Positions 1-64,000 of a stretch of 64,000 nt of DNA are shown piece after piece (position 1 is the stretch's first letter; each line of letters starts with the position of its first letter). The position numbers and the translations under genes are program-made. Source of the DNA: Selenomonadaceae bacterium (GTDB lineage: Bacteria; Bacillota; Negativicutes; Selenomonadales; Selenomonadaceae); NCBI GenBank assembly GCA_017549815.1, contig JAFYNH010000092.1:62001-126000 (forward strand). The letters run 5' to 3'. The notes below the pieces were generated by a model. The model did not search any database. It saw nothing but the letters and a program-made list of their open reading frames with translations, and had not been told where the DNA came from.

Positions 1-1290
1 TGTGAAATTTATTTTTGGCTTGTCAATAATTTTTTCCCATTCATCTAATCTTTTTCTAGCAAAAGCAATCAATTCGGGATCGTCGGATTTTTTGGCAAAA
101 TACAAAGCAGCTTGGAAAAATTCATATGATTTTTGAGGATATTCCGTCCATGTTGTCGCTACAGCAATTCTGAGATAAATGATAGCACATAAACCATTTA
201 AAATTTTTTGCTCGTCAGATGTATAACCTTTAAGATTAAGAACTCGTTTCAAAGTTTTCTCGTGTACGTCCCTAAATTGTTCATGATAAAATTTTAAATT
301 TGATTTCTCAAAACCTTTTTCAAAATGAATTTCGTTGTCTATTGAATTTATAATCGATTCCAATGTTCTTTTTGTTTCGAGGAATTTTTTATTCGGGTGG
401 CGTGTCTTTTCTTCCTCCAAAAGTCTATTTTGTTTTTCAAGAAAATTTATGTCCTCATGAATTTTTTCTGCGAGCGTCGGCAGGTATGAAAAATTTTCTT
501 CAAGAATTTTAGCGATTTTAAGTGGATAATCGATTAAATTTTTCTCGTTGAATATTTTTATTGCCACGCTACGGACTTCATAGAATATTCTTTCGGTTTC
601 ATGAAAATTTGCTGTTCCTATTACAAGCGACATTTTATCCAAAGGTTTTCTCGCCGCGCAGAAATTTTTAATTATCGGCTCCGCCTCATAAAGAAATTGA
701 GAAAATTCTCCCTTGAACTGGAATTTAATTTTGCCAAGTTCCACGATCTTTTTATCCGCTTCATCGAAGAGCGTATTCATTTCTAATCGATAACCCTCGA
801 AAAAATCTTCAACAATTACCCCGAAGTCACCATTAAGATTATCGGCAATATCGGTAGCAAGCCTTATTCTACCGTCGCGAGTCATATCATTTAGAATGCC
901 TTGTATTTTTTCGCGAATGTCATAGCGAATATCTTTCAGCTCGGATTTTACCGCAGTGGTGTCTTGGACAATTGGAAATTTCGACTTAGCCCGCGCAGAA
1001 TTAATTTGTTCGCAAATAATTTTGGGATTTTGAGCCGAAAATTTTTCGTCAATCCTTGAGAGATTATAAATATTAAAATCATTGAAAATATCATCGCCGA
1101 CAATTTTCCAAACCTCCGCCGCAATTCTTTTCTTTGGATTGAGTAAAATCGTCCGCGCTTGTTCAAAAATTTCTTCGCGGTCGGGATTCTCGAAGGATAA
1201 TTCGTCAGTCTGTTCGTTAATAGTTTCCTTCGTGTCGTAAATAGAAACTTTCAGGACGTGGAAAGGATTTTCTTCAAAAGTCAAAGTCAT
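1..1290 (-). CDS. J-domain-like partner protein of the divergent Hsp70 (3' end outside window)
   Basis: The reading frame is open from an ATG at 1290 to the window edge (430 codons, no stop), so the C-terminus is missing. AGGCGGTGG sits just upstream of the ATG, and the gene starts 9 bases after the Hsp70 stop, so the two are probably co-translated. The first 70 residues (ENPFHVLKVS..., then ARTILLNPKKR) have the look of a J-domain: an NPF-x-VL start, a helical segment, and an 'R..LL.P.KR' motif. The HPD tripeptide that stimulates Hsp70 ATPase in true J-proteins is not seen. The remainder is charged, helical and rich in Glu/Lys, with no motif I recognise. The J-like role is inferred from the N-terminal pattern and the operon; a plain scaffold or unrelated helical protein is possible. 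Confidence 0.6.
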   Translation of the reverse strand, partial: MTLTFEENPFHVLKVSIYDTKETINEQTDELSFENPDREEIFEQARTILLNPKKRIAAEVWKIVGDDIFNDFNIYNLSRIDEKFSAQNPKIICEQINSARAKSKFPIVQDTTAVKSELKDIRYDIREKIQGILNDMTRDGRIRLATDIADNLNGDFGVIVEDFFEGYRLEMNTLFDEADKKIVELGKIKFQFKGEFSQFLYEAEPIIKNFCAARKPLDKMSLVIGTANFHETERIFYEVRSVAIKIFNEKNLIDYPLKIAKILEENFSYLPTLAEKIHEDINFLEKQNRLLEEEKTRHPNKKFLETKRTLESIINSIDNEIHFEKGFEKSNLKFYHEQFRDVHEKTLKRVLNLKGYTSDEQKILNGLCAIIYLRIAVATTWTEYPQKSYEFFQAALYFAKKSDDPELIAFARKRLDEWEKIIDKPKINFT

Positions 1291-1299
1291 TCCACCGCC

Positions 1300-3783
1300 T
1301 CAAGCTTTTATTATATTTACAGTCAAAAGTTCATCGCCCTTGCATCTGCTGATAGAATAAAGCCCACTGACGATTTTGCGAAGTTCGACGTAATTTCTTT
1401 GTGCAATGGCATTTTTGCCCGCCGCCGCCAAGCGATAAAAAGTCGCTTTATCGTCGAAGTCATCAGGATTTTTCATCAGCGAATTAAAAGTACCAACTAC
1501 AAATTCATTGTCGCGAATCGCTATTCCGTAACTTACGCCGATAATTTCGCTTATTGTATCCTCAAAGGCGGAATCCTCGCGCTCGATTAACATTTCCGCT
1601 CTGTCAAAAAGATTTTCTATCTGAGTTGTTTCCGAAGGTTTGGCAAATCTTTTTAAATTAGTCTCGAAATAATCGCGCCAGCCGTCCAAATTTTCGCGGC
1701 GAATATTTTTACGATTTCTTTCACGAATGTCAGCCAAAATTTTCTTAGCTGCCTGCAAATCCTCTTCAATGTGCTTGAGTTCTTCGCGGTCGCTATTGGA
1801 TTGAGTCGCATTTATTGCCGTGCTCGCAATTTCGCCTGCCTGTTGAAGTTTTTCATAGTCGCTGTCGTCTTTAATTGCCTTGCCAATGTCGCGAACCTGT
1901 TCAAGTAAATTTTTCCCGTCGGAATTAATTTTATCCGCTGCTTTGTCGAAATTAACTTGCCCTTCCTCACGTGAATAAAAATTTTTGTAGAATGATTCAT
2001 TAACGGCAGGAATTTCGACTTCCAAATTGATACTGCCCGCATCGTCAATCGTGTAGTTGCAAATAATTTCCGCGCCCTCAATTATCGTGCCGAATTCAAA
2101 ATCGTCGCCTGAAATTTTCAATGCACCAATAAAAAGATTATCCGAAATATTATCTTCAATTTCGCCTTGCCAAAGCTTGAAATTTATCGAATCGTCGGAG
2201 CCAGCACGAACTTTTTTACCTGCGCGGAATTTTTTAGTACCTTTGGCGGGCAAAGTGTCGCCTTCGCGAACAAAATAATCAAGCCGAGAAACATTACTGC
2301 CGAGACGTTCTTTGACTTCAACGCCGATTGAATGAGCCACCAACAACGCACCGACATTCGCAAAAGTTTGCGTTATCGTAATCGTATCGTTTTCGAGAAA
2401 TACGGAGTCGCCGCCCTTGTCGTAAACTTCGACGGAAAATTTATTCTCGCCACGTTTGTGCAGGGGAACCGTTACGAGATTTTTATTTTTCAAATCTACG
2501 CTTCCTGAAGTCCAACCGCTATCAAGAGAAGTTATTTCAAATGTATAGCCAATAATTTCCTTTTCCAATACAACGGCGATTCGAGCTTTTTTATCAGGTG
2601 TCCGAGATTCGTAACGAAAACTCAAGCCCAATTCAGCGTCGCTTTTGAATTGTTCACGAGTGGCTTTACGTTCGTGTTCCTGCGAATTCCAATCGACCAA
2701 CTCAGCAAAAATCGCCGCGCCTTCGGAGACCGCCGTCATCGGATTAACCTCCATACTGCCCGAAATTCCGAGTTCTGCAACAACTTTCTCACGAATCGGC
2801 TTGTAATTATTTGATCCTCCGATAAAAATTATTTTTTTAATGTCGCCAGCACTCAAGCCCGATTTTTCAATCGTCACCCGCGCAGTTTCAATCGCCTTCA
2901 TGACAGGTTCAGCGATCGCCGTGTTGTAATCTGCGCGGTTAATTTCAACGTCGATATAAATTTCTTCGCCGTCCTCGTCCTCGATGCCTGTTTCGCCTTC
3001 GATTTTGACGCGCTCATCTGTAGAAAGTTCAATCTTTGCATTCTCCGCCATGTAAGTCGCCAGACTTTGGAGTTTCTGATACTTTTTCTGAGTAAGCCAA
3101 TCTTCGGGCAACGAATAATTTTCTTTAAGCCACGTTACGACGAATTCATTAAATAAAATTTTATCGAAGTCACGACCACCGCACATTGTCAAACCGCCGT
3201 TCGCTAAGAAATTTATTTTGCCTGAAGTCCTCTCGGCAATCGCAACGTCGAGCGTACCGCCGCCCAAATCGAAGACCAAAAAATTTCCGTCGACTTGATT
3301 GTCCTTCATAACGCGCATAATTGCCGCAACAGGTTCCTGCATAAGCGCAACTTTACCAAGCCCCGCCATTTTTGCCGCGTCGAGAGTCGCCGCATTTTGC
3401 ATTTGATTAAATGCCGCTGGAACTGTGATAACCGTCCCGACTTCGTCCTTATTCTCGCGAATTTCATCAGGCAAATTTTTAAAAAGCTCGCGCAGAATTT
3501 CCGCACTGCATTCTTCGGCTTTAAGTTCGTCTTCACCGAGTTTAAATTTCGTATTCGTTCCCATAAATCTTTTAAAAAGTTTCGCGCAACTTTCGGGCTG
3601 ACGGAAAGAATTTTCGTAAGCCTTTTTGCCATAAAAACGTTTACCGCGCTTGTCAACGTAAATCGCTGAAGGCGTCACGTCGCTTTGGTCTCTTTTATTC
3701 TTACATACACGAACATTCTCGCCATCAAAAGTTGAAATCGAGCTATTGGTTGTGCCCAAATCAATTCCTACAAAATATTTCAT
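1300..3783 (-). CDS. Divergent Hsp70-family ATPase (DnaK-like) with long non-canonical C-terminus
   Basis: An 827-residue protein with a clear actin/Hsp70 nucleotide-binding domain. The phosphate-1 loop is VGIDLGTTNSS (residues 5-15), the phosphate-2 loop is VFDLGGGTLDVAI (about 170-182), and the adenosine motif FIGGSNNYKPIRE lies near 320. EPVAAIMRV near 150 matches the DnaK 'EP.AAA' helix. After the domain (ends near EGAAIF) the usual DnaK substrate-binding domain is hard to recognise: there is a beta-rich stretch and then a long charged helical region, making the protein about 200 residues longer than DnaK. Its ATG overlaps the stop of the upstream gene (ATGA), with GGGAGG as ribosome site. 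It is probably a specialised chaperone acting with its neighbours; its client is unknown. The housekeeping dnaK is expected elsewhere. Confidence 0.9.
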   Translation of the reverse strand: MKYFVGIDLGTTNSSISTFDGENVRVCKNKRDQSDVTPSAIYVDKRGKRFYGKKAYENSFRQPESCAKLFKRFMGTNTKFKLGEDELKAEECSAEILRELFKNLPDEIRENKDEVGTVITVPAAFNQMQNAATLDAAKMAGLGKVALMQEPVAAIMRVMKDNQVDGNFLVFDLGGGTLDVAIAERTSGKINFLANGGLTMCGGRDFDKILFNEFVVTWLKENYSLPEDWLTQKKYQKLQSLATYMAENAKIELSTDERVKIEGETGIEDEDGEEIYIDVEINRADYNTAIAEPVMKAIETARVTIEKSGLSAGDIKKIIFIGGSNNYKPIREKVVAELGISGSMEVNPMTAVSEGAAIFAELVDWNSQEHERKATREQFKSDAELGLSFRYESRTPDKKARIAVVLEKEIIGYTFEITSLDSGWTSGSVDLKNKNLVTVPLHKRGENKFSVEVYDKGGDSVFLENDTITITQTFANVGALLVAHSIGVEVKERLGSNVSRLDYFVREGDTLPAKGTKKFRAGKKVRAGSDDSINFKLWQGEIEDNISDNLFIGALKISGDDFEFGTIIEGAEIICNYTIDDAGSINLEVEIPAVNESFYKNFYSREEGQVNFDKAADKINSDGKNLLEQVRDIGKAIKDDSDYEKLQQAGEIASTAINATQSNSDREELKHIEEDLQAAKKILADIRERNRKNIRRENLDGWRDYFETNLKRFAKPSETTQIENLFDRAEMLIEREDSAFEDTISEIIGVSYGIAIRDNEFVVGTFNSLMKNPDDFDDKATFYRLAAAGKNAIAQRNYVELRKIVSGLYSISRCKGDELLTVNIIKA

Positions 3784-4136
3784 TTGATTTGCCTCCCTAA
3801 AACTGCCGAGCCGCGTTTTATAATCTCCGTTGAGTCCGCAAATTTAATCGTCGGTTCAATCATCGCCTCGACGATTAAATTTTCATTCGCCGCGAAGTCG
3901 GCAAGGTTTATCGGAGTAATCGGCAATCCCGTTTCAAATTCCGCACCCGTGAAGTCCAAAACTTCCAACTCAAATTCTTCTGCCGCCGCTTGAAAGTGTT
4001 TACCGAATCGCGCAACTTGATTGAGAGTCTTTTTCTTAACTTTTTCGTCAGCAATTCTTATTGCCAATTTTCTTGTCGCTTGACTTAGTCGCCAACTTTC
4101 AATCAGCAAATCGACGACCGCATTAATTTTTTCCAT
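3780..4136 (-). CDS. Small GrpE-like protein upstream of Hsp70
   Basis: 118 residues when started at the ATG at 4136, which has AAGGAGA seven bases upstream; a longer frame to 4175 lacks such a site. The N-terminal half is a helix rich in Lys/Ala/Glu; the C-terminal half (LEVLDFTGAEF..., IIKRGSAVLGR) is predicted beta. This helix-then-beta plan, and a C-terminal glycine-containing strand, resemble GrpE, the nucleotide-exchange factor of DnaK, although GrpE is usually longer and I see no decisive signature. The four-base stop/start overlap with the Hsp70 gene points to a functional partner. GrpE-like is inference; 'Hsp70-associated small protein' is the safe reading. Confidence 0.55.
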   Translation of the reverse strand: MEKINAVVDLLIESWRLSQATRKLAIRIADEKVKKKTLNQVARFGKHFQAAAEEFELEVLDFTGAEFETGLPITPINLADFAANENLIVEAMIEPTIKFADSTEIIKRGSAVLGRQIK

Positions 4137-4230
4137 TAAGAAATCTCCTTTGATGTTACAAAAATTTTTTAGCATAACTTATCATAAACGGAAAGATAAA
4201 AGGTCTCTTTGAAAGGGACATTTTCGGTAA

Positions 4231-4266
4231 TAAAAAAACCGCTCGGCTTACGTCGGGCGATTTTTT
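4231..4266 (-). terminator. Hairpin terminator between deacetylase and chaperone operons
   Basis: An inverted repeat (CCGCTCGGC, loop TTAC, GTCGGGCG, with G-T pairs) is flanked by A7 on one side and T6 on the other. In the minus direction it ends in TTTTTTT. It lies just after the stop of the polysaccharide deacetylase gene and before the chaperone operon, so it should separate the two transcripts. Some pairs are wobble or mismatched on the minus strand, so its strength is uncertain. Confidence 0.6.
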
Positions 4267-4270
4267 ATGA

Positions 4271-5065
4271 TTATTTTTTCTTCCAGCCGAATTCTTCAAA
4301 GCTCTGTCGCCAAGCAATGCGTTCATAAAAATCTTTCATAGTCGTTGCCGTATGGAAAATCGGGACGCGCTCCAATGCGAAGAAATTACTGCCCTTGTCG
4401 ACGACGCCATATTTTATCGTGAACGCGCCCTTATATCCTAAATCCTGCGCGATTCCAGCAATGTGCAAGTTATAAGTGCCCGTCGGATAGGCAAGAAATT
4501 CAACAGGATGTCCGAGCTGTTCCTCAAGCAAGTTCTTTGAGTTCAAAAGTTCGTTGCGGATTTCGTCGTCGGGCAATTCCTCAAGTTTAGGGTGCGTCAG
4601 CGTATGCGATTCAATCGTTATGCCGTTCGCCTCCATTTCCTTAAGCTCTTCCCACGTCATGTAGTTGGGATAAACGCTTGTGAACGCGGGGATTACAAAA
4701 ATCGTCGCCCGCAAGCCGTATTTCTTAAGAATCGGAAAGGCGTTTGTGTAGTTATCGGTATAGCCGTCGTCGAAAGTTATCAACACGGGCTTTGGAGGCA
4801 ATTCGACTTCACCGCGCAAACCCGCATAAAGTTCATCGGGCGTTATCGTCACGCAACCGCTATCAGCCAGAAATTTCATCTGCGCATCGAAGTCGCTGAT
4901 TGGAATTGCAAGCGACGTGTGACTATTGGTGACTTGATGATAATTCAGCACGAGGATTTTGGAGCCTTCGACAATTTCGTTTATCTCGTCGAGGTTTTGC
5001 GCTTGCGAGTGGTAAAAGCCCAGCCCGATAACAATCAACGCGATTAGAAAAAATCTCTTAAACAT
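4271..5065 (-). CDS. Secreted polysaccharide deacetylase (NodB fold)
   Basis: 264 residues with an N-terminal hydrophobic signal (FFLIALIVIGLGFYHSQAQ), so the enzyme is exported. Carbohydrate esterase family 4 motifs are present in order: TFDDGYTDNY (motif 1, catalytic Asp and metal-binding Asp), HTLTHP (motif 2, the two metal-ligand His), and FLAYPTGTYN (motif 3). The family removes N- or O-acetyl groups from cell-wall or extracellular polysaccharides with a divalent metal. The gene starts one base after the hisIE stop, so it is probably translated from the same message, although no metabolic link is evident. Substrate cannot be told; peptidoglycan or an exopolysaccharide are the usual choices. 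Confidence 0.9.
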   Translation of the reverse strand: MFKRFFLIALIVIGLGFYHSQAQNLDEINEIVEGSKILVLNYHQVTNSHTSLAIPISDFDAQMKFLADSGCVTITPDELYAGLRGEVELPPKPVLITFDDGYTDNYTNAFPILKKYGLRATIFVIPAFTSVYPNYMTWEELKEMEANGITIESHTLTHPKLEELPDDEIRNELLNSKNLLEEQLGHPVEFLAYPTGTYNLHIAGIAQDLGYKGAFTIKYGVVDKGSNFFALERVPIFHTATTMKDFYERIAWRQSFEEFGWKKK

Positions 5066-5066
5066 G

Positions 5067-5765
5067 TCAATCGGCGGGACGTTCGCCCGTCTTACCCGTG
5101 AACTTGTGGTAATTGCCGCCCTTGCGACGATTTACCAACTCGGCAAAGAGATCTTCGGGCTTAATGCCATGCCACGCCAACAAAACTAAGCAGTGATACC
5201 ACAGGTCGCCCATTTCATACAGAATTTGTTCGACGTTTTTATTCTTCGACGCGATGATTGTTTCAACCGCCTCTTCGCCGACCTTTTTAAGAATTTTGTC
5301 ATGCCCCATATTGAAAAGATAATTCGTGTAAGAGCCTTCGACGGGGTGACGCTGACGATCTTTGATGACGGAATAAAGTTCGTAGAGGACGAGCGATAAA
5401 TCTTCGGGCGGCTGTTCGATAACGGCGGGCAGATTTTTATTTTCGTCGAGCCTGCGCCCGCTGAAACAGGAATAAGTTCCCGTGTGGCACGCGACGCCCG
5501 TTTGATGAACTTTGATTAAGAGCGCGTCGCCGTCGCAATCGTAGTAAAGAGCCTTAACTTGCTGAACGTTGCCGCTGGTTTCGCCCTTCTGCCAGAGCTT
5601 TTGACGACTGCGGCTGTAAAACCACGTGTAGCCCGTTTCAATCGTTTTCTTCAGAGATTCTTCATTCATATAGGCGAGCATGAGAACTTGTCCGCTTTCC
5701 TCCTGCACAATCGCGGGAACTAAGCCGTGCATATTGAATTTAATTTTGCTGATGTCAATGTCCAT
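5067..5765 (-). CDS. hisIE: Bifunctional phosphoribosyl-AMP cyclohydrolase / phosphoribosyl-ATP pyrophosphatase
   Basis: 232 residues, the usual length of the HisI-HisE fusion that performs steps two and three of histidine synthesis in the cytoplasm. The HisI half carries [16 protein letters not shown] and the metal-ligand set DCDGDALL... GVACHTG...SCF. The HisE half has GSYTNYLF and [13 protein letters not shown], the acidic helix of the MazG-like pyrophosphatase fold, then EMGDLWYH. No other his biosynthesis gene flanks it apart from a PHP-type phosphatase far away at 29968, so the pathway is scattered in this genome. The ATG has GGAGGC upstream. Confidence 0.96.
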
Positions 5766-5793
5766 AGAAAATGCCTCCTTTTACCAGATTATT

Positions 5794-6618
5794 TTAACGA
5801 AAAATCTCCGACAAAGCAAGCTGTTTAACGTCAAGAAATATGACAATCGCGCAGATTAAAATCACAAACAAAGCCGCGCAGAAATCTAAACTCGTTAAGC
5901 GCAGTTGTTTCATATGAGTTCGCCCTTCGCCACCCCGATAACAACGCGCCTCCATTGCCATTGCTAAATCTTCTGCGCGTCGAAAGCACGATAAAAATAA
6001 CGGTACCAATATCGGGACAAACGCCCGCAATTTTTTCATAATTCCGCCCGACTCGAAGTCAAGCCCCCGCGATTTTTGCGCCTTGATGATTTTGTCCGTC
6101 TCCTCTAAAAGCGTCGGCACGAATCGGATTGCTATCGTCATCATCATTGCTAATTCGTGACTCGGCACCCCGATTTTTTTCAGCGGCGATAAAAGTTTTT
6201 CGGTTGCGTCGGTCAATTTTAGCGGCGAGGTCGTGAACGTCAGCAAGCTCGCCAAAATTATTAACAGCACTAATCGCAAGCTTATCATCGCGCCATAAAT
6301 TATTCCCTCCCGCGTCACTTTGAACACGTAGACTTTCGCCAAAACTTCGCCGTCGTGGCTCACGAAATGAATCAGCAACGTAAATAAAATTATCCAGCTT
6401 AGCGGCTTGACGGATTTCAAAACGGTTAGCGGCGGCACTCGCGACAAAAAAATTAATCCCGCCGTCAAGGTCGTCAGCACGAAATACGCCGCCCAACCTT
6501 CCGCCGTGAAAATTAAAATCATCAGCGCGAACAGTAAAATTATTTTTGTGCGCGGATCGAGCCTATGCAAAATTGAATTGCCGGGGAAAAATTGTCCGAG
6601 CGTTATATCCTGTAACAT
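5794..6618 (-). CDS. ecfT: Energy-coupling factor transporter transmembrane protein EcfT
   Basis: 274 residues with several hydrophobic segments. It has the two cytoplasmic Ala-Arg-Gly-type coupling motifs typical of EcfT/CbiQ: AQKSRGLDF near residue 180 and MEARCYRGG near 225, which contact the ATPase subunits. EcfT joins two ABC ATPases (EcfA1/A2) and an exchangeable substrate-binding S component for vitamin or metal uptake. None of these partners is next to it here, so they must lie elsewhere or outside the window. The sequence before the ATG is the heptamer repeat at 6620-6668, whose AGGA units are the only ribosome-site-like bases available. Start assignment is therefore moderately secure. 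Confidence 0.92.
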   Translation of the reverse strand: MLQDITLGQFFPGNSILHRLDPRTKIILLFALMILIFTAEGWAAYFVLTTLTAGLIFLSRVPPLTVLKSVKPLSWIILFTLLIHFVSHDGEVLAKVYVFKVTREGIIYGAMISLRLVLLIILASLLTFTTSPLKLTDATEKLLSPLKKIGVPSHELAMMMTIAIRFVPTLLEETDKIIKAQKSRGLDFESGGIMKKLRAFVPILVPLFLSCFRRAEDLAMAMEARCYRGGEGRTHMKQLRLTSLDFCAALFVILICAIVIFLDVKQLALSEIFR

Positions 6619-6619
6619 T

Positions 6620-6668
6620 CCTAATTCCTAATCCCTAATCCCTAATCCCTAGTCCCTAGTCCCTAAAA
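6620..6668. repeat. Heptanucleotide tandem repeat, seven units
   Basis: Seven perfect-register 7-mers fill 49 bases: CCTAATT, three CCTAATC, two CCTAGTC, CCTAAAA. The array fills almost the whole gap between the DUF4422 gene and ecfT. Read on the minus strand it gives TAGGAAT/GGGATTA units, which put AGGA just before the ecfT ATG. It belongs to the dispersed family listed at 11158, 27508, 29889, 42329 and 43921. Confidence 0.9.
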
Positions 6669-6669
6669 C

Positions 6670-8082
6670 CTATACCCCATCGCGATACATTATCGGCAAC
6701 GCTTTTATCTTCAAATGATTTTTCTTTAGCCAAACTGTCAGCATTCGTTCGGAGAAAAAAGACATCATTCGCGAATAAACATGCGGCGCGTCAATCAAAT
6801 TTTTATCGCCGATTTTAACTTTGGCGGCGAGTTCTTCCGTCGCGTCTATCATGAACGAAAACAACCACTCGCAATAAGCGTTCAAAATATTTCGGCGCGT
6901 AATGTGCATTCCGTAAAGAAAACATACAAAGCCATTTATCACCGCGTCATAAGCGTCAAGATAATCGGGCTGATTTTTAGTCAAGTGCTTGCGGACGACT
7001 CTCTCCGACAACTCAACGAGTTCAGGAAATTTCGTTGAATAAATCATAAGCTCAAGCTGAGTGCGGTCGCTCAATCGCTCCGTGTGGACGATAATATCAT
7101 ACTCGCCCAAAATTTTTATAATCTCCGACTCGCTCAAAAGATTTTTAACGTTGAAGACGTATTCGCCCGGTCGATACTCTTTTTGCTTAAAATTATTCGT
7201 GAAGAACCGCCGATAATGTACAAAGCCCGCGTGTGTGTGATTTGTATTTTTCCAAAGCCAGTAAAGCGCGGTAACTTCGTCGAGGAAAGGATTGAGGCGG
7301 CTGATATTATCGCCCGTGTCGTCGCCGAGATAGCCCAAATTCTCTTTGCCTTCGCGCCCCGCATGAATAATTTTATAACACTTCGGGAGCTTGGAAAGTT
7401 TGGCGTCCTTGTGCGTGACGATATAAACTCCAACATCAGCGGGCGGCACGATTTTTTTAATCAAACACCACGCGCCGTTTTCCGTATTAAAACTTTCAAC
7501 CTGCGCGAAGATATTTTTATTATCGGCAAGCCAACTTTCGAGCGGCGAATTTTTTCTGACGAATAACAAAATCTTATCGGCAAGGTCGTTAGTTTTAATC
7601 AGGGCGTCGATAAATTCTTCGGGCGTTCGTTCATTGCTGAAAATAATCGCGTCGTAAATATGGAAGCGGCATTCGGCGAGGCTTTTATAAATTTTGTCGT
7701 AAATATTTTCCACAATCGGATAAAAATTTTCCCCTATGCAATCGAGCGAAACTTTCAAGTCGCCGCGCAGATTGAAATCGCTTTTAGCAAAGAAGGCGTC
7801 GAAGTCGAGGACGCGCCCGAAATTTTTTCCGAGAATTTTATTAAGGACGGCGAACATTTTATAAGAAAAAAATCCGTCGTGAATTTTCTTTGCAAAGGCG
7901 GTTGCCGACATGACTTGCGTATTCAGCGGGGAATTTTCAAGATAATTTTCCAACTCCATAGGGTCGGTAAAAATTATATACTCCGCCGCGTCGTCGACAA
8001 TCTGCGCGGGCTTATCGCCAATTATTTTATTAAACTTCCCAACGTCGCCGCGAATCATGACGCGAGGAATATAGGTCGCCAT
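6670..8082 (-). CDS. DUF4422-type glycosyltransferase-like protein with extra N-terminal domain
   Basis: 470 residues, cytoplasmic by sequence. The C-terminal half, from about residue 215 (VGVYIVTHKDAKL...), shows the DUF4422 pattern: LGDDTGDNIS, NPFLDEVTALYWLWKN and GFVHYRRFF. This family is found in capsule and LPS clusters and is thought to be a glycosyltransferase. The first 210 residues are not part of that family as I know it; they contain KMFAVLNKILGKNFGRVLDFDAFF and AIIFSNERTPEEFIDAL and look like a separate alpha/beta domain, perhaps a second nucleotide-sugar fold. No other surface-sugar genes adjoin it. AAGGAGGAATTTTTTT precedes the ATG. The gene is divergent from the acetyltransferase at 8180. 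Confidence 0.8.
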   Translation of the reverse strand: MATYIPRVMIRGDVGKFNKIIGDKPAQIVDDAAEYIIFTDPMELENYLENSPLNTQVMSATAFAKKIHDGFFSYKMFAVLNKILGKNFGRVLDFDAFFAKSDFNLRGDLKVSLDCIGENFYPIVENIYDKIYKSLAECRFHIYDAIIFSNERTPEEFIDALIKTNDLADKILLFVRKNSPLESWLADNKNIFAQVESFNTENGAWCLIKKIVPPADVGVYIVTHKDAKLSKLPKCYKIIHAGREGKENLGYLGDDTGDNISRLNPFLDEVTALYWLWKNTNHTHAGFVHYRRFFTNNFKQKEYRPGEYVFNVKNLLSESEIIKILGEYDIIVHTERLSDRTQLELMIYSTKFPELVELSERVVRKHLTKNQPDYLDAYDAVINGFVCFLYGMHITRRNILNAYCEWLFSFMIDATEELAAKVKIGDKNLIDAPHVYSRMMSFFSERMLTVWLKKNHLKIKALPIMYRDGV

Positions 8083-8123
8083 AAAAAAATTCCTCCTTCG
8101 CTAAAAATTTTAAGCGGGAGTCT

Positions 8124-8151
8124 TTGATTCGTCAAGCCGATTAGGTATAAT
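8124..8151 (+). promoter_or_regulatory. Sigma-A-type promoter for the acetyltransferase operon
   Basis: TTGATT (8124-8129), a 16-base spacer and TATAAT (8146-8151). The only in-frame ATG upstream of the acetyltransferase (8150) overlaps the -10 box, so it cannot be in the transcript. This promoter therefore decides the start in favour of the TTG at 8180. Confidence 0.75.
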
Positions 8152-8179
8152 GTGGAAAATTTTAGGGAAGGTGAATATC

Positions 8180-8758
8180 TTGACAGAAAAAGAAAAAATG
8201 CTTGCGGGGCAATGGTATAACGCAAATTTTGATTCGGAGCTTGCTAAGGAACGGGCGTTCGTCAAAGATTTATGCATGGAGCTGAACGAAACGCGCATGA
8301 GAGATTTGGCGCGTCGCAGAAAAATTTTGCGCGAGATACTGCCGAACGTCGACACGGACGCCGTAGAAATTTTATCGCCGTTTATGGTCGATTACGGCTA
8401 CAACATTTATTTGGGCGCGGGAACTTTTTTGAATCACAACGTTTATCTGATGGACTGCGCGGAGATTCGTTTGGGCAAGAAAGTTTTTGTCGGACCGAAT
8501 TGCGGATTTTACACGGCGATTCACCCGCTCGATATTGTTAAACGCGCTGAAGGTTTGGAGCGTGCGGAGCCGATTATAATTGGCGATGACGTTTGGATTG
8601 GCGGTGACGTGACGATTTTACCGGGCGTGAAGATTGGACGCGGCTCGGTTATTGGCGCGAAGTCGCTCGTGACGCATGACATACCCGAAAATGTTATGGC
8701 GTTCGGCAATCCTGCAAAGGTCGTTAAAACTGTCGGCTTGGAGACCTTACTTGTATGA
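8180..8758 (+). CDS. Maltose/galactoside-type O-acetyltransferase (left-handed beta-helix)
   Basis: 192 residues from the TTG at 8180, which has AAGGTGA five bases upstream. The N-terminus LTEKEKMLAGQWYNANFDSEL is the standard opening of the Maa/LacA family. Hexapeptide repeats form the beta-helix (IYLGAGTFLNHNVYL, VWIGGDVTILPGVKIGRGS, VIGAKSLVTHDIP), and AIHPLD carries the catalytic His. The C-terminal FGNPAKVVK is typical. The enzyme transfers acetyl from acetyl-CoA to a sugar or similar hydroxyl compound in the cytoplasm; the acceptor cannot be told. Its stop overlaps the next start (ATGA), so it is in operon with the chromate transporter. Confidence 0.92.
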   Translation: MTEKEKMLAGQWYNANFDSELAKERAFVKDLCMELNETRMRDLARRRKILREILPNVDTDAVEILSPFMVDYGYNIYLGAGTFLNHNVYLMDCAEIRLGKKVFVGPNCGFYTAIHPLDIVKRAEGLERAEPIIIGDDVWIGGDVTILPGVKIGRGSVIGAKSLVTHDIPENVMAFGNPAKVVKTVGLETLLV

Positions 8759-9312
8759 ATCGCGATAAAAATTTTTATTGGCAGCTGTTCAAATCAACTT
8801 TTATCGTCAGTATGTTCACGGTCGGCGGCGGCTACGTCATAATTCCCTTGCTCAAAGCTAAGTACGTCGACGAATTTCACTGGATAAGCGACGAGGAAAC
8901 TTTGAATATGGTCGCAATCGCGCAGTCGACGCCGGGCGTTATGGCTGTCAATACGGCTATCATGCTCGGCTATCGTATGGCGGGCGTGTTGGGCGCGTTG
9001 ACGGGAATGTTCGCAACCGTCCTGCCGCCGCTGATTATAATTACAATCGTCGCCACCTTTTATGATTTGGTCGCATCAAATGAATACGTCCAACTCGTCT
9101 TGAAGGGGATGCAATGCGGCGCGACGGCTCTCCTGCTCAACGTAGCGATTGACTTACTTAAAAAACAATTCTCCAAGAAATTAATCTTGCCGATTGTGAT
9201 AATTATCGGGACGTTCGTCGCCAATTTATTTTTCGGCGTAAACATTATGATTCTGGTTGCGATTGACGGCATTATCGGATTTTTCCTTATGCGCGATAAA
9301 AAATACGAATAA
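8755..9312 (+). CDS. Single-domain chromate transporter (CHR family)
   Basis: 185 residues, one CHR domain. The family signature FTVGGGYVIIPLL (residues about 22-34) and the conserved AQSTPGVMAVNTA followed by GYRMAG are present, with about five hydrophobic segments. Short CHR proteins normally occur as two adjacent genes that make a heterodimer, or as a fused two-domain protein; here only one copy is present and a terminator follows. Whether it moves chromate, sulfate or something else cannot be judged. Translation is coupled to the acetyltransferase by a four-base overlap. Confidence 0.9.
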   Translation: MNRDKNFYWQLFKSTFIVSMFTVGGGYVIIPLLKAKYVDEFHWISDEETLNMVAIAQSTPGVMAVNTAIMLGYRMAGVLGALTGMFATVLPPLIIITIVATFYDLVASNEYVQLVLKGMQCGATALLLNVAIDLLKKQFSKKLILPIVIIIGTFVANLFFGVNIMILVAIDGIIGFFLMRDKKYE

Positions 9313-9320
9313 AAAAATCA

Positions 9321-9344
9321 GCCCGCCGATTAAAGCGGGCTTTT
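9321..9344. terminator. Bidirectional hairpin terminator
   Basis: A perfect stem GCCCGC / GCGGGC with an 8-base loop is followed by TTTT in the plus direction and by TTTTTTT (with two bases between) in the minus direction. It sits between the convergent chromate transporter gene and the sigma-like gene and can serve both. Confidence 0.85.
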
Positions 9345-9361
9345 GAATTTTGGAAGAAATT

Positions 9362-10972
9362 TTATTCCTCTGTATCGTCGTCGTATTTAAACAGATAATC
9401 TTTGGTCGTCTTAAAGGGCAGCTCGTAAAATTTTATCGCGCCCTGAAGAAAATACTGATTCCTAACTTGCGTCCCGATGAAAACGTCGCGCAACTCTTGA
9501 TAAATTTCTTTATATGAAAACTTCGTGCGCCTAGACTTTTCGATATGTTCTTTTATGCGCAAGAGGACTTCGGGCGGGACGTTAATAAAATCGGAGTGAA
9601 TATATCTTCCTCTGTCGCAGAGCACGCCGACTTTACCGATTGTCCCGTCGACGTTACGTTGGCTGTAGTGTTCCGTATCACCAAAAAATTCTTTAAGCTT
9701 TTGATGAAATTGCATATGATAATTTTCGTTGGCGATTTTGTAGCCGTTCGGGAAAGCCGCCTTCAAAAGATAAGTGCACTTCAAAATAAACGTCAACTTT
9801 TCGCGATGAAAGACTTTGCCCGTGTGCATATAAAATTTTTCAAGCTTATTCTGTAGCAAATCGGCGGGGCATTTTTTTTCTTTAGCCAACTTTTCGACCG
9901 TCTCCGTAAAAAATTCCTCGTCCATTAAGTCGGGAAGACTTTTAACGATTTCCTCTTCGCCGAGATCGTCTCTGTCGTAGAAGATATAGGAATTTTCCTC
10001 CTTGTCGAAGGTAAGAATTTCGGTGCCGAACCTTATTTTTTTTGCGAGGAACCAAATAATTTCGGCGTCTTCCGTGTCGGCAAAATTGAGCAAGTCGCCG
10101 AAAGTCAACGTGGATTTTCCTTCGGTGAAGGCGTGAATAAAATAGAAGAGCTTTTTCAAGTCCGGACGCAACAGCATAAAGTCTTCAGCCGATTTTGCCT
10201 CAAGCTGGCGCACTCTTTCGCGAGTTATGTCTAAAATGTTGCCGATTTCTTCAAGGGTAAAGCCTTTTATACGGAGGCGGACAATTTCCAATTCGCGGCG
10301 TTTTTTCAAGTGGAAAGGAGTCTCGGCGATTTTTTTTGCAAAGGCTCGGAAATCGAATTTGAGTTTGTCGAAGAAATTAATCAGCTCGTCCGCGTCGAAA
10401 TCTTTGGAGTTTACCGACAGCCATTTAGGAAAAGCGGACAGTGACAAATCTTCGGGCATGTCGCTAAAATTTTCTTTGTTCTTAAAGTCGTAAACGCGCA
10501 TGAGCAAGCGGACTTTTTTAGTTCGCATGTCTCTAGGCAGAGTTTGAATTTTTTTGATAAGTCTAGTTTGCTGTGGATTTTCTTTGAGTATGGAGCGCGA
10601 GAAATTTTCAAACGCTGTAATTACCAAATCTATTTGCGGGGCGTGTTTCAGAGCCGCGTCGCGCAGAAATTCATCGAGTTCTTCTTTGGCGCGTTCAAGG
10701 ACTTTGGGCGAGATTTTTCTTTGTTTTGATTGAGAAAATTTTTTGAGCGTCGCGATTAAGTCATCTATCGACAGCTTGCCGAATCCTTTTGTGCGCGACA
10801 ATTCAAAGAGCGACATATTTAAAAGTTCGGCGAGTGTTGTGATATTCATTTGACTAAGCAAAGCTTGCACCCGATTATTAAAATCCATCTCCTTGACGGG
10901 AATACTTTCGCAAGGGACAGCTGGGTCTATTTTAAAAATTTTTTTCAATGGGAATATGTAGAAAGATTCCAT
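9362..10972 (-). CDS. RpoA-CTD/sigma-70 region 4-like DNA-binding protein
   Basis: 536 residues. Residues 38-80 (LLSQMNITTLAELLNMSLFE..., KGFGKLSIDDL) match the helix-hairpin-helix of the RNA polymerase alpha C-terminal domain. Residues 224-265 (KRRELEIVRLRIKG, TLEEIGNILDITRERVRQLE) are a sigma-70 region 4 helix-turn-helix, the part that reads -35 boxes. Sigma regions 2 and 3 are absent, so it is not an ordinary sigma factor. The last 270 residues are unassigned, charged and mostly helical. Proteins with this pairing occur in Firmicutes and are thought to be transcription regulators; the targets are unknown. It is transcribed alone, with GGAG nine bases before the ATG and a terminator on its far side. 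Confidence 0.8.
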   Translation of the reverse strand: MESFYIFPLKKIFKIDPAVPCESIPVKEMDFNNRVQALLSQMNITTLAELLNMSLFELSRTKGFGKLSIDDLIATLKKFSQSKQRKISPKVLERAKEELDEFLRDAALKHAPQIDLVITAFENFSRSILKENPQQTRLIKKIQTLPRDMRTKKVRLLMRVYDFKNKENFSDMPEDLSLSAFPKWLSVNSKDFDADELINFFDKLKFDFRAFAKKIAETPFHLKKRRELEIVRLRIKGFTLEEIGNILDITRERVRQLEAKSAEDFMLLRPDLKKLFYFIHAFTEGKSTLTFGDLLNFADTEDAEIIWFLAKKIRFGTEILTFDKEENSYIFYDRDDLGEEEIVKSLPDLMDEEFFTETVEKLAKEKKCPADLLQNKLEKFYMHTGKVFHREKLTFILKCTYLLKAAFPNGYKIANENYHMQFHQKLKEFFGDTEHYSQRNVDGTIGKVGVLCDRGRYIHSDFINVPPEVLLRIKEHIEKSRRTKFSYKEIYQELRDVFIGTQVRNQYFLQGAIKFYELPFKTTKDYLFKYDDDTEE

Positions 10973-11036
10973 AATATCAACTCCGAAAAATTTTTTAGTG
11001 GTTTATACGCCGCGATTTAAAAATTTTCCTGCCGTC

Positions 11037-11063
11037 GAAAAAAGCCCGCCGATTAAAGCGAGC
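11037..11063 (-). terminator. Terminator of the tRNA operon
   Basis: Stem GCTCGC / GCGGGC (one wobble pair) with an 8-base loop, followed in the minus direction by a run of T. It lies directly after tRNA-Phe. Its loop and arm are nearly the same as the hairpin at 9321-9344. Confidence 0.75.
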
Positions 11064-11078
11064 CTTTTTTATTGATAA

Positions 11079-11151
11079 TGCCTCAGAGCGGAATCGAACC
11101 ACTGACACGGGGATTTTCAGTCCCCTGCTCTACCAACTGAGCTACCGAGGC
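11079..11151 (-). tRNA. tRNA-Phe (GAA)
   Basis: A full cloverleaf can be drawn: acceptor GCCTCGG/CTGAGGC, D-arm GCTC...GAGC, anticodon stem GGGGA/TCCCC with loop CTGAAAA (anticodon GAA), and T-arm with GTTCGATTC. CCA is not encoded. It is the last gene of the tRNA run. Confidence 0.95.
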
Positions 11152-11157
11152 AAACAA

Positions 11158-11190
11158 CTAGTTCCTAGTCCCTAAACTCTAGTTACTAAT
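11158..11190. repeat. Heptanucleotide repeat between tRNA-Phe and tRNA-Asp
   Basis: Degenerate 7-mers (CTAGTTC, CTAGTCC, CTAAACT, CTAGTTA, CTAATAA) lie between two tRNA genes of the same transcript. Same family as 6620-6668. Confidence 0.7.
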
Positions 11191-11196
11191 AAAAAA

Positions 11197-11273
11197 TGGC
11201 GACCCGGATCGGACTTGAACCGACGACCTCCGCCGTGACAGGGCGGCATTCTAACCAACTAAACTACCGGGCC
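11197..11273 (-). tRNA. tRNA-Asp (GTC)
   Basis: Acceptor GGCCCGG/CCGGGTC, anticodon loop CTGTCAC (anticodon GTC) on stem CCGCC/GGCGG, T-loop TTCAAGT, discriminator G and an encoded CCA. Confidence 0.95.
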
Positions 11274-11276
11274 GCT

Positions 11277-11351
11277 TGGTGACGCCAGCGGGATTCGAAC
11301 CCACGAACCCGCCGTGAAAGGGCGGTGTCTTAACCTCTTGACGATGGCGCC
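11277..11351 (-). tRNA. tRNA-Glu (TTC)
   Basis: Acceptor GGCGCCA/TGGCGTC, anticodon loop CTTTCAC (anticodon TTC) on stem CCGCC/GGCGG, T-loop TTCGAAT and an encoded CCA. It is three bases from tRNA-Asp. Confidence 0.95.
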
Positions 11352-11358
11352 ATATTGA

Positions 11359-11431
11359 TGATCCGCCCGGAACTCGAATCCGGGACACCCTGATTAAAAG
11401 TCAGGTGCTCTACCGACTGAGCTAGCGAATC
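11359..11431 (-). tRNA. tRNA-Lys (TTT)
   Basis: Acceptor GATTCGC/GCGGATC, D-arm GCTC...GAGC, anticodon stem CCTGA/TCAGG with loop CTTTTAA (anticodon TTT), T-loop TTCGAGT. CCA is not encoded. First gene of the Lys-Glu-Asp-Phe run. Confidence 0.95.
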
Positions 11432-11456
11432 TTTTTTCAATGAATCAACGAGGCAT

Positions 11457-11485
11457 AATATACCACACCTTTTTTAGTTTGGCAA
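11457..11485 (-). promoter_or_regulatory. Promoter of the tRNA operon
   Basis: On the minus strand: TTGCCA (11480-11485), 17-base spacer, TATATT (11457-11462). It lies about 26 bases upstream of tRNA-Lys and just after the fbp stop codon, so the tRNAs have their own start signal. Confidence 0.75.
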
Positions 11486-11508
11486 GCCCCTTTTAAAAAT
11501 TTTTTTCG

Positions 11509-13407
11509 TCAGTTTTTCGGCTGTATCGTGCCGCTCTGATAAGCCAATAAAAGCTTGTGCAAGCCAATAATCTCGTCGCGAATTCCTTGCCCGTGATCTG
11601 TATCGCCAACCGTCATGTGGTGCGACAAAATTTCAACAGTCTCCGCCGTCGACTCAATATCTTTATTCTCGGCAAGCGCAGTTTTAACGTCCGCGATTTT
11701 TTGATGACGTAAAAGCCTAAAGCCCCGCGAATTAGAAATAAGCGTATAACCCGATATGCCCGTCTTTTCGTGGTAGGGCGTGCTAAATCCGCCGTCGATA
11801 ATTACCGCCTTGCCGCCCGCCTTTATCGGAGTCTCGCCCTTGCGAACACGAACTGGAACATGCCCGTTGATTATGTGCCCGCTCTTTGAATCAAGACCGA
11901 ATTCCGTCAAAATCGCGTCGCAAATTTTCGGGTCGTCAATCAAATTATAGTAAGCGTCGCTCGGCTCCTTCCAAGTTTCCTTGTCGTCGATAAATGCCCG
12001 CTCGAACGTGTGAAACTCTCTGCCCGCCGTCGGCGACAATAACCCGCACCATAAAAAATACATAAAATCCAAATCCTCAATTTTCCTGTCGTAGTAAGCT
12101 CGACGCGCCCGCTTGTCCGCGTAGTCGAAATAATCTTTGCCGCTGTAAGTCTCACCATTAAAAGAAATTTTCTTAAACGAGCCGTCCACCTCAAAAGGAA
12201 CGTTCGCATGGAAAAGTAAATTGCCATTGTGGCAGGTGTAGACGCCGCCCTTTTTGTAAAGAAAATCGACGTGCCTTTGAAGATTCGCGCTCGATAAAAA
12301 ATTTTCTCGCAAGCCCGAAATAATTTCGTTTTCTTCAGTCGTCAGCATGTAAATATCATCAGAATTTTTATCCAGCGTCGGGAAGTTCATCGTGTTGAGT
12401 TTGTAGCTTTGCCCGCCGATATTAACCGTGCCCGCGTCAAAATTAATTTTGTCAAGCAAAAGCCGACTTCCCATTTTAAAATCGGGATTGCGGCGAATCA
12501 TTTGCCCTTCAAGCTTAAACATCATCATTAAACACGCAAGCTCGGCGGCGCGAATAGGATTTTCATTAGGATAAAGATTCGACGCGAAAATTGTCAACGG
12601 ACGCAAGCTTATTCCGTAGCCGCGCTCCAAAACGTCGGTGTTATTATAGTGCAAAGAATTTTTCACGACCGCCGCGATACAAACTTCACTGCCGAGAGCC
12701 GCGCCCATCCAAACTACGTCGTGATTGCCCCATTGAATGTCAACTTCCGCAGGGTGATTCATCAGCAAATTTAAAATTGCATCGGGACGGTCGCCTCTGT
12801 CGAAGAAGTCGCCGACTAAATGCAAGCGGTGTATCGCCAGCCGCTTTATCAGTATCGTGAACGCGCAGATAAAATCCTCGCCGCTGTTTATTTCAACTAT
12901 CGAGTTCAAAAGTTTTTCGTAGTAAATTTTCTGCGCCTCGTCGTCTTCGGGGTGCGTGTTCAAAAGCTCCAATATCACCGTTTCATAGCTGTTCGGAATA
13001 AGCTCGCGCATTTTGAACGACGGATATTTGAAACTCATAAACTTAGACAGCTTAACCAGTCGCGCCAAATTTTTCCTGTACCAAATCGACGTAGCGCGTC
13101 CTTGCGATTTAATCTGCGCGATTTTTTCTTTAGGATAATAAATCAGCGTGCAGAACTCCGCGATTTCGTCTTCGCCCAATAAGTCGCCGAAAATATAATC
13201 GACTTTCTCGCGAATGACGCCAGAACAGTTATTGATTATGTGCAGAAATAAATCGTATTCGCCGTGCAAGTCGCTCATGAAATGTTCGGTTCCCTTCGGC
13301 AAGTACAGCCGCGATTGCAGATAAATCAGCTTTTCGTAAATGGATTCCTTCGTCGGATATTTTTCCGATAAAATTCTCATCAAACTCGCCGCAAAATCAT
13401 AACTCAT
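11509..13407 (-). CDS. fbp: Fructose-1,6-bisphosphatase, class III (Firmicutes type)
   Basis: 632 residues, the expected length of the class III enzyme that dephosphorylates fructose-1,6-bisphosphate in gluconeogenesis. Phosphoesterase motifs are visible: FMSDLHGEYD near residue 43, LVGDFFDRGDRPD (metal ligands) and WGNHDVVWMGAALGS; NGHVPVRVRKGE and IDGGFSTPYH lie near the C-terminus. The family uses Mn2+ and is typical of Firmicutes. AGGAGG precedes the ATG, 12 bases after the trkH1 stop, so the gene closes the long minus-strand run. Confidence 0.96.
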   Translation of the reverse strand: MSYDFAASLMRILSEKYPTKESIYEKLIYLQSRLYLPKGTEHFMSDLHGEYDLFLHIINNCSGVIREKVDYIFGDLLGEDEIAEFCTLIYYPKEKIAQIKSQGRATSIWYRKNLARLVKLSKFMSFKYPSFKMRELIPNSYETVILELLNTHPEDDEAQKIYYEKLLNSIVEINSGEDFICAFTILIKRLAIHRLHLVGDFFDRGDRPDAILNLLMNHPAEVDIQWGNHDVVWMGAALGSEVCIAAVVKNSLHYNNTDVLERGYGISLRPLTIFASNLYPNENPIRAAELACLMMMFKLEGQMIRRNPDFKMGSRLLLDKINFDAGTVNIGGQSYKLNTMNFPTLDKNSDDIYMLTTEENEIISGLRENFLSSANLQRHVDFLYKKGGVYTCHNGNLLFHANVPFEVDGSFKKISFNGETYSGKDYFDYADKRARRAYYDRKIEDLDFMYFLWCGLLSPTAGREFHTFERAFIDDKETWKEPSDAYYNLIDDPKICDAILTEFGLDSKSGHIINGHVPVRVRKGETPIKAGGKAVIIDGGFSTPYHEKTGISGYTLISNSRGFRLLRHQKIADVKTALAENKDIESTAETVEILSHHMTVGDTDHGQGIRDEIIGLHKLLLAYQSGTIQPKN

Positions 13408-13428
13408 AAAAATTCCTCCTTACCAATT
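13405..13428. repeat. 24-base direct repeat, copy 1 (trkH1 stop / fbp start)
   Basis: The bases from the final Asn-Trp-stop codons of trkH1 through the ribosome site to the fbp ATG are identical to 17461-17484, where trkH2 ends and the methylase begins. Part of the match is expected (AGGAGG, ATG), but the whole junction including the spacer is the same. Confidence 0.85.
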
Positions 13429-14880
13429 CTTAGACGAATTCCAAAATGACGGACTCATTAGCGCAAGTACAGTAAAAATTTCAAGGCGGCTTAAGAACAT
13501 GAAACCGCAAGCGCAAAATTTACTAAAGCTCGGCAACAAGGAATAAGTGCTGGTCGCGCCCTCAATACCAAAGCCCGGACCGACGCTCGCCATAGTCGAA
13601 ACGCTCACGCTAATTGCATTTACAAAATCAATTCCGTCAAACATCATCACCGCCGCAAATAAAACGTCAAGCACCACAACCGCAAAGAAAAATTTCGCCG
13701 CGCCGTAAACAATATCATCGTCAATCGGTCGTCCGCTCAAAGTAACTTTGCTAATTAAATTCGGGTGAAGTTTTTGCCTAACAATCAGCGCGACAAATTT
13801 GAACAGCAAAATTATCCTAGCAACTTTCAAGCCGCCCGCCGTCGAACCCGCACAACCGCCTAAAAACATAGTCATCATCAGAAAAGCTTTGCTTAACGGC
13901 GGATAAGTATCGAAATCGTGAGCTACAAAGCCCGTCGTCGAACTCAAGCTTGCCACGTGAAATATCGACGCCCGAATCGCCGTTTCAACGTCAAGTTTCA
14001 TTTCCAAAATCAAATCGCTCGCAACGACTATCGCCGCGATAAAAATTATCGTCAAATAAGTCCTGAACTCCGTATTGCGCCAAATCACGCCCGCGCCCTT
14101 GCGAAAAGCGATTACATACATGGCAAAACTTCCGCTCGACACGACCATAAAAAACGCCATGCAATATTCGAGATAAACATTGCCGTATTCGCTGACAGTC
14201 CCATTATAAATGCCATAGCCGCCCGTCGCTATCGTCGTCATTGCGTGATTAATCGCCGCGAACGGAGTCAGCCCGCATAAAAAATAGCTCGCCGCGCAGA
14301 TAACAGTTAAAGTAACGTAAATCGTAAACAACGCCTTAGCATTATCGCGAATTCTCGGCATTTGCCTATCCTTAGTCGGTCCTGTCGTCTCGGCTTTCAA
14401 AATAAACATCGCGCCGCGCCCGAATTGCGGCATTATCGCCATAAAGATTACGACAATTCCCAGTCCGCCGAACCAATTTGATAAACTCCGCCAAAGTAAA
14501 ATACTGCGCGGCAAAACTTCTACGTCTTCCATAACCGTCGCGCCCGTCCCGCTAAAACCCGAAAATGATTCCGTAAAGCTGTCTAGTAAATCTAAATAGC
14601 CGCCCGCAAAATACGGCACGAGTCCTAAAATCGAAATTAATAGCCAGCCTAAGCCCGTTATTGCTATGCCTTCGCGTATGTTGACGTTATCTTTTTCCTT
14701 TAAGCCGCCGAATCGCTCAAGCTCGAACGTCGCCGCTAAGCATAAGAAAATCGACAGTAAAAAAGCCGCCGCCCCGTCGAATTCCTCCGTCGTCGCCGCT
14801 AAGATAAACGGCGGAACCATCGCCGCGCCGCAAAATAATGTTAAATAGCCGAGTAAGCCCGCTACTATTCGTCGATTCAT
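13420..14880 (-). CDS. trkH: TrkH/KtrB-family potassium uptake membrane protein (copy 1)
   Basis: 486 residues from the ATG at 14880 (MNRRIVAGLLGYL); a longer frame would run back into the HNH gene and lacks support. About ten membrane segments in the four-fold MPM repeat plan, with selectivity-filter glycines in segments such as FSGTGATV, TIATGGYGIYN, SLSSTTGFV and TMASVGPGFG. GGGLGIVVIFMAIMPQ... is also typical. The family forms K+ (or Na+) channels gated by a cytoplasmic RCK protein (TrkA/KtrA), which is not in the window. It starts one base after the HNH gene stop and ends next to fbp. A second trkH lies at 17476. Confidence 0.92.
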   Translation of the reverse strand: MNRRIVAGLLGYLTLFCGAAMVPPFILAATTEEFDGAAAFLLSIFLCLAATFELERFGGLKEKDNVNIREGIAITGLGWLLISILGLVPYFAGGYLDLLDSFTESFSGFSGTGATVMEDVEVLPRSILLWRSLSNWFGGLGIVVIFMAIMPQFGRGAMFILKAETTGPTKDRQMPRIRDNAKALFTIYVTLTVICAASYFLCGLTPFAAINHAMTTIATGGYGIYNGTVSEYGNVYLEYCMAFFMVVSSGSFAMYVIAFRKGAGVIWRNTEFRTYLTIIFIAAIVVASDLILEMKLDVETAIRASIFHVASLSSTTGFVAHDFDTYPPLSKAFLMMTMFLGGCAGSTAGGLKVARIILLFKFVALIVRQKLHPNLISKVTLSGRPIDDDIVYGAAKFFFAVVVLDVLFAAVMMFDGIDFVNAISVSVSTMASVGPGFGIEGATSTYSLLPSFSKFCACGFMFLSRLEIFTVLALMSPSFWNSSKNW

Positions 14881-14881
14881 T

Positions 14882-15994
14882 TTATTTCTTTCCTTTTGCC
14901 CGATTACATGCCTTGCATAGCATTTGACAATTTTCCGAAGTCGTTTTGCCGCCCGCGCTCCAAGCCTTAATGTGGTCGGCATCCATTTCTTTAAACTCAA
15001 ATTCCTTGCCGCACTTTGCGCATTTGTGATTCTGTCGCTCGTATGTCGCTCGCTTCATCTTAGGCGAAAATTTCCGAATGCTCAAATGCTTTTCGTTGCC
15101 GTCCAATAAGTATTCGTACACGCCCGAATTTTTCGTAACGTCATCATCAATCATTAACTCAACAATTTTTTTCTCCAAATCGTCCGCGTCCAAAAATTTC
15201 TTGCCGTGCTTATTATAAAAAATTCCCCACGCCAAGCCTCGCATTTCCTTGCGATAATTCGGGAACGTCGCCTTTACCCACGCAAAGATATTTTGAAAAT
15301 AAATCCAAAGCTCGTTGCAATGCGTATCGTGTTGATGACGCGCCATATATTCTTCTATCGAAATACCTTCGCGGTCGGCTATCCACTTCAAAGCCGTTTC
15401 TAAATAATCCTGTTGAATCGCTTTGCCCTTTAAATATTCTTTATAATTTTTTTGCGCCGCGCAGTCTTTTTTACTGAAAAACTTCTTCGCCGCCGTCAGC
15501 CAAGCTCCCGTGTAAACTATGTTGCGATTTTCCTGCGCCGTCAGCTCCATGCCCGCGATATTCACTATCCTAAACCAATCGAGCTTTTCGCGGTCAGTTC
15601 CGCCGTTGCAAATGTATATCATCAACTTATAATCAAGGATAATATTTTTCTCGTCCTCCAAAAGATTTTTGAAGTAGCGGCTCTTGTCGACTGCAAAATC
15701 ACCGTTGATATATTGGCAAATGCTGAGGGTGCGCTGTTGCCCGTCCAAAAGTTCATAAGTTCCGTCGCCGTTCGCAACCCAATACATCACGTTCAGCGGG
15801 AAATTTTTTTGAATACTCTCAATCACTGCGCGGCGTTGCTCTATTTTATAAACAAACTCGCGCTGATAAGGCGGTCGAATATTAAGCTTGCCGCCGTAGC
15901 CGAAACAACCTTCCGCCGAATTATCGACGTAACCTTTAACGACTTCGCGGACAGTTATTTCATGCAGTTCAATTTTCATCGTGCCAATTTTCAT
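14882..15994 (-). CDS. DUF262-HNH endonuclease (candidate restriction nuclease)
   Basis: 370 residues. The N-terminal DUF262 (GmrS/ParB-like) domain has PPYQREFVYKIEQRRAVIESI followed by LLDGQQRTLSI (DGQQR at about 84-88), the nucleotide-handling motif of this family. The C-terminus (about 325-370) is an HNH nuclease with two CxxC metal knuckles (CAKCG, CKAC) and catalytic DADHI. The two domains meet in GmrSD- and SspE-like restriction factors, which cut foreign or modified DNA; here the nuclease is HNH rather than DUF1524. It follows the nucleotidyltransferase by three bases, with GGAGGG before the ATG. Together with the methylase it looks like a defence operon. Confidence 0.88.
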   Translation of the reverse strand: MKIGTMKIELHEITVREVVKGYVDNSAEGCFGYGGKLNIRPPYQREFVYKIEQRRAVIESIQKNFPLNVMYWVANGDGTYELLDGQQRTLSICQYINGDFAVDKSRYFKNLLEDEKNIILDYKLMIYICNGGTDREKLDWFRIVNIAGMELTAQENRNIVYTGAWLTAAKKFFSKKDCAAQKNYKEYLKGKAIQQDYLETALKWIADREGISIEEYMARHQHDTHCNELWIYFQNIFAWVKATFPNYRKEMRGLAWGIFYNKHGKKFLDADDLEKKIVELMIDDDVTKNSGVYEYLLDGNEKHLSIRKFSPKMKRATYERQNHKCAKCGKEFEFKEMDADHIKAWSAGGKTTSENCQMLCKACNRAKGKK

Positions 15995-15997
15995 TAT

Positions 15998-16402
15998 TCA
16001 TCCCTCCGCATATAAAAGCACCTCATCATTTTTTATCTCCGACAGAAATTGTTTATCGGAAATCCCGTTACCAACCAAATCCACATGGCAACCAAATTCA
16101 TCTTCCAAAGCCTGTATAAATCCGAAATAAGCGAACATTTCTTTTGAGTGTATATTATCATAAAGAAAATCCAAGTCGCTTTGAGCGTCAGCCTCGCCGC
16201 GTGCATAGCTCCCGAACAGCGACAATCTTTTTACGCCGTATTTTTTCGCTATCGGTATCACTTTTGCCTTTATTTCTTCCAGCGTGTAGACTTTATCGCC
16301 TTTTTCTTCGCGAAGAATTTTCTTCACCGAGTCTAGTATCTTTTCAAGCGATTTTTCCGTCGCATTGTCCAACAAATCGATTATATCTGCTCGCGTACTC
16401 AT
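15998..16402 (-). CDS. MNT-type nucleotidyltransferase
   Basis: 134 residues from the ATG at 16402, preceded by GGAGGA and overlapping the methylase stop (ATGA); the longer upstream frame would lie inside the methylase gene. The pol-beta nucleotidyltransferase motif is complete: LFGSYARGEADAQSDLD, with Gly-Ser at 64-65 and the two metal-binding Asp at 76 and 78. About 50 helical residues precede it. Small MNT enzymes usually serve as antitoxins that AMPylate HEPN toxins, but no HEPN gene is present; here the partner would be the methylase or the HNH nuclease. A regulatory AMP-transfer role is inference. Confidence 0.85.
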   Translation of the reverse strand: MSTRADIIDLLDNATEKSLEKILDSVKKILREEKGDKVYTLEEIKAKVIPIAKKYGVKRLSLFGSYARGEADAQSDLDFLYDNIHSKEMFAYFGFIQALEDEFGCHVDLVGNGISDKQFLSEIKNDEVLLYAEG

Positions 16403-17463
16403 TTCTCTATCCTCCGACGAATAAAAATTCGTTTGTAAATATCTTTGCCTTTGATTTTTGCGCCCCATGAAGTTCCACTAACATGACAGCCGCAATCACC
16501 ATAGCTGTAAGTGCAACCTAAAACTTCAAACTGTCGCGGGTCATAATATTCAAGAAAAGTAATCGGAACGCCCATAACGCCATAATAATCTTCGGGGATT
16601 TCGGCGGTCTTTGAAACTTCTATCGCGTCGTAATTATCATAGCGCGGATTTTTTTCCGGTGAATATTTTTCGTAAAGAGGAATGTCTTCTCGGAACTTTG
16701 CAATCTCAATATTCGTGAACCAAATCGATTGACTTCGCGCCATATATCGTCCGTCGTGAATTACAATCGAACGGTCTTTTCCATTATCTAAACCTTCATC
16801 AATATAATCTTTAGGCACGTCGAAATAAATTTCCCGACTCATCGGCATAAACCCGACAAAAAGTTTATCGTCTTTAATCAACGGGAAAATTTCCTTATAA
16901 GTGAGCGCGTTTTTGTTGCCGATAATGAGAAATTTTTTATCGTATTCAATGAGCAGGGCGACAAATTCCCTAAACACGCTGAACGGCGGATTCGTTACCA
17001 CAACATCTGCCTCTTTTAAAAGTTCGATACATTCTTTGGAGCGGAAATCGCCCGCGCAATATTTTTCGTCGCCCGTCAGTTGTTGCGGTTTATAAATCCC
17101 TTGCGCCAATGCAAATTCTACGTCGTCCCAATTTTCTGCGCCGTCGCCGTTGAAATCTCGGAATTCGTCTATTTCGAGTTTGTAAGCAGTCTTGCCGTCG
17201 GGGAAAAGATTAATTTCCTTGCCAGCAATCGGCGAATCGGCGTAGCTCGTTATGATTAATTTCTTAAGCTCGTAGTGATTGAACAGCATAATAAAATGGA
17301 CAAAGAATTGACTTTCAATGGGGTCGTCGCAGTTGCATAAAACCACTTTGCCCTTGAAAAAATCTTTGTAGTGATGAACTTCGTTTTCTATATCCTCAAG
17401 CTGAGTGTAGAATTTATCTTTTTTAGCCTTAGCCGCCGTGTTTAAATTTCTGTTACCAGCCAT
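16399..17463 (-). CDS. EcoRI-type adenine-specific DNA methyltransferase
   Basis: 354 residues. It resembles the M.EcoRI family: KFYTQLEDIENEVHHYKDFFKGKVVLCNCDDP (the cofactor-site region, CNCDDP at 43-48), then VVTNPPFSVFREF with the NPPF catalytic motif at 158-161, and a GNKNALTYKEIF segment. Such enzymes transfer methyl from S-adenosylmethionine to adenine N6 in a specific site. AAGGAGGA precedes the ATG. It is the first gene of the methylase-nucleotidyltransferase-HNH cassette, 12 bases downstream of trkH2. No EcoRI-like nuclease is adjacent, so the DUF262-HNH protein is the probable nuclease partner. Recognition site unknown. Confidence 0.9.
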   Translation of the reverse strand: MAGNRNLNTAAKAKKDKFYTQLEDIENEVHHYKDFFKGKVVLCNCDDPIESQFFVHFIMLFNHYELKKLIITSYADSPIAGKEINLFPDGKTAYKLEIDEFRDFNGDGAENWDDVEFALAQGIYKPQQLTGDEKYCAGDFRSKECIELLKEADVVVTNPPFSVFREFVALLIEYDKKFLIIGNKNALTYKEIFPLIKDDKLFVGFMPMSREIYFDVPKDYIDEGLDNGKDRSIVIHDGRYMARSQSIWFTNIEIAKFREDIPLYEKYSPEKNPRYDNYDAIEVSKTAEIPEDYYGVMGVPITFLEYYDPRQFEVLGCTYSYGDCGCHVSGTSWGAKIKGKDIYKRIFIRRRIEK

Positions 17464-17484
17464 AAAAATTCCTCCTTACCAATT
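17461..17484. repeat. 24-base direct repeat, copy 2 (trkH2 stop / methylase start)
   Basis: Identical to 13405-13428. The two copies bracket trkH1 plus the three-gene defence-type cassette, about 4.06 kb apart, in direct orientation. Confidence 0.85.
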
Positions 17485-19002
17485 ACTTTTTTTGCGCTTA
17501 AACTTCAGACCAGCGACCGCAATTAACAACGCAAAAATCTCCAGCCGCCCGACGATTAAAATCATCATGCAAAAAATCTTTCCAAGCTCCGATAAATGCT
17601 TAAAATTCTCGGCGTCGCAAAGTCCCGGCAAAATTCCAACGTTCGATAAGCAGACGATTGAAATTGAAACCGCCTCCGAAAAAGTTGCGCCCGTAAAACT
17701 TAGCACTGCCGCGCAGATAAACATTGTCAACAGCGCAAGGAAAAAGAATCCCAAAATCCGCCCGACCGTTTGCATTGGGACGGGCAAGTCGCCAACTTTT
17801 ATCGCCGTCATCATGCGCGGATGAATCGTCTTTTGAACTTCCGCCGCCGTGATTTTTATTAGCACAATCAATCGCACGATTTTAAATCCGCCCGTCACCG
17901 AACCGATACAACCGCCCGTCACCGCCATTAGGAAGATAAAAAATTTGTCGAAGTCGTGAACCGCCGCATTGTCAAGCGTTATGCCCGTCGTACTTACGAA
18001 TGAGACGACATAAAACAGCGACCGCCGAAATGCCTCGTTGCCGTCAAAGAATGCTCCCTGCGAAAATAATCTGAACACCAAAATTAACATTGCAAATAAA
18101 ATCGTCACGTAGAGGACTTTCATCTCCTCGTTGGCGAAGACGAATTTCACGTTGTCGATTAGCGTCCGCTTGAATCTTTGCGAATATTGACGGAGCCGCA
18201 CACGATAATTTTTATTGAATTCGATTCGCGGCGGGAGCATTGTATAAATCACGCGGTAATAAAGCAAAAAGTTTCCGCAAGCAATCAGCATTACGAGAAT
18301 TGCGGCATATTCGACATAAACATTTTGCCGCGCAGGGAAAAAATCTCCGCCGCCCGTCGAGATACAACGCATCGCCATTAAAAGCGCGTCCCAAAATCCT
18401 AGCCCCGCTAATTTGAAAATTCCAAAGCTTAACGCCGTCAAAGTCGAGTAAACTTTTATGACGCGAATGGACATTTGATTCATTTGCCCGATAATCGCGC
18501 TGAAACTTTGTCCGCCCTGCAAGCTCAAAGAGATTCCGAAACAGCCGCTTACTTCGGGCAAGACCGTCACGAGCATTATCAAGAATAGGAGCGAGCCAAG
18601 CCACATTAGCGAACTTTGCCAAATGCGCAGGAGATAAGGCGCGTCGTTCGGCAAAATCGAAAGTCCTGCCGAAGTTAAATCGCCAACGGTTTCTAGGAGT
18701 GCGTCGAGTGGCGACAGCCAACCAGTCAACATAAACGGCAAGCAACCGAAAATCGCCAGCAACGGATACATGATTAAAATTGCCGCCGCTGATTCGGCAA
18801 TGGGTGCCCGTTGAAATCTGCCGACGCCGAATTTGTTAAAAATTACTCCTGTGATGATTGAAAAGCCGCCTACTGCCGCGAAGAAAAGCGTTGTATCGAG
18901 TGCGCCGAATTCGATTATCGTATAGGCAATGGGCAACAGGAGCGTCGCCGCGAACGTCAGCAAGGCTTGGCTTTGGATTCGCAATATCATTTTAAAATTC
19001 AT
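17476..19002 (-). CDS. trkH: TrkH/KtrB-family potassium uptake membrane protein (copy 2)
   Basis: 508 residues, about ten membrane segments. Filter-region motifs match copy 1 in position but not in sequence: LTSAGLSILP, CISTGGGDFFP, FVSTTGITLDN and CLSNVGILPG. The C-terminus ends in Ser-Asn-Trp, as copy 1 ends in Lys-Asn-Trp. The middle half is clearly diverged, so this is an old paralogue rather than a fresh duplicate. It could pair with copy 1 or serve a different ion. No TrkA/KtrA gene is nearby. The ribosome site (GAGGGG, about 12 bases away) is weaker than its neighbours'. Confidence 0.9.
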   Translation of the reverse strand: MNFKMILRIQSQALLTFAATLLLPIAYTIIEFGALDTTLFFAAVGGFSIITGVIFNKFGVGRFQRAPIAESAAAILIMYPLLAIFGCLPFMLTGWLSPLDALLETVGDLTSAGLSILPNDAPYLLRIWQSSLMWLGSLLFLIMLVTVLPEVSGCFGISLSLQGGQSFSAIIGQMNQMSIRVIKVYSTLTALSFGIFKLAGLGFWDALLMAMRCISTGGGDFFPARQNVYVEYAAILVMLIACGNFLLYYRVIYTMLPPRIEFNKNYRVRLRQYSQRFKRTLIDNVKFVFANEEMKVLYVTILFAMLILVFRLFSQGAFFDGNEAFRRSLFYVVSFVSTTGITLDNAAVHDFDKFFIFLMAVTGGCIGSVTGGFKIVRLIVLIKITAAEVQKTIHPRMMTAIKVGDLPVPMQTVGRILGFFFLALLTMFICAAVLSFTGATFSEAVSISIVCLSNVGILPGLCDAENFKHLSELGKIFCMMILIVGRLEIFALLIAVAGLKFKRKKSNW

Positions 19003-19055
19003 GGTTGCGGGCGTCCCCTCTTTTAAAAAGTGTGAAGAGTTTAATTCATTTTTTC

Positions 19056-19775
19056 CTAAAAATATCTGACTTCATCGCGTAAAAAGCCCAATTCATAAAT
19101 TTGCGGTTCCAATTTCGCTGATAACTCACTTAAATTTATCGACGCGCCTAAACTCATTCTTATCTGATACCAGCCCGCGTCCCAGTCTTCGATTTTGAAT
19201 TTCCGAACGTCGAGTTGCGAAAGTTCCGCATAAAATTTCTTGTAAATAGCCCGCCCCGCGTCCAAAACAGTTTTAGACTGAGCGGAAAGCGGGTTATTTT
19301 TTATCCATAAAGCCGCAAAACGGTCTTCAGTCGCAAGGGCAATTTGCATTCTTATTTCGGGCGACGAACATTCCCAATCGCGAACTTCCGATAACAGGAA
19401 CGGGAAGAAATTATTTTTTATCCGATAAAGCTCGCCCTCATATTCGACGTTGCGCAAGGAAACCGTTTGATTTGAAGGCGCAAATAAGCTCCAGATTACC
19501 GCGTCCGTGATAAATTCCCGCGTCAACGGCTTTGTCGGCTGTAAAAATTGGTCGCGGTCGTTTAACCACGTCGCCTTTGGTAAGCGGCGCACCATGTGAA
19601 TTATCATTGCCTGTTCAAGATTCTCTGGCGTGATTGATAATGCGCCCGCGCTTACATAAGGAGCCGATAATAAAGCTGTATAGTTTTGATGAGTAAAATC
19701 ATTTGCTACACACATAAACGACGCTAAAAAAACCGTCCGAAATTCTATCGCGGCGGTCTTTATTTTTATAAGCAA
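19056..19775 (-). pseudogene. C-terminal part of the type IIG enzyme, out of frame
   Basis: This 239-codon frame reads on from the methylase gene at 19699 after a shift at an A7/T7 run (19726-19732). Removing one T from GGTTTTTTTAGC joins residue 578 of the upstream frame to ...ASFMCVANDFTHQNYT and gives an intact protein of about 803 residues. The segment (VRRLPKATWLNDRDQFL, NNFFPFLLSEV) looks like the specificity and C-terminal region of a type IIG enzyme. No good ribosome site precedes its own first ATG. It may be a sequencing error, a true knockout, or a phase-variable switch. Confidence 0.7.
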
Positions 19776-21465
19776 CCGTCAATGCGCTTGATAATGGCGG
19801 AAATTTTATCGTGCAGGGCGAACGCTCAATCCATTTATTTAAAAATTCGCCCCGCCGCGCAGATTGTAAAATTTTAACGCCAATCTTTTCAACGTTCTCA
19901 TTAAAAATATCAAGAGAAATATTTTGCTCTTCGATAAAAATTTTCTCCGCCAAATTCCAAACGAGAAAGCAGACAGGAAATTGTCCCTTGCAACCGTTAA
20001 AATTTTTAGAGTTGAAGACAAAACCGCGTTCAAACTTGTAATTGAAAACTTTATCGCGGAGTCTTTGGTCGTTATTCGAGTTTATGTATTTAATCTTTGA
20101 AAAAATGCCCAGATAAGCATTGGAGAATTCGCGACTGATTCGGTAAATGAATTGCGAAAATAATTCGCGGCTGACTTCGCCGAGATTTTCAGCGTTCATA
20201 AGTTTTCTAATTTCAGTCATTGAAACGCCGTCTTTATCTTGGCGATTTTCTTTACGTTCAAAATTGCTAGCGGTGGCGTAGGGCGGATTGATAAAAATAA
20301 TCCAGTGCAGGTCGGGATTTTTTAAATCATTTGCGAGCCGCGCAGGCATTTTCTTTTTAATGCCCAAATTTTCAAGGACAAGCTCATTGCCGAAAAAATT
20401 CACGTCGTCATTTAAATAATCATACTGGAAAACAGTCGCGTCGGGGAAAATTTTCTTGCAATAATCGGCGTCGTCCTGAAGTAGCGTAGAAATATAGCAG
20501 TACTTCAAAACTTCGGCAGGGAGCGCGAATTCCAAATTGCCAGTCCCCGCCGCCATATCCCATATCCTGTACTTGCCGCTCGTGAAATCAACCGTCCGTC
20601 GCAAATATTCAACGGCTTTCTCCGCAAAGGCTATCGGCGTAAAAAATTCGCCCGTAAATCGCCGCAAAGAAATTTCGGACATCCTATCCATTTTCTGGCG
20701 AATGGCGATAACGGCTCGCGGATTAGTAATTTTTTCGTAGACGCTCCAAAAATGTTTGTACTCGTTGGCGTTGAGGAATTTCTCGACAAGTTCGCCGCCA
20801 CTCATGCGGAAAAGGACGCTCTGCCCGATAAGTTGCGATTTGCCTTCCTCAATATCCGTTATGAAATATTCCGACGCCTTGCGCCCGTTCTCTACCGCCG
20901 CACCGAAAATCTTCTGCCAAAGCTCGAATATCGGATAGAAATTATTTTCGTTAATCTCCTTGCGCTCGCCGAATAAGCTAAGCTGCTCGACAAGGTTGCG
21001 CTTGATGAGTTCGATAAAATTTTTTTCGTCCTCCGCCGCCGAAAAATCGTAGACGTGACAGCTTTTAACGGGCGCGAAGTCGGCAAGGTCGGCAACTAAC
21101 TTTTTACAGGGCGAACTCGGAGCTAAATCCCAGTCGTAGGATTTTCTTCTGATAAAGGCGGAAAAATTATCGGTCGGGAAGAAAATCGCGGCGTATTTGG
21201 TGACGACGCAAATATTTTTTGAGGGTGTGCGAATATCGGAGCCAAATTTAAGGCGGCGAATGTAGTAAAGGGTTTGAGCGACGGCGGCGGCTCGCGTTTG
21301 AATGTTATTAATTGGCGCGTCAAACTTGAACTCGAAAAGAATCTGCGCGGTGTACAGGTCGATAAAATTTTTGGTGGAGAGCTTGAGCTTAAAGAACTTG
21401 GCGAAGAAATTTTTAAGTTCTTCTTCGGTCGCGGCGTCGGATAAAATTTCGTGGAGAGTTTTCAT
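19699..21465 (-). CDS. Type IIG-like fused nuclease/adenine methyltransferase, truncated by frameshift
   Basis: 588 residues. Residues 36-47 (DLYTAQILFEFK) give D-x8-E-x-K, and AVAQTLYYIRR follows with the Gln helix, which together fit a PD-(D/E)xK nuclease domain. The methyltransferase core follows: GEFFTPIAFAEKAVEYL, motif I DMAAGTGNLE, and catalytic motif IV INPPY. Such enzymes methylate and cut near an asymmetric site with one polypeptide. The frame ends early (VVYVCSK-stop) just after a T7 run, and the specificity half continues in another frame (19056-19775). The ATG is one base past the heptosyltransferase stop, so it is co-transcribed with LPS genes, which is unusual for a restriction enzyme. 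Confidence 0.8.
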   Translation of the reverse strand: MKTLHEILSDAATEEELKNFFAKFFKLKLSTKNFIDLYTAQILFEFKFDAPINNIQTRAAAVAQTLYYIRRLKFGSDIRTPSKNICVVTKYAAIFFPTDNFSAFIRRKSYDWDLAPSSPCKKLVADLADFAPVKSCHVYDFSAAEDEKNFIELIKRNLVEQLSLFGERKEINENNFYPIFELWQKIFGAAVENGRKASEYFITDIEEGKSQLIGQSVLFRMSGGELVEKFLNANEYKHFWSVYEKITNPRAVIAIRQKMDRMSEISLRRFTGEFFTPIAFAEKAVEYLRRTVDFTSGKYRIWDMAAGTGNLEFALPAEVLKYCYISTLLQDDADYCKKIFPDATVFQYDYLNDDVNFFGNELVLENLGIKKKMPARLANDLKNPDLHWIIFINPPYATASNFERKENRQDKDGVSMTEIRKLMNAENLGEVSRELFSQFIYRISREFSNAYLGIFSKIKYINSNNDQRLRDKVFNYKFERGFVFNSKNFNGCKGQFPVCFLVWNLAEKIFIEEQNISLDIFNENVEKIGVKILQSARRGEFLNKWIERSPCTIKFPPLSSALTVAYKNKDRRDRISDGFFSVVYVCSK

Positions 21466-21466
21466 C

Positions 21467-22618
21467 TCAATCGCCTCTTGCTAAATCGACAACTCGGCAT
21501 TGATACGCGCCGTGAACACGAGGAATTTTTTTAGCGGGTTCGCCGTAAGTCTCCAAAAGCTCGAAGACATATTTCATCACGACTTCGACGGGAATTTTTT
21601 TCATGCAAGCAAGGTTATCGTCGCCTGCGCGGGGGCAAATGTGTTTTCCGCAAGGGTGACATGGTTCGGGCGTCTTAATCAGAATATCTTTGGCATCGTA
21701 GGGATAAAAGCCGGGCACGGGCGACGCGCCAAACATTGTAACTATCGGGATATTACGCGCAACGCCGACATGCATCGGACCAGAGTCGGTTGTTAAGAAC
21801 AAGACGCAATTATCCAGAAAGCCAGCAAGAACCGCCAAAGAAAATTCGCCCGTGAAAATTTTAAGTCGTTCGCTGTCCTTATGGCGCATTTTTTCTACGC
21901 AACTCGAAACAATTTCCTTATCCATAGTCCCGCCGAGAAAAGCAATTCCGTAGCCTTTTTCGATTAAAATATCAGCACATTCGGCGAAATATGAATCAAG
22001 CCAGCGTTTAGTCAGCCAACTCGCCCCGATATTGAACGCAACGACCTTTGTATCGCCAAAATTATCTCGAATAATCTTTTCAGCCGCAAGTTCCGCTGTG
22101 TCGGGTATCCACATTTCTAAACCGTTGTCGAAAATTTTTGATACTCCGCAAGCATTAATTAAAACGTCGAAATGCGAATGAACTTGATGTTTAGTGCCCG
22201 GGAAATATTTAGTCTTAAATCCGTGTTTGATATGACGCGCTATCGAAGGATTCGGCAAGACCTTACTGAAAAACAAAGAAAAAAGAGGTTTTGAATAGCC
22301 GACAATCTTTTTTGCGCCGCTGAATGCCGCCAATGCGCTTGATCGCTCGTTCCTGTGAAGATTTATAACCAAATCGAATTTTTCTGCGCGGATTCTGAAG
22401 ATAAAATTCACGAAACGCAATAAATTATCGTCGACGCCCTTTTTATCGATAAGAATACATTCGTCAATGTTTTCATTATACTGCACGAGGTCTGCAAGCT
22501 TTTTATCCGCCAATAATGCGATATGATCCGTTGGAAAATTATTCCTAAGCGTGGTAAGGACGGGCGTCACCAACATTAAATCGCCCAAGTGCATTAAATT
22601 TATAACTAAGATTTTCAT
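21467..22618 (-). CDS. ADP-heptose:LPS heptosyltransferase (GT9)
   Basis: 383 residues. The N-terminal MKILVINLMHLGDLMLVTPVL is the classic GT9 opening, with the catalytic Asp in LGD. The ADP-heptose site appears as FLTTDSGPMHVGVARNIPIVTMFG, and the Cys-rich CHPCGKHICPR... CMKKI loop is normal for heptosyltransferases. It adds L-glycero-D-manno-heptose to the LPS inner core at the cytoplasmic face. It follows the heptose kinase gene by three bases, consistent with the pathway. It could be WaaF or WaaC type; I do not separate them. The last 30 residues are not conserved. Confidence 0.9.
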   Translation of the reverse strand: MKILVINLMHLGDLMLVTPVLTTLRNNFPTDHIALLADKKLADLVQYNENIDECILIDKKGVDDNLLRFVNFIFRIRAEKFDLVINLHRNERSSALAAFSGAKKIVGYSKPLFSLFFSKVLPNPSIARHIKHGFKTKYFPGTKHQVHSHFDVLINACGVSKIFDNGLEMWIPDTAELAAEKIIRDNFGDTKVVAFNIGASWLTKRWLDSYFAECADILIEKGYGIAFLGGTMDKEIVSSCVEKMRHKDSERLKIFTGEFSLAVLAGFLDNCVLFLTTDSGPMHVGVARNIPIVTMFGASPVPGFYPYDAKDILIKTPEPCHPCGKHICPRAGDDNLACMKKIPVEVVMKYVFELLETYGEPAKKIPRVHGAYQCRVVDLARGD

Positions 22619-22621
22619 TGT

Positions 22622-23587
22622 TTAAAGTGCCTCTAAAAGTTCTTCGCGACTTACGGCATAAGTACCGACTTTAGCAACGACAACGCCCGCCGCTACGTTT
22701 GCTAAGTATGCCGCCGCCTCCGAATCGATTTTTCCTGCCAATGCCAGCGCGAATACTGCTATAACAGTGTCGCCCGCGCCCGATACGTCGAAAACTTCTT
22801 GCGCTCGTGCTTTAATATGCGAAATTTTATTTTCTATCAAGCTCAAGCCCGCCGCCGAACGTGTCACTAATAAGCCGCTTAAATTGAATTCTTCTATGAC
22901 TTTCCGCGCAGATTCTTCTATCTGAACGTCGTCATTTGATATTTTTTTAGTTAAAACCGCGTTAAGCTCCTTTAAATTCGGCGTGATATAGCTTGCATCG
23001 AAATATTTTTGCCACTTATCGCCTTTAGGGTCGACGATTACGAATTTTTTAGCCGCTCTACACGCTCCGATTACTTCGCGACAAACTTTTTTAGTACAAA
23101 CGCCCTTGCCATAGTCGGAAATAATCACAGCGTCAACGTTTTCTATCTGCGCGGAAAAATTTTTAAGGAGTTTATTCGTCGTTGCGCCGTCAAGTTCCGA
23201 AGAATCTTCAAAATCAAGGCGAATCATTTGCTGATGTCCACTTATCACGCGAATTTTAGTTGTCGTCGGCTTTGAAGTTTCAATCATGCCAGAATAATTA
23301 ACGCCGAGTTTTTTTAACTTGCCAATGAATTTTTCGCCGTGATTATCCGCGCCGACCTGTCCGATTATCGACGTTTCACAGCCTAGCAACGCCAAATTAT
23401 GAACGACGTTAGCCGCGCCACCCAAAGTTTCCTTAACTTCCAGTACATGCGCTATCGGAACAGGAGCTTCGGGAGAAATTCTGCTGACTTCGCCGAAATA
23501 ATATTTATCCAACATTACGTCGCCAATAACTAGGATTTTGCACGCGCCGATTCCATTTTCTACAAAATTTTTAAGTTCGTCAATCAT
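22622..23587 (-). CDS. hldA: D-glycero-beta-D-manno-heptose-7-phosphate kinase (single domain)
   Basis: 321 residues, a PfkB/ribokinase-fold kinase. [20 protein letters not shown] is the HldE/RfaE1 signature; [14 protein letters not shown] follows; [19 protein letters not shown] carries the catalytic Asp and anion hole. It phosphorylates heptose-7-phosphate at C1 for ADP-heptose. Only the kinase half of HldE is present; the adenylyltransferase (HldC) must be encoded elsewhere. Its ATG overlaps the hemL stop (ATGA), and the heptosyltransferase follows. Confidence 0.93.
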
Positions 23588-24870
23588 TTTAAGCCCTCAA
23601 ATGCGACCTTCGCCGCCGAAATTGTTTTTTCTATATCCTCGTCGCTATGTACTGCCGACATAAATAGCGTTTCAAATTGCGACGGGGCTAAATATATCCC
23701 TTGCTCCAACATCGATAAGAAAAATTTCCTAAACATTTGCTGATTAGCCGCCGCCGATTCTTCATAATTCGTTACTTCGCGCTCGCTGAAAAATATTCCG
23801 AACATTGAACCTGCTTGCGGCGTTTGAATTATGATTTGCGAATTCTGCGCGGCTTTTTTTATTCCTGCGATTAATTTTGTAGTCTTAGCGATTATTTTAG
23901 GCGTTAAATCTTCTTCCATTAATATTTTAAGCGTCTCAATGCCCGCCGTCATCGCTAATGGGTTGCCGCTTAACGTTCCCGCTTGATAAATCCGTCCATC
24001 TGGCGAAACGTTGCGCATAATATCTTCGCGACCGCCATAAGCCGCGCAGGGCAGTCCTCCGCCGATTATTTTACCTAAACAAGTTAAATCGGGAGTGACG
24101 TGATATTTTTCCTGCGCCCCGCCGAGTGATACTCTAAATCCGCACATGACTTCATCAAAAATCAACAACGCGCCGTATTTTTTAGTAACCTCACGTAGCC
24201 CGCGCAGATAATTTTCTTTAGGCAAGACTAATCCCATATTCCCCGCGACAGGTTCAACGATTATCGCCGCAATTTGTTCGCCGCATTGAGAAAAAATTTT
24301 TTCAACGGCGTCAAGGTCGTTATAAGGCAAAGTGATTGTATCCTGCGCGGTTCCGCGAGTAACTCCGGGGCTTGAAGGCTCTCCAAAAGTCGCCGCGCCG
24401 CTACCTGCCTTTACAAGCAATGAATCGCTGTGCCCGTGATAACAACCGATAAACTTTACAATCTTTTCGCGCCCCGTGAAACCGCGAGCAACTCTTAACG
24501 CGCTCATCGTCGCCTCAGTGCCCGAATTAACCATGCGCATAACTTCCATACTCGGATAAATTTTATTCACGAGCTTAGCCAATTTAGTTTCAAGTTCGGT
24601 CGGTGCCCCGTAACTCGTGCCGCGTTCGACAACCTTTTTAAGGGCGTCGACAACTCGCGGGTGAGCGTGACCCAAAATCAGAGGTCCCCACGAGCCGACA
24701 AAATCAATATATTCGTTGCCGTCAATGTCGAAGATATGACTGCCCGCGCCATGAGAAATAAACGGCGGATTAGAATTTACGCTTGAAAAGGAGCGGACAG
24801 GACTGTTTACTCCGCCCGGCATGAAACGTTTAGCCTCGTTGAAGGCGTTAAGAGATTTAGTTAATTTCAT
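23584..24870 (-). CDS. hemL: Glutamate-1-semialdehyde 2,1-aminomutase
   Basis: 428 residues, the usual length. Fold-type I aminotransferase motifs: [14 protein letters not shown] at the start, [39 protein letters not shown] (PLP-contacting Asp) and [10 protein letters not shown] with the PLP-binding Lys. It converts glutamate-1-semialdehyde to 5-aminolevulinate in the C5 tetrapyrrole route. It overlaps hemB by four bases, so the two successive enzymes are translated together. Other heme genes are not adjacent; hemZ is at 59344. Confidence 0.97.
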
Positions 24871-25841
24871 GATAACACCTCCGCAACGTCCAGCGCGTGA
24901 TAAGTGATTATAACGTCTGCGCCAGCGCGTTTCATAGCAGTCAGATTTTCGACGACGATTTTTTTATAATCAATCCAACCGTTGGCGGCGGCGGCTTTAA
25001 CCATAGCATATTCACCGCTGACGTTGTAAACCGCAACGGGGCGATTTATGCGTTCGCGAACCTTAGAAACAACGTCAAGATAGGCAAGTGCGGGTTTAAT
25101 CATAATAATATCCGCGCCTTCGTTCAAATCCAATTCAACTTCCTTGAGAGCCTCGCGACTGTTGGCAAAATCCATTTGATATTGTTTTCTGTCGCCGAAT
25201 TGCGGAGCGGAGTCAGCGGCGTCGCGGAAAGGAGCATAATAGCCCGACGCATATTTAACGGCATAACTCATAATCGACACGTTGACGAAATTTTTAACGT
25301 CAAGGGCGTCGCGAATGGCGGCAATGCGTCCGTCCATCATGTCGGAAGGAGCAACAATATCCGCGCCCGCCTCCGCTTGACTGACGGCTACTTTCTGCAA
25401 AAGTTTCAAGGTCTCGTCATTGTCAACGTAATGACCGCAGAGTTTGCCGCAATGCCCGTGCGTAGTATATTGGCAAAGGCACACGTCACCGACGATAACG
25501 AGTTCGGGCACAGCCTTTTTAATCGCAGCGATTGCGCGTTGAACGGGGCTTTTCATATCCCAAGCGGAAGAGCCGATTTCGTCCTTATATTCGGGCAAAC
25601 CAAAGACTTCGACGGCAGGAATACCAAGCGCGGCAATTTTTTTCGCAAGTTCGACGGCATTATCAACTGACAAATGATAACAATCGGGCATGGACTGAAT
25701 TTCTTCGCGAACATTTTCTCCCGCCACGACGAATATCGGATAAATCAAATCCTTGACGGATAAATTTGTCTCGCGAATCATCGAACGTAAATTTTCATTG
25801 AATCTTAATCTGCGCGGACGCAACTTTAACATATAAATCAA
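24867..25841 (-). CDS. hemB: Delta-aminolevulinic acid dehydratase (porphobilinogen synthase)
   Basis: 324 residues. Active-site motifs: [14 protein letters not shown] (zinc-cysteine region), [35 protein letters not shown] (first Schiff-base Lys), and [12 protein letters not shown] (second Lys). It joins two 5-aminolevulinate molecules into porphobilinogen. It is the first gene of the long run hemB-hemL-hldA-heptosyltransferase-..., with a promoter at 25861-25889. GGGAG lies about eight bases before the ATG. Confidence 0.97.
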
Positions 25842-25860
25842 CTCCCTAAAATTTTTTGAA

Positions 25861-25889
25861 ATTATAACATGCGGCGATTAAAAGTACAA
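25861..25889 (-). promoter_or_regulatory. Promoter of the hemB operon
   Basis: Minus strand: TTGTAC (25884-25889), 17-base spacer, TATAAT (25861-25866), with a TGn extension before the -10. It lies about 20 bases upstream of the hemB ATG and back-to-back with the tRNA-Ala promoter. Confidence 0.8.
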
Positions 25890-25898
25890 AAATTTTTC

Positions 25899-25927
25899 TT
25901 GACAACGGGCGGCAAATGATTTAAGAT
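25899..25927 (+). promoter_or_regulatory. Promoter of tRNA-Ala
   Basis: TTGACA (25899-25904), 17-base spacer, TAAGAT (25922-25927). The tRNA starts 11 bases after the -10. Confidence 0.85.
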
Positions 25928-25938
25928 AGCCGCGTTTT

Positions 25939-26011
25939 GGGGACGTAGCTCAGCTGGGAGAGCATCAGGTTCGCAATCTGGGGGTCAAGGGTTCGAATCC
26001 CTCCGTCTCCA
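25939..26011 (+). tRNA. tRNA-Ala (CGC)
   Basis: Acceptor GGGGACG/CGTCTCC contains the G3-U70 pair that identifies alanine tRNAs. The anticodon loop TTCGCAA gives CGC. D-arm GCTC/GAGC and T-loop TTCGAAT are regular, and CCA is not encoded. It is the only plus-strand gene between 9312 and 47748. Confidence 0.93.
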
Positions 26012-26038
26012 CTAAAAATAAGAAACTTAAAGGTTAAA

Positions 26039-26066
26039 GGCGGGAGCTTAAAGACTTCCGCCTTTT
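26039..26066 (+). terminator. Terminator of tRNA-Ala
   Basis: Stem GGCGGGAG / CTTCCGCC with an 8-base loop followed by TTTT, 27 bases after the tRNA. Confidence 0.85.
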
Positions 26067-26108
26067 CCTATTGCTTTCTTTGTAATTTTTCTTATCGCGT
26101 ACAAAAAA

Positions 26109-26157
26109 TTAGGTAATAGGTTAAAGGCGATAGCAAAAACTATAACCCATTACCTAA
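26109..26157. repeat. Inverted repeat related to the heptamer family
   Basis: A 15-base arm (26109-26123, TTAGGTAATAGGTTA) pairs with 26143-26157 with one mismatch, and ATAG/CTAT can extend the stem inward. The arms read as TAGGnnn 7-mers. It follows the CNNM gene stop by 17 bases on the minus strand and may terminate it. Confidence 0.75.
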
Positions 26158-26174
26158 CATTCCCCGCAGTTTTT

Positions 26175-27491
26175 TTAATCATCGCGTTTCGGAGTAGCAA
26201 GACGAATCAAAATGCGCGTGATTCGCAAGCCCTCGACTTCCTCGACGTAAAAAGTATTGCCCTCACAGGCGGCGGATTGACCAACTTTAGGCTCGCCGCC
26301 TAATTTGTCGTTAAGCCAGCCGCCTACCGTGTCAACGTCCTCCTCCTCAATCTTTATGCCGAATTCGTCTTCCAATTCCTCAAGCAACATCTTAGCATCA
26401 ATCGAATAAAGATTATCGGCGCGTTGCTCGGCGTCGGGGCGTTCCTCGTCAAATTCGTCTTGAATATCCCCGACAATTTCCTCGATAATGTCTTCAATCG
26501 TAACCATGCCCGCCGTCCCGCCGTATTCGTCAACGACAATCGCCAGTTGTGAGCGATTAGTCTGCATAGTCTTCAAAAGGACGCTGACATCCATACTTTC
26601 CGGCACAAAAAAAACTTTCCGAGCCATTTTCTTCAAGCTCGGCTTTTTTTTGCCCTGCAACATAATTCCAAACAAATCTTTTATGTGCAGAAAGCCGACA
26701 ATGTGATCTTTATCCTCGTCGCAAATCGGATAGCGCGTCATTTCTTCTTCCAAAATCGTTTCCAGATTTTCTTCGTAAGTTTTGTTGAGATAAAGACAAA
26801 CCATGTCGGGGCGCGGAACCATAATTTCTCGGACGGTGCGCTCGGTAAAGTCAAAAACGTTGTCGACAAAATCAACTTCGGTATCGTCAACAAGTCCCTG
26901 CTTGCGGCTTTCTTTCATTAGCAAGCGAATTTCTTCAGGATTGTGCGCGACTTCGCCCTCTCCGACTTGTGTTAAGCCCAAATGTCGCCCTACGAAACTC
27001 GCGGTCGTGTTTAATAGCCACACGAACGGATACATAACTTTCCAAAAAATTATCATGGGCAAGGCGATATTAAGCAAAATTTTTTCAGCGGACGCGATTG
27101 CCATTGATTTTGGAGTCAGCTCGCCTAAAATTATGTGCATTGACGTTATCAGCGAAAACGCCAGCGCGAATGAAATTGTATGCCCCAGCGTTTCGCCGAC
27201 GCCAAGAGCATGAATAAGCGGCGATATTAATTCGGCAACAAACGGCTCGCCGACCCAGCCTAAGCCCAGCGACGCTAAAGTTATTCCGAGTTGCGTAACT
27301 GATAAAGCCTCGTCGAGTTCGTCGATTAATTTTTTTGCATACTTCGCCCGCGTGTTACCTTCTTGAATCAGCGTTTCGAGACGCGACGGGCGCATTTTTA
27401 CGCAACAAAATTCAGCCGCGACGAAAAAGCCATTCATGGCGATTAAGAATAAGACTAAAAAAGTTTGAAACAATATGGGCACTATGTCCAA
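26175..27491 (-). CDS. CNNM/CorC-family membrane protein (DUF21-CBS-CorC_HlyC)
   Basis: 438 residues from a TTG start with AAGGAGG upstream. The N-terminal DUF21 domain has four hydrophobic segments (FLVLFLIAMNGFFVAAEFC...; LGITLASLGLGWVGEP). Two CBS motifs follow (MVPRPDMVCLYLN; LLKTMQTNRSQLAIVVDEYGGTAGMVTIEDI), then a C-terminal CorC_HlyC domain (VDTVGGWLNDKLG). Such proteins, often labelled haemolysin, are linked to Mg2+ or Co2+ export. It is likely a single gene: the tRNA-Ala terminator lies downstream and a heptamer repeat upstream. Confidence 0.93.
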   Translation of the reverse strand: MDIVPILFQTFLVLFLIAMNGFFVAAEFCCVKMRPSRLETLIQEGNTRAKYAKKLIDELDEALSVTQLGITLASLGLGWVGEPFVAELISPLIHALGVGETLGHTISFALAFSLITSMHIILGELTPKSMAIASAEKILLNIALPMIIFWKVMYPFVWLLNTTASFVGRHLGLTQVGEGEVAHNPEEIRLLMKESRKQGLVDDTEVDFVDNVFDFTERTVREIMVPRPDMVCLYLNKTYEENLETILEEEMTRYPICDEDKDHIVGFLHIKDLFGIMLQGKKKPSLKKMARKVFFVPESMDVSVLLKTMQTNRSQLAIVVDEYGGTAGMVTIEDIIEEIVGDIQDEFDEERPDAEQRADNLYSIDAKMLLEELEDEFGIKIEEEDVDTVGGWLNDKLGGEPKVGQSAACEGNTFYVEEVEGLRITRILIRLATPKRDD

Positions 27492-27507
27492 TTAAAAAAA
27501 TCCTCCT

Positions 27508-27575
27508 TAGGAGCTAGGAGCGAGAAACTAGGAACTAATTACTGCTAGTCCCTAATTCCTAGTTCCCAATTCCTC
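27508..27575. repeat. Heptanucleotide repeat with inverted halves
   Basis: 7-mers run as TAGGAGC twice, GAGAAAC, TAGGAAC, then turn over into CTAGTCC, CTAATTC, CTAGTTC, CCAATTC. The two halves are largely complementary and can fold into a hairpin in the gap between metA and the CNNM gene. Confidence 0.85.
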
Positions 27576-28506
27576 ACAAAAACGATTTACTACTTATTGA
27601 CTCCAATTCATAAGGAGTCTCTTGATAAACGTAATAGTTGAGCCAATTCGCAAAGAGCAGGTGAGCTACCGACCGCCATTTAACGACTGGCTCCCGCGCA
27701 GGATTATCATCGGGATAATAATTCTTCGGAACGTTCGGATTTAAGCCCGCCAATACGTCGCGATTATATTCGTTCTGCAAAGTGTTCGGATCGTATTCGG
27801 CATGACCCGTTATGAAAAATAATCGCTTGTCCAAATCGGCAACGGCATAAACGCCCGCCTCGTCCGACTCAGATAAAATCGTCAGCGCGGAAACTTTTTC
27901 AATATCTTCGCGCCGAATTTCGGTATAACGAGAATGCGGCACAAAAAATTCGTCGTCAAAACCGCGCAGAAGTTTTTCGTGCTTAACGCAGAGATGATGC
28001 TTGTAAACGCCCGAAAGTTTTTCTTCCATTAAATATTTCGGAACGTCGTAATGATGATACAAAGCCGCCTGCGCGCCCCAACAAATATGAAACGTCGACC
28101 AAGCATGAGACTTGCTCCAATCCATAATTTCAACAAGCTCCTGCCAATACGCGACCTCTTCAAATTCCAAAAGCTCAATCGGTGCGCCCGTTATGATAAA
28201 GCCGTCATAATTTTTATTATTAACGTCGTCAAACGTCCCGTAAAATTCGGTGAGATAATCCTTTGACGTATGCGACGGCGTATAAGTCCGCGTATAAATG
28301 AAATCAACTTCGACTTGCAAAGGCGTATTACCTAAAAGGCGCAGGAGTTGCGTTTCCGTCACAGATTTTATCGGCATAAGGTTAAGGATTAAAATTTTTA
28401 GCGGGCGGATGTCCTGTGCATAGGCGCGGTCGGCGTCCATTACGAAAATATTTTCATTCTCTAAGACGTGCGTCGCGGGCAAATTATTTGGTATTTTTAT
28501 CGGCAA
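27574..28506 (-). CDS. metA: Homoserine O-acetyltransferase (MetA family)
   Basis: 310 residues. Catalytic Cys142 lies in FHICWGAQ; the His and Glu of the triad appear in FITGHAEYD. Residue 111 is Glu ([13 protein letters not shown]). In this family Glu111 goes with acetyl-CoA use and Gly111 with succinyl-CoA, so this copy is probably an acetyltransferase despite the usual 'succinyltransferase' label. It makes O-acetylhomoserine for methionine synthesis in the cytoplasm. No SAM riboswitch is seen; the gap to the upstream gene is only about 40 bases. Confidence 0.95.
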
Positions 28507-28545
28507 AATTTTTCACTCCCCGTAAAAGCAATTAGGAATTACGCA

Positions 28546-29424
28546 TTAATCAAGCGAATAGCGTGTAACCCAACGCGAATTATTTTTAGCGTAGGCGCGA
28601 AGACGAACCAAACCTTTATAATCCGGCTCGTCGCTATTAATCATGCGATACGCCCCGTCGAATTCGTCCTTAATATCCTGCCAAGAATTATTCGGCGTCC
28701 ACATTTGCCCGTCTTTAATAACTTCCGTGCCTTGCGTCAAGTTGACCGCCTTTTTCATGAATCGAATTTCCGTCGTGCGTCCCTGCTTATCCTTAGTAAC
28801 TTGCCACTCCCACAAAATCAAGTTCGAGCCTTTGAGCCGCATTGTTGTTGTATCGGCTGAAAGCGTCGTTGTCGAGCCGTCGGCGGCGGTATAAGACCAT
28901 AAATCTATCCAACGTTCTTCAGTCGGAGCGCGTTTGCGGTCGCGTTCGCCCAGCCTAAAAACTTCGTCGACTATCGCGCAATAAAATTCTTCGTCAAAGG
29001 AGCGCGTATTAATTTCCTTGATTCGCCCCTCTTCCTTAGACCAAACGACTTGTTCTTTGTCGTTATAAAAATCTTCGCGAACATATTGGAGCGTCCGATT
29101 TTGCGGATTCACGCGGAGCAACGCCAAACTGTATGATAACGACTTCGCATCGGGCAAAATATTTTCTATGCCATAATTTTTAATAGTCTCCGCCGCGCCC
29201 TCATAAGAGTAAGTCGTTTTCGTCCACGCCTCAATTTCTATCGCAATTTCTCTGCCGTCATTAGTGACAACTTTCTTTTTAATCGTCACAGAGTCGGGGT
29301 CGAAATATTTGCTGTATTTGTCATTGGAGTCGAGCCAAAACCATTCGGTCGCCGCGCAGGCGTCATTGTGAATAAAAAATATCGTCGCGAAAATAATTGC
29401 AAGTGCAAAAGAAATTTTTTTCAT
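28546..29424 (-). CDS. Exported protein of unknown function
   Basis: 292 residues with a signal peptide (ISFALAIIFATIFFIHNDACA, cleavage near Ala25). The mature part seems to hold two related beta-rich units: one opening TEWFWLDSNDKYSKYFDPDSV and one opening ERWIDLWSYTAADGSTTTL, each with the W-x-L...D...V/M pattern. I do not recognise the family; short proteins of this plan occur near envelope genes in Negativicutes. The stop of the GTPase gene upstream is two bases away, so the two are co-transcribed. Confidence 0.75.
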   Translation of the reverse strand: MKKISFALAIIFATIFFIHNDACAATEWFWLDSNDKYSKYFDPDSVTIKKKVVTNDGREIAIEIEAWTKTTYSYEGAAETIKNYGIENILPDAKSLSYSLALLRVNPQNRTLQYVREDFYNDKEQVVWSKEEGRIKEINTRSFDEEFYCAIVDEVFRLGERDRKRAPTEERWIDLWSYTAADGSTTTLSADTTTMRLKGSNLILWEWQVTKDKQGRTTEIRFMKKAVNLTQGTEVIKDGQMWTPNNSWQDIKDEFDGAYRMINSDEPDYKGLVRLRAYAKNNSRWVTRYSLD

Positions 29425-29426
29425 CG

Positions 29427-29870
29427 CTAATCCCTGCTTCCTAACAGGCGATTAATTTCCTCGTCGAGTTCTTCAACGCCTTCGCCAGTTTGTGAACTTA
29501 CACAAAGTGCCTTAAGCCCCGAAACTTCATTAACAGCCGCCGCTAATGCCTTGCCGCCGTCCGCGAATTTGTCCGCTTGACTTATTACGACGATAACTTC
29601 CGAGCCGCTCTTTTTAAGTTTGCTTATCCACGCCAGTTCCAACTCGAATGAATCGTTTGCAATTAACATTAGCGCGACTTCGACGCTCTGCGCGGATTTT
29701 TCGGCGGTTGAGTCTTCAACGTCTACGCCGACCGTATCGACCAACATGACTTTTGTCACCGAGCCGATTTCCATTGCTTTGAACGTCGCTTTGATTTTAT
29801 GTTTCGTCAGCGCGTACATTAATGCTGATTTGCCGCTTTTGCGCTTGCCGAAAATCCCTACTTGTCTCAT
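29427..29870 (-). CDS. HydF-like small GTPase domain
   Basis: 147 residues. The P-loop is GKRKSGKSALMYAL, the G3 motif DTVGVD, and the G4 position reads SQAD instead of NKxD. The stretch TFKAMEIGSVTKVMLVDTVG closely follows the N-terminal GTPase of HydF, the [FeFe]-hydrogenase maturation protein, but the G2 loop (GTTTDPV in HydF) is shortened away and the iron-sulfur half is missing. So it is a stand-alone, reduced relative. No hydrogenase genes are in view. It opens a two-gene unit with the exported protein. EutP-like GTPases have similar length and are an alternative. Confidence 0.7.
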   Translation of the reverse strand: MRQVGIFGKRKSGKSALMYALTKHKIKATFKAMEIGSVTKVMLVDTVGVDVEDSTAEKSAQSVEVALMLIANDSFELELAWISKLKKSGSEVIVVISQADKFADGGKALAAAVNEVSGLKALCVSSQTGEGVEELDEEINRLLGSRD

Positions 29871-29888
29871 AACTTGCGCCTCCCTATG

Positions 29889-29950
29889 ATTAGGAATTAG
29901 GAGTTAGGAATTAGGAACTAGTTCCTAGAAACTCGCCCCTAGTTCCTAAC
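29889..29950. repeat. Heptanucleotide repeat with palindromic core
   Basis: TAGGAAT, TAGGAGT, TAGGAAT, TAGGAAC units run into the palindrome GGAACTAGTTCC, then CTAGAAACTCGC. The 23 bases 29914-29936 recur exactly at 43991-44013 and 44052-44074. It fills the gap between the PHP and GTPase genes. Confidence 0.88.
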
Positions 29951-29967
29951 AAATTATAGCAAAATCT

Positions 29968-30816
29968 TCAAGTCAAGTCGACAATTTCACGGCGTCTTTT
30001 ATCAAAGCGAGCAATTTTTTTATAGCCGAAACCGCGAACATATTCGGTAGCTTCTTCGTAAAATTTTCCGCAATCTTCAGGCTGATGAGCGTCGCTGGTT
30101 ATAACAATCGGTAAGTCGTAAGCAGCGGCAACCTTCATGAAGTCGGCGTAGGGCGAAATTTCTTTGACGGGGTAGCGATAAAGTGTACCGGTATTCACAT
30201 CAACAACCATATCGGCTTTTTTAAGGGCGGCGGCAACTCGTTCAAGGTAAGGCGTCGCGTCGAAGTCGGGGAAGAATTTAAACAGCCGAATATTGAACGG
30301 GTGCCCAAGAATGTCATAATTGCCACTTGCCGCCAACATTTCAACCTGCGCGGCGTATTCTTCATAAATATCGCGCAGATTGTGATTGTGCCACTCGTCG
30401 ATAAGTTTTGATGCGTCGTAGCCCCAGCCCCATAAAAAATGTACAGAGCCGATTCGATAATCGAACTCCCAAGCGTCGAGAATTTTTTTAACGGCGTCTT
30501 GATTCTTAAAGTTGCAGACTTCAATCCCGATTTTGACCGCATGATTTTCTTTCAGCCTCGCCATAAACTCAAAATAATCCTTGAGCGTGTGCTTAAACTT
30601 ATTCGTCTTGAGCCAGACTTTTTGGAACTCCCCGACGGGCGACGAATCCAAAATCAAATCGTCGTAATAAAAACTTTCAAACTCAGGGAAAGTGTGCGTG
30701 TGCTCGCTAATTCCGATTTCGTCAAGCCCGTGCGACTTAGCCGCCGTAAAAAATCCTTCAACCCAAGCCGAGTCATAATCGCCGTACTCAAAATGCATGT
30801 GGTAATCAAATTTCAT
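29968..30816 (-). CDS. PHP-family phosphatase, probably histidinol-phosphatase
   Basis: 282 residues. PHP motifs: DYHMHFEYGD (motif I), SEHTHTFPE (motif II), GSVHFLWGW (motif III region), LGHPFNIRLFK, and ITSDAHQPEDCG (motif IV), giving the trinuclear metal site. The length and motif spacing fit the HisJ/HisK histidinol-phosphate phosphatase branch, the eighth step of histidine synthesis, and hisIE is present at 5067. Other PHP phosphoesterases cannot be excluded. Confidence 0.85.
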   Translation of the reverse strand: MKFDYHMHFEYGDYDSAWVEGFFTAAKSHGLDEIGISEHTHTFPEFESFYYDDLILDSSPVGEFQKVWLKTNKFKHTLKDYFEFMARLKENHAVKIGIEVCNFKNQDAVKKILDAWEFDYRIGSVHFLWGWGYDASKLIDEWHNHNLRDIYEEYAAQVEMLAASGNYDILGHPFNIRLFKFFPDFDATPYLERVAAALKKADMVVDVNTGTLYRYPVKEISPYADFMKVAAAYDLPIVITSDAHQPEDCGKFYEEATEYVRGFGYKKIARFDKRRREIVDLT

Positions 30817-30896
30817 ATCAACACCTCACCAAAGTTTTTAAATCTATATACCACAGAAAAAGATTTTTTACAATCGAAAAGCATGAACCTTGTAGA

Positions 30897-30925
30897 AATA
30901 AAAAATCCCTCGCTAGGGACGAGGG
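30897..30925 (-). terminator. Terminator of the giant RTX gene
   Basis: Perfect stem CCCTCG / CGAGGG with a 7-base loop, followed in the minus direction by ATTTTTTATTT, about 40 bases after the RTX stop codon. Confidence 0.85.
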
Positions 30926-30966
30926 TTATAAAAACTGGAAACCTTTTTAAGTTTTACTGTTTAAAG

Positions 30967-33900
30967 TTATTTGATAGTTTTGCCACTCACGTGATAAGTC
31001 GTACCGTTAATATTAATGTCTGTCTTAGTCGTTAAGTTCTTGAGATAAATGGTGCCTCCACTTTCCGCAACCGTCAGCGTCAACTTACCGCTACTGTAAG
31101 ACGCCTTACTGAACTTGCTCGCATTTCCGTCTATGTCGAGTATTTTCAAGATGTCTCCACTTGCGAAGTCAAGTATGGTGTCCTTGCCGTCGCCCGCTTT
31201 GAAGATAAACGTATCGTTACCGTCGTTGCCGTAGAGTGTGTCATTTCCTTTGTTACCCCAAAGTGTATCAGCTCCTGCGCCCCCGTAGAGTGTATCGTTT
31301 TTCGCGCCGCCTATGATTGAGTTCGCCGCATTTGTGCCCGTGATTTTAATTGCCACAGTGCGTCTGGAGGCGTCTACGTTCGCTTTGCTGTTAAGTGTAT
31401 ATTCGCTGTTGAATGTTGCAGGCAGAATTACCGTTTTGCCGTCAGTCAGCTCGCCGTTGCTGTAAAAGAAAGCCTTATCGCCTTGCTCAAGCGTGATTGA
31501 TTTATCAGCCGCGCCCTTAACGGTGATATAGCCGCTGTCAACGCGGAAAATTACGTCGCTGTTCTTCGTATAGAAATCTTTCAAGGCACTTTCCGAACTG
31601 AGGCTAATTTTGTTGTCGCTCGCGTAATTGTAAATTATATCGGAACCTGTGTTATAGACAAATGTGCTACCGTTGCCGCCGTAGAATCGATTCGATTTGG
31701 CATTTCCAATTAGTGTTGCGTTCGCTGTCTGTGAGCCGTCTATCGTGACTATATCAGCCCCTGCCGTATAAGTTGCGGCGTCGGCTTTCAGGGTTATTGC
31801 CGTGCCTTTGCTGTTGAGCATGCCGTCATTTGAATATTTGCCTGCCACGCCGTTAATAGTGATTAGGCTGTCCGCCGCGCCCTCAAGTTTCAGAGTTCCG
31901 TCGCTGAATGTGAACATTATATCTTTGCCGCTGATTGCATAGCTACTGTAGTTAGACGACGTGCTAATTTTATCAAAGCCATTACCATAGTCCTTGATAA
32001 CATCGGAACCGCCGCTATAGATGAACGTGTCACTGCCTACGCCACCTGTCAACGTGTCGTCACCAAGTCCGCCGTCGAGCGTATCATTTTTCGTCCCGCC
32101 AACGATTGAATTATTCTGCGCGTTACCCGTAAGTTTCGTCGCCGCCGTGCGTTTGGAAGCATCAAGATTTTTTGTCGCCTCGCCAAGTGTAACTTCTGCG
32201 TCAAAGGTCGCTGGCAATATCGAAGTATCGGGTTTGCTGAATACATCGCCGTTGAAAGTAATTTCTTCGCCGTCTTGCACGAACGTAATAGACTTATCCG
32301 TAGAATCTTTGACGGTTATCGTGCCGCTATCAACATTGATAATCGTATCGGAATTTTTCTTATAAGCATTTTTCAACACAACGTCGGTTCCGAGACTAAT
32401 TTTATCGTCTTCGCCGTAATTGTAGATTATATCAGAACCCGACGTATAAATCGTGCTGACAACCGCGCCGTCCGCTGTGTACGTTGTCTTTTCTTGTTCG
32501 ACATGTTCGTAAACGAAAGTATCCGCGCCGTTTCCACTGTACAGATAATCACTGCCCTTGCCGCCATTAAGCGTCGAGCCGCCTTTGCTGGCGTAAATTC
32601 TGTTCGATTTATCATTGCCGACAACTTCAAGTGTGCCCTCGACCGCCGAGCCTTTTATCGTCACGAGATCTGGATAATTCGTTGCGTTGAAAGTTGTTGT
32701 TGCAGTTCCGAGAGTGACCGCCGTATTCTTGCTGTTAAATTTATCTTCAGTGCCGACGCTTGCCGCTGTGCTCGTCTTCGCAAATTTGATTTTCTTTTCC
32801 TTCGCACCGCTAAGTACTATTGAGCCGCCGTCGCTGAAGTTCAAAATCCTATCATCACCGCTTACAACAGAATTTTGAAGCGTATATCCGCTTGCAATGC
32901 TGATTTTGTCGGAGCCGGTGCCGTAGTCCGTGATTGTGTCGTTACCGCCGCTGTAGATGAAAACATCATTACCTTTGCCGCCCGTGAGCGTGTCATTACC
33001 TGCCGCGCCGTCTAGAGTGTCTGCGCCTGTACCGCCGACGATTGAATTATTCTGCGCGTTACCCGTGAGTTTCATCGCCGCCGTCCGCATCGAGGCATTT
33101 ACATTTTCATAATCGCCAAGATTAAATTCGCTTACGAAGGTCGCTGGTAGCGTCACGGATTGATTTTCTGCGTCGTGGAAAATGCCGCCGCTGAAAATCG
33201 TTTCCGCGCTGTCCTGCACAAGCGTAATCGATTTGTTCGCAGAATCTTTAACGGTTATAGTGCCGCTGTCGACTTTGATTATTACGTCGTCATTTTGCTT
33301 GTAGGCGTCCTTGAGCACGACATCAGCTCCGAGACTGATTTTATCGTTCAAATCGAAGTTGTAAAGCACATCGGAACCTGCACTGTAAATCGTGCTGACT
33401 ATCTCCTCAACTTCGCCGCTCCCGTTTAACGTGTAAGTCGTCTTCTCTTGTTGAACATGTTCATAGACGAAAGTATCCGCGCCGTCTGAACCGTAGAACT
33501 GATTCGATTTCGTGTTGCCGATTACGGTCGCGCCGTTGGTTGCAGAAGCATTTATCGTTACGACAGTTTCGTCCGCTGTGTAGGTTGTTGTGTTTGCGCC
33601 GAGCGTTACCGCCGTGTTATTGCTGTTGAAAGTTTTACCTGCCGCGAAATTCTTCGCAACGCCGTTGATGTTTATTGTCTTGTCCGCTCCGTCGATGAGT
33701 TTCAAACTGCCGCCGTCTGCAAAATTGATAACTATATCTTCGCCGCTGATTTCGTAACTCTGATAATCCGAAGTCGCGCTGATTTTGTCGCCCGCCGTAT
33801 AGTCGGTGATAATATCCTTGCCGCCGCTGTAAACGAACACATCAGAACCTGCGCCACCCGTCAACGTATCGTCTCCTAATCCGCCGTCGAGCGTGTCTGC

Positions 33901-36900
33901 ACCCTTGCCACCCAAAATTGAGTTTGCAGAATTATTGCCGTTAAGTTTAGTCGCCGCTGTACGTTTGGTGGCGTCAAGATTTTTCGTTCCCTCGCCGAGT
34001 GTAACTTCTGTGTCAAAGGTCGCGGGCAATGTCACCGAGTCGCCGCCTATCAGTTTGCCGTCACTGTAAACAAATTCTTTTCCGTCTTGCTCGAACGTAA
34101 CCGCCGAAGCATTTTTCACCTTCAACGAACCGACGGAGAATTTGATATACAGATCTGCATTTGTCTTGTAAAAATCTGTAATCGTCACATCGGAAGCAAG
34201 ACTTATCTTGTCACCATCGCCGTAGTTGTCAATTACATCATTGCCGACGCCGTAAACAAATTTATCTGCACCCGCGCCGCCAACGAGCGTGTCATTGCCT
34301 TCGCCACCGTCAATCGTTTGAGCATTTCCTTTGGCTAAGATAGAGTCATTACCAGCGTCGCCGAAAATTTTCGTTTCGTCGCCGTAAGCAGTAATGGTAT
34401 CGTTACCTTCGCCCGCCGAAATCGTTTGAGCGTTTCCTTTGGTTAAGATAGAGTCGTTACCAGCGTCGCCGAAAATTTTCATTTCGTCGCCGTAAGCAAT
34501 AATGGTGTCGTTACCGTCGCCCGCCGTGATTGTCTGATTCTTGCCGCTACCCGTCAAAAGTTCAGCCGCGCTCGTGCCGACGATTGAAGAATTGTCCTTC
34601 CAAGCATAGGACGCCGCGTCATCGTAATTATCAACCGCCTGTTTAGCCAAATAGCGCAGGAACATGAAACCCGCAACGTAACAATTCAAATCGCCTGTGC
34701 CGTTCTTGTTTATGTCGAGATAACTCGCGAGACTGTCGGCATTGCCCGCAAAAGTTTCAATCAAAGAAGTTTTAGTATCGTCCGAACCGCAAGTTAAATC
34801 AGCAAGTCCTTCTTGTAAGAATTCGGGCAGAGAACCCATAAATTTAAATTGCGTTACGTGCGTAAGTTCGTGCGCAATCGTCCTGTCGACGCCATTGCCA
34901 TTATAATCGTCGTCGCTCGCGAAGTGCGTTGAACCCATGTTAATGCAGACTTTGCCGGAAGTCCATGTTTGCCCCCAAGCACTCCCCGAAGGTATCAACG
35001 AAAAATCAAGCTTGTCGCCCTCAGAGAATTTAAATCCATAACTTTCTTCAATGAGCTTGAGAGATTCCTCAGCCCACCAGCTGTAAAAAGCATCGAAAAC
35101 TTTTTTGCCGTCGGCAGTGAGACTGTTGCCCGTCGAAGAAATATTTATCTCTAAATTTCTTTTAGTAAACGTCGTATCCGTATAATCGGGGACATGTTGC
35201 AAGCTCGAAAGCGTTTCATTAATAACAGTGTCGGAAGTTTTAGCAGATAAGCCGCCCGCGTCCCAACCTGTTATCGCGCCCGTGTCGCCGTTGTCTAGGT
35301 TTATTCCGCAATATTTTCTAAGGAAAGTATCAGCGTCGCCCGCCGCCCGACAATCAGTTATCATTTGATTAATCGCGTCTTGAATGCTGTTGAAATGCGT
35401 CGAAAGCTTAATCGATTCGTCGAGCTTAGCCGTGCCGCTGAGGAAAGTTTTATTCCAAGCCTGAACAAGATTTTTAATAACGTCCTGAGCGGAATAATCT
35501 TTGCCATAAATTTGCGTGGTCGTGCCCGAAGAATCTTTAACGGTAATTGCATGTCCCGCCATATCTTTAAGCGTAAGAGAACCGTCGCCGATATTGAAAA
35601 TTAAATCGCCGCTGTCGAAAGAATAACTGTCGACCTTGCCCGACAACAATTCAATCGTGTCTTCGTAGCTGTAATTGGTAATGACAGCATTGCCGCCATT
35701 GTATTGATAAAGTTGCGCATTTTTATCGCCCGTAATTGTGCTATTGCCCGCGCCGCTCCTAATCGTAACGTCGGAGCCTTTGACAGTATTTTTTCCGCCG
35801 TTCGCCAAAACGAGAACATTTTTGCCGCCGTCGTTGTAAATGTAATTATCGCCGTCGCCCGTGTCGATTGTGACGGAAGAGCCTTTGTTCCAAATCGAAT
35901 CGTTGCCCGCTCCACCGTTGATTGTAACGTTCGTGCCATAGTTGTTAATGGTGTCGGCTCCGTCATCACCCGCAATTAAAACGTTTGAGCCGTCGTTGTC
36001 AATGAAATCATCATCGGCACCGCCATTAATAGTAACGTTATTCCAAATATTAAGAACGCTATCATTACCCGCGCCGCCATTTATGCTGACGTTTAAGCCG
36101 AGATTGTAAATGGTATCGTCGCCCGCGCCCGCATTGATTGTCGCATTTGCCTTGTTGTTTTGAATGGAATCGTTGCCGTCCGTGCCTTCAATAATCAGAG
36201 GATTTTTATAGGTGCCGTCAATGTTGACATTAGCCAAGCTTGTAACGCTGTACAAAGTTACATTGCCTTCGCCGACTTGAATAATCACGTCGCCATAAGA
36301 ACTTTTGGCTGTCGAGTAAGTGCCGTTGCCGTCGCCGATTTGCAAAGTCGTCGTCGAGTTAAAACCTCTGATTACGTCGTTGCCGTCACCTGCGCGGTAA
36401 ACAATCAAATTGTTGGAGGCGTTTGAGCCGAGACTGATATTATCATTACCCGTACCGCCCGTTATCGTATTGTCCGAACCGATAAGGCTTATTTTGTCGT
36501 CGTCGCCGCCCAAGTCAATTTGATTTGAAACTAAGCTAACGCTACTTGTATGATTAATGACATCTTTGCCCGCGCCGCCGTAAATCGTATGATTCTTATT
36601 CGTGCCATAGAAAGTTATCGTATCGTTGCCGTCGCCTAAGTCAATGTGATTTAAACTGGTTGTGCTGTGATAAATAGAATCATTACCTGCGCCGCCGAGA
36701 AGGGTATTCTTTGTGCCGCCGCTGAAATTCAACTTATCATCGCCCGCACCGAGATCAACCGAGTTTAAGCTGGTCGTGCCGCCACCGGTTATTTGAACTG
36801 AGTCATTGCCGTCGCCTGTGCTGACCGTATTGTTCCATTGACCAAATTTAACGGTGTCATCTCCGTCATCCGTGAGGATTGAACTATCAAATAACTGATT

Positions 36901-39900
36901 AATAGCAACGTTATCCGCACCGAGACTCGCAATATCGCCGTCGCCCGTGTTGATTGTGCTGTTACGTAAAGTATTGAGTCCAACACTGTCCTTGCCCGCG
37001 CCGAGATTAATGACGTAGTTGTAATGAGTTGCCGCTGAATCTTTTACCGTGTCATTGCCCGTGCCGCCGATAACTGTATTGCCATAGATAGTTGAGTAAT
37101 TGTTGACTGTGACAATATTGTTTCCTTCACCAAGATTTATGAGATGGTAATTGCCCTTAGTGATTTTTATGGAGTCGTTGCCCGCGCCTGCGTTTATCGT
37201 GACGTAATCGGCACTGTTTTCCATAGAATCATTGCCCAAACCTAAATCCGCATGAACGCTCGCGCCGCTGTTGGTGACTTTGTCATTTCCGGCATATGAA
37301 AGAATTGTTGCGCCCGCGATAGTGTTTTTAAGGTTGTCTGCATTTTCGGTACCTTCGACAAGAAGCGGATTTTTATAGACGCCTGTAATCTTGACGGTTC
37401 CCAAGCTCGCCGCGCCGTTGATTTTGATAACACCGCTACCAACCGAAACAAAGACATCATTGCCGACTGTGTCGCTAAAGTAAGTTCCGTTACCGTCGCC
37501 GATTTGGAGCGTATCATCTCCGTTAAAGCCGCTAATCGTATCGTTGCCGTCGCCAGCGTTATAAACAATCACGTTATTTGAGGCATTGGAGCCGAGACTT
37601 ATAAGGTCATTGCCCGCGCCAGCTTTTATCGTGACATTTGCTTTGTTGCTTTCAAGGGTCTCGCTACTACTTGTGCCTTCGATAAGGAACGGATTTTTAT
37701 AGACGCCTTTTATATTGACAGCGGACAAGTTTGCCGCGCCGCCTATTGTAATTACGCCACTGCCAACTGAGACTAAAACATCATTGCCGACCGTTTTGTT
37801 AAAGTAAGTGCCCGTGCCGTCGCCGATTTGGAGCGTATCATTTCCGTTAAAGCCGCCAATCGAATCGTTGCCGTCGCCGTTGTTATAAATAATCAAACCG
37901 TTTCCGGCATTGCTGCCAAGTGAAATGACATCGTCGTCAGCCCCGCCGTTGATTGTGAAGTCGTCGCCGTTGTAAGTTTCGCTGATGATAGTATCGTTGC
38001 CCGCGCCACCTTCGATTGTGGCTCTGTCGCCTGTGTAAATCGAATCGTTACCTGCGCCGCCTCTGATTGTCACGTCGTGAATATGATTTTTAACGGTATC
38101 GGCTCCGTCGCCCGCGTCAATTAAAATATTTCCGTTTTGATGTCCGCCATGATTTGCAATGAAGTCGTCACCCGCGCCCGCGTTTATCGTCACGTTTACG
38201 GCATAATTGTTAATGGTATCTTTACCGCCGAGCGCGTTAATCGTCGCGCCTTCAACGGTGTTATCGATTTTATCGTCGCCGTCTGTGCCGACTACATTCA
38301 AGGCTAAACCTTCAATATTTCCTTCGCTGAAGAAATCCGCCGCGTTTTCAAGGGTTATCCTGCCCGTGCCGACAGATACAATGACATTGTTAGAATCGTC
38401 ATTAACTGTCGAGTAAGTTCCAGTCGCACTTAAAATCCGGAGCGTCGAAGTCTCGTTAAAGCCCTCAATATAATCGTTGCCGTCGCCGTCATTGTACTTG
38501 AACAGAACGTTACTGTTCATATTGTTGATTGTGTCATTACCTGCACCGGCGTTGATTGTGACATTTGAGCCGTCATTAGAAATGTTATCGTTACCGTTAC
38601 CTGCGTTGATTATAACATTTGAGCCATTGTTAGAAATGTTATCGTTGCCGTTGCCTGCGTCGATTGTGACACCTTCGCCGTAGTTCCAAATTTCATTACT
38701 ACCAGAGCCGCCATTAATTGAAACATGCGAACCTTCGTTCCGAATATAATCGTCGCCTATGCCCGCGTCTATCGTGACATTATTGCCGTAGTTGTCAATC
38801 TGGTCGTCGCCCGCGCCCGAATTTATCGTTACGTTTTCCGAGAAAATACTTCCATCGTTAGCTGTAGCAATTGTGTTATTGGTTATGAGGTCGCCGCCGT
38901 CGCCGCCATTAATTAAAACATTCGAGTTGCGGTTTTCGATTTGGTTGTTGCCCGTATTCGCGTTGATTGTCACGTTTGAGCCTTCGTTGACGACGGCATC
39001 ATTGCCCGCGCCCAAATTAATTACAACGTTATCGGGCGTGAGGGTTTCATCTTGCAGGGTTTGTTCGTTATATAAAGTCTTTATGCGGTTTTCGATTTGG
39101 TTGTCGCCGTAGTTAGCGTTGATTGTCACGTTCGAGCCTTCGTTGACGACTTTATCATTGCCCGCGCCCAAATTAATTACAACGTTATCGGGTGTGAGGC
39201 TTTCATCTTGCTCAGTCTGTTCATATATGAGGTTGGAAATTTCGTCGTCGCCGTCGTTCGCGTTGATTATAACATTTTTAGCGTAGTTGGAAATGGTATC
39301 GTTGCCACTGACGCCGTTAATTGTCGTTTTATCGCCGTAGTTGGAAATTTCTTCAACGCCCGATATGCTGACATTCGTGCCGTAATTATTAATGTAGTCG
39401 TTACCAGCTCCGCCGTCGACAGTGACACTTGCGCCGCTATTGTTAATGGCATCATTACCCGAACCTGCGCGGATTAAAACTTTATCGCCGAGATTTTCAA
39501 CGCCGTCCGAAATATTACTGGCGGTTATCGTGGCGTTATTGTTTGCGTTGTAAATGTAGTAGCTCTTATCGGCGGACGCGCTGAAGGAATTACCCGCGAT
39601 CGTGACAGATTCTCTGGGATTTTGATTAAGGACGGTTTTTGTACCGTTGGCGTCTTCGACCGTGATAATTTCACTGCGAGCTTCTCTAAGCGTCAAAGTA
39701 TTATCGCCGACGTTAAGAACAATGTCGCCGTCGCTATTTATTAAAGTACTGCCAAGAGTGCCACTCGTCAGCTTAATGTTCAAGTTGGAGCCTTCTAATT
39801 TGGGACTGCCGACAACATGAATTAAATCGTTGCCTTCTCCTGCGCCGTATTCAATGACGGTTTTGACATTGCTAAGATAAATATCAATGGTATCATTACC

Positions 39901-41496
39901 CGCGCCGCCGTTGACAACATTGCTATCGGTATTTCTTCCATGCGATCTGATGTAAATATAATCGTTACCAGCACCGCCCTTGAGTGTAACGTTGGAACCG
40001 AGTCGATTATAAATTTCATCGGCACCGTCGCCCGCGTCAATCGTCACTGAGCTACCGCTGTTGGTAATTGAATCGTTACCTGTACCGCTTTTAATCGAAA
40101 CGTTTTTGCTATTGTTCGTTATGTAGTTATCGCCGCCGCCCGCGTCTATCGTTACTGAATTGCCGCTACTGTTATTGATAATTGAATCGTTACCTGTGCC
40201 GCTTTTAATCGAAACGTTCTTTCTACTGTTCGTTATGTAGTTATCGCCGTCGCCTGCATCAATTGTTATCGAATCGCCGCTGTTTATAATGCGGTCGTTA
40301 CCTGTGCCGCTTTTAATCGAAACGTTCTTGCTACTGTTCGTTATGAGATTGTTGCCGTAACCTGCATCAATCGTTACAGAGTCGCCGCCAACGTTGTTGC
40401 TAATAGTATCAGCGTCGGCACCGCCTTTAATTGAAACGTTCTTGCCCCTGTTCGTTATACGATTGTAGCCGCTACCCGCATCTATCGTAACGTTCGAGCC
40501 GTTGTTGTCAATGGTATCATCGTCATTGCCGCCCATGATAGAAACGTTACTGGCGTTGAAATTGTTCGTTATTTTATTCTTGCCGTTGCCGCCATTGAGT
40601 ACAGCGAAGTTGCCGTAATTGTTAATAGTATCGTCACCGTCGCCCGCGTTGACTGTGACAGAATCTCCGCCATTGTTATTGGTAATTTTGTCGTCGCCCG
40701 CGTCGCCGAAAATCTTGACATTAGAACCGCTGTTATCAATAGTATCTCTGTCGTCGCCGCCGTTTATCGTCACGTTCGTGGCGTAGTTGACAATGTTATC
40801 GTCGCCTTCTCCGCCGTTAATCGTCGTGTAGTTGCCAGCTGCTTTATTGGTGATTTGGTCGTTGCCCGCTCCGCCGAAAATATTGACATTAGAGCCGCTG
40901 TTCTCAATGGTATCTTTGTCGCCGCCGCCGTATATCCTAACGTCTTTGCCGTAATTATAAATACGGTCTGAATCATCTCCGCTGTTGATTACAGCATTCG
41001 TGCCCAAACTGCTGTTGAAAATGTAATTCCTGCCTGCGCCCGCGTCTATAATGGCTTTGGTTCCGTCGTTATAGATTGAATCACGACCTGCACCGCCATT
41101 GATTGTCGCGTCAGAGCCGCTGTTGTTAATGGTATCGTCATTTGCGCCGCCGTCAATCGAGACGTGCTCGCCGCTGTTGGTGATTTTATCGTTGCCGTTG
41201 CCCGCGTCAATCGAAACGTAACTGCCGATATTTTTGATTGAATCATTCCCTGCGCCTGTTTTAATCGTAACGAGAGGAGAGCCGCTATTGTCGACGGTAT
41301 CATTGCCGTTTCCGCCGACGATTGTAACAAGTGCGCCTTTATTGGAAATCTTGTTATTGCCACTAATGGCTTCAATCATTACGCCGCTAACTGTGTTATC
41401 GACAGTGCCAGAACTTACCGAGATAACTAAGGGGGTATCGTTTTCGGGGGCGTCTGCCAGCGATTGCAGAGCGACTTGTTCATCAAAGTATCTCAT
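30967..41496 (-). CDS. Giant RTX protein with embedded HExxH metallopeptidase
   Basis: 3,509 residues from the ATG at 41496, which has AAGGAGGT at ideal distance; an in-frame TTG at 41622 lacks a good site. No signal peptide, as expected for type I secretion. From about residue 30 to 2000 the chain is a near-continuous series of 9- and 18-residue Ca2+-binding beta-roll units (GGAGNDTI-NN-G-NVTI type), broken by linkers such as GDGNDTISGFNGDDTLQIG. A peptidase-like domain spans about 2030-2330: AHELTH (His2209, Glu2210, His2213) with the likely third ligand Glu2229 in EGLADL, a gluzincin pattern. Four repeated modules follow (each LPATF...L...A.K..G...NSI-GG...D.LDGG-GDDTL), then a C-terminus FxNINGTTYHVSG typical of a type I signal. 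Probably a surface or secreted adhesin-protease. Secretion genes are not in the window. Confidence 0.93.
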   Translation of the reverse strand: MRYFDEQVALQSLADAPENDTPLVISVSSGTVDNTVSGVMIEAISGNNKISNKGALVTIVGGNGNDTVDNSGSPLVTIKTGAGNDSIKNIGSYVSIDAGNGNDKITNSGEHVSIDGGANDDTINNSGSDATINGGAGRDSIYNDGTKAIIDAGAGRNYIFNSSLGTNAVINSGDDSDRIYNYGKDVRIYGGGDKDTIENSGSNVNIFGGAGNDQITNKAAGNYTTINGGEGDDNIVNYATNVTINGGDDRDTIDNSGSNVKIFGDAGDDKITNNNGGDSVTVNAGDGDDTINNYGNFAVLNGGNGKNKITNNFNASNVSIMGGNDDDTIDNNGSNVTIDAGSGYNRITNRGKNVSIKGGADADTISNNVGGDSVTIDAGYGNNLITNSSKNVSIKSGTGNDRIINSGDSITIDAGDGDNYITNSRKNVSIKSGTGNDSIINNSSGNSVTIDAGGGDNYITNNSKNVSIKSGTGNDSITNSGSSVTIDAGDGADEIYNRLGSNVTLKGGAGNDYIYIRSHGRNTDSNVVNGGAGNDTIDIYLSNVKTVIEYGAGEGNDLIHVVGSPKLEGSNLNIKLTSGTLGSTLINSDGDIVLNVGDNTLTLREARSEIITVEDANGTKTVLNQNPRESVTIAGNSFSASADKSYYIYNANNNATITASNISDGVENLGDKVLIRAGSGNDAINNSGASVTVDGGAGNDYINNYGTNVSISGVEEISNYGDKTTINGVSGNDTISNYAKNVIINANDGDDEISNLIYEQTEQDESLTPDNVVINLGAGNDKVVNEGSNVTINANYGDNQIENRIKTLYNEQTLQDETLTPDNVVINLGAGNDAVVNEGSNVTINANTGNNQIENRNSNVLINGGDGGDLITNNTIATANDGSIFSENVTINSGAGDDQIDNYGNNVTIDAGIGDDYIRNEGSHVSINGGSGSNEIWNYGEGVTIDAGNGNDNISNNGSNVIINAGNGNDNISNDGSNVTINAGAGNDTINNMNSNVLFKYNDGDGNDYIEGFNETSTLRILSATGTYSTVNDDSNNVIVSVGTGRITLENAADFFSEGNIEGLALNVVGTDGDDKIDNTVEGATINALGGKDTINNYAVNVTINAGAGDDFIANHGGHQNGNILIDAGDGADTVKNHIHDVTIRGGAGNDSIYTGDRATIEGGAGNDTIISETYNGDDFTINGGADDDVISLGSNAGNGLIIYNNGDGNDSIGGFNGNDTLQIGDGTGTYFNKTVGNDVLVSVGSGVITIGGAANLSAVNIKGVYKNPFLIEGTSSSETLESNKANVTIKAGAGNDLISLGSNASNNVIVYNAGDGNDTISGFNGDDTLQIGDGNGTYFSDTVGNDVFVSVGSGVIKINGAASLGTVKITGVYKNPLLVEGTENADNLKNTIAGATILSYAGNDKVTNSGASVHADLGLGNDSMENSADYVTINAGAGNDSIKITKGNYHLINLGEGNNIVTVNNYSTIYGNTVIGGTGNDTVKDSAATHYNYVINLGAGKDSVGLNTLRNSTINTGDGDIASLGADNVAINQLFDSSILTDDGDDTVKFGQWNNTVSTGDGNDSVQITGGGTTSLNSVDLGAGDDKLNFSGGTKNTLLGGAGNDSIYHSTTSLNHIDLGDGNDTITFYGTNKNHTIYGGAGKDVINHTSSVSLVSNQIDLGGDDDKISLIGSDNTITGGTGNDNISLGSNASNNLIVYRAGDGNDVIRGFNSTTTLQIGDGNGTYSTAKSSYGDVIIQVGEGNVTLYSVTSLANVNIDGTYKNPLIIEGTDGNDSIQNNKANATINAGAGDDTIYNLGLNVSINGGAGNDSVLNIWNNVTINGGADDDFIDNDGSNVLIAGDDGADTINNYGTNVTINGGAGNDSIWNKGSSVTIDTGDGDNYIYNDGGKNVLVLANGGKNTVKGSDVTIRSGAGNSTITGDKNAQLYQYNGGNAVITNYSYEDTIELLSGKVDSYSFDSGDLIFNIGDGSLTLKDMAGHAITVKDSSGTTTQIYGKDYSAQDVIKNLVQAWNKTFLSGTAKLDESIKLSTHFNSIQDAINQMITDCRAAGDADTFLRKYCGINLDNGDTGAITGWDAGGLSAKTSDTVINETLSSLQHVPDYTDTTFTKRNLEINISSTGNSLTADGKKVFDAFYSWWAEESLKLIEESYGFKFSEGDKLDFSLIPSGSAWGQTWTSGKVCINMGSTHFASDDDYNGNGVDRTIAHELTHVTQFKFMGSLPEFLQEGLADLTCGSDDTKTSLIETFAGNADSLASYLDINKNGTGDLNCYVAGFMFLRYLAKQAVDNYDDAASYAWKDNSSIVGTSAAELLTGSGKNQTITAGDGNDTIIAYGDEMKIFGDAGNDSILTKGNAQTISAGEGNDTITAYGDETKIFGDAGNDSILAKGNAQTIDGGEGNDTLVGGAGADKFVYGVGNDVIDNYGDGDKISLASDVTITDFYKTNADLYIKFSVGSLKVKNASAVTFEQDGKEFVYSDGKLIGGDSVTLPATFDTEVTLGEGTKNLDATKRTAATKLNGNNSANSILGGKGADTLDGGLGDDTLTGGAGSDVFVYSGGKDIITDYTAGDKISATSDYQSYEISGEDIVINFADGGSLKLIDGADKTININGVAKNFAAGKTFNSNNTAVTLGANTTTYTADETVVTINASATNGATVIGNTKSNQFYGSDGADTFVYEHVQQEKTTYTLNGSGEVEEIVSTIYSAGSDVLYNFDLNDKISLGADVVLKDAYKQNDDVIIKVDSGTITVKDSANKSITLVQDSAETIFSGGIFHDAENQSVTLPATFVSEFNLGDYENVNASMRTAAMKLTGNAQNNSIVGGTGADTLDGAAGNDTLTGGKGNDVFIYSGGNDTITDYGTGSDKISIASGYTLQNSVVSGDDRILNFSDGGSIVLSGAKEKKIKFAKTSTAASVGTEDKFNSKNTAVTLGTATTTFNATNYPDLVTIKGSAVEGTLEVVGNDKSNRIYASKGGSTLNGGKGSDYLYSGNGADTFVYEHVEQEKTTYTADGAVVSTIYTSGSDIIYNYGEDDKISLGTDVVLKNAYKKNSDTIINVDSGTITVKDSTDKSITFVQDGEEITFNGDVFSKPDTSILPATFDAEVTLGEATKNLDASKRTAATKLTGNAQNNSIVGGTKNDTLDGGLGDDTLTGGVGSDTFIYSGGSDVIKDYGNGFDKISTSSNYSSYAISGKDIMFTFSDGTLKLEGAADSLITINGVAGKYSNDGMLNSKGTAITLKADAATYTAGADIVTIDGSQTANATLIGNAKSNRFYGGNGSTFVYNTGSDIIYNYASDNKISLSSESALKDFYTKNSDVIFRVDSGYITVKGAADKSITLEQGDKAFFYSNGELTDGKTVILPATFNSEYTLNSKANVDASRRTVAIKITGTNAANSIIGGAKNDTLYGGAGADTLWGNKGNDTLYGNDGNDTFIFKAGDGKDTILDFASGDILKILDIDGNASKFSKASYSSGKLTLTVAESGGTIYLKNLTTKTDININGTTYHVSGKTIK

Positions 41497-41694
41497 AAAA
41501 ATAACCTCCTTCATAACCATTGCCGATGGCTTGTGACCTGTACCCATGTTGGTTAAATCAGGGCTTGCGTCCAACCAATCGTTATTTACTCCATCCCTGT
41601 TAAAAAACTTGTTATTCGCCAATCACCGATATACTTTTGCCCGAAAAAAGCTTTCACCGCCTTTCCGTCGTGCCATTAGTTATTAAACGTTGCT
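41497..41694 (-). other. Long 5' leader of the giant RTX gene
   Basis: About 200 bases lie between the predicted transcription start and the ATG. The last 126 bases stay open in the RTX frame from a TTG at 41622 (NRDGVNNDWL, LTNMGTGHKPSA...), but codons here (AGG, GGA, GTA) differ from the gene body and the AGGAGGT site lies within the frame. It could be a structured leader, a leader peptide, or a true N-terminal extension. No riboswitch class is recognised. Confidence 0.5.
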
Positions 41695-41700
41695 TTATGC

Positions 41701-41730
41701 ATTATAATAATTGTTTTTTTTTTTTGTCAA
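41701..41730 (-). promoter_or_regulatory. Consensus promoter of the giant RTX gene
   Basis: Minus strand: TTGACA (41725-41730), an 18-base spacer containing A11, and TATAAT (41701-41706). Both hexamers match the sigma-A consensus exactly. The A-run in the spacer could vary in length and alter promoter strength. Confidence 0.88.
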
Positions 41731-41750
41731 TTGTCTGCCGCGTTTTTTTA

Positions 41751-42308
41751 TCAAGGTTTACGCCACTCAATCATATCGTCGGGAAGATTGAACAGTCGCA
41801 AGATTTTATTGACGACGTGATTTATTTGCGCCTCCAAGCTCGACGGCGTGTTGTAAAACGTCATGACGGGCGGCATAATAATTGCTCCGCAATCGGCAAG
41901 CTCTTTCATGTTGCGCAAGTGAATTCGACTGAAAGGCATTTCACGCGGCACGAGCAACAGCTTGCGATTTTCTTTAATGCAAACGTCCGCCGCTCTTAGC
42001 AAAAGATTTTCACAGTAGCCCGCCGCAATCCCCGCCAAAGTTTTCATAGTGCACGGGACGACAATCATACCGTCGACTAAAAAGCTCCCGCTGGCAATCG
42101 AGGCGTCCATTTGATTCACGTCGTAAACGTAATTGGCAAGGCGGCGAATATCGAAAATATTAAAGTTCGTTTCGTCGCGAATTGTCAGCTCCGCGCCCTC
42201 CGTGATGATTAAATGCGTCTCGACTGACTCAACTTCTTTAAGGCGGCGCAAAAGTTCAACGGCAATAATCACGCCGCTTGCGCCCGTCATTCCAACTATC
42301 AATCTCAT
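41751..42308 (-). CDS. ubiX: Flavin prenyltransferase UbiX
   Basis: 185 residues. MRLIVGMTGASGVIIAVELL is the N-terminal flavin-binding motif; ASGSFLVDGMIVVPCTMKTLAGIAAGYCENLLLRAADVCIKE and LLVPREMPFSRIHLRNM are family hallmarks. It attaches a dimethylallyl group to FMN to make the cofactor of UbiD-type decarboxylases. No ubiD gene adjoins it here. AAGGAG precedes the ATG. It is downstream of the glycosyl-phosphotransferase gene, across a heptamer repeat. Confidence 0.95.
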   Translation of the reverse strand: MRLIVGMTGASGVIIAVELLRRLKEVESVETHLIITEGAELTIRDETNFNIFDIRRLANYVYDVNQMDASIASGSFLVDGMIVVPCTMKTLAGIAAGYCENLLLRAADVCIKENRKLLLVPREMPFSRIHLRNMKELADCGAIIMPPVMTFYNTPSSLEAQINHVVNKILRLFNLPDDMIEWRKP

Positions 42309-42328
42309 AAAAAATTTTCTCCTTTACA

Positions 42329-42410
42329 TTCCTAGTAACTAGGGACTAGGGACTAGGAACTAGGAACTAATAACTACTAGTTCCTAAAAACTAATTCCTA
42401 ATTCCTAATT
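42329..42410. repeat. Heptanucleotide repeat array with fold-back
   Basis: CTAGTAA, CTAGGGA twice, CTAGGAA twice, CTAATAA, then CTAGTTC, CTAAAAA, CTAATTC, CTAATTC. About 80 bases with complementary halves, filling the gap between the glycosyl-phosphotransferase and ubiX and touching the stop codon of the former. Confidence 0.88.
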
Positions 42411-43842
42411 AATAAGCTCCTTTGCCGCGAAAGACCGCCTTGACCGTTTTGAAAAGATACATAATGTCAATCCAAACCGACCAGTTGCGAACGTACCAAG
42501 TATCCATTGCGACGCGCTCAGGATAAGTCGTATCGCTCCGACCGCTAACTTGCCACATGCCCGTTATTCCCGGCAAAACCATATAATATTCGCGAATATT
42601 TTTGCCGTAGCGCGGGACTTCCTCTTGAACAATCGGGCGAGGACCTACAAGGCTCATTTCGCCGCGAATCACATTCCAAAGTTGAGGCAATTCATCAAGA
42701 CTTGTCCGCCTTAAAAAATTTCCAAGCTTAGTAACTCGCGGGTCATTCGTCAGCTTAAAAGATTCGTCCCATTCGCGGTGGGCGTCGGGATTTTCGGCTA
42801 GATACTTTTTCAATTTCTCTTCGGCGTCAGGAACCATAGTTTGAAATTTGTAGCACGGAAATTTTTTCCCAGCCGCTCCGACGCGCTTATGTGTGAAAAT
42901 TATTTGCCCGCGATTGTCAATGCAAACCATAATCGCAATCGCCAATAAGAACGGCGAAATCAATAGCCCGCCGAATATCGTCAACGTCAAGTCGAAAATT
43001 CTTTTGATGATTCGGTTGTAAGGACGCGACAGATTATTTCGCAAGTTGAGCATAAGAATTTTTTCGCTGAACAGAATAGAAATTTCCGCGCTCGACATTG
43101 GCGTTCCGATTAGGTCGGGGATAAATGAAATATTTTTAACAAGCGGCTGAATTTTATTGATGAGTTCTTGAAGTCTTTCCTTGTCGAGACCCGGCGCGGC
43201 GATTACGACAGTATTAATTTTCGCCGCCCTAACAATACTGCGCACTTCGTCAAAGCCGCCCAATATCGGGAAATTTTTCGGGAGCTGTTCGGAAATCGGG
43301 TGGTCGTCAATCAGCCCGACGATTTTATATCTGTAACCTAAATCCTCTTGCCAAAATTTTATCAACTTCTCCGCCGTAAGTCCCGCTCCTACTAAAATTA
43401 TCGGCTCGTAAAAGATATTGCGCCGCTTAAGAAATTTTAGGACGGCGTAGCGAATCACGCAGACATTTATTAGCACGAATAGCCCGAATAAAATTATGAA
43501 TAGCCGCGAAGCTTGGTCGCTCGCCTTCAAAAAGTAAATGATGATTATCGACGCTATCCAACCCGCGAAGACCGATTGAAAGATGTCGCGCATGGTGTCG
43601 ACGACTGGTTTCATTTGCCGATAACTGCGCGATTGCCCAAGAATAATCAAAAACAATAGCGGCACCGTTCCATAAATGTACGAGTCGGCATAAATGTAAG
43701 TGACGCGGTTCCACGTGTCGAGATAATCGCGCAGGATAAAGGCGAGGTGTTCGCTCAGCACGACGCCCAGATAATCGAATAGTAAAAATAAAATCGGCGG
43801 CACAAACGAACTCAAGCTCGTCGAATTTTTTTTAGCAGACAT
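42409..43842 (-). CDS. Polyprenyl-phosphate sugar-1-phosphate transferase (WbaP-type)
   Basis: 477 residues. Five hydrophobic segments (LFDYLGVVLSEHLAFIL...; VCVIRYAVLKFL) are followed by a soluble CoA-binding-like domain (PIILVGAGLTAEKLIKFW), and then the catalytic bacterial sugar transferase domain: FDLTLTIFGGLLISP, KRVGAAGKKFPCYKFQTM, LRRTSLDELPQLWNVIRGEMSLVGPRP and GMWQVSGR. The enzyme loads the first sugar phosphate on undecaprenyl phosphate for O-antigen, capsule or exopolysaccharide. No polysaccharide cluster surrounds it, so it is an orphan initiator. AGAGGA precedes the ATG. Confidence 0.93.
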   Translation of the reverse strand: MSAKKNSTSLSSFVPPILFLLFDYLGVVLSEHLAFILRDYLDTWNRVTYIYADSYIYGTVPLLFLIILGQSRSYRQMKPVVDTMRDIFQSVFAGWIASIIIIYFLKASDQASRLFIILFGLFVLINVCVIRYAVLKFLKRRNIFYEPIILVGAGLTAEKLIKFWQEDLGYRYKIVGLIDDHPISEQLPKNFPILGGFDEVRSIVRAAKINTVVIAAPGLDKERLQELINKIQPLVKNISFIPDLIGTPMSSAEISILFSEKILMLNLRNNLSRPYNRIIKRIFDLTLTIFGGLLISPFLLAIAIMVCIDNRGQIIFTHKRVGAAGKKFPCYKFQTMVPDAEEKLKKYLAENPDAHREWDESFKLTNDPRVTKLGNFLRRTSLDELPQLWNVIRGEMSLVGPRPIVQEEVPRYGKNIREYYMVLPGITGMWQVSGRSDTTYPERVAMDTWYVRNWSVWIDIMYLFKTVKAVFRGKGAY

Positions 43843-43877
43843 ATTTTTTCCTCTAAATTTTTTACGGCTATTTTAAC

Positions 43878-43906
43878 ACAAAAACCGCTCGAATTTTATC
43901 GAACGG
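43878..43906 (-). terminator. Hairpin terminator upstream of the glycosyl-phosphotransferase
   Basis: Stem CCGTTCGA / TCGAGCGG (8 pairs, one wobble) with a 6-base loop and TTTTTG after it on the minus strand. It should end the clostripain transcript before the next gene. Confidence 0.75.
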
Positions 43907-43920
43907 CTAATTTTTTTTGT

Positions 43921-44085
43921 AGGGGCTAGGAAGTAGGAAGTAGGAACTAGGAACTAGTAGGGATTAGGGATTAGGAAGTAGGAACTGGTAGGAACTAGTT
44001 CCTAGAAACTCGCTCCTTTATTAGGAACTGGTTACTAGGGATTAGGAGTTAGGAACTAGTTCCTAGAAACTCGCTCCTAGTTCCT
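43921..44085. repeat. Largest heptanucleotide repeat array
   Basis: About 165 bases made almost only of 7-mers (TAGGAAG, TAGGAAC, TAGGGAT, TAGGAGT) with the palindromic core GGAACTAGTTCC followed by CTAGAAACTCGC twice (43991 and 44052). Lies between the clostripain-type gene stop and the terminator at 43878. Confidence 0.9.
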
Positions 44086-44089
44086 GAAG

Positions 44090-46114
44090 TCATTGAATAT
44101 CAACGTTGGTCGTGATTTGCCCGTCTCTTATCGTAAACATTATAAAGTTGGAAAGTGCACTGTCATCGGTCGGCGACATGAACTCAAAACAATAACCATA
44201 ATTGCCGTCGCCAAGCGGCTCATCCTTAATCTGCGTGTCTTCCGTAACCGTGAACGTGTCAACCTCAACTTTAGTAAAGTCGTTATCGTCGCCCGAAATC
44301 GTCATTCCATAATGAATCGTCGTAATTTCGTCGCCTGCGCGGAGCTTGATAAGGTCGCGGTCGCTCATGCCGTGATTGTCAATGCCCTTGCGTGCGCCGA
44401 GTATATAATATTTCTCGTCCGCATAAACATAGGCAACCAGCAAATTGCATTCGACGCCGTTAAGCCTAATAGGAATCGAATAAAGATTGTAGCCGTCATT
44501 CTCCGTCGTAATTTCGACGTAAACGGGGTGCCCGTCAAGCATTGGCCAAACGCCTCTGAAATTGTCCGTGAAAATGCCCTTATCCCAATCGGCGTTAATG
44601 TCGGCGTCGGAGCCTAAATAAAGAATTATGTCGTTTTCAACGCCAATGTAGGCAAGCTGACAGTGGACACTCGACAACAAATCCATTTGGTCGGCGTTAA
44701 GCTGAACGAAAGTATTGCCGTCTTTATCCATTTGAACTTCAAAATCTTCCAGCTGAGAAATTTGGAAAATCTCCTGCCTCTGCGCGGGCGGAGTCGTCGG
44801 CATAGGCGCGGGAGCTTCCGGAACTTCCGCATGTTCAACAAAATCCTTTACCTGTTCGGGAATCTCGCCATAAATCAAGTAGTAGTACAAAATTTTCTGC
44901 GGAAGAGGAGCCGACTCTTGATTGAGATAATTAACAAGGCTTTGTTCGTCGCCGCTGTAAGAATAGAAACTGGAAAGTCCGCCGCCTTTATTACGATAAG
45001 CACCGTTGATTCTGTAAACAACCGCATTGTCAACCGCGCTAATCAATCTGTCGCTAGTTTTGGGCAGAAGGGTTTTTGTGCTCGTCGCCAAGTCGATTAA
45101 GTCAACCATGTTAGTATAACCGGTTTGTCGATTGTTGCCGCCGTAATTCTCCGCATTGACCGCGCCGCGTCCGAAGTTGGAGAAAAAGTTTCTGGGGTTC
45201 TGATAAGCCGCTTTCAAAGCCTCAAGTCCGTATGCCTCATAAGCCTTGCGGAGTTCAGGCAAATTGTTGAAGTCGACGACTGAAAGCGTAACGGTATCTT
45301 CCAAATCGTATTCTGAACACGCCGAATAATAAGTATCGCAAATGACTTGTCCGAGTTTCGCGCCGCCCATAGCGGGATTTTCCGCCAAAGCTCCGAGCCA
45401 ACCCGTATAGTTCCAACCAAGCCCCGGCTCAACTTCTTCGGACGCCGTCATAAATTTCGCAAGCCCGTCAAGCGTGTTAAACGTGTCGTAAGTCGCCATT
45501 AAGCAAGCGTCAAAGCCAATCATTTCAAACGGCGGATTGTCAGTTGACGGTTGATGAGTCGCCGTAAAAGCATTGCGAATATCATTCAAGTCAAGATTAT
45601 TGCCCGTGCGTTCGTCAAAGCAAACACCTGCCGCCGAGCCGCCGCCGTGATCCCAAAATACAAAAACTCTGTGGTCGGCGGGAATTTGCGCACCGTAGCT
45701 AATGAAATCCGACAAAGTATTAACGTCGCCCATGTCGGCATCGGGCAAAGATTCAACCCTCTGCAAGCCGTCCGCGCTATAAAGATAACGCTCAACCGCG
45801 CCAGCAGTGACAACATTATTTTGCCATTGATTAGTTCCGCCCGTCTGAATCAAAACTTTTATGTTGGCGGGCAGTTTGACGTTCAAAATTTCTTGGAAGT
45901 CAGCAGACGCCGCGCCGCCTTCCGTCTCTAAGTCCGTGCCGCAAAGATACCAGTAAACGAGCCAAGTGTCCTCCGCTTTGTATTCGTCGGTAAAGGACGC
46001 CTTTTTAACTACCGGATCCAATTTTTCTTTAGGCTCGCTGTCGCAACCCATAATCGAGAAAGTCAGCGTGAGAAAAATTGTCAGCACGAAAAATCTTTGA
46101 ATCGCGTTGCGCAT
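44090..46114 (-). CDS. Clostripain-family (C11) cysteine peptidase, lipoprotein
   Basis: 674 residues. The N-terminus is a lipoprotein signal (LTIFLTLTFSIMGC, lipobox Cys at about residue 24). C11 features: TWLVYWYLCGTDLETEGG near the start, catalytic His in FWDHGGGSAAG, and catalytic Cys in IGFDACLMATYDTF. Family members cleave after basic residues, but the S1 acidic pocket cannot be judged here. After the peptidase domain comes a Pro-rich linker (PEAPAPMPTTPPA, residue about 430) and a beta-rich C-terminal domain. It sits with two DUF5105-type lipoproteins, suggesting an envelope-associated unit. Confidence 0.9.
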   Translation of the reverse strand: MRNAIQRFFVLTIFLTLTFSIMGCDSEPKEKLDPVVKKASFTDEYKAEDTWLVYWYLCGTDLETEGGAASADFQEILNVKLPANIKVLIQTGGTNQWQNNVVTAGAVERYLYSADGLQRVESLPDADMGDVNTLSDFISYGAQIPADHRVFVFWDHGGGSAAGVCFDERTGNNLDLNDIRNAFTATHQPSTDNPPFEMIGFDACLMATYDTFNTLDGLAKFMTASEEVEPGLGWNYTGWLGALAENPAMGGAKLGQVICDTYYSACSEYDLEDTVTLSVVDFNNLPELRKAYEAYGLEALKAAYQNPRNFFSNFGRGAVNAENYGGNNRQTGYTNMVDLIDLATSTKTLLPKTSDRLISAVDNAVVYRINGAYRNKGGGLSSFYSYSGDEQSLVNYLNQESAPLPQKILYYYLIYGEIPEQVKDFVEHAEVPEAPAPMPTTPPAQRQEIFQISQLEDFEVQMDKDGNTFVQLNADQMDLLSSVHCQLAYIGVENDIILYLGSDADINADWDKGIFTDNFRGVWPMLDGHPVYVEITTENDGYNLYSIPIRLNGVECNLLVAYVYADEKYYILGARKGIDNHGMSDRDLIKLRAGDEITTIHYGMTISGDDNDFTKVEVDTFTVTEDTQIKDEPLGDGNYGYCFEFMSPTDDSALSNFIMFTIRDGQITTNVDIQ

Positions 46115-46142
46115 AATTTCATCTCCCTTGTTAAAAAAAATG

Positions 46143-46178
46143 GCTAATGATTAGAAAACGCTAACCACTAACCACTAG
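46143..46178. repeat. Short degenerate heptamer repeat
   Basis: GCTAATGATTAG, then CTAACCA twice and CTAG, in the gap between the lipoprotein and clostripain-type genes. A weak member of the heptamer family. Confidence 0.55.
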
Positions 46179-46201
46179 AGATTTCGATTATTCGGAATGA
46201 A

Positions 46202-46909
46202 TTATTTCTGACCCGTCACGAATTTTGCAACAACTGCGGGGTCTGCGGGTGCCCAATACTTTTTGCCGTCGGAACCTTCAGCAACATTGCAAGTAACTTC
46301 GATGCTGGCTTCGGGATTGAGCGGGAATTCGTTAATGAACTTGTCGATTGATTCAAGCGCGAATTGTTGGAATTCGGGGCTTTCCTTAAGCTGTTCGTCG
46401 GTCAAGCCTTGAGCCTGAAGTTCGCCGTAAGCGGAACCGAGCGCGACCAAATCAGCATTACTTTCGGCAACTTGCGCTGCGCCTTCTTGATTGATTGTGG
46501 TTGCGGTGAGTTCAACAACGGGGTGTTCCTTGTCTTCCGTCTTGACGGTCGCCTTCATAGCCATTGCCGCATGAAGTTTTTCAATGTACTGCGCGGTCAT
46601 GGTTGCAACGCTCTCTTCGCTAAGCGGATACTGTTTGAAAGCGTCAATAATCGGCTTAATAACCTGCTCTTGAGCTTTTTCAATGTCGGCATCGGTCAGA
46701 CCTGCCGCCGCTTGATTTTCGTCTTCAATGACGCCATAAGCGTAAAGTTGAGCATAGGCGAGAACTGCTTTATCGGCAGTGCCCTCTACAACGACTTCAG
46801 CGGACTTTTCTTCTGGTTTAGCGGCACCTTCATCTTTCTTGCCGCCGCAACCAACCAAACTGAGCGTGAGCAAAACTGTCAACGCTCCAAATAAAATTTT
46901 TTTCAACAT
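46202..46909 (-). CDS. DUF5105-type lipoprotein
   Basis: 235 residues with a lipoprotein signal (FGALTVLLTLSLVGC, lipid Cys near residue 21) and a charged Lys/Glu linker. The body carries DKAVLAYAQLYAYGV, TVKTEDKEHPVVELTATT and SDGKKYWAPADP, which are shared position by position with the gene at 46959. DUF5105 lipoproteins are Firmicute envelope proteins of unknown function. The two are tandem paralogues, 49 bases apart, with a promoter ahead of the pair. Confidence 0.85.
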   Translation of the reverse strand: MLKKILFGALTVLLTLSLVGCGGKKDEGAAKPEEKSAEVVVEGTADKAVLAYAQLYAYGVIEDENQAAAGLTDADIEKAQEQVIKPIIDAFKQYPLSEESVATMTAQYIEKLHAAMAMKATVKTEDKEHPVVELTATTINQEGAAQVAESNADLVALGSAYGELQAQGLTDEQLKESPEFQQFALESIDKFINEFPLNPEASIEVTCNVAEGSDGKKYWAPADPAVVAKFVTGQK

Positions 46910-46958
46910 GAAGATTTACCTCCTGATAAATTGTATGAAAAATTTTTGTAATGCCAAA

Positions 46959-47618
46959 TTAATCTTGACCGCGAATAAAATTCTTGAAAACTTTTAAGTC
47001 TTTGGGAACCCAAAGGGTTTTTCCGTCGGAGCCTTGAACCGCCTCGCAAGTTACGTCCAAAGTTTTTTCGGGTTGCAAAGGAATATTGTCAATGTATTTT
47101 TCCAGCGCAGTCACCGCCAATTTCTGAACGTCAGCATTGCTTTTAAGTTGCTCGTCGGTTACGCCGTCGGCTTTGAGTTGTCCGACCATGCCGATTAACG
47201 CGATTAACTCGTCGTTAGAGAGTGCCGCCCTATTCGCGCCGACTTGATCAGGCGGAGTAGTTTTAAGCTCGACGACAGGATTTTTATCATCAGCCTTTTT
47301 AATCGTCACTTGGAATTTTATTTCGTCTTTGAATCGTGAATAGAACTTTTTAGAAATGGCAGATAAACTTTCTTCATTGAGCGGCGTAACGTCTTTGAAG
47401 GATTCGCTGAACGCCTCAATCATTTGCCCGCGAATGTTTTCCTTGTAAGCTTCGGAGAAACCCGCCGCCGCCAAGTGTTCGGAGTCGCCCTTCATGAAGA
47501 TTTCCGCATAAGCTAGGATTGCTTTATCGGGAGTGCCAGCAACTTTTTCTTCGCCGCCGCAACCCGCTATTAAAATCGCCGCCAAAGTCATCGCGCAGAT
47601 TAAAATCTTTTTGAGCAT
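46959..47618 (-). CDS. DUF5105-type lipoprotein, paralogue
   Basis: 219 residues with a lipoprotein signal (ICAMTLAAILIAGC). It repeats the plan of its neighbour: DKAILAYAEIFMKGD, TIKKADDKNPVVELKTTPPDQ, ADGVTDEQLKS and SDGKTLWVPKD. It lacks the Glu/Lys linker. The ATG has AGGAGG about 12 bases upstream. It is the first gene after the promoter at 47652-47679. Confidence 0.85.
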   Translation of the reverse strand: MLKKILICAMTLAAILIAGCGGEEKVAGTPDKAILAYAEIFMKGDSEHLAAAGFSEAYKENIRGQMIEAFSESFKDVTPLNEESLSAISKKFYSRFKDEIKFQVTIKKADDKNPVVELKTTPPDQVGANRAALSNDELIALIGMVGQLKADGVTDEQLKSNADVQKLAVTALEKYIDNIPLQPEKTLDVTCEAVQGSDGKTLWVPKDLKVFKNFIRGQD

Positions 47619-47651
47619 GAAAATTTTTTTCGCCTCCTTTCGTTCGCCCGC

Positions 47652-47679
47652 ATTATATCAGAAAATCTTTTGGTTGCAA
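47652..47679 (-). promoter_or_regulatory. Promoter of the lipoprotein pair
   Basis: Minus strand: TTGCAA (47674-47679), 16-base spacer, TATAAT (47652-47657) with a TGA directly before it (extended -10). Divergent from the dnaE promoter. Confidence 0.8.
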
Positions 47680-47686
47680 TAAGAAT

Positions 47687-47715
47687 TTGAACAATCTGCG
47701 CGGCTCTGGTATAAT
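47687..47715 (+). promoter_or_regulatory. Promoter of dnaE
   Basis: TTGAAC (47687-47692), 17-base spacer, TATAAT (47710-47715) preceded by TGG, an extended -10. The GTG start follows about 33 bases later. Confidence 0.85.
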
Positions 47716-47747
47716 TTTATAAAAAAGTGGCAAGGAGGAAGTGATAA

Positions 47748-50700
47748 GTGGTCAGTGAAAAAAATTTTGTTCATCTGCACGTTCACACCGAATACAGCTT
47801 GCTTGACGGCGCGGCTCGTATTAACGACCTCCTCGACGCGGCTAAAAATTTCGGCATGAATTCACTCGCCATAACGGATCACGGCACAATGTACGGCGTC
47901 ATAGATTTTTACAAGGCGGCTCAAAAGCGCGGCATTAAACCGATTATTGGCTGTGAATTTTATGTTGCGCCGCAATCGCGTTTCGACCGTGAGAAGATTG
48001 ACGGCAAAAAATATTTCCATTTAATCTTGCTTGCCGAGAATAATACTGGCTATAAAAATTTGGTAAAGCTGGCGAGTTTAGCGGGCACGGAAGGTTTTTA
48101 TTATCGTCCGCGTGTCGACAAAGACATTTTGCGCAAATATCACGAAGGACTAATCGCCTTGAGTGCGTGCGTTGCTGGAGAAATTCCCCGCGCAATTCTC
48201 AAGGACGATTTTTTTCATGCTAAGGAATTGATTCAGGAGTACGTGGAAATTTTCGGGCGTGAGAATTTTTTTTTAGAAATACAAAATCACGGGCTTGAAG
48301 ATGAACGGAAAGTTCGTGACGCCCTTAAAAATTTTTCTGCCGAATTGAATATCCCACTTGTCGCAACTAACGATTCTCATTACGTCCGCCGCGAAGATAG
48401 CCAATTTCATGATTTATTGCTTTGCATTCAAACGGGCAAGACGATTAATGACGAGCAACGATTAAAATTTTCTTCGGACGATTATTATTTGAAGTCGGCA
48501 GAAGAAATGCGCGAACTTTTCCCCGACGCGCCTGACGCTTGCGATAACACTTTAAAAATCGCCGAGCGTTGTAACGTCACGATTGACTTTGGCAAATTTC
48601 AAATGCCCGAATTCCCTTTGCCCCCTGCCCCTCAACCCTTAACCCCTCAAAAATATCTGCGCGACCTCTGCTATAAAAAAATTCCCGAACGCTACGAAAC
48701 TTTGACGGACGAAATTAAGGCGCGGCTTGATTACGAACTGGAAATTATTCACGGCATGGGCTACGATGGCTACTTTTTAATCGTTTGGGACTTCATAAAT
48801 TTTGCTCGCCGTAAAAAAATCCCTGTCGGTCCCGGACGTGGCTCGGCGGCAGGAAGTCTTGTCGCTTACGTCTTGGAAATTACAGAACTTGACCCGATTA
48901 AACATAATCTGCTTTTTGAACGCTTTTTAAATCCCGAACGTGTCACGCTCCCCGATATTGACGTTGACTTGTGCTATATTCGCCGCGATGAAGTTATTGA
49001 ATATGTTCGCAAACGCTATGGCGCAGAGCACGTTTCGCAAATCGTGACGTTCGGGACGTTGCAGGCTAAGGCGGCGATTCGTGACGTTGTTCGCGTTTTA
49101 GCTGTTCCCTACGCCGAAGGCTCGCGGCTCGTCAAAATGATTCCGAACGTCCTAAACATTACGCTTGATGACGCCCTTAAAAAATCTAAAGACCTGCGCG
49201 GCGAATATGAAAATAATCACGACTCCAGAAAAATTATCGACTTTGCAAAAAAGTTGGAAGGATTACCGCGTCATTCGTCGGTACACGCGGCGGGCGTCGT
49301 TATCTCAAAATTGCCGCTCGATGAAATTGTCCCGTTGCAAATTTCAAACGGCGCAGTCGTCACGCAATACGATAAAGACAAAATCGAAGAACTCGGCTTG
49401 CTGAAAATGGACTTTCTCGGCTTGCGGACGCTAACGACAATCGCGGCGGCTTTAGAAAACATAAAGAAAACACGCGGCATTGAACTAGATTTGAATAAAA
49501 TTCCGTTGCGCGACGAACTTACAGCAAAAATGTTAAAGGCGGGCGAAACTGGCGCGATTTTTCAAATGGAATCGAAGGGCATGACGACGTTGGTTAAAGA
49601 ATTGCAACCCGAAGGCTTTGAGGACTTAATCCCGACAGTCGCGCTATATCGACCGGGACCGTTAGGGTCGGGCATGGTTGAAGATTTTATCGCGGGCAGA
49701 CACGGACGCAAAATCAAAGAATATTTGCACCCGAAACTTGAGCCGATACTCAAAGAAACTTTCGGCGTCATTTTATATCAAGAACAGGTAATGCAAATCG
49801 TGCAGACGTTGGCGGGATTTACGCTGGGGCAAGCGGACATTTTGCGTCGGGCAATGAGCAAGAAAAAAGCAGATATATTGCTCGCGCAGAAGGAAAATTT
49901 TTTAAGAGGTTGCGAATCAAACGGCGTCGAAAAAATTTTGGCGGATAAAATTTTTGAACTGTTGAGCCACTTCGCGGACTACGGATTTAACAAATCGCAC
50001 TCGGCGGCATATGGCTTGTTGGCGTGGCAGACGGCTTATCTTAAAGCGCATTATCCCGCAGAATTTATGACGGCAATGATGTCGGGCACGGCGGACGCTT
50101 ATAAAGTTTCGTCTTATATCGAGATTGCGCGGCGAATGCGGATAAAAGTTTTGGCACCCGATATAAACTTGAGCGAGGCGTATTTTACGATAGACGGCGC
50201 GGCGATTCGCTTTGGCTTGTCGGCGATAAAGACGGTGGGCGAAGTTACGACTAACAGCATTATTTACGAACGCGAATTCGGCGGGAAATTTAAATCGCTT
50301 GTAGATTTTTGCGGGCGAATAGAATTCAGAAATATTACGCGGCGCGGGCTGGAGAATTTGATAAAATGCGGCGCGTTTGACAGCTTAGATAAAAGGCGCA
50401 CGGCTTTATTGGCGTCGCTTGATTCTGCGATAGAGGCGGGCGCGAAAATATATAATGAGCGTCGGAGCGGCGCAATGAATCTTTTTGGCGAAGACGAATT
50501 CCCCGACCCTGTTAATAAAATTCCCAACGTTAAGGAACGCTCCAAGAAAGAAATTTTGTTATGGGAAAAGGAGACGTTAGGGCTTTACATTTCGGGGCAT
50601 CCGCTTGACGATTTTCGCGAAAAACTTTCCAACCTTACGACGAGCGAAGAGCTTAGCGACGAAAAATTTTCCAATAAGCGCGTAAAAGTCGGCGGGCTGA

Positions 50701-51140
50701 TTACGGAGGTAAAAAGATTTACGACTAAGCGCGGCGATACAATGGCTTATCTGAAGTTGGAAGATTTTAGCGGCACGATTGACGTTACGTTGTTTCCGAA
50801 TCTTTTTTATCAGACAATGAAAATCGCGCAGGTTGATATGATTGTCGTTATTGAGGGGCGCGTCGACAATTCGGGCGACTCACTTCAAATTTTGGCTGAC
50901 AAAGTTTTAATGGCGGAAGATTATGAGGCGGATTTTTGGCTAACGATACCTGCGCGGCTCGAAAATCCCGCGACGTTTGACGGACTTAAAAAAATTTTTA
51001 CTGAACATGCGGGCGACAGTCGAATTTTCCTAAACAGGAACGGCGTATGGAAAAAACTCGACGTAAAAATTTCTGACGGCTCCGAACTACGCGAGGAGCT
51101 TAAAAATTTACTCGGCGCAGAAAATGTTCGCTTGTATTAA
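47748..51140 (+). CDS. dnaE: DNA polymerase III alpha subunit, DnaE
   Basis: 1,130 residues from a GTG with AAGGAGG upstream. Domains in order: PHP (HLHVHTEYSLLDGAARI at 9-25; ITDHGTMYG), the polymerase core with GPGRGSAAGSLVAYVL and the catalytic LPDIDVDLC (two Asp) and KMDFLGL (third Asp), helix-hairpin-helix (AMSKKKAD region, later FNKSHSAAYGLLAWQ), and the OB fold (VKVGGLITEVKRFTTKRGDTMAYLKLED). This is the replicative polymerase type of Gram-negatives and one of two in Firmicutes. Codons around residue 293-302 (LPPAPQPLTPQ) come from a C-rich heptamer-like tract that looks inserted (48621-48650). Confidence 0.97.
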   Translation: MVSEKNFVHLHVHTEYSLLDGAARINDLLDAAKNFGMNSLAITDHGTMYGVIDFYKAAQKRGIKPIIGCEFYVAPQSRFDREKIDGKKYFHLILLAENNTGYKNLVKLASLAGTEGFYYRPRVDKDILRKYHEGLIALSACVAGEIPRAILKDDFFHAKELIQEYVEIFGRENFFLEIQNHGLEDERKVRDALKNFSAELNIPLVATNDSHYVRREDSQFHDLLLCIQTGKTINDEQRLKFSSDDYYLKSAEEMRELFPDAPDACDNTLKIAERCNVTIDFGKFQMPEFPLPPAPQPLTPQKYLRDLCYKKIPERYETLTDEIKARLDYELEIIHGMGYDGYFLIVWDFINFARRKKIPVGPGRGSAAGSLVAYVLEITELDPIKHNLLFERFLNPERVTLPDIDVDLCYIRRDEVIEYVRKRYGAEHVSQIVTFGTLQAKAAIRDVVRVLAVPYAEGSRLVKMIPNVLNITLDDALKKSKDLRGEYENNHDSRKIIDFAKKLEGLPRHSSVHAAGVVISKLPLDEIVPLQISNGAVVTQYDKDKIEELGLLKMDFLGLRTLTTIAAALENIKKTRGIELDLNKIPLRDELTAKMLKAGETGAIFQMESKGMTTLVKELQPEGFEDLIPTVALYRPGPLGSGMVEDFIAGRHGRKIKEYLHPKLEPILKETFGVILYQEQVMQIVQTLAGFTLGQADILRRAMSKKKADILLAQKENFLRGCESNGVEKILADKIFELLSHFADYGFNKSHSAAYGLLAWQTAYLKAHYPAEFMTAMMSGTADAYKVSSYIEIARRMRIKVLAPDINLSEAYFTIDGAAIRFGLSAIKTVGEVTTNSIIYEREFGGKFKSLVDFCGRIEFRNITRRGLENLIKCGAFDSLDKRRTALLASLDSAIEAGAKIYNERRSGAMNLFGEDEFPDPVNKIPNVKERSKKEILLWEKETLGLYISGHPLDDFREKLSNLTTSEELSDEKFSNKRVKVGGLITEVKRFTTKRGDTMAYLKLEDFSGTIDVTLFPNLFYQTMKIAQVDMIVVIEGRVDNSGDSLQILADKVLMAEDYEADFWLTIPARLENPATFDGLKKIFTEHAGDSRIFLNRNGVWKKLDVKISDGSELREELKNLLGAENVRLY
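48621..48650 (+). repeat. Heptamer-like tract inside dnaE
   Basis: CCCCTGC, CCCTCAA, CCCTTAA, CCCCTCA in tandem within the coding sequence, encoding a Pro-rich linker. It resembles the C-rich strand of the intergenic 7-mers (CCCTAAT). The reading frame is kept. Confidence 0.6.
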
Positions 51141-51247
51141 AAACTTGATTAAAGCTGCGAAATGTTTTAAATTATGTCGAAGCGTCCGATTCCTGATTTT
51201 TGCTCGAAGACGTTTCGGCTTAAATTTTCTTGCAGAGGTGATTTTGT

Positions 51248-52663
51248 TTGGAAACATTTTGCATAGCTTTGGCGATAATCGGCTTAATGATGTTTGCTTA
51301 TCGCGGCTGGTCGATAATTTTAATCGCGCCGTTCTTCGCCATAATCGCAGCACTTGTCAGCGAATTTGGAATCATGCCGACATACAGCGAACTTTACATG
51401 ACGCGCTTAGCGGAGTACACGAAAACTTATTACCCCGTCTTTTTATTCGGGGCGGTTTTTGCGCGGCTAATGGAAAAGGGCGGCTTAGCGTCGGCGATAG
51501 CAGGAAAAATTATCTCGATACTTGGCGAAACGCGAGCAGTTTTAGCGGTAATTCTCGGCTGTGCGGCTCTGACTTACGGCGGACTCAGCGTCTTTGTCGT
51601 GGCGTTCGTCATGTATCCTTTCGGCGCGGAAATTTTTCGCAAGGCAAATATCCCAAAAAAATTATTGCCCGCAACGCTCTGGATGGGAATATTTTCCTTT
51701 GCAATGGTCGCAATGCCGGGTACGCCGCAAATTCAAAATATTATCCCGTCATCGTATTTCGGAACGTCAACATGGGCGGGCGTCGGACTTGGCATTTTCG
51801 CGACGATAGTTTTTATGGCAATGAGCATGGGCTGGTTGACTTTCCGCGCTAAAAAATTACAGGAGGCGGGCGAAGGTTACGGCGAAGTTTCGGAGAAAAA
51901 ACAGCGCAAGGATAGGCTCCTTCCCGATTGGAAATTGGCATTGGTACCGCTGTTAATGGTTATCGTCATCAATGTAATTTTGAGCAATCCGTTTCATTGG
52001 GAATGGGGCTTTCATTGGGACGAGGCAAGCCTTGAAAAATTTTCACCGTTGCATTTGAGTTTATTGGCGGCGAGCGTCGGAAAAATTCAAGCCATTTGGT
52101 CAATCAGCGTAGCATTGATTTTGAGTTCGATAGCGGCGGCTTATATTGGTCGCAGAAAATTTATGCGCGGCGGAGAAAATATTTTGTCGACGATAAATTA
52201 CGGGGCTGTTTCTTCGTGCGCGGCGGTTTTAAATGTTGCGTCGGGCTTTGCGTTCGGCTCGGTTATGGTGAGTATGCCGGGCTTTTTGCCGATTAAAGAA
52301 ATTCTTATCGGCATTGGCGACAGCGCAGGTCCTTTAGTTTCGGCGGTTATTACGACGAATATTATGGGCGGTATAACTGGCTCGGCGTCGGGCGGCTTGA
52401 CAATCGCTTTGAGTATGCTTGGCGAAACTTGGTCGCAAATGGCGGCGGCGCAAGGCATACCGCTTGAGGCATTGCACAGAATCATTGCGATAGCGTCAAT
52501 CGGAATCGACCCAGTTCCGCATTGCGGCGCACTCGTCACGTTGCTTGCGATTTGCGGACTCACTCACAAGGAAGCTTATTACGACATAATCGTTTTAATG
52601 GGCTTAAAATTTTTCGTGCCGTTCCTGTGCATTTTATTTTACATGCTGACAGGAATCGCTTAA
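51248..52663 (+). CDS. GntP-type permease
   Basis: 471 residues, about 12 hydrophobic segments. Started at TTG (51248) with GAGGTGA six bases upstream. GntP/citrate-type features: LIAPFFAIIAALVSE, YYPVFLFGAVFARLMEKGGLA, LTYGGLSVFVVAFVMYPFG, AMPGTPQIQNIIPSS and GGITGSASGGLTIALSML. The family imports gluconate, lactate or other organic acids with protons; the substrate is not evident. The gap to dnaE (107 bases) shows no clear terminator. The SHMT-like gene follows by 18 bases. Confidence 0.85.
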   Translation: METFCIALAIIGLMMFAYRGWSIILIAPFFAIIAALVSEFGIMPTYSELYMTRLAEYTKTYYPVFLFGAVFARLMEKGGLASAIAGKIISILGETRAVLAVILGCAALTYGGLSVFVVAFVMYPFGAEIFRKANIPKKLLPATLWMGIFSFAMVAMPGTPQIQNIIPSSYFGTSTWAGVGLGIFATIVFMAMSMGWLTFRAKKLQEAGEGYGEVSEKKQRKDRLLPDWKLALVPLLMVIVINVILSNPFHWEWGFHWDEASLEKFSPLHLSLLAASVGKIQAIWSISVALILSSIAAAYIGRRKFMRGGENILSTINYGAVSSCAAVLNVASGFAFGSVMVSMPGFLPIKEILIGIGDSAGPLVSAVITTNIMGGITGSASGGLTIALSMLGETWSQMAAAQGIPLEALHRIIAIASIGIDPVPHCGALVTLLAICGLTHKEAYYDIIVLMGLKFFVPFLCILFYMLTGIA

Positions 52664-52681
52664 GAGGAGGCGATTTTTATC

Positions 52682-53950
52682 GTGGATAAAAAATTGTTTA
52701 AGAGGCTCCAGAAATTTGACCCCGAATTGAGTTCTCTGCTGAAAATTTCTCTCGACCGACAACTTTATACATTGTCTTTAATACCAACTGATAGTGCCGC
52801 GTCGCCATTGTCTCAATACATAAAAGGTAGCGCGGTTGGCAATGATTTCATCGGGCAATATTCGGCTCAGCACTACAGCCAAATTGAAAAACTTGCCGTC
52901 AAACGTGCCTGTCAACTTTTCGGGGCTGAACATGCTATAGTCCGTACTGGAGATGCGGCGGCGGCGTCCAGAGTTGTTTTAAAGACTTTTGCTAAACCCG
53001 ACGAAAATATTTTATCGTTTAACCTTAGAAAAAGCGAGTATTGTACCGACGAGCAGTATTTTTTTATAAAATTTGCCGTTGAGCCTAGAACGTTTCGCTT
53101 AAGCTATGATAAAGTTCGTTCGCTTGCCCTTATCAGCGAGCCGAAAATGATAATTTTTTCGCCCGTGAACTATCCACACAACATTGATTATCAAAAAATG
53201 CGCAATATAGCTGATGAAGTCGGCGCGATTTTATGGGTTGACTTAGGGCAAAATGCTGGCTTAGTCGTCGCTAAAAAAATTCCGTCGCCCGTGCCCTATG
53301 CAGACGTTGCAACCTTTTCGGCAAGCGATTCACTTCACGGACCTCAGAGCGGAATAATTTTATGTAAAAAGCAATTTGCAGGGGCTTTGGAACGTAAATT
53401 AATCGAAACTGGATATATATCGCTGAAAAAGAACGTCATGGCGGCTTTGGCGATAACATTTCGAGAAGTTGCTTGCGAAGAATACGGCGACTACGCTCAA
53501 CAGATATTGATAAATGCGCGGGCTTTGGAAAAAGGTTTAAAAAAGGCGGGCGCAGAAGTTTTAGTCCCGACAGAAAATCATTTAGTACTTGTCCGCATAA
53601 ATCAAGACGGCAAGGAGCTTGAAGAAAAACTCGCGCAGGCGGGCTTATTGGTCAAGGCAGAAAAGTTGATGACTTCTGACGAAAAAATAAATTATCCGGT
53701 CTTAAGGCTGTCGAGTTTAGATCCGACGACGCGGGCATTAGACGAAGGCGATATGTTCACAGTCGGCTTGACTTTGGGAGAATTCTTGAAGTCGCGGCAA
53801 GATTCACGGGCGATAGACAGCATGAGTAAAATAGTTAAAGAGCTGGTAGAAAATTTGCCGTTGTTTTCGGAAGAGTGGTTGCCCGAAAGCGAAATAATTC
53901 GCGAGCGCGACCCCGATTTGATGATGAAAGCAATGGTTTACGGAATGTAA
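52682..53950 (+). CDS. Serine hydroxymethyltransferase-like protein lacking the PLP lysine
   Basis: 422 residues from GTG with AGGAGG upstream. It follows SHMT along its full length: LSLIPTDSAASPL, AVKRACQLFGAEHAIVRTG, KMIIFSPVNYP, MRNIADEVGAILWVDLGQNAGLVVAKKIPSPVPYADVATFS. But the active-site lysine motif TTTTHKTLRGP is replaced by TFSASDSLHGP, with Asp216 where Lys should hold PLP. The His of the DMAHIAGL motif is Gln190, and the catalytic Glu of ASEN is Asp37. So it should not carry out the glycine/serine reaction and may be a pseudoenzyme with a regulatory or binding role. A true glyA should exist elsewhere. The permease and DacF-like genes flank it closely. Confidence 0.85.
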   Translation: MDKKLFKRLQKFDPELSSLLKISLDRQLYTLSLIPTDSAASPLSQYIKGSAVGNDFIGQYSAQHYSQIEKLAVKRACQLFGAEHAIVRTGDAAAASRVVLKTFAKPDENILSFNLRKSEYCTDEQYFFIKFAVEPRTFRLSYDKVRSLALISEPKMIIFSPVNYPHNIDYQKMRNIADEVGAILWVDLGQNAGLVVAKKIPSPVPYADVATFSASDSLHGPQSGIILCKKQFAGALERKLIETGYISLKKNVMAALAITFREVACEEYGDYAQQILINARALEKGLKKAGAEVLVPTENHLVLVRINQDGKELEEKLAQAGLLVKAEKLMTSDEKINYPVLRLSSLDPTTRALDEGDMFTVGLTLGEFLKSRQDSRAIDSMSKIVKELVENLPLFSEEWLPESEIIRERDPDLMMKAMVYGM

Positions 53951-53968
53951 GACAAGGGAGAGAGGTAA

Positions 53969-55249
53969 TTGAACTTTAAAAAATTTTGGGCAATGGCAAT
54001 TTCAATATCGCTTATAATTTTCAATGCGGAGGCGGGCGCGATAGGAATGCCAGCGTCTGAACTCATGCGGCTCGACGAGGCTCCGCGTGGAGAAATTGCT
54101 CGCCCATTGCAACAAACTTTGACTTCGGAAAATTCGGGACTCAACCCCGGCTATTCAGTCACGCCGATTCAGAATACAAGACCTGTCGCGCCCGACGATG
54201 CACTTCCGAACGTGACGGCAACGGCGGCTATCGTTATTGAGGCGTCAACGGGGCATGTCCTTTACGAACGCAACCCCGACCAGCACATGTTCCCAGCAAG
54301 TACAACTAAGATGATGACGCTGATAACCGCGCTCGAAAGTAATCAGCTTGACGAAATTGTTACTGTCGGTCCCGGTGCTTACAATGCGGAAGGCTCGACG
54401 CTTTGGCTTGATGTCGGCGAAAGAATTCCTCTCGGCGATTTGCTTTATGGCATGATGTTAATTTCGGGTAACGACGGCGCGATTGCTATTGCTGAACATT
54501 GCGGCGGAAACGTGCCCGAATTCGCGGCTCGCATGACTCAAAAAGCTCACGATTTGGGCGCGGTTAATACCAACTTCACGAACGCAAACGGCTTGCCCGA
54601 CCCGAATCATTACACGACGGCTCGCGACTTGGCGATTATGGCTAAGCACGGCTTTTCTATTCCGCACTTTGAGGAAATTTGCAGTACCAAAGAAATTTCT
54701 TTCGGCTGGATTCACGACGACACTAAACTTTTGCGCAATGAAAATCAAATGCTGTGGCTTTATCGTGGCGCGAACGGCGTCAAGACGGGCTACACCGACG
54801 CGGCGGGACGTTGTCTTGTAACGGCGGCTAGGCAAAACGGCGTTCTATTAATCGCGGTCGTTCTTGATAGCCTTTACATTTGGAACGATTCAATTTTCCT
54901 GTTGGATTACGGATTCGGGCGCGTGTCTTCGCAGACTTTGATTCAACCGGGCGAAGTCGTTAAAACCTTGCCAATAGTTTCGGGGCGTCGCAAGTCAATG
55001 CAAGTTAAGACGGCGGGCGAAATAATTATGCCAGTCTTCGAGGGCGACTCCAACGCTTATGAAATAGTTTACGACTTACCTGCCGAATTGACGGCACCGA
55101 TAACGAGCGGCGAGACGATTGGCAAAATTCGCGTAGTATTGCCCGACGGACGGGAAGCGGCGGCAGTTGACGTTGTGACGACGGCTGACGTTGAGCAAAA
55201 ATCTTTCTTCCGGCTTTTGCTGAATAAGATTAAAGGTTTCTTTGCATAA
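53969..55249 (+). CDS. D-alanyl-D-alanine carboxypeptidase (DacF/PBP5 type)
   Basis: 426 residues from a TTG start with GGGAGAGG upstream. A signal peptide (FWAMAISISLIIFNAEAGA) leads to a serine peptidase S11 domain: SxxK in PASTTKMMTLI, SxN in LISGNDGAIAIAEHC, and KTG in VKTGYTDAAGRC. The C-terminal PBP5 domain (VKTAGEIIMPVFEGD...) and a final positively charged helix (FFRLLLNKIKGFFA) fit membrane attachment. It trims the terminal D-Ala from peptidoglycan pentapeptides outside the membrane. Confidence 0.94.
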   Translation: MNFKKFWAMAISISLIIFNAEAGAIGMPASELMRLDEAPRGEIARPLQQTLTSENSGLNPGYSVTPIQNTRPVAPDDALPNVTATAAIVIEASTGHVLYERNPDQHMFPASTTKMMTLITALESNQLDEIVTVGPGAYNAEGSTLWLDVGERIPLGDLLYGMMLISGNDGAIAIAEHCGGNVPEFAARMTQKAHDLGAVNTNFTNANGLPDPNHYTTARDLAIMAKHGFSIPHFEEICSTKEISFGWIHDDTKLLRNENQMLWLYRGANGVKTGYTDAAGRCLVTAARQNGVLLIAVVLDSLYIWNDSIFLLDYGFGRVSSQTLIQPGEVVKTLPIVSGRRKSMQVKTAGEIIMPVFEGDSNAYEIVYDLPAELTAPITSGETIGKIRVVLPDGREAAAVDVVTTADVEQKSFFRLLLNKIKGFFA

Positions 55250-55255
55250 AATTTA

Positions 55256-55325
55256 TAGCTTTTAGCTGTCAGCTTTTAGCTTTTAGGATTTTACTGAAAG
55301 CTGAAAGCTCTAAGCTTAAAGCTAA
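55256..55325. repeat. Heptamer inverted repeat (TAGCTTT type)
   Basis: TAGCTTT, TAGCTGT, CAGCTTT, TAGCTTT on one side and CTGAAAG, CTGAAAG, CTCTAAG, CTTAAAG on the other, 7-base periodic and complementary, so it can form a long hairpin. A run of A follows. Different core from the TAGGAAC family but the same period and layout; it may end the dacF message. Confidence 0.85.
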
Positions 55326-55343
55326 AAAAAAGGAGAGTTTAAA

Positions 55344-55748
55344 TTGAACGAGAGAATTAAGTTGGCAGATGAACTTCATCGCAAAGGTTACAGCTGTTCG
55401 CAATCGGTGGCAGTTGCCTGCGCGGACATGGTTGACGTTCCGAAGGAAACTTTATTCAAGGCGACGGAAGGTTTCGGCTTGGGTATGGGAACTATGGACG
55501 GAGTTTGTGGCGCATTGACGGGCGCATTGCTTATCGCGGGCTTGAAAAATAGTTCGGGCAATTTGACTTCGCCTAAGACTAAGGGCGCGACGATGAAAAT
55601 TGCAAAGGCTATGCAGAATAATTTCCGCGAAAAATGCGGCTCGATAATTTGTCGTGAACTCAAGGGCGTCGACAGCGGCAAAATGCTTTGTTCATGCCCC
55701 GATTGCATTAAACACGGCGTCGAAGTCGTTGAGGAGCATTTAAGTTGA
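55344..55748 (+). CDS. C_GCAxxG_C_C family protein
   Basis: 134 residues, TTG start with AAAGGAGAG upstream. Conserved Cys pattern: YSCSQSVAVAC, TMDGVCGALTGAL (the CGAxxG core), KCGSIICRELKG and CSCPDCIKHGVEV. The family is small, redox-active by Cys content and of unknown function, common in anaerobes. Its TGA overlaps the TTG start of the lipase gene. Confidence 0.9.
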   Translation: MNERIKLADELHRKGYSCSQSVAVACADMVDVPKETLFKATEGFGLGMGTMDGVCGALTGALLIAGLKNSSGNLTSPKTKGATMKIAKAMQNNFREKCGSIICRELKGVDSGKMLCSCPDCIKHGVEVVEEHLS

Positions 55749-57022
55749 TTAAAAAATTTTTAGTCGCGCTGTTCGTCTTATTTAACGTTGCGACCTGCGC
55801 GAAGGCAAGCACCGAACTTGAAGAGACAGAAATAAGAATGGTCTGCGCGATTTGTTCAATGGGAGCTTACAGCGACAAAGAAAGTCAATTAATGCGTTCA
55901 ATGGTTACGGAACGCGGCTGGCAAATTGAAACTTTATCGCAAAAAAATAATCGCGCCAATGCCAAAGCTTATCTTGTCAGCAAGGGCAACACAAAAATTT
56001 TGACAATCGCGGGCACAGAAAGTTGGAAAGATATTGAGGTTGATTTTCGAGTCGGGCGAGTTCGTTTAAATGAAGACGAATCAATCGACCCTAAAGAAAA
56101 AATCGCGAGCGACGAAATTTTTTTGCATAGGGGTTTTCGCGATTATACAGACTTAGTGCTTGGTGACGGACTTGCCGAACGTTTGGTAAATTCCCTTAAT
56201 CAAAATCCGTATGAGACGCTTTATCTGACGGGACACAGTTTAGGCGGCGCAGTTGCGACAATCGCGGCAATTCGTTTGACAGACGCGGGCATTCCAAAAA
56301 ATCAACTGAAGGTTATAACTTTCGCGGCTCCTGCTGTCGGCTCTCAGGCGTTGGCAAATGCTTACGAAAACAAAATTGACTTAACCCGCGTATTGATGAA
56401 GGGCGACGTTATCAAAAAATCTCTGCATAAGCTCGGCTATGTTCAATTCGGAAAAGTTTTGGAATACGAGAGAACAAACGCTTCGAGTAAACATTTTAAG
56501 CATCTCATGTCGGTTTATCTTGACTGCGCGATTCGTGATTATCTCAACGCGGGCGGCAACTTCAGATATGAAACGCAAAATAAAATCTATGCGCCGATTT
56601 ACGTTGCTCCGATTCTTGTCGTCAAGGACAGCTTGCCAGTTTCGTATGAAGAAATTATTTTCAACACGCTCAATGACGGCTTGACGAATCATTTTGGCGA
56701 TTTAACTTTTGCCGCAGAGAAAAGCCTTGAGATTCAAGAGGATAATGACTTCGACGATAACTTTAGCGAATTCGCTACCGCCGCTAAGAATAATAATTGT
56801 AAGTATGTGCTGATTCGCATTTTGAAGGCAAAAAAAATTCGTGACACACTTACGGGCGGCAGGCATGTCACGCTTGAGGAAATTATTTTAGACGAAAATG
56901 GATTAACGCTGTCTATGCAGACTTCCGGCGCGTCAACAACTAAATTAACAATTTTTGAGGCAGTACTCACCGCCCAAGAAAATCTAACCGAGAATCTAGA
57001 AAACTTTTTTAGAGGCAATTAA
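55745..57022 (+). CDS. Exported lipase-like alpha/beta hydrolase (lipase class 3)
   Basis: 425 residues from a TTG overlapping the previous stop. A signal peptide (KFLVALFVLFNVATCAKA) is followed by a class 3 lipase domain with the nucleophile elbow LTGHSLGGAVATIA and the following TFAAPAVGSQA. A catalytic Asp/His pair is likely in VLMKGDVIKKSLH and FKHL. The second half (about 270-425) is unassigned. Substrate unknown: a lipid or ester at the cell surface. Its 3' end overlaps hisS on the other strand by 14 bases. Confidence 0.85.
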   Translation: MIKKFLVALFVLFNVATCAKASTELEETEIRMVCAICSMGAYSDKESQLMRSMVTERGWQIETLSQKNNRANAKAYLVSKGNTKILTIAGTESWKDIEVDFRVGRVRLNEDESIDPKEKIASDEIFLHRGFRDYTDLVLGDGLAERLVNSLNQNPYETLYLTGHSLGGAVATIAAIRLTDAGIPKNQLKVITFAAPAVGSQALANAYENKIDLTRVLMKGDVIKKSLHKLGYVQFGKVLEYERTNASSKHFKHLMSVYLDCAIRDYLNAGGNFRYETQNKIYAPIYVAPILVVKDSLPVSYEEIIFNTLNDGLTNHFGDLTFAAEKSLEIQEDNDFDDNFSEFATAAKNNNCKYVLIRILKAKKIRDTLTGGRHVTLEEIILDENGLTLSMQTSGASTTKLTIFEAVLTAQENLTENLENFFRGN

Positions 57023-58265
57023 TCTTATCGGAGACTTCGGCAACGGGGATAACTTCCTGCGCGGAGGTCTCCAAATTTTTTATGGTGACGGTCTCGGCGG
57101 CAACTTCATCTTCGCCGATAATCAATGCGAACTTCGCGCCCGATTTAGCCGCCGCCTTCATTTGCGCCTTCATACTTTTTTTGCCAAAGTCCATAGTCGC
57201 CGAAATATTTTTACGTCGCAAGTCAATTAAAAGTTTGAAAGCATAAGTTTCAGCCGCCGCGCCACTCGACACGATAAACGCGGCGATTTTTTTATCTTGT
57301 TCGGGCAAGAGTTTCTGGAGTTCAAGCGCGAGCAAAATTCTTTCTAAGCCCGCCGCAAAGCCGACTGCAGGAGTATCGTCGCCGCCAATTTCTTTAATCA
57401 AGCCGTCGTAGCGACCGCCGCCCGCCACTGCCGATTGAGCACCGAGCGGCGCATATTGAATTTCAAAGGCGGTCTTAGTGTAGTAGTCAAGCCCGCGCAC
57501 AAGTCGGTTGTCAACTTCAAATTCAACGCCCGCCGCCGTCAAAAATTTCTTCAAAGCGTTAAAATGTTCGCGGCAATCGTCGCAAAGACAAGTTTCAATC
57601 TTGGGCGCGTCCTCCATAAATTCTTTCAAGCCGTCGACTTTACAATCGAGAATTCTCAACGGATTTTTTTCAAGACGACGCCGACAATCGCCGCAAAGTT
57701 CATCAGCCTCTTCCGTGAAATATTCCGTGAGTTTCCTTTTAAAAATCGGTCGGCACGCGGGACAACCTACCGTGTTAATCTTCAACTTCAAGTCGTTAAG
57801 TCCCAAGCTCTTTAAGAAATCCCACGCCAATAAAATTATCTCGGCGTCAACCGCAGGATTTTTTTCGCCTAAAGCCTCAACGCCGAATTGATGAAATTCC
57901 CTTAAACGTCCCGCCTGCGGTCTGTCGTAGCGGAACATCGAGCCGATATAAAAAAGTTTCGTCAGTCCCGCGTTCGCGTAAAGTTTATTCTGCAAATAGG
58001 CGCGAACGACCGACGCCGTATTTTCGGGGCGCAACGTTATCGAGCGGTCGCCTCTGTCCGTGAACGTGTACATTTCCTTATCAACAACGTCCGTGCCCTC
58101 GCCTATGCCGCGCAGAAAAAGTTCCGTGTGCTCAAAAGTCGGCGTGCGAATTTCTTCATAGCCGTAAAGAGCGCATAGCTCCCGAATTTTATTTTCAAGC
58201 CGAATCCAGCCGTCAATTTGATTCGGTAAAATATCTTTGGTGCCTCTCGGCGCATTCGTCAGCAA
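57009..58265 (-). CDS. hisS: Histidyl-tRNA synthetase
   Basis: 418 residues. Class II motifs: APRGTKDILPNQ at the start, FRYDRPQAGRLREFHQFGVEALG (motif 2), the histidine-specific VRGLDYYTKTAFEI, and AAGLERILLAL (motif 3). The C-terminal anticodon domain has KSMKAQMKAAAKSGAKFALIIGEDE. The ATG follows AGGAGG. It is the last gene of the fur-hemZ run on this strand; no T-box leader is seen. Confidence 0.97.
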   Translation of the reverse strand: MLTNAPRGTKDILPNQIDGWIRLENKIRELCALYGYEEIRTPTFEHTELFLRGIGEGTDVVDKEMYTFTDRGDRSITLRPENTASVVRAYLQNKLYANAGLTKLFYIGSMFRYDRPQAGRLREFHQFGVEALGEKNPAVDAEIILLAWDFLKSLGLNDLKLKINTVGCPACRPIFKRKLTEYFTEEADELCGDCRRRLEKNPLRILDCKVDGLKEFMEDAPKIETCLCDDCREHFNALKKFLTAAGVEFEVDNRLVRGLDYYTKTAFEIQYAPLGAQSAVAGGGRYDGLIKEIGGDDTPAVGFAAGLERILLALELQKLLPEQDKKIAAFIVSSGAAAETYAFKLLIDLRRKNISATMDFGKKSMKAQMKAAAKSGAKFALIIGEDEVAAETVTIKNLETSAQEVIPVAEVSDKINCL

Positions 58266-58286
58266 ATTTCTAACCTCCTTAAATCG

Positions 58287-58484
58287 TCAAATTATCCCAT
58301 TAACCAGTTTCCTCAGCTTGTCGAAAGATTTACCCACGACTTCGCCGCTTTTCAGTTGCTCAATGGATTTTTTTAAGTGTTCAAGATTTTTTTCTTTGTA
58401 AGACGGGTCGTCGAATCTCTTTTCGGAACGGGAAATTTTGCCTCTCTGAATAATCTCGTTCGGCTGTGAAAGTTCATTCGTCAA
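58287..58484 (-). CDS. Small antitoxin-like protein
   Basis: 65 residues, TTG start with GAGGAGG upstream. The C-terminal half (YKEKNLEHLKKSIEQLKSG, then FDKLRKL) resembles the toxin-binding tail common to DinJ/RelB- and Phd-like antitoxins (...LxxSIxQLxxGKxV...). The N-terminal half shows no DNA-binding fold, and no toxin gene adjoins. It lies 37 bases after the macrodomain gene and 21 before hisS. Orphan antitoxin or unrelated small protein; low certainty. Confidence 0.5.
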   Translation of the reverse strand: MTNELSQPNEIIQRGKISRSEKRFDDPSYKEKNLEHLKKSIEQLKSGEVVGKSFDKLRKLVNGII

Positions 58485-58521
58485 CAGTTATCAGCCTCCT
58501 CAAATTTTTAGATTCCCTTAC

Positions 58522-59340
58522 TTATTTTCCCTTGCCCAAAATTTTTTTGAACAGCTCAAAGTTTTTTAACTCGTTCGAGCGACAGAAAATGGCAAAGACA
58601 ATCTCTTTAAAATAGCCCTCGAATTCGGGCAGAACTTTTTTATAAGCCTGCGCGACGACTTCAGGATTATTTTTGAACGCACCGCAACCAAAGGCACCCG
58701 TCACGAAAATCTCCGCGCCTTGATGAGCTACGACTGTGAACATATGCCGAATTCTTTTTTCTTGGAGCGCGAAAAGTTCTTCGTCGCTTATTTGAAACTT
58801 AGACAGATTCGGCGCGGCTATCGTTATCACGTCGACCAAATCCCACTTATCACGCGGCAACCGCGCAGGTCTGTCACCGTCGCTTTTGCAAATTATAATT
58901 TCCGGCGAATAAATGCAAGCGTCGTCGTGGAGCGGGTCTTTGCGTTCGCGATTGACATTGTAGTAATTTTCCCAATTATTTTCGGTGTCGAGTACTGGAT
59001 AAAGCGTCGAGCAACGGCAAAGAGCCTCTTCTTGCGCCCGCGAGCCGTATAACACGCCACCGCCCGGATTAGTCGCCGACGCAAAGTTATGAACTGCTAT
59101 TCTCAACTCTAAATGCTTCCGTTGCATTGAAATTGCCGCGTCAAACGTCCGACGCTTTATGACTGTGATTTCCGTTTTATCGAATCGCTTTTCGGGCAAC
59201 GACGGATAATCTTCCGCGCCGTAAAATTGCGTGCCCTTTATCGAATCGGTTATCGCACGTTTCAAATTCTCGTCGCTCTTATAAAATTCTTCCGTGTCGC
59301 GAAAAATATCAACCATGTCTTCCTTATTAACATACGCCAT
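58522..59340 (-). CDS. TIGR02452-type macrodomain protein (bacterial PARG-like)
   Basis: 272 residues. The PARG signature GGG-x6-8-QEE is present as NPGGGVLYGSRAQEEALCR (about 90-109), and the second macrodomain loop is FVTGAFGCGAFKNNPEVVA. The family removes ADP-ribose from proteins or nucleic acids. GGAGGAG precedes the ATG, three bases after the hemZ stop. A role in reversing ADP-ribosylation, perhaps linked with the small antitoxin-like gene, is inference; no ART gene is in the window. Confidence 0.88.
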   Translation of the reverse strand: MAYVNKEDMVDIFRDTEEFYKSDENLKRAITDSIKGTQFYGAEDYPSLPEKRFDKTEITVIKRRTFDAAISMQRKHLELRIAVHNFASATNPGGGVLYGSRAQEEALCRCSTLYPVLDTENNWENYYNVNRERKDPLHDDACIYSPEIIICKSDGDRPARLPRDKWDLVDVITIAAPNLSKFQISDEELFALQEKRIRHMFTVVAHQGAEIFVTGAFGCGAFKNNPEVVAQAYKKVLPEFEGYFKEIVFAIFCRSNELKNFELFKKILGKGK

Positions 59341-59343
59341 TAT

Positions 59344-61023
59344 TTAATCTCCTCCCCCGTCTCCTCCGTCTGCGATAAATTCAACCACGTCCGAAAGATT
59401 GTCAACCGCTGAAATAACTTTATCTAAGGAAAATTTTTTATCGGCGCGATTTTCACTATCGGAATTTATATCTTCATCTGCTTGACTTTCCGAATCGACT
59501 TGCCCGCAAACTTCCGCCAAAATTTTTTCACGCCGCTCAATGTATTTGTCAACGTCGCGCAGATAAGTCGTCAAGTCCTTTGCATTGAACGACGCCTGAA
59601 TTTTTTTATTAATTCGGTCGGGAACTTTGGTAGACGCCGCGCCGCCCGTGCCCAAAATTATTTGACGCTCGCCCATCATCTGAACGTTGTAAATTCCTTC
59701 CGCGCCGCGCTTGCACCAGCCGACATTTTCAATCTGCCCGCTCGAATAGCCTTGACGATAAAGATAATACGGCAGATAATTTTCCCCGCGCAGAATTTTT
59801 TCGGCGAATTCTTCCATTTTGCGGACTTCCGCGTCGCTCGGCAAATTAAAATCTTCAAGACGGTTTACTTGGTCGGCAAGACGCACCTGCAACTTTGAAC
59901 CGCGTTTAATCGCCAATGCGTGCAAAGTTATATCGTCGGGCTTAAGCGCAAGGACTTTTTCCAAACTGTCCTTGAAGTCGTCAAGCCGTTCGCCCGGCAA
60001 GCCCAAAATTAAATCGGTATTTATTTTCCAATCGCTCGCCGCCCGCAACTCGTTAAAGGCTCGCGTAAAATCTTCGACGGTGTGTTTACGTCCGATAAAG
60101 TCAAGCGTTCGCTGTTGCATAGTCTGCGGATTGACGCTAACTCGCGTAACACCGAAATTTTTCATGACGGAAATTTTTTCGGCGGTAATCGTATCGGGTC
60201 GCCCGCCTTCAACCGTAAATTCTTCGACGCCCGCGCCATAAAAATTCTTATGAACAAGTTCAATCATCTCGGCAAAAAATTTTTCGGGCAAAGCAGTCGG
60301 AGTGCCGCCGCCAACATAAATCGTCTGAACTTTAAAGCCGTAACGTTTAATTTCATCAGCCGCCGCCTCAATATCGCGAGTCAAAGCCGTCATGAACTCG
60401 GCAATTTTATCTTCGGCGGGCAGGACGTGCGAAGGAAACGAACAATAAAGACAGCGCGTCTTGCAAAAGGGAATGCCGATATAAACGCCGATAGTTTTCT
60501 TGTCGCTTGAATTTAGAATCGGGAGCTGGCTAATCGAAACTTCAGTAAGGAGTTGCGCTTTATCGCGGTCGGTAAGATAATCGGAGTAAACGCGCCGACA
60601 AATTTTATCGCGGTCAATGACGCCGTGACTTGTGACGCCAAAGCCTTCGTCGAGCCAACGCTGAATAATTTTCGTTGGGCGCACGCCGTGAAGAATTCCG
60701 TAGGGAACACGGTCGAGACTCAAATTATTGGCAAGGAGCAAGTACAAATTTTTTTTCACAAGGCGATTAACTTCCGCGCCGAATCTTTCATCGGGGCGAA
60801 CCTGCGAACTTTTCTTAAGAAATACCGCACTGCCCGCGAAGAAAATTTTTATCCGCGTGATAACTTGCTTGCCGATAATCTCGTTAAAAACTTCCAAGCC
60901 GTCGAAGTCAGCCGCCGCGTCTTCTTTAACCGTCTCGATATTCAGCGAACGCAAAACTTCGCCGACAATCTTTGAAAAATCTCCGTCGCCGCGCAGGCTC
61001 AATTTTTTTATCTTAATGCTCAA
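59344..61023 (-). CDS. hemZ: Coproporphyrinogen III dehydrogenase-like radical SAM protein HemZ
   Basis: 559 residues. The radical-SAM cluster motif is GIPFCKTRCLYCSFPSHV (CxxxCxxC) near residue 195, followed by YVGGGTPTALP and LGLPGERLDDF, the usual HemN/HemZ order; RQGYSSGQIENVGW follows. The N-terminal 190 residues match HemZ and not HemN. The last 60 residues are Asp/Ser/Glu-rich and not conserved. It overlaps fur by four bases (ATGA), so it is translated with an iron regulator. It is proposed to oxidise coproporphyrinogen under anaerobic conditions, though the reaction is not proven for all HemZ. Confidence 0.93.
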   Translation of the reverse strand: MSIKIKKLSLRGDGDFSKIVGEVLRSLNIETVKEDAAADFDGLEVFNEIIGKQVITRIKIFFAGSAVFLKKSSQVRPDERFGAEVNRLVKKNLYLLLANNLSLDRVPYGILHGVRPTKIIQRWLDEGFGVTSHGVIDRDKICRRVYSDYLTDRDKAQLLTEVSISQLPILNSSDKKTIGVYIGIPFCKTRCLYCSFPSHVLPAEDKIAEFMTALTRDIEAAADEIKRYGFKVQTIYVGGGTPTALPEKFFAEMIELVHKNFYGAGVEEFTVEGGRPDTITAEKISVMKNFGVTRVSVNPQTMQQRTLDFIGRKHTVEDFTRAFNELRAASDWKINTDLILGLPGERLDDFKDSLEKVLALKPDDITLHALAIKRGSKLQVRLADQVNRLEDFNLPSDAEVRKMEEFAEKILRGENYLPYYLYRQGYSSGQIENVGWCKRGAEGIYNVQMMGERQIILGTGGAASTKVPDRINKKIQASFNAKDLTTYLRDVDKYIERREKILAEVCGQVDSESQADEDINSDSENRADKKFSLDKVISAVDNLSDVVEFIADGGDGGGD

Positions 61024-61499
61024 AAAATTTCCTCCTCACTCTCCGCACGACAATCACTACAGTAGCCGAAAAATTTTACTTCGTGATTGAGAATTTGAAA
61101 GCCGGATTTTTTTTCGATATAAGCCTCCAACATTTCCAGCAAATCTTCTTCGAACTCGATAACTTTCTTGCACTTGAGGCAAATCAAATGGTGATGATGA
61201 TGAACTTTTGGGTCGGCGGAATTGAGTTCATAGCGAGCGCAACCGTCGCCGAAATCGACATGAACGAGCATCCCCAGTTCGCACAACAAATCCAAAGAGC
61301 GATACACCGTCGCCAAGCCGATTTCCGATTTATTTTCGCGAAGGATATTGTAAACGTCCTCCGCGCTCATATGGTGATAATCCGAATGGTCGACGAAAAT
61401 TTGAAGAATCTCCTTGCGTTGCGGCGTCATTTTGTAGCCGTGCTCGGACAATTTCCCGCGCAGGTCTTCCGTGCCGAACAGCTGATGATTTTCGCTCAT
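61020..61499 (-). CDS. fur: Fur-family metal-responsive repressor
   Basis: 159 residues from the ATG at 61499, with AAGGAGG eight bases upstream; a longer frame to 61619 has no ribosome site and lies past the promoter. Winged helix: YKMTPQRKEILQIF ... GLATVYRSLDLLCELGM. Metal site: DPKVHHHHHLICLKCKKVIEF with a C-terminal CxxC (YCSDC) structural zinc site. The sequence is of the Fur/PerR/Zur group; the GCARYEL and HHHHLICL motifs favour Fur, but I cannot exclude Zur or PerR. It leads the run fur-hemZ-macrodomain-antitoxin-like-hisS. Confidence 0.9.
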   Translation of the reverse strand: MSENHQLFGTEDLRGKLSEHGYKMTPQRKEILQIFVDHSDYHHMSAEDVYNILRENKSEIGLATVYRSLDLLCELGMLVHVDFGDGCARYELNSADPKVHHHHHLICLKCKKVIEFEEDLLEMLEAYIEKKSGFQILNHEVKFFGYCSDCRAESEEEIF

Positions 61500-61526
61500 T
61501 TTAAACCCTCCTTCGCTTTTAAGTTG

Positions 61527-61555
61527 ATTATAGCAGTTATCAACAAAAAGCACAA
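61527..61555 (-). promoter_or_regulatory. Promoter of the fur run
   Basis: Minus strand: TTGTGC (61550-61555), 17-base spacer, TATAAT (61527-61532). The gap 61500-61620 is shared with the divergent larB gene. Confidence 0.75.
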
Positions 61556-61620
61556 AAGAAAAGTGATTGGTTGACTTAGAGTAAGATTTATGATTTACAT
61601 TAATGGGAGAGGTGAACACT

Positions 61621-62382
61621 ATGAAAGAAAAAAATTTGATTGAACTTCTGCGCGGCTATAAAGCAGGCGAAGTCTCAGAGGAAAAAATTATTGACGAGCT
61701 GAAAAATTTTTCGACGGCGACGGAGAGTTTAGGATTTGCGACGATAGATCACGGGCGCGAACTCCGTCAAGGTTTCCCAGAAGTTATTTATTCGCCCGGC
61801 AAGACTAAGGAGCAACTCAAAATTATTTTTAAAAATCTTTACGAACGGAGCGCGGGCAACTTGATAGCAAGTCGAGCGAGCCGCGAGCAATTTGAATTTT
61901 TACACGAAGAAATTCCAGCGGCGATTTACGACGAAACTGCGCGAATGATTTACGTTGACCGCGATAAGACTTTGCAACGCGACGAGCATAAAAAAATTTT
62001 AATCGTGACTGCGGGCACAAGCGATATTCCCATTGCGGAAGAGGCACGACTTACGGCTTATCTCTGGGGAAATTTTGTCGAAACTTGTTATGATTGCGGC
62101 GTCGCGGGTATTCACAGGCTTTTTGCTCACATAGATAAAATTACTTCTGCGAACGTGATAATTGTCGTGGCGGGCATGGAAGGCGCATTGGCGAGCGTCG
62201 TCGGCGGACTCACAAGGCGTCCCGTTATCGCGGTGCCAACAAGTGTCGGTTATGGCGCGTCATTTAATGGCTTAGCGGCTCTTTTGTCAATGCTGAACAG
62301 TTGCGCAATGGGCGTGGGCGTCGTCAACATTGATAACGGATTCGGCGCGGGCGTCCTTGCCTCCAAAATTAATCACGGCTAA
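61621..62382 (+). CDS. larB: Nickel-pincer cofactor biosynthesis protein LarB
   Basis: 253 residues from the ATG at 61621, with GGGAGAGGTG upstream. SAM-independent LarB features: GFATIDHGRELRQGFPEVIYSPGK, ILIVTAGTSDIPIAEEA, and VVAGMEGALASVVGGLTRRPVIAVPTSVGYGASFNGLAALLSMLNSC. LarB carboxylates and adenylates nicotinic acid adenine dinucleotide, the first step to the NPN cofactor of lactate racemase. larC and larE are not in the window. It is divergent from fur. Confidence 0.95.
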   Translation: MKEKNLIELLRGYKAGEVSEEKIIDELKNFSTATESLGFATIDHGRELRQGFPEVIYSPGKTKEQLKIIFKNLYERSAGNLIASRASREQFEFLHEEIPAAIYDETARMIYVDRDKTLQRDEHKKILIVTAGTSDIPIAEEARLTAYLWGNFVETCYDCGVAGIHRLFAHIDKITSANVIIVVAGMEGALASVVGGLTRRPVIAVPTSVGYGASFNGLAALLSMLNSCAMGVGVVNIDNGFGAGVLASKINHG

Positions 62383-62409
62383 AAAAAATCCTCCGAAATT
62401 ATTGGAGGA
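62381..62409 (-). terminator. Terminator of the second RTX gene
   Basis: Stem TCCTCC / GGAGGA with a 9-base loop, followed on the minus strand by T8. It overlaps the end of the convergent larB gene. Confidence 0.75.
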
Positions 62410-62429
62410 AAAATTTTACCGCGCAGATT

Positions 62430-64000
62430 TTATTTTTTAATTAACTTTGTACCGCTGATTTTGTAAGACGAACTGTTGATATTAAAACTTGTCGTCGTGA
62501 AATCTTTTAGCGTGATTGCTTTAGCCGTTGAGTCAACATTAAAATAAATTTCCTTCTTAGATTTATTATAAGACGCGGAGAAAGTTCCCGTTATCTTTAG
62601 CATGTCATCATTGGCGAAGCCGTAAATAATATCTTGCCCGTCGCCTTTTCCGTAGATAAAAGTATCGGCTCCTGCGTTACCCCAGAGGCTGTCATTACCT
62701 TTGCCACCTAAAAGTGAGTCATTACCTGCGCCGCCAAAAAGCTTGTCCTTGCCACTGTAGCCCGATAAAGTGTCATTGCCAACACCGCCAAATAAAGTAT
62801 CGTTACCAGCGTTGCCGTAAAGTTTATCGTTGCCTTTGCCGCCAACCAATGAATCATTGCCCGCATTGCCACTTATTGAATCGCTATTTAAGCCACCGAT
62901 TATAGTATTCGCTTTGGCATTGCCACTTATTGTAACTTTGCCCGTCGCCGCGCCCGCGTTTATCGTCGCAACGTTGGCAAGTTTCTTACCGCCCAGATAA
63001 ATGTCGTCGCTTGGCGTGAGAGTGCCCGTAAAGTTCTTTGCGACTTTTACGGAAGAATTTTTGCTATTAAACGTCAGCTTACTTGCGAGGTCAAATTTAT
63101 CAGCGGAGAGTGTCACCGAACCGCTACTGCTTGCGACTTTAAGGGTATCGGCAGTTTTGGCACCCGTAACGCTTATGGAAGAATTTTTACCAAAGCCGAG
63201 CACAAGCGTTGAATCTTTTTTGCCGAGTGTTTTAATTTCGGTACTGCCACTCAAGCTTACTTGCAGACCTTTAACGTAATTGACTTTATCATTGCCGTCG
63301 CCCGCGCTGTAAATTAGGACGGGATTTTTGCCGCTCAAGTTGAAAGTATCGTTGCCTTTGCCGCCTGTGACAGTGACTTTCGCGCCGCTGACCGTGAATT
63401 TATCATTGCCTGCGCCGCCTAAAACAGCCGCATTATTCGCCGCTATGTTAAGGGTGTCGGCATTTGCTGTTCCCGTGAATTTTTTGCCGCTCATGTTGCC
63501 CGTCAGCTTAACCGAATAATTTTCGGCATTGGATTTAAGCGACGTATTTTTACCAAGAATCGCCGTATCAAGTGTGACAACTTTTTTAGCGGGCGCAGTC
63601 AGTTTGGCATTTTTAACTAAGCCGCCCAGCTCCATTTTCGCAGAACCGGTTTTCTTCGAGCTGTAAACAATTTTATTTTTCGAGACCGTGTAACCCGCGC
63701 TTGTATCGGTTTTCAAACTTGCATTGGTGCCGCTGACTTTCCAATCGGGTGTGAGAGTGGCAGGCTTAAGACTGTCGGCGACTGTGAGCGTATAACTTAT
63801 GCCCTTATCCACCGTGACTGTCGGAGCTTTAGTGGTGAGGACGTTTGCATTGTTAAACGCGATTTTTAAAGAGCCGTCTTTTTGAACGGTTACTTTAATT
63901 CCCGACTTAATTGTAGCGAGTTTCGTCTTAGAATTGAGTCCAGCGATTGTAACGACTTTGCCGCCGCTTGCCGCCGTGTGTGTAATTTTATTATTTTTAA
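62430..64000 (-). CDS. RTX repeat protein, partial (5' end outside window)
   Basis: The frame is open from the window edge to the stop at 62430 (523 codons); the apparent GTG start at 63812 is inside the gene, because the frame runs on without stop and without a ribosome site. RTX nonapeptides (GGAGNDSLLGGKGNDSLWGN) occupy about residues 370-470; the part before them is a longer repeat of Ser/Lys/Gly-rich strands (VTLDTAILGKNTSLKSN...; LTFNSKNSSVKVAKNF). The C-terminus SFNINSSSYKISGTKLIKK matches that of the giant protein at 30967, a shared secretion signal. Probably a second type I-exported surface protein. Confidence 0.85.
   Translation of the reverse strand, partial: KNNKITHTAASGGKVVTIAGLNSKTKLATIKSGIKVTVQKDGSLKIAFNNANVLTTKAPTVTVDKGISYTLTVADSLKPATLTPDWKVSGTNASLKTDTSAGYTVSKNKIVYSSKKTGSAKMELGGLVKNAKLTAPAKKVVTLDTAILGKNTSLKSNAENYSVKLTGNMSGKKFTGTANADTLNIAANNAAVLGGAGNDKFTVSGAKVTVTGGKGNDTFNLSGKNPVLIYSAGDGNDKVNYVKGLQVSLSGSTEIKTLGKKDSTLVLGFGKNSSISVTGAKTADTLKVASSSGSVTLSADKFDLASKLTFNSKNSSVKVAKNFTGTLTPSDDIYLGGKKLANVATINAGAATGKVTISGNAKANTIIGGLNSDSISGNAGNDSLVGGKGNDKLYGNAGNDTLFGGVGNDTLSGYSGKDKLFGGAGNDSLLGGKGNDSLWGNAGADTFIYGKGDGQDIIYGFANDDMLKITGTFSASYNKSKKEIYFNVDSTAKAITLKDFTTTSFNINSSSYKISGTKLIKK

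Follow-up and report, generated by a model that had tools for sequence, protein, structure and literature searches.

A methylase gene (M), a nucleotidyltransferase gene (MNT) and a nuclease gene (R) lie between two trkH genes on the minus strand of the window, by which we mean the whole stretch of DNA that was analysed (64,000 nucleotides). Listed in the direction of the minus strand, the features of this region are:

17476..19002, minus strand: trkH2 (PF02386), the upstream flank of the cassette and outside it
16399..17463, minus strand: M, adenine-specific DNA methyltransferase of the EcoRI family, 354 aa (PF13651 EcoRI_methylase, NPPF)
15998..16402, minus strand: MNT, minimal nucleotidyltransferase, MntA-like, 134 aa (PF18765/PF01909, Polbeta/NTP_transf_2); probable orphan antitoxin
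14882..15994, minus strand: R, DUF262 (GmrSD_N)-HNH nuclease, 370 aa (PF03235 + PF01844)
13420..14880, minus strand: trkH1 potassium transporter (PF02386), the downstream flank of the cassette and outside it
11509..13407, minus strand: fructose-bisphosphatase (FBPase), downstream of trkH1

The genes between the trkH copies are tightly packed. Given an MNT start at the ATG at 16402, which has GGAGG upstream, the end of M runs 4 bp into MNT (ATGA); MNT ends 3 bp ahead of R (TGA-ATA-ATG), and R is spaced from trkH1 by 1 bp. An alternative MNT start at 16468, yielding a longer ORF of 156 aa, was judged less likely. The original prediction described three genes with overlapping or 3-base junctions, and all of them are present on the minus strand at 17463-14882; the span of 13420-17463 assigned to them holds for the trio, which ends at 14882, and the remainder (14880-13420) is a fourth gene, trkH1. 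The sequence AATTGGTAAGGAGGAATTTTTATG stands both at the junction of trkH2 and M (17455-17495) and at the junction of trkH1 and FBPase (13400-13435). Additionally, two overlapping ORFs of 588 and 239 aa at 19056-21465 have the look of a split methylase-type restriction gene, with NPPY recognised by eye, and gave no match in Pfam, NCBIfam or PADLOC at E up to 0.01.

M was assigned through PF13651 (376 bits, E 1.9e-112) and through the PADLOC model MTase_II PDLC03297 (342 bits), and its NPPF motif was intact in a pattern search. R matched the PADLOC model REase_II PDLC03418 with 413.5 bits over residues 6-368 (profile positions 1-370 of 372); its DGQQR motif was intact in a pattern search and its Cys4/DH-N-N HNH by eye, with the PF01844 HNH domain at residues 325-370. 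In an AF2 model of R (pLDDT 87), the N-terminal domain was nearest to BrxU and the C-terminal domain was HNH-like. Across 160 R loci from scans of named genomes and viruses, M preceded R, both on one strand, in 152, and the spacing between the two genes was at most 120 nt in 137 of these 152 M-upstream pairs. Plasmid records carry the pair as well: 10 of the 15 matches listed (of 88 matching) annotate both genes, in the wording "adenine-specific methyltransferase EcoRI family protein" and "DUF262 domain-containing protein". The EcoRI-family M with the DUF262-HNH R is a common and widespread two-gene DNA defence pair. The window has the same proteins, the M-then-R order and the tight junction style of the Type II pairs of this family (PDLC03297/PDLC03418), and differs from them in the MNT gene that separates M and R. 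The proposal that the locus encodes a restriction module was thus upheld for M and R, a conserved pair of which both genes are modelled as Type II in PADLOC. In a record of an Enterococcus dispar plasmid (L383; NZ_CP116586.1, 61-4699), optrA, a predicted resistance gene, is annotated between the EcoRI-family methylase and the DUF262 gene of such a pair.

With its DUF262 (ParB/Srx-fold) N-terminal domain and DGQQR motif, R resembles GmrSD, BrxU and SspE, and it could be a modification-dependent (Type IV) nuclease of that kind, the methylase then marking DNA that is cut or ignored for another reason. We hold this to be quite improbable, as Pfam gave no DUF1524 match in R at E up to 0.01 and a Cys4 HNH (PF01844) stands in its place at the C terminus, a methylase partner is found upstream almost always (152/160), and PADLOC models the R family as Type II.

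The surroundings of the cassette were compared across the genus, in which 66 genomes had trkH1 matches and 30 trkH1 loci were fetched. Four of the 30 have trkH2 within ~125 bp upstream of trkH1 (G114, G111, G108, G063); 11, window included, have the cassette or some of it (M, R or parts) ahead of trkH1, the variants being M alone (G056, G074), Fic-R (G110) and the decayed end of an R (G060); and the other 15 have neither trkH2 nor the cassette in the upstream sequence covered, 1.5 kb at most. By gene order, the M-R cassette is an insert between two trkH genes, whose junction is a docking site across the genus. In G085, trkH2 is followed by a Fic gene and then, where the contig ends, by the start of a trkH1, and in G100 (L379; G100:C20:11085-11303) extra copies of the last ~20 R codons lie between R and trkH1.

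The gap between M and R was searched for MNT genes with a profile made from the MNTs of the genus. No MNT was found in this gap in any of the 152 M-upstream pairs from named genomes and viral loci (0/152); the full 160 loci gave two MNT matches, one just downstream of R (L124) and one on the opposite strand (L137). The genus sample consisted of 51 R loci besides the window, with M upstream in 42 and not in nine. R lies at most 1.3 kb from a contig edge in six of these nine (one with M downstream), and the other three are a locus on a short contig (L008), one without M (L036) and one with M downstream (L065). Window included, the gap holds an MNT in seven of 43 genus pairs (the window, L033, L034, L041, L048, L084 and L080), of which the one in L080 is of a different, HEPN-fused type; the gap contains the MNT and no other gene in the window and L041, and the MNT is absent from 36 pairs. 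The MNT gene is therefore optional to the M-R pair, and the suggestion of a new three-gene system is not supported: judged by the refutation criterion that came with the original prediction, the trio co-occurs too rarely.

The window MNT carries an intact GSX10DXD motif (GSYARGEADAQSDLD at residue 64, pattern search). Scored on the long 156-aa ORF, it reached 43 bits against the NCBIfam MntA model, under the cut-off of 60, and it matched the PADLOC candidate PDC-S09 with 72 bits over residues 62-150 of that ORF, no cut-off being given in the output. According to PMC7641770, MntA antitoxins (GSX10DXD) AMPylate HepT toxins (RX4HXY). In three of the six other genus pairs with MNT, HepT follows MNT and R comes directly next (L033 in G076, L048 in G056 and L084 in G069). 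RX4HXY is present in all three HepT proteins, that of L033 matched PF01934 when tested (E 8.9e-19), and the R of L033 is 93% identical to the window R. Since HepT partners MNT in these relatives, MNT has a known job without need for the nuclease, which tells against its predicted role as nuclease controller. By the motif definitions in PMC7641770, the likeness to MntA-HepT (HEPN/MNT, type VII toxin-antitoxin) modules lies in the GSX10DXD of the window MNT and the RX4HXY of the siblings' HepT; the window differs in that HepT is absent, MNT scores under the NCBIfam cut-off and MNT has an N-terminal extension.

The window has no adjacent HepT, three bases leading from the MNT stop to the R start. 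By a count made by eye, 27 of the 30 nt across the join of its MNT end and R start are shared with the end of hepT and the start of R in L033. In L034 (G087), in which MNT occurs without HepT, the stretch between MNT and R holds 29 nt that match the start of hepT, with 25 identical, and right after them 18 nt that match the end of hepT, with 17 identical; for each part, 0 of 500 shuffles were as good. To judge from these matches, the stretch is a hepT deletion scar in which only the two gene ends were kept. Solo MNTs elsewhere also carried stubs of hepT, identified by blastp against nine HepT sequences in L348 (79% over 53 aa, E 6e-41) and L338 (E 8e-9), and by eye in L336 as a few codons with no blastp match to the same nine. 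Such MNTs with stubs also stand beside other genes, for example an mla-type operon. In the solo MNTs of G084 and G109, no stub was recognised. Because no stub is left in the window itself either, we infer the loss of hepT there from the relatives.

In a tree of 20 MNT sequences, the window copy was sister to the HepT-paired copy of G069 (support 98/95), and at least three changes between the paired and solo states, labels assigned by hand, were forced on well-supported branches. The window MNT is a mosaic: identity to the copy of G076 is 95.9% over the first 245 nt and 60.6% over the remainder, and the corresponding values against G069 are 78.0% and 80.3%, so that recombination in the module probably occurred in one of the lineages. 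Compared with four relatives, the window MNT gave dN/dS values of 0.10-0.29, which mostly mirror the period preceding toxin loss; an intact, conserved MNT could also signal retained function. Anti-addiction has been considered, for instance: the orphan MNT would be retained because it protects the cell from incoming MntA-HepT modules, independently of the restriction-modification (RM) pair. The repeated loss of hepT with MNT left intact would fit this, as would the finding that 44 of 66 genus genomes contain MNT matches, several of the fetched ones with HepT alongside, and the MNT-HepT pair in the window's own genome (94% complete), whose sole HepT match is on contig C92 beside another MNT. 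That MNT is only 52% identical to the window MNT over the matched part, so cross-protection is uncertain, and recent loss followed by drift explains the same data; we regard anti-addiction as unlikely, if the less unlikely of the alternatives considered here.

Genes other than MNT were found in the same position. The 42 genus gaps comprised 21 that were empty, 16 with a Fic, MNT, HepT, DUF4258 or MqsA-like gene and five with other content (17 of 43 gaps with genes of these five families when the window is added), the contents being MNT/HepT, Fic, or DUF4258 with an MqsA-like zinc protein. The gap of L073 holds a RelE-like gene that scored under its Pfam cut-off. In other genera of the family, the gaps were empty in 7/7 R loci. 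Islands of the five families numbered 17 in the gaps of the 42 genus loci and three in 398 kb of flanks, a comparison that is biased because the families were chosen from the gaps; all three flank islands adjoin M or R. A less biased count is provided by Fic, with 34 near-full-length copies in 66 genus genomes. Nine of these occupy the gap upstream of R (the contig ending before M in two), one lies directly downstream of R, and four follow an M-family methylase in fetched stretches that lack R, by the author's reading; 19 of the remaining 20 copies were fetched, and most of those with named neighbours sit among housekeeping genes. Two neighbours of the Fic gene in L316 had no Pfam match. In the named-genome set, a Fic-like gene occurs in the gap of three loci, which encode near-identical proteins (Paludibacteraceae records). 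Nesting is thus habitual for these toxin-antitoxin (TA) genes in the genus, strong at the junction of M and R but not unique to it.

Two further observations were made at these loci. In L320, L321, L322 and L326, Fic and/or DUF4258/MqsA-like genes come after genes or fragments of EcoRI-family methylases, and the stretch fetched lacks R. Antisense ORFs in the gaps of L050, L054, L077 and L085 encode a short hydrophobic stretch and a charged tail, and are type I toxin-like in look only.

Unrelated genes, Fic and DUF4258/MqsA-like among them, thus fill the slot that MNT occupies in the window, and position therefore does not imply control of R. This bears on the idea of a single system made up of M, MNT and R, in which nucleotidylation by MNT, whether of R, of a DNA end or of a cofactor, would restrain R until infection. 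We give this idea very little credence: pairs lacking MNT are the rule (152/152 M-upstream pairs; 36/43 in the genus), MNT is partnered by HepT in three siblings, and solo MNTs with hepT stubs are found beside other genes too, as set against the tight coupling of the genes, the intact catalytic motif of MNT, its match to PDC-S09 and the three loci where a HepT-less MNT lies between M and R (the window, G087 and G084). Control of the nuclease by MNT is not supported, if still conceivable, the positive evidence for it going no further than position and an intact active site.

Altogether, we consider it quite probable that the locus is a Type II-like RM pair with an orphan MntA antitoxin whose hepT was lost, and not a new three-part system. 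A two-gene Type II-like RM cassette would have docked between trkH2 and trkH1. From its family, M is expected to N6-methylate a specific sequence, and R would use its C-terminal HNH domain to cut unmethylated copies, with the DUF262 domain at its N terminus probably binding or hydrolysing NTP and its helical middle probably reading DNA. An MntA-HepT module would once have been placed between M and R, and the subsequent deletion of hepT, presumed in the window, would have left M and R coupled with the antitoxin gene. Because the gene sits in the operon, the leftover antitoxin would be made between M and R. No part in restriction would be required of the window MNT, which, were it still active, would AMPylate HepT-type toxins entering at a later time. 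A more elaborate proposal, which we view as a long shot, is that after the loss of hepT the MNT was taken over by the RM pair and nucleotidylates R, or HepT-like stress toxins released upon attack on the pair, thereby linking restriction to a second, MNT-gated defence; on a wider scale, the junction of M and R of this family in the genus would be a docking slot for different TA modules, nested there so that a toxin is also freed once the RM pair is lost or inhibited.

Toxins within RM operons have precedents in PrrC-PrrI and other R-M/HEPN/DOC neighbourhoods, as described in PMC3710099, and the broader theme is therefore already known. The relatives' RM operons are like these in holding HEPN and Fic/DOC toxin genes; they differ in that the pair is Type II-like and ordinary TA genes are nested between M and R, and the window differs further in keeping the antitoxin only. 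In the literature searched, no earlier description was found of a TA slot nested in a two-gene RM family together with repeated toxin deletion. What is new is modest, namely the recurrent nesting of TA genes between M and R within a single genus and the repeated loss of the toxin. A tempting three-gene "new system", probably false, thus gives way to a testable evolutionary pattern, in which three unrelated TA types are found nested time and again at the M and R junction of one RM family in a single genus, with the toxin repeatedly deleted and the antitoxin kept. If selection holds the nested genes, they would be addiction or back-up devices for the RM pair; if it does not, antitoxin relics can pass for defence components in guilt-by-association screens.
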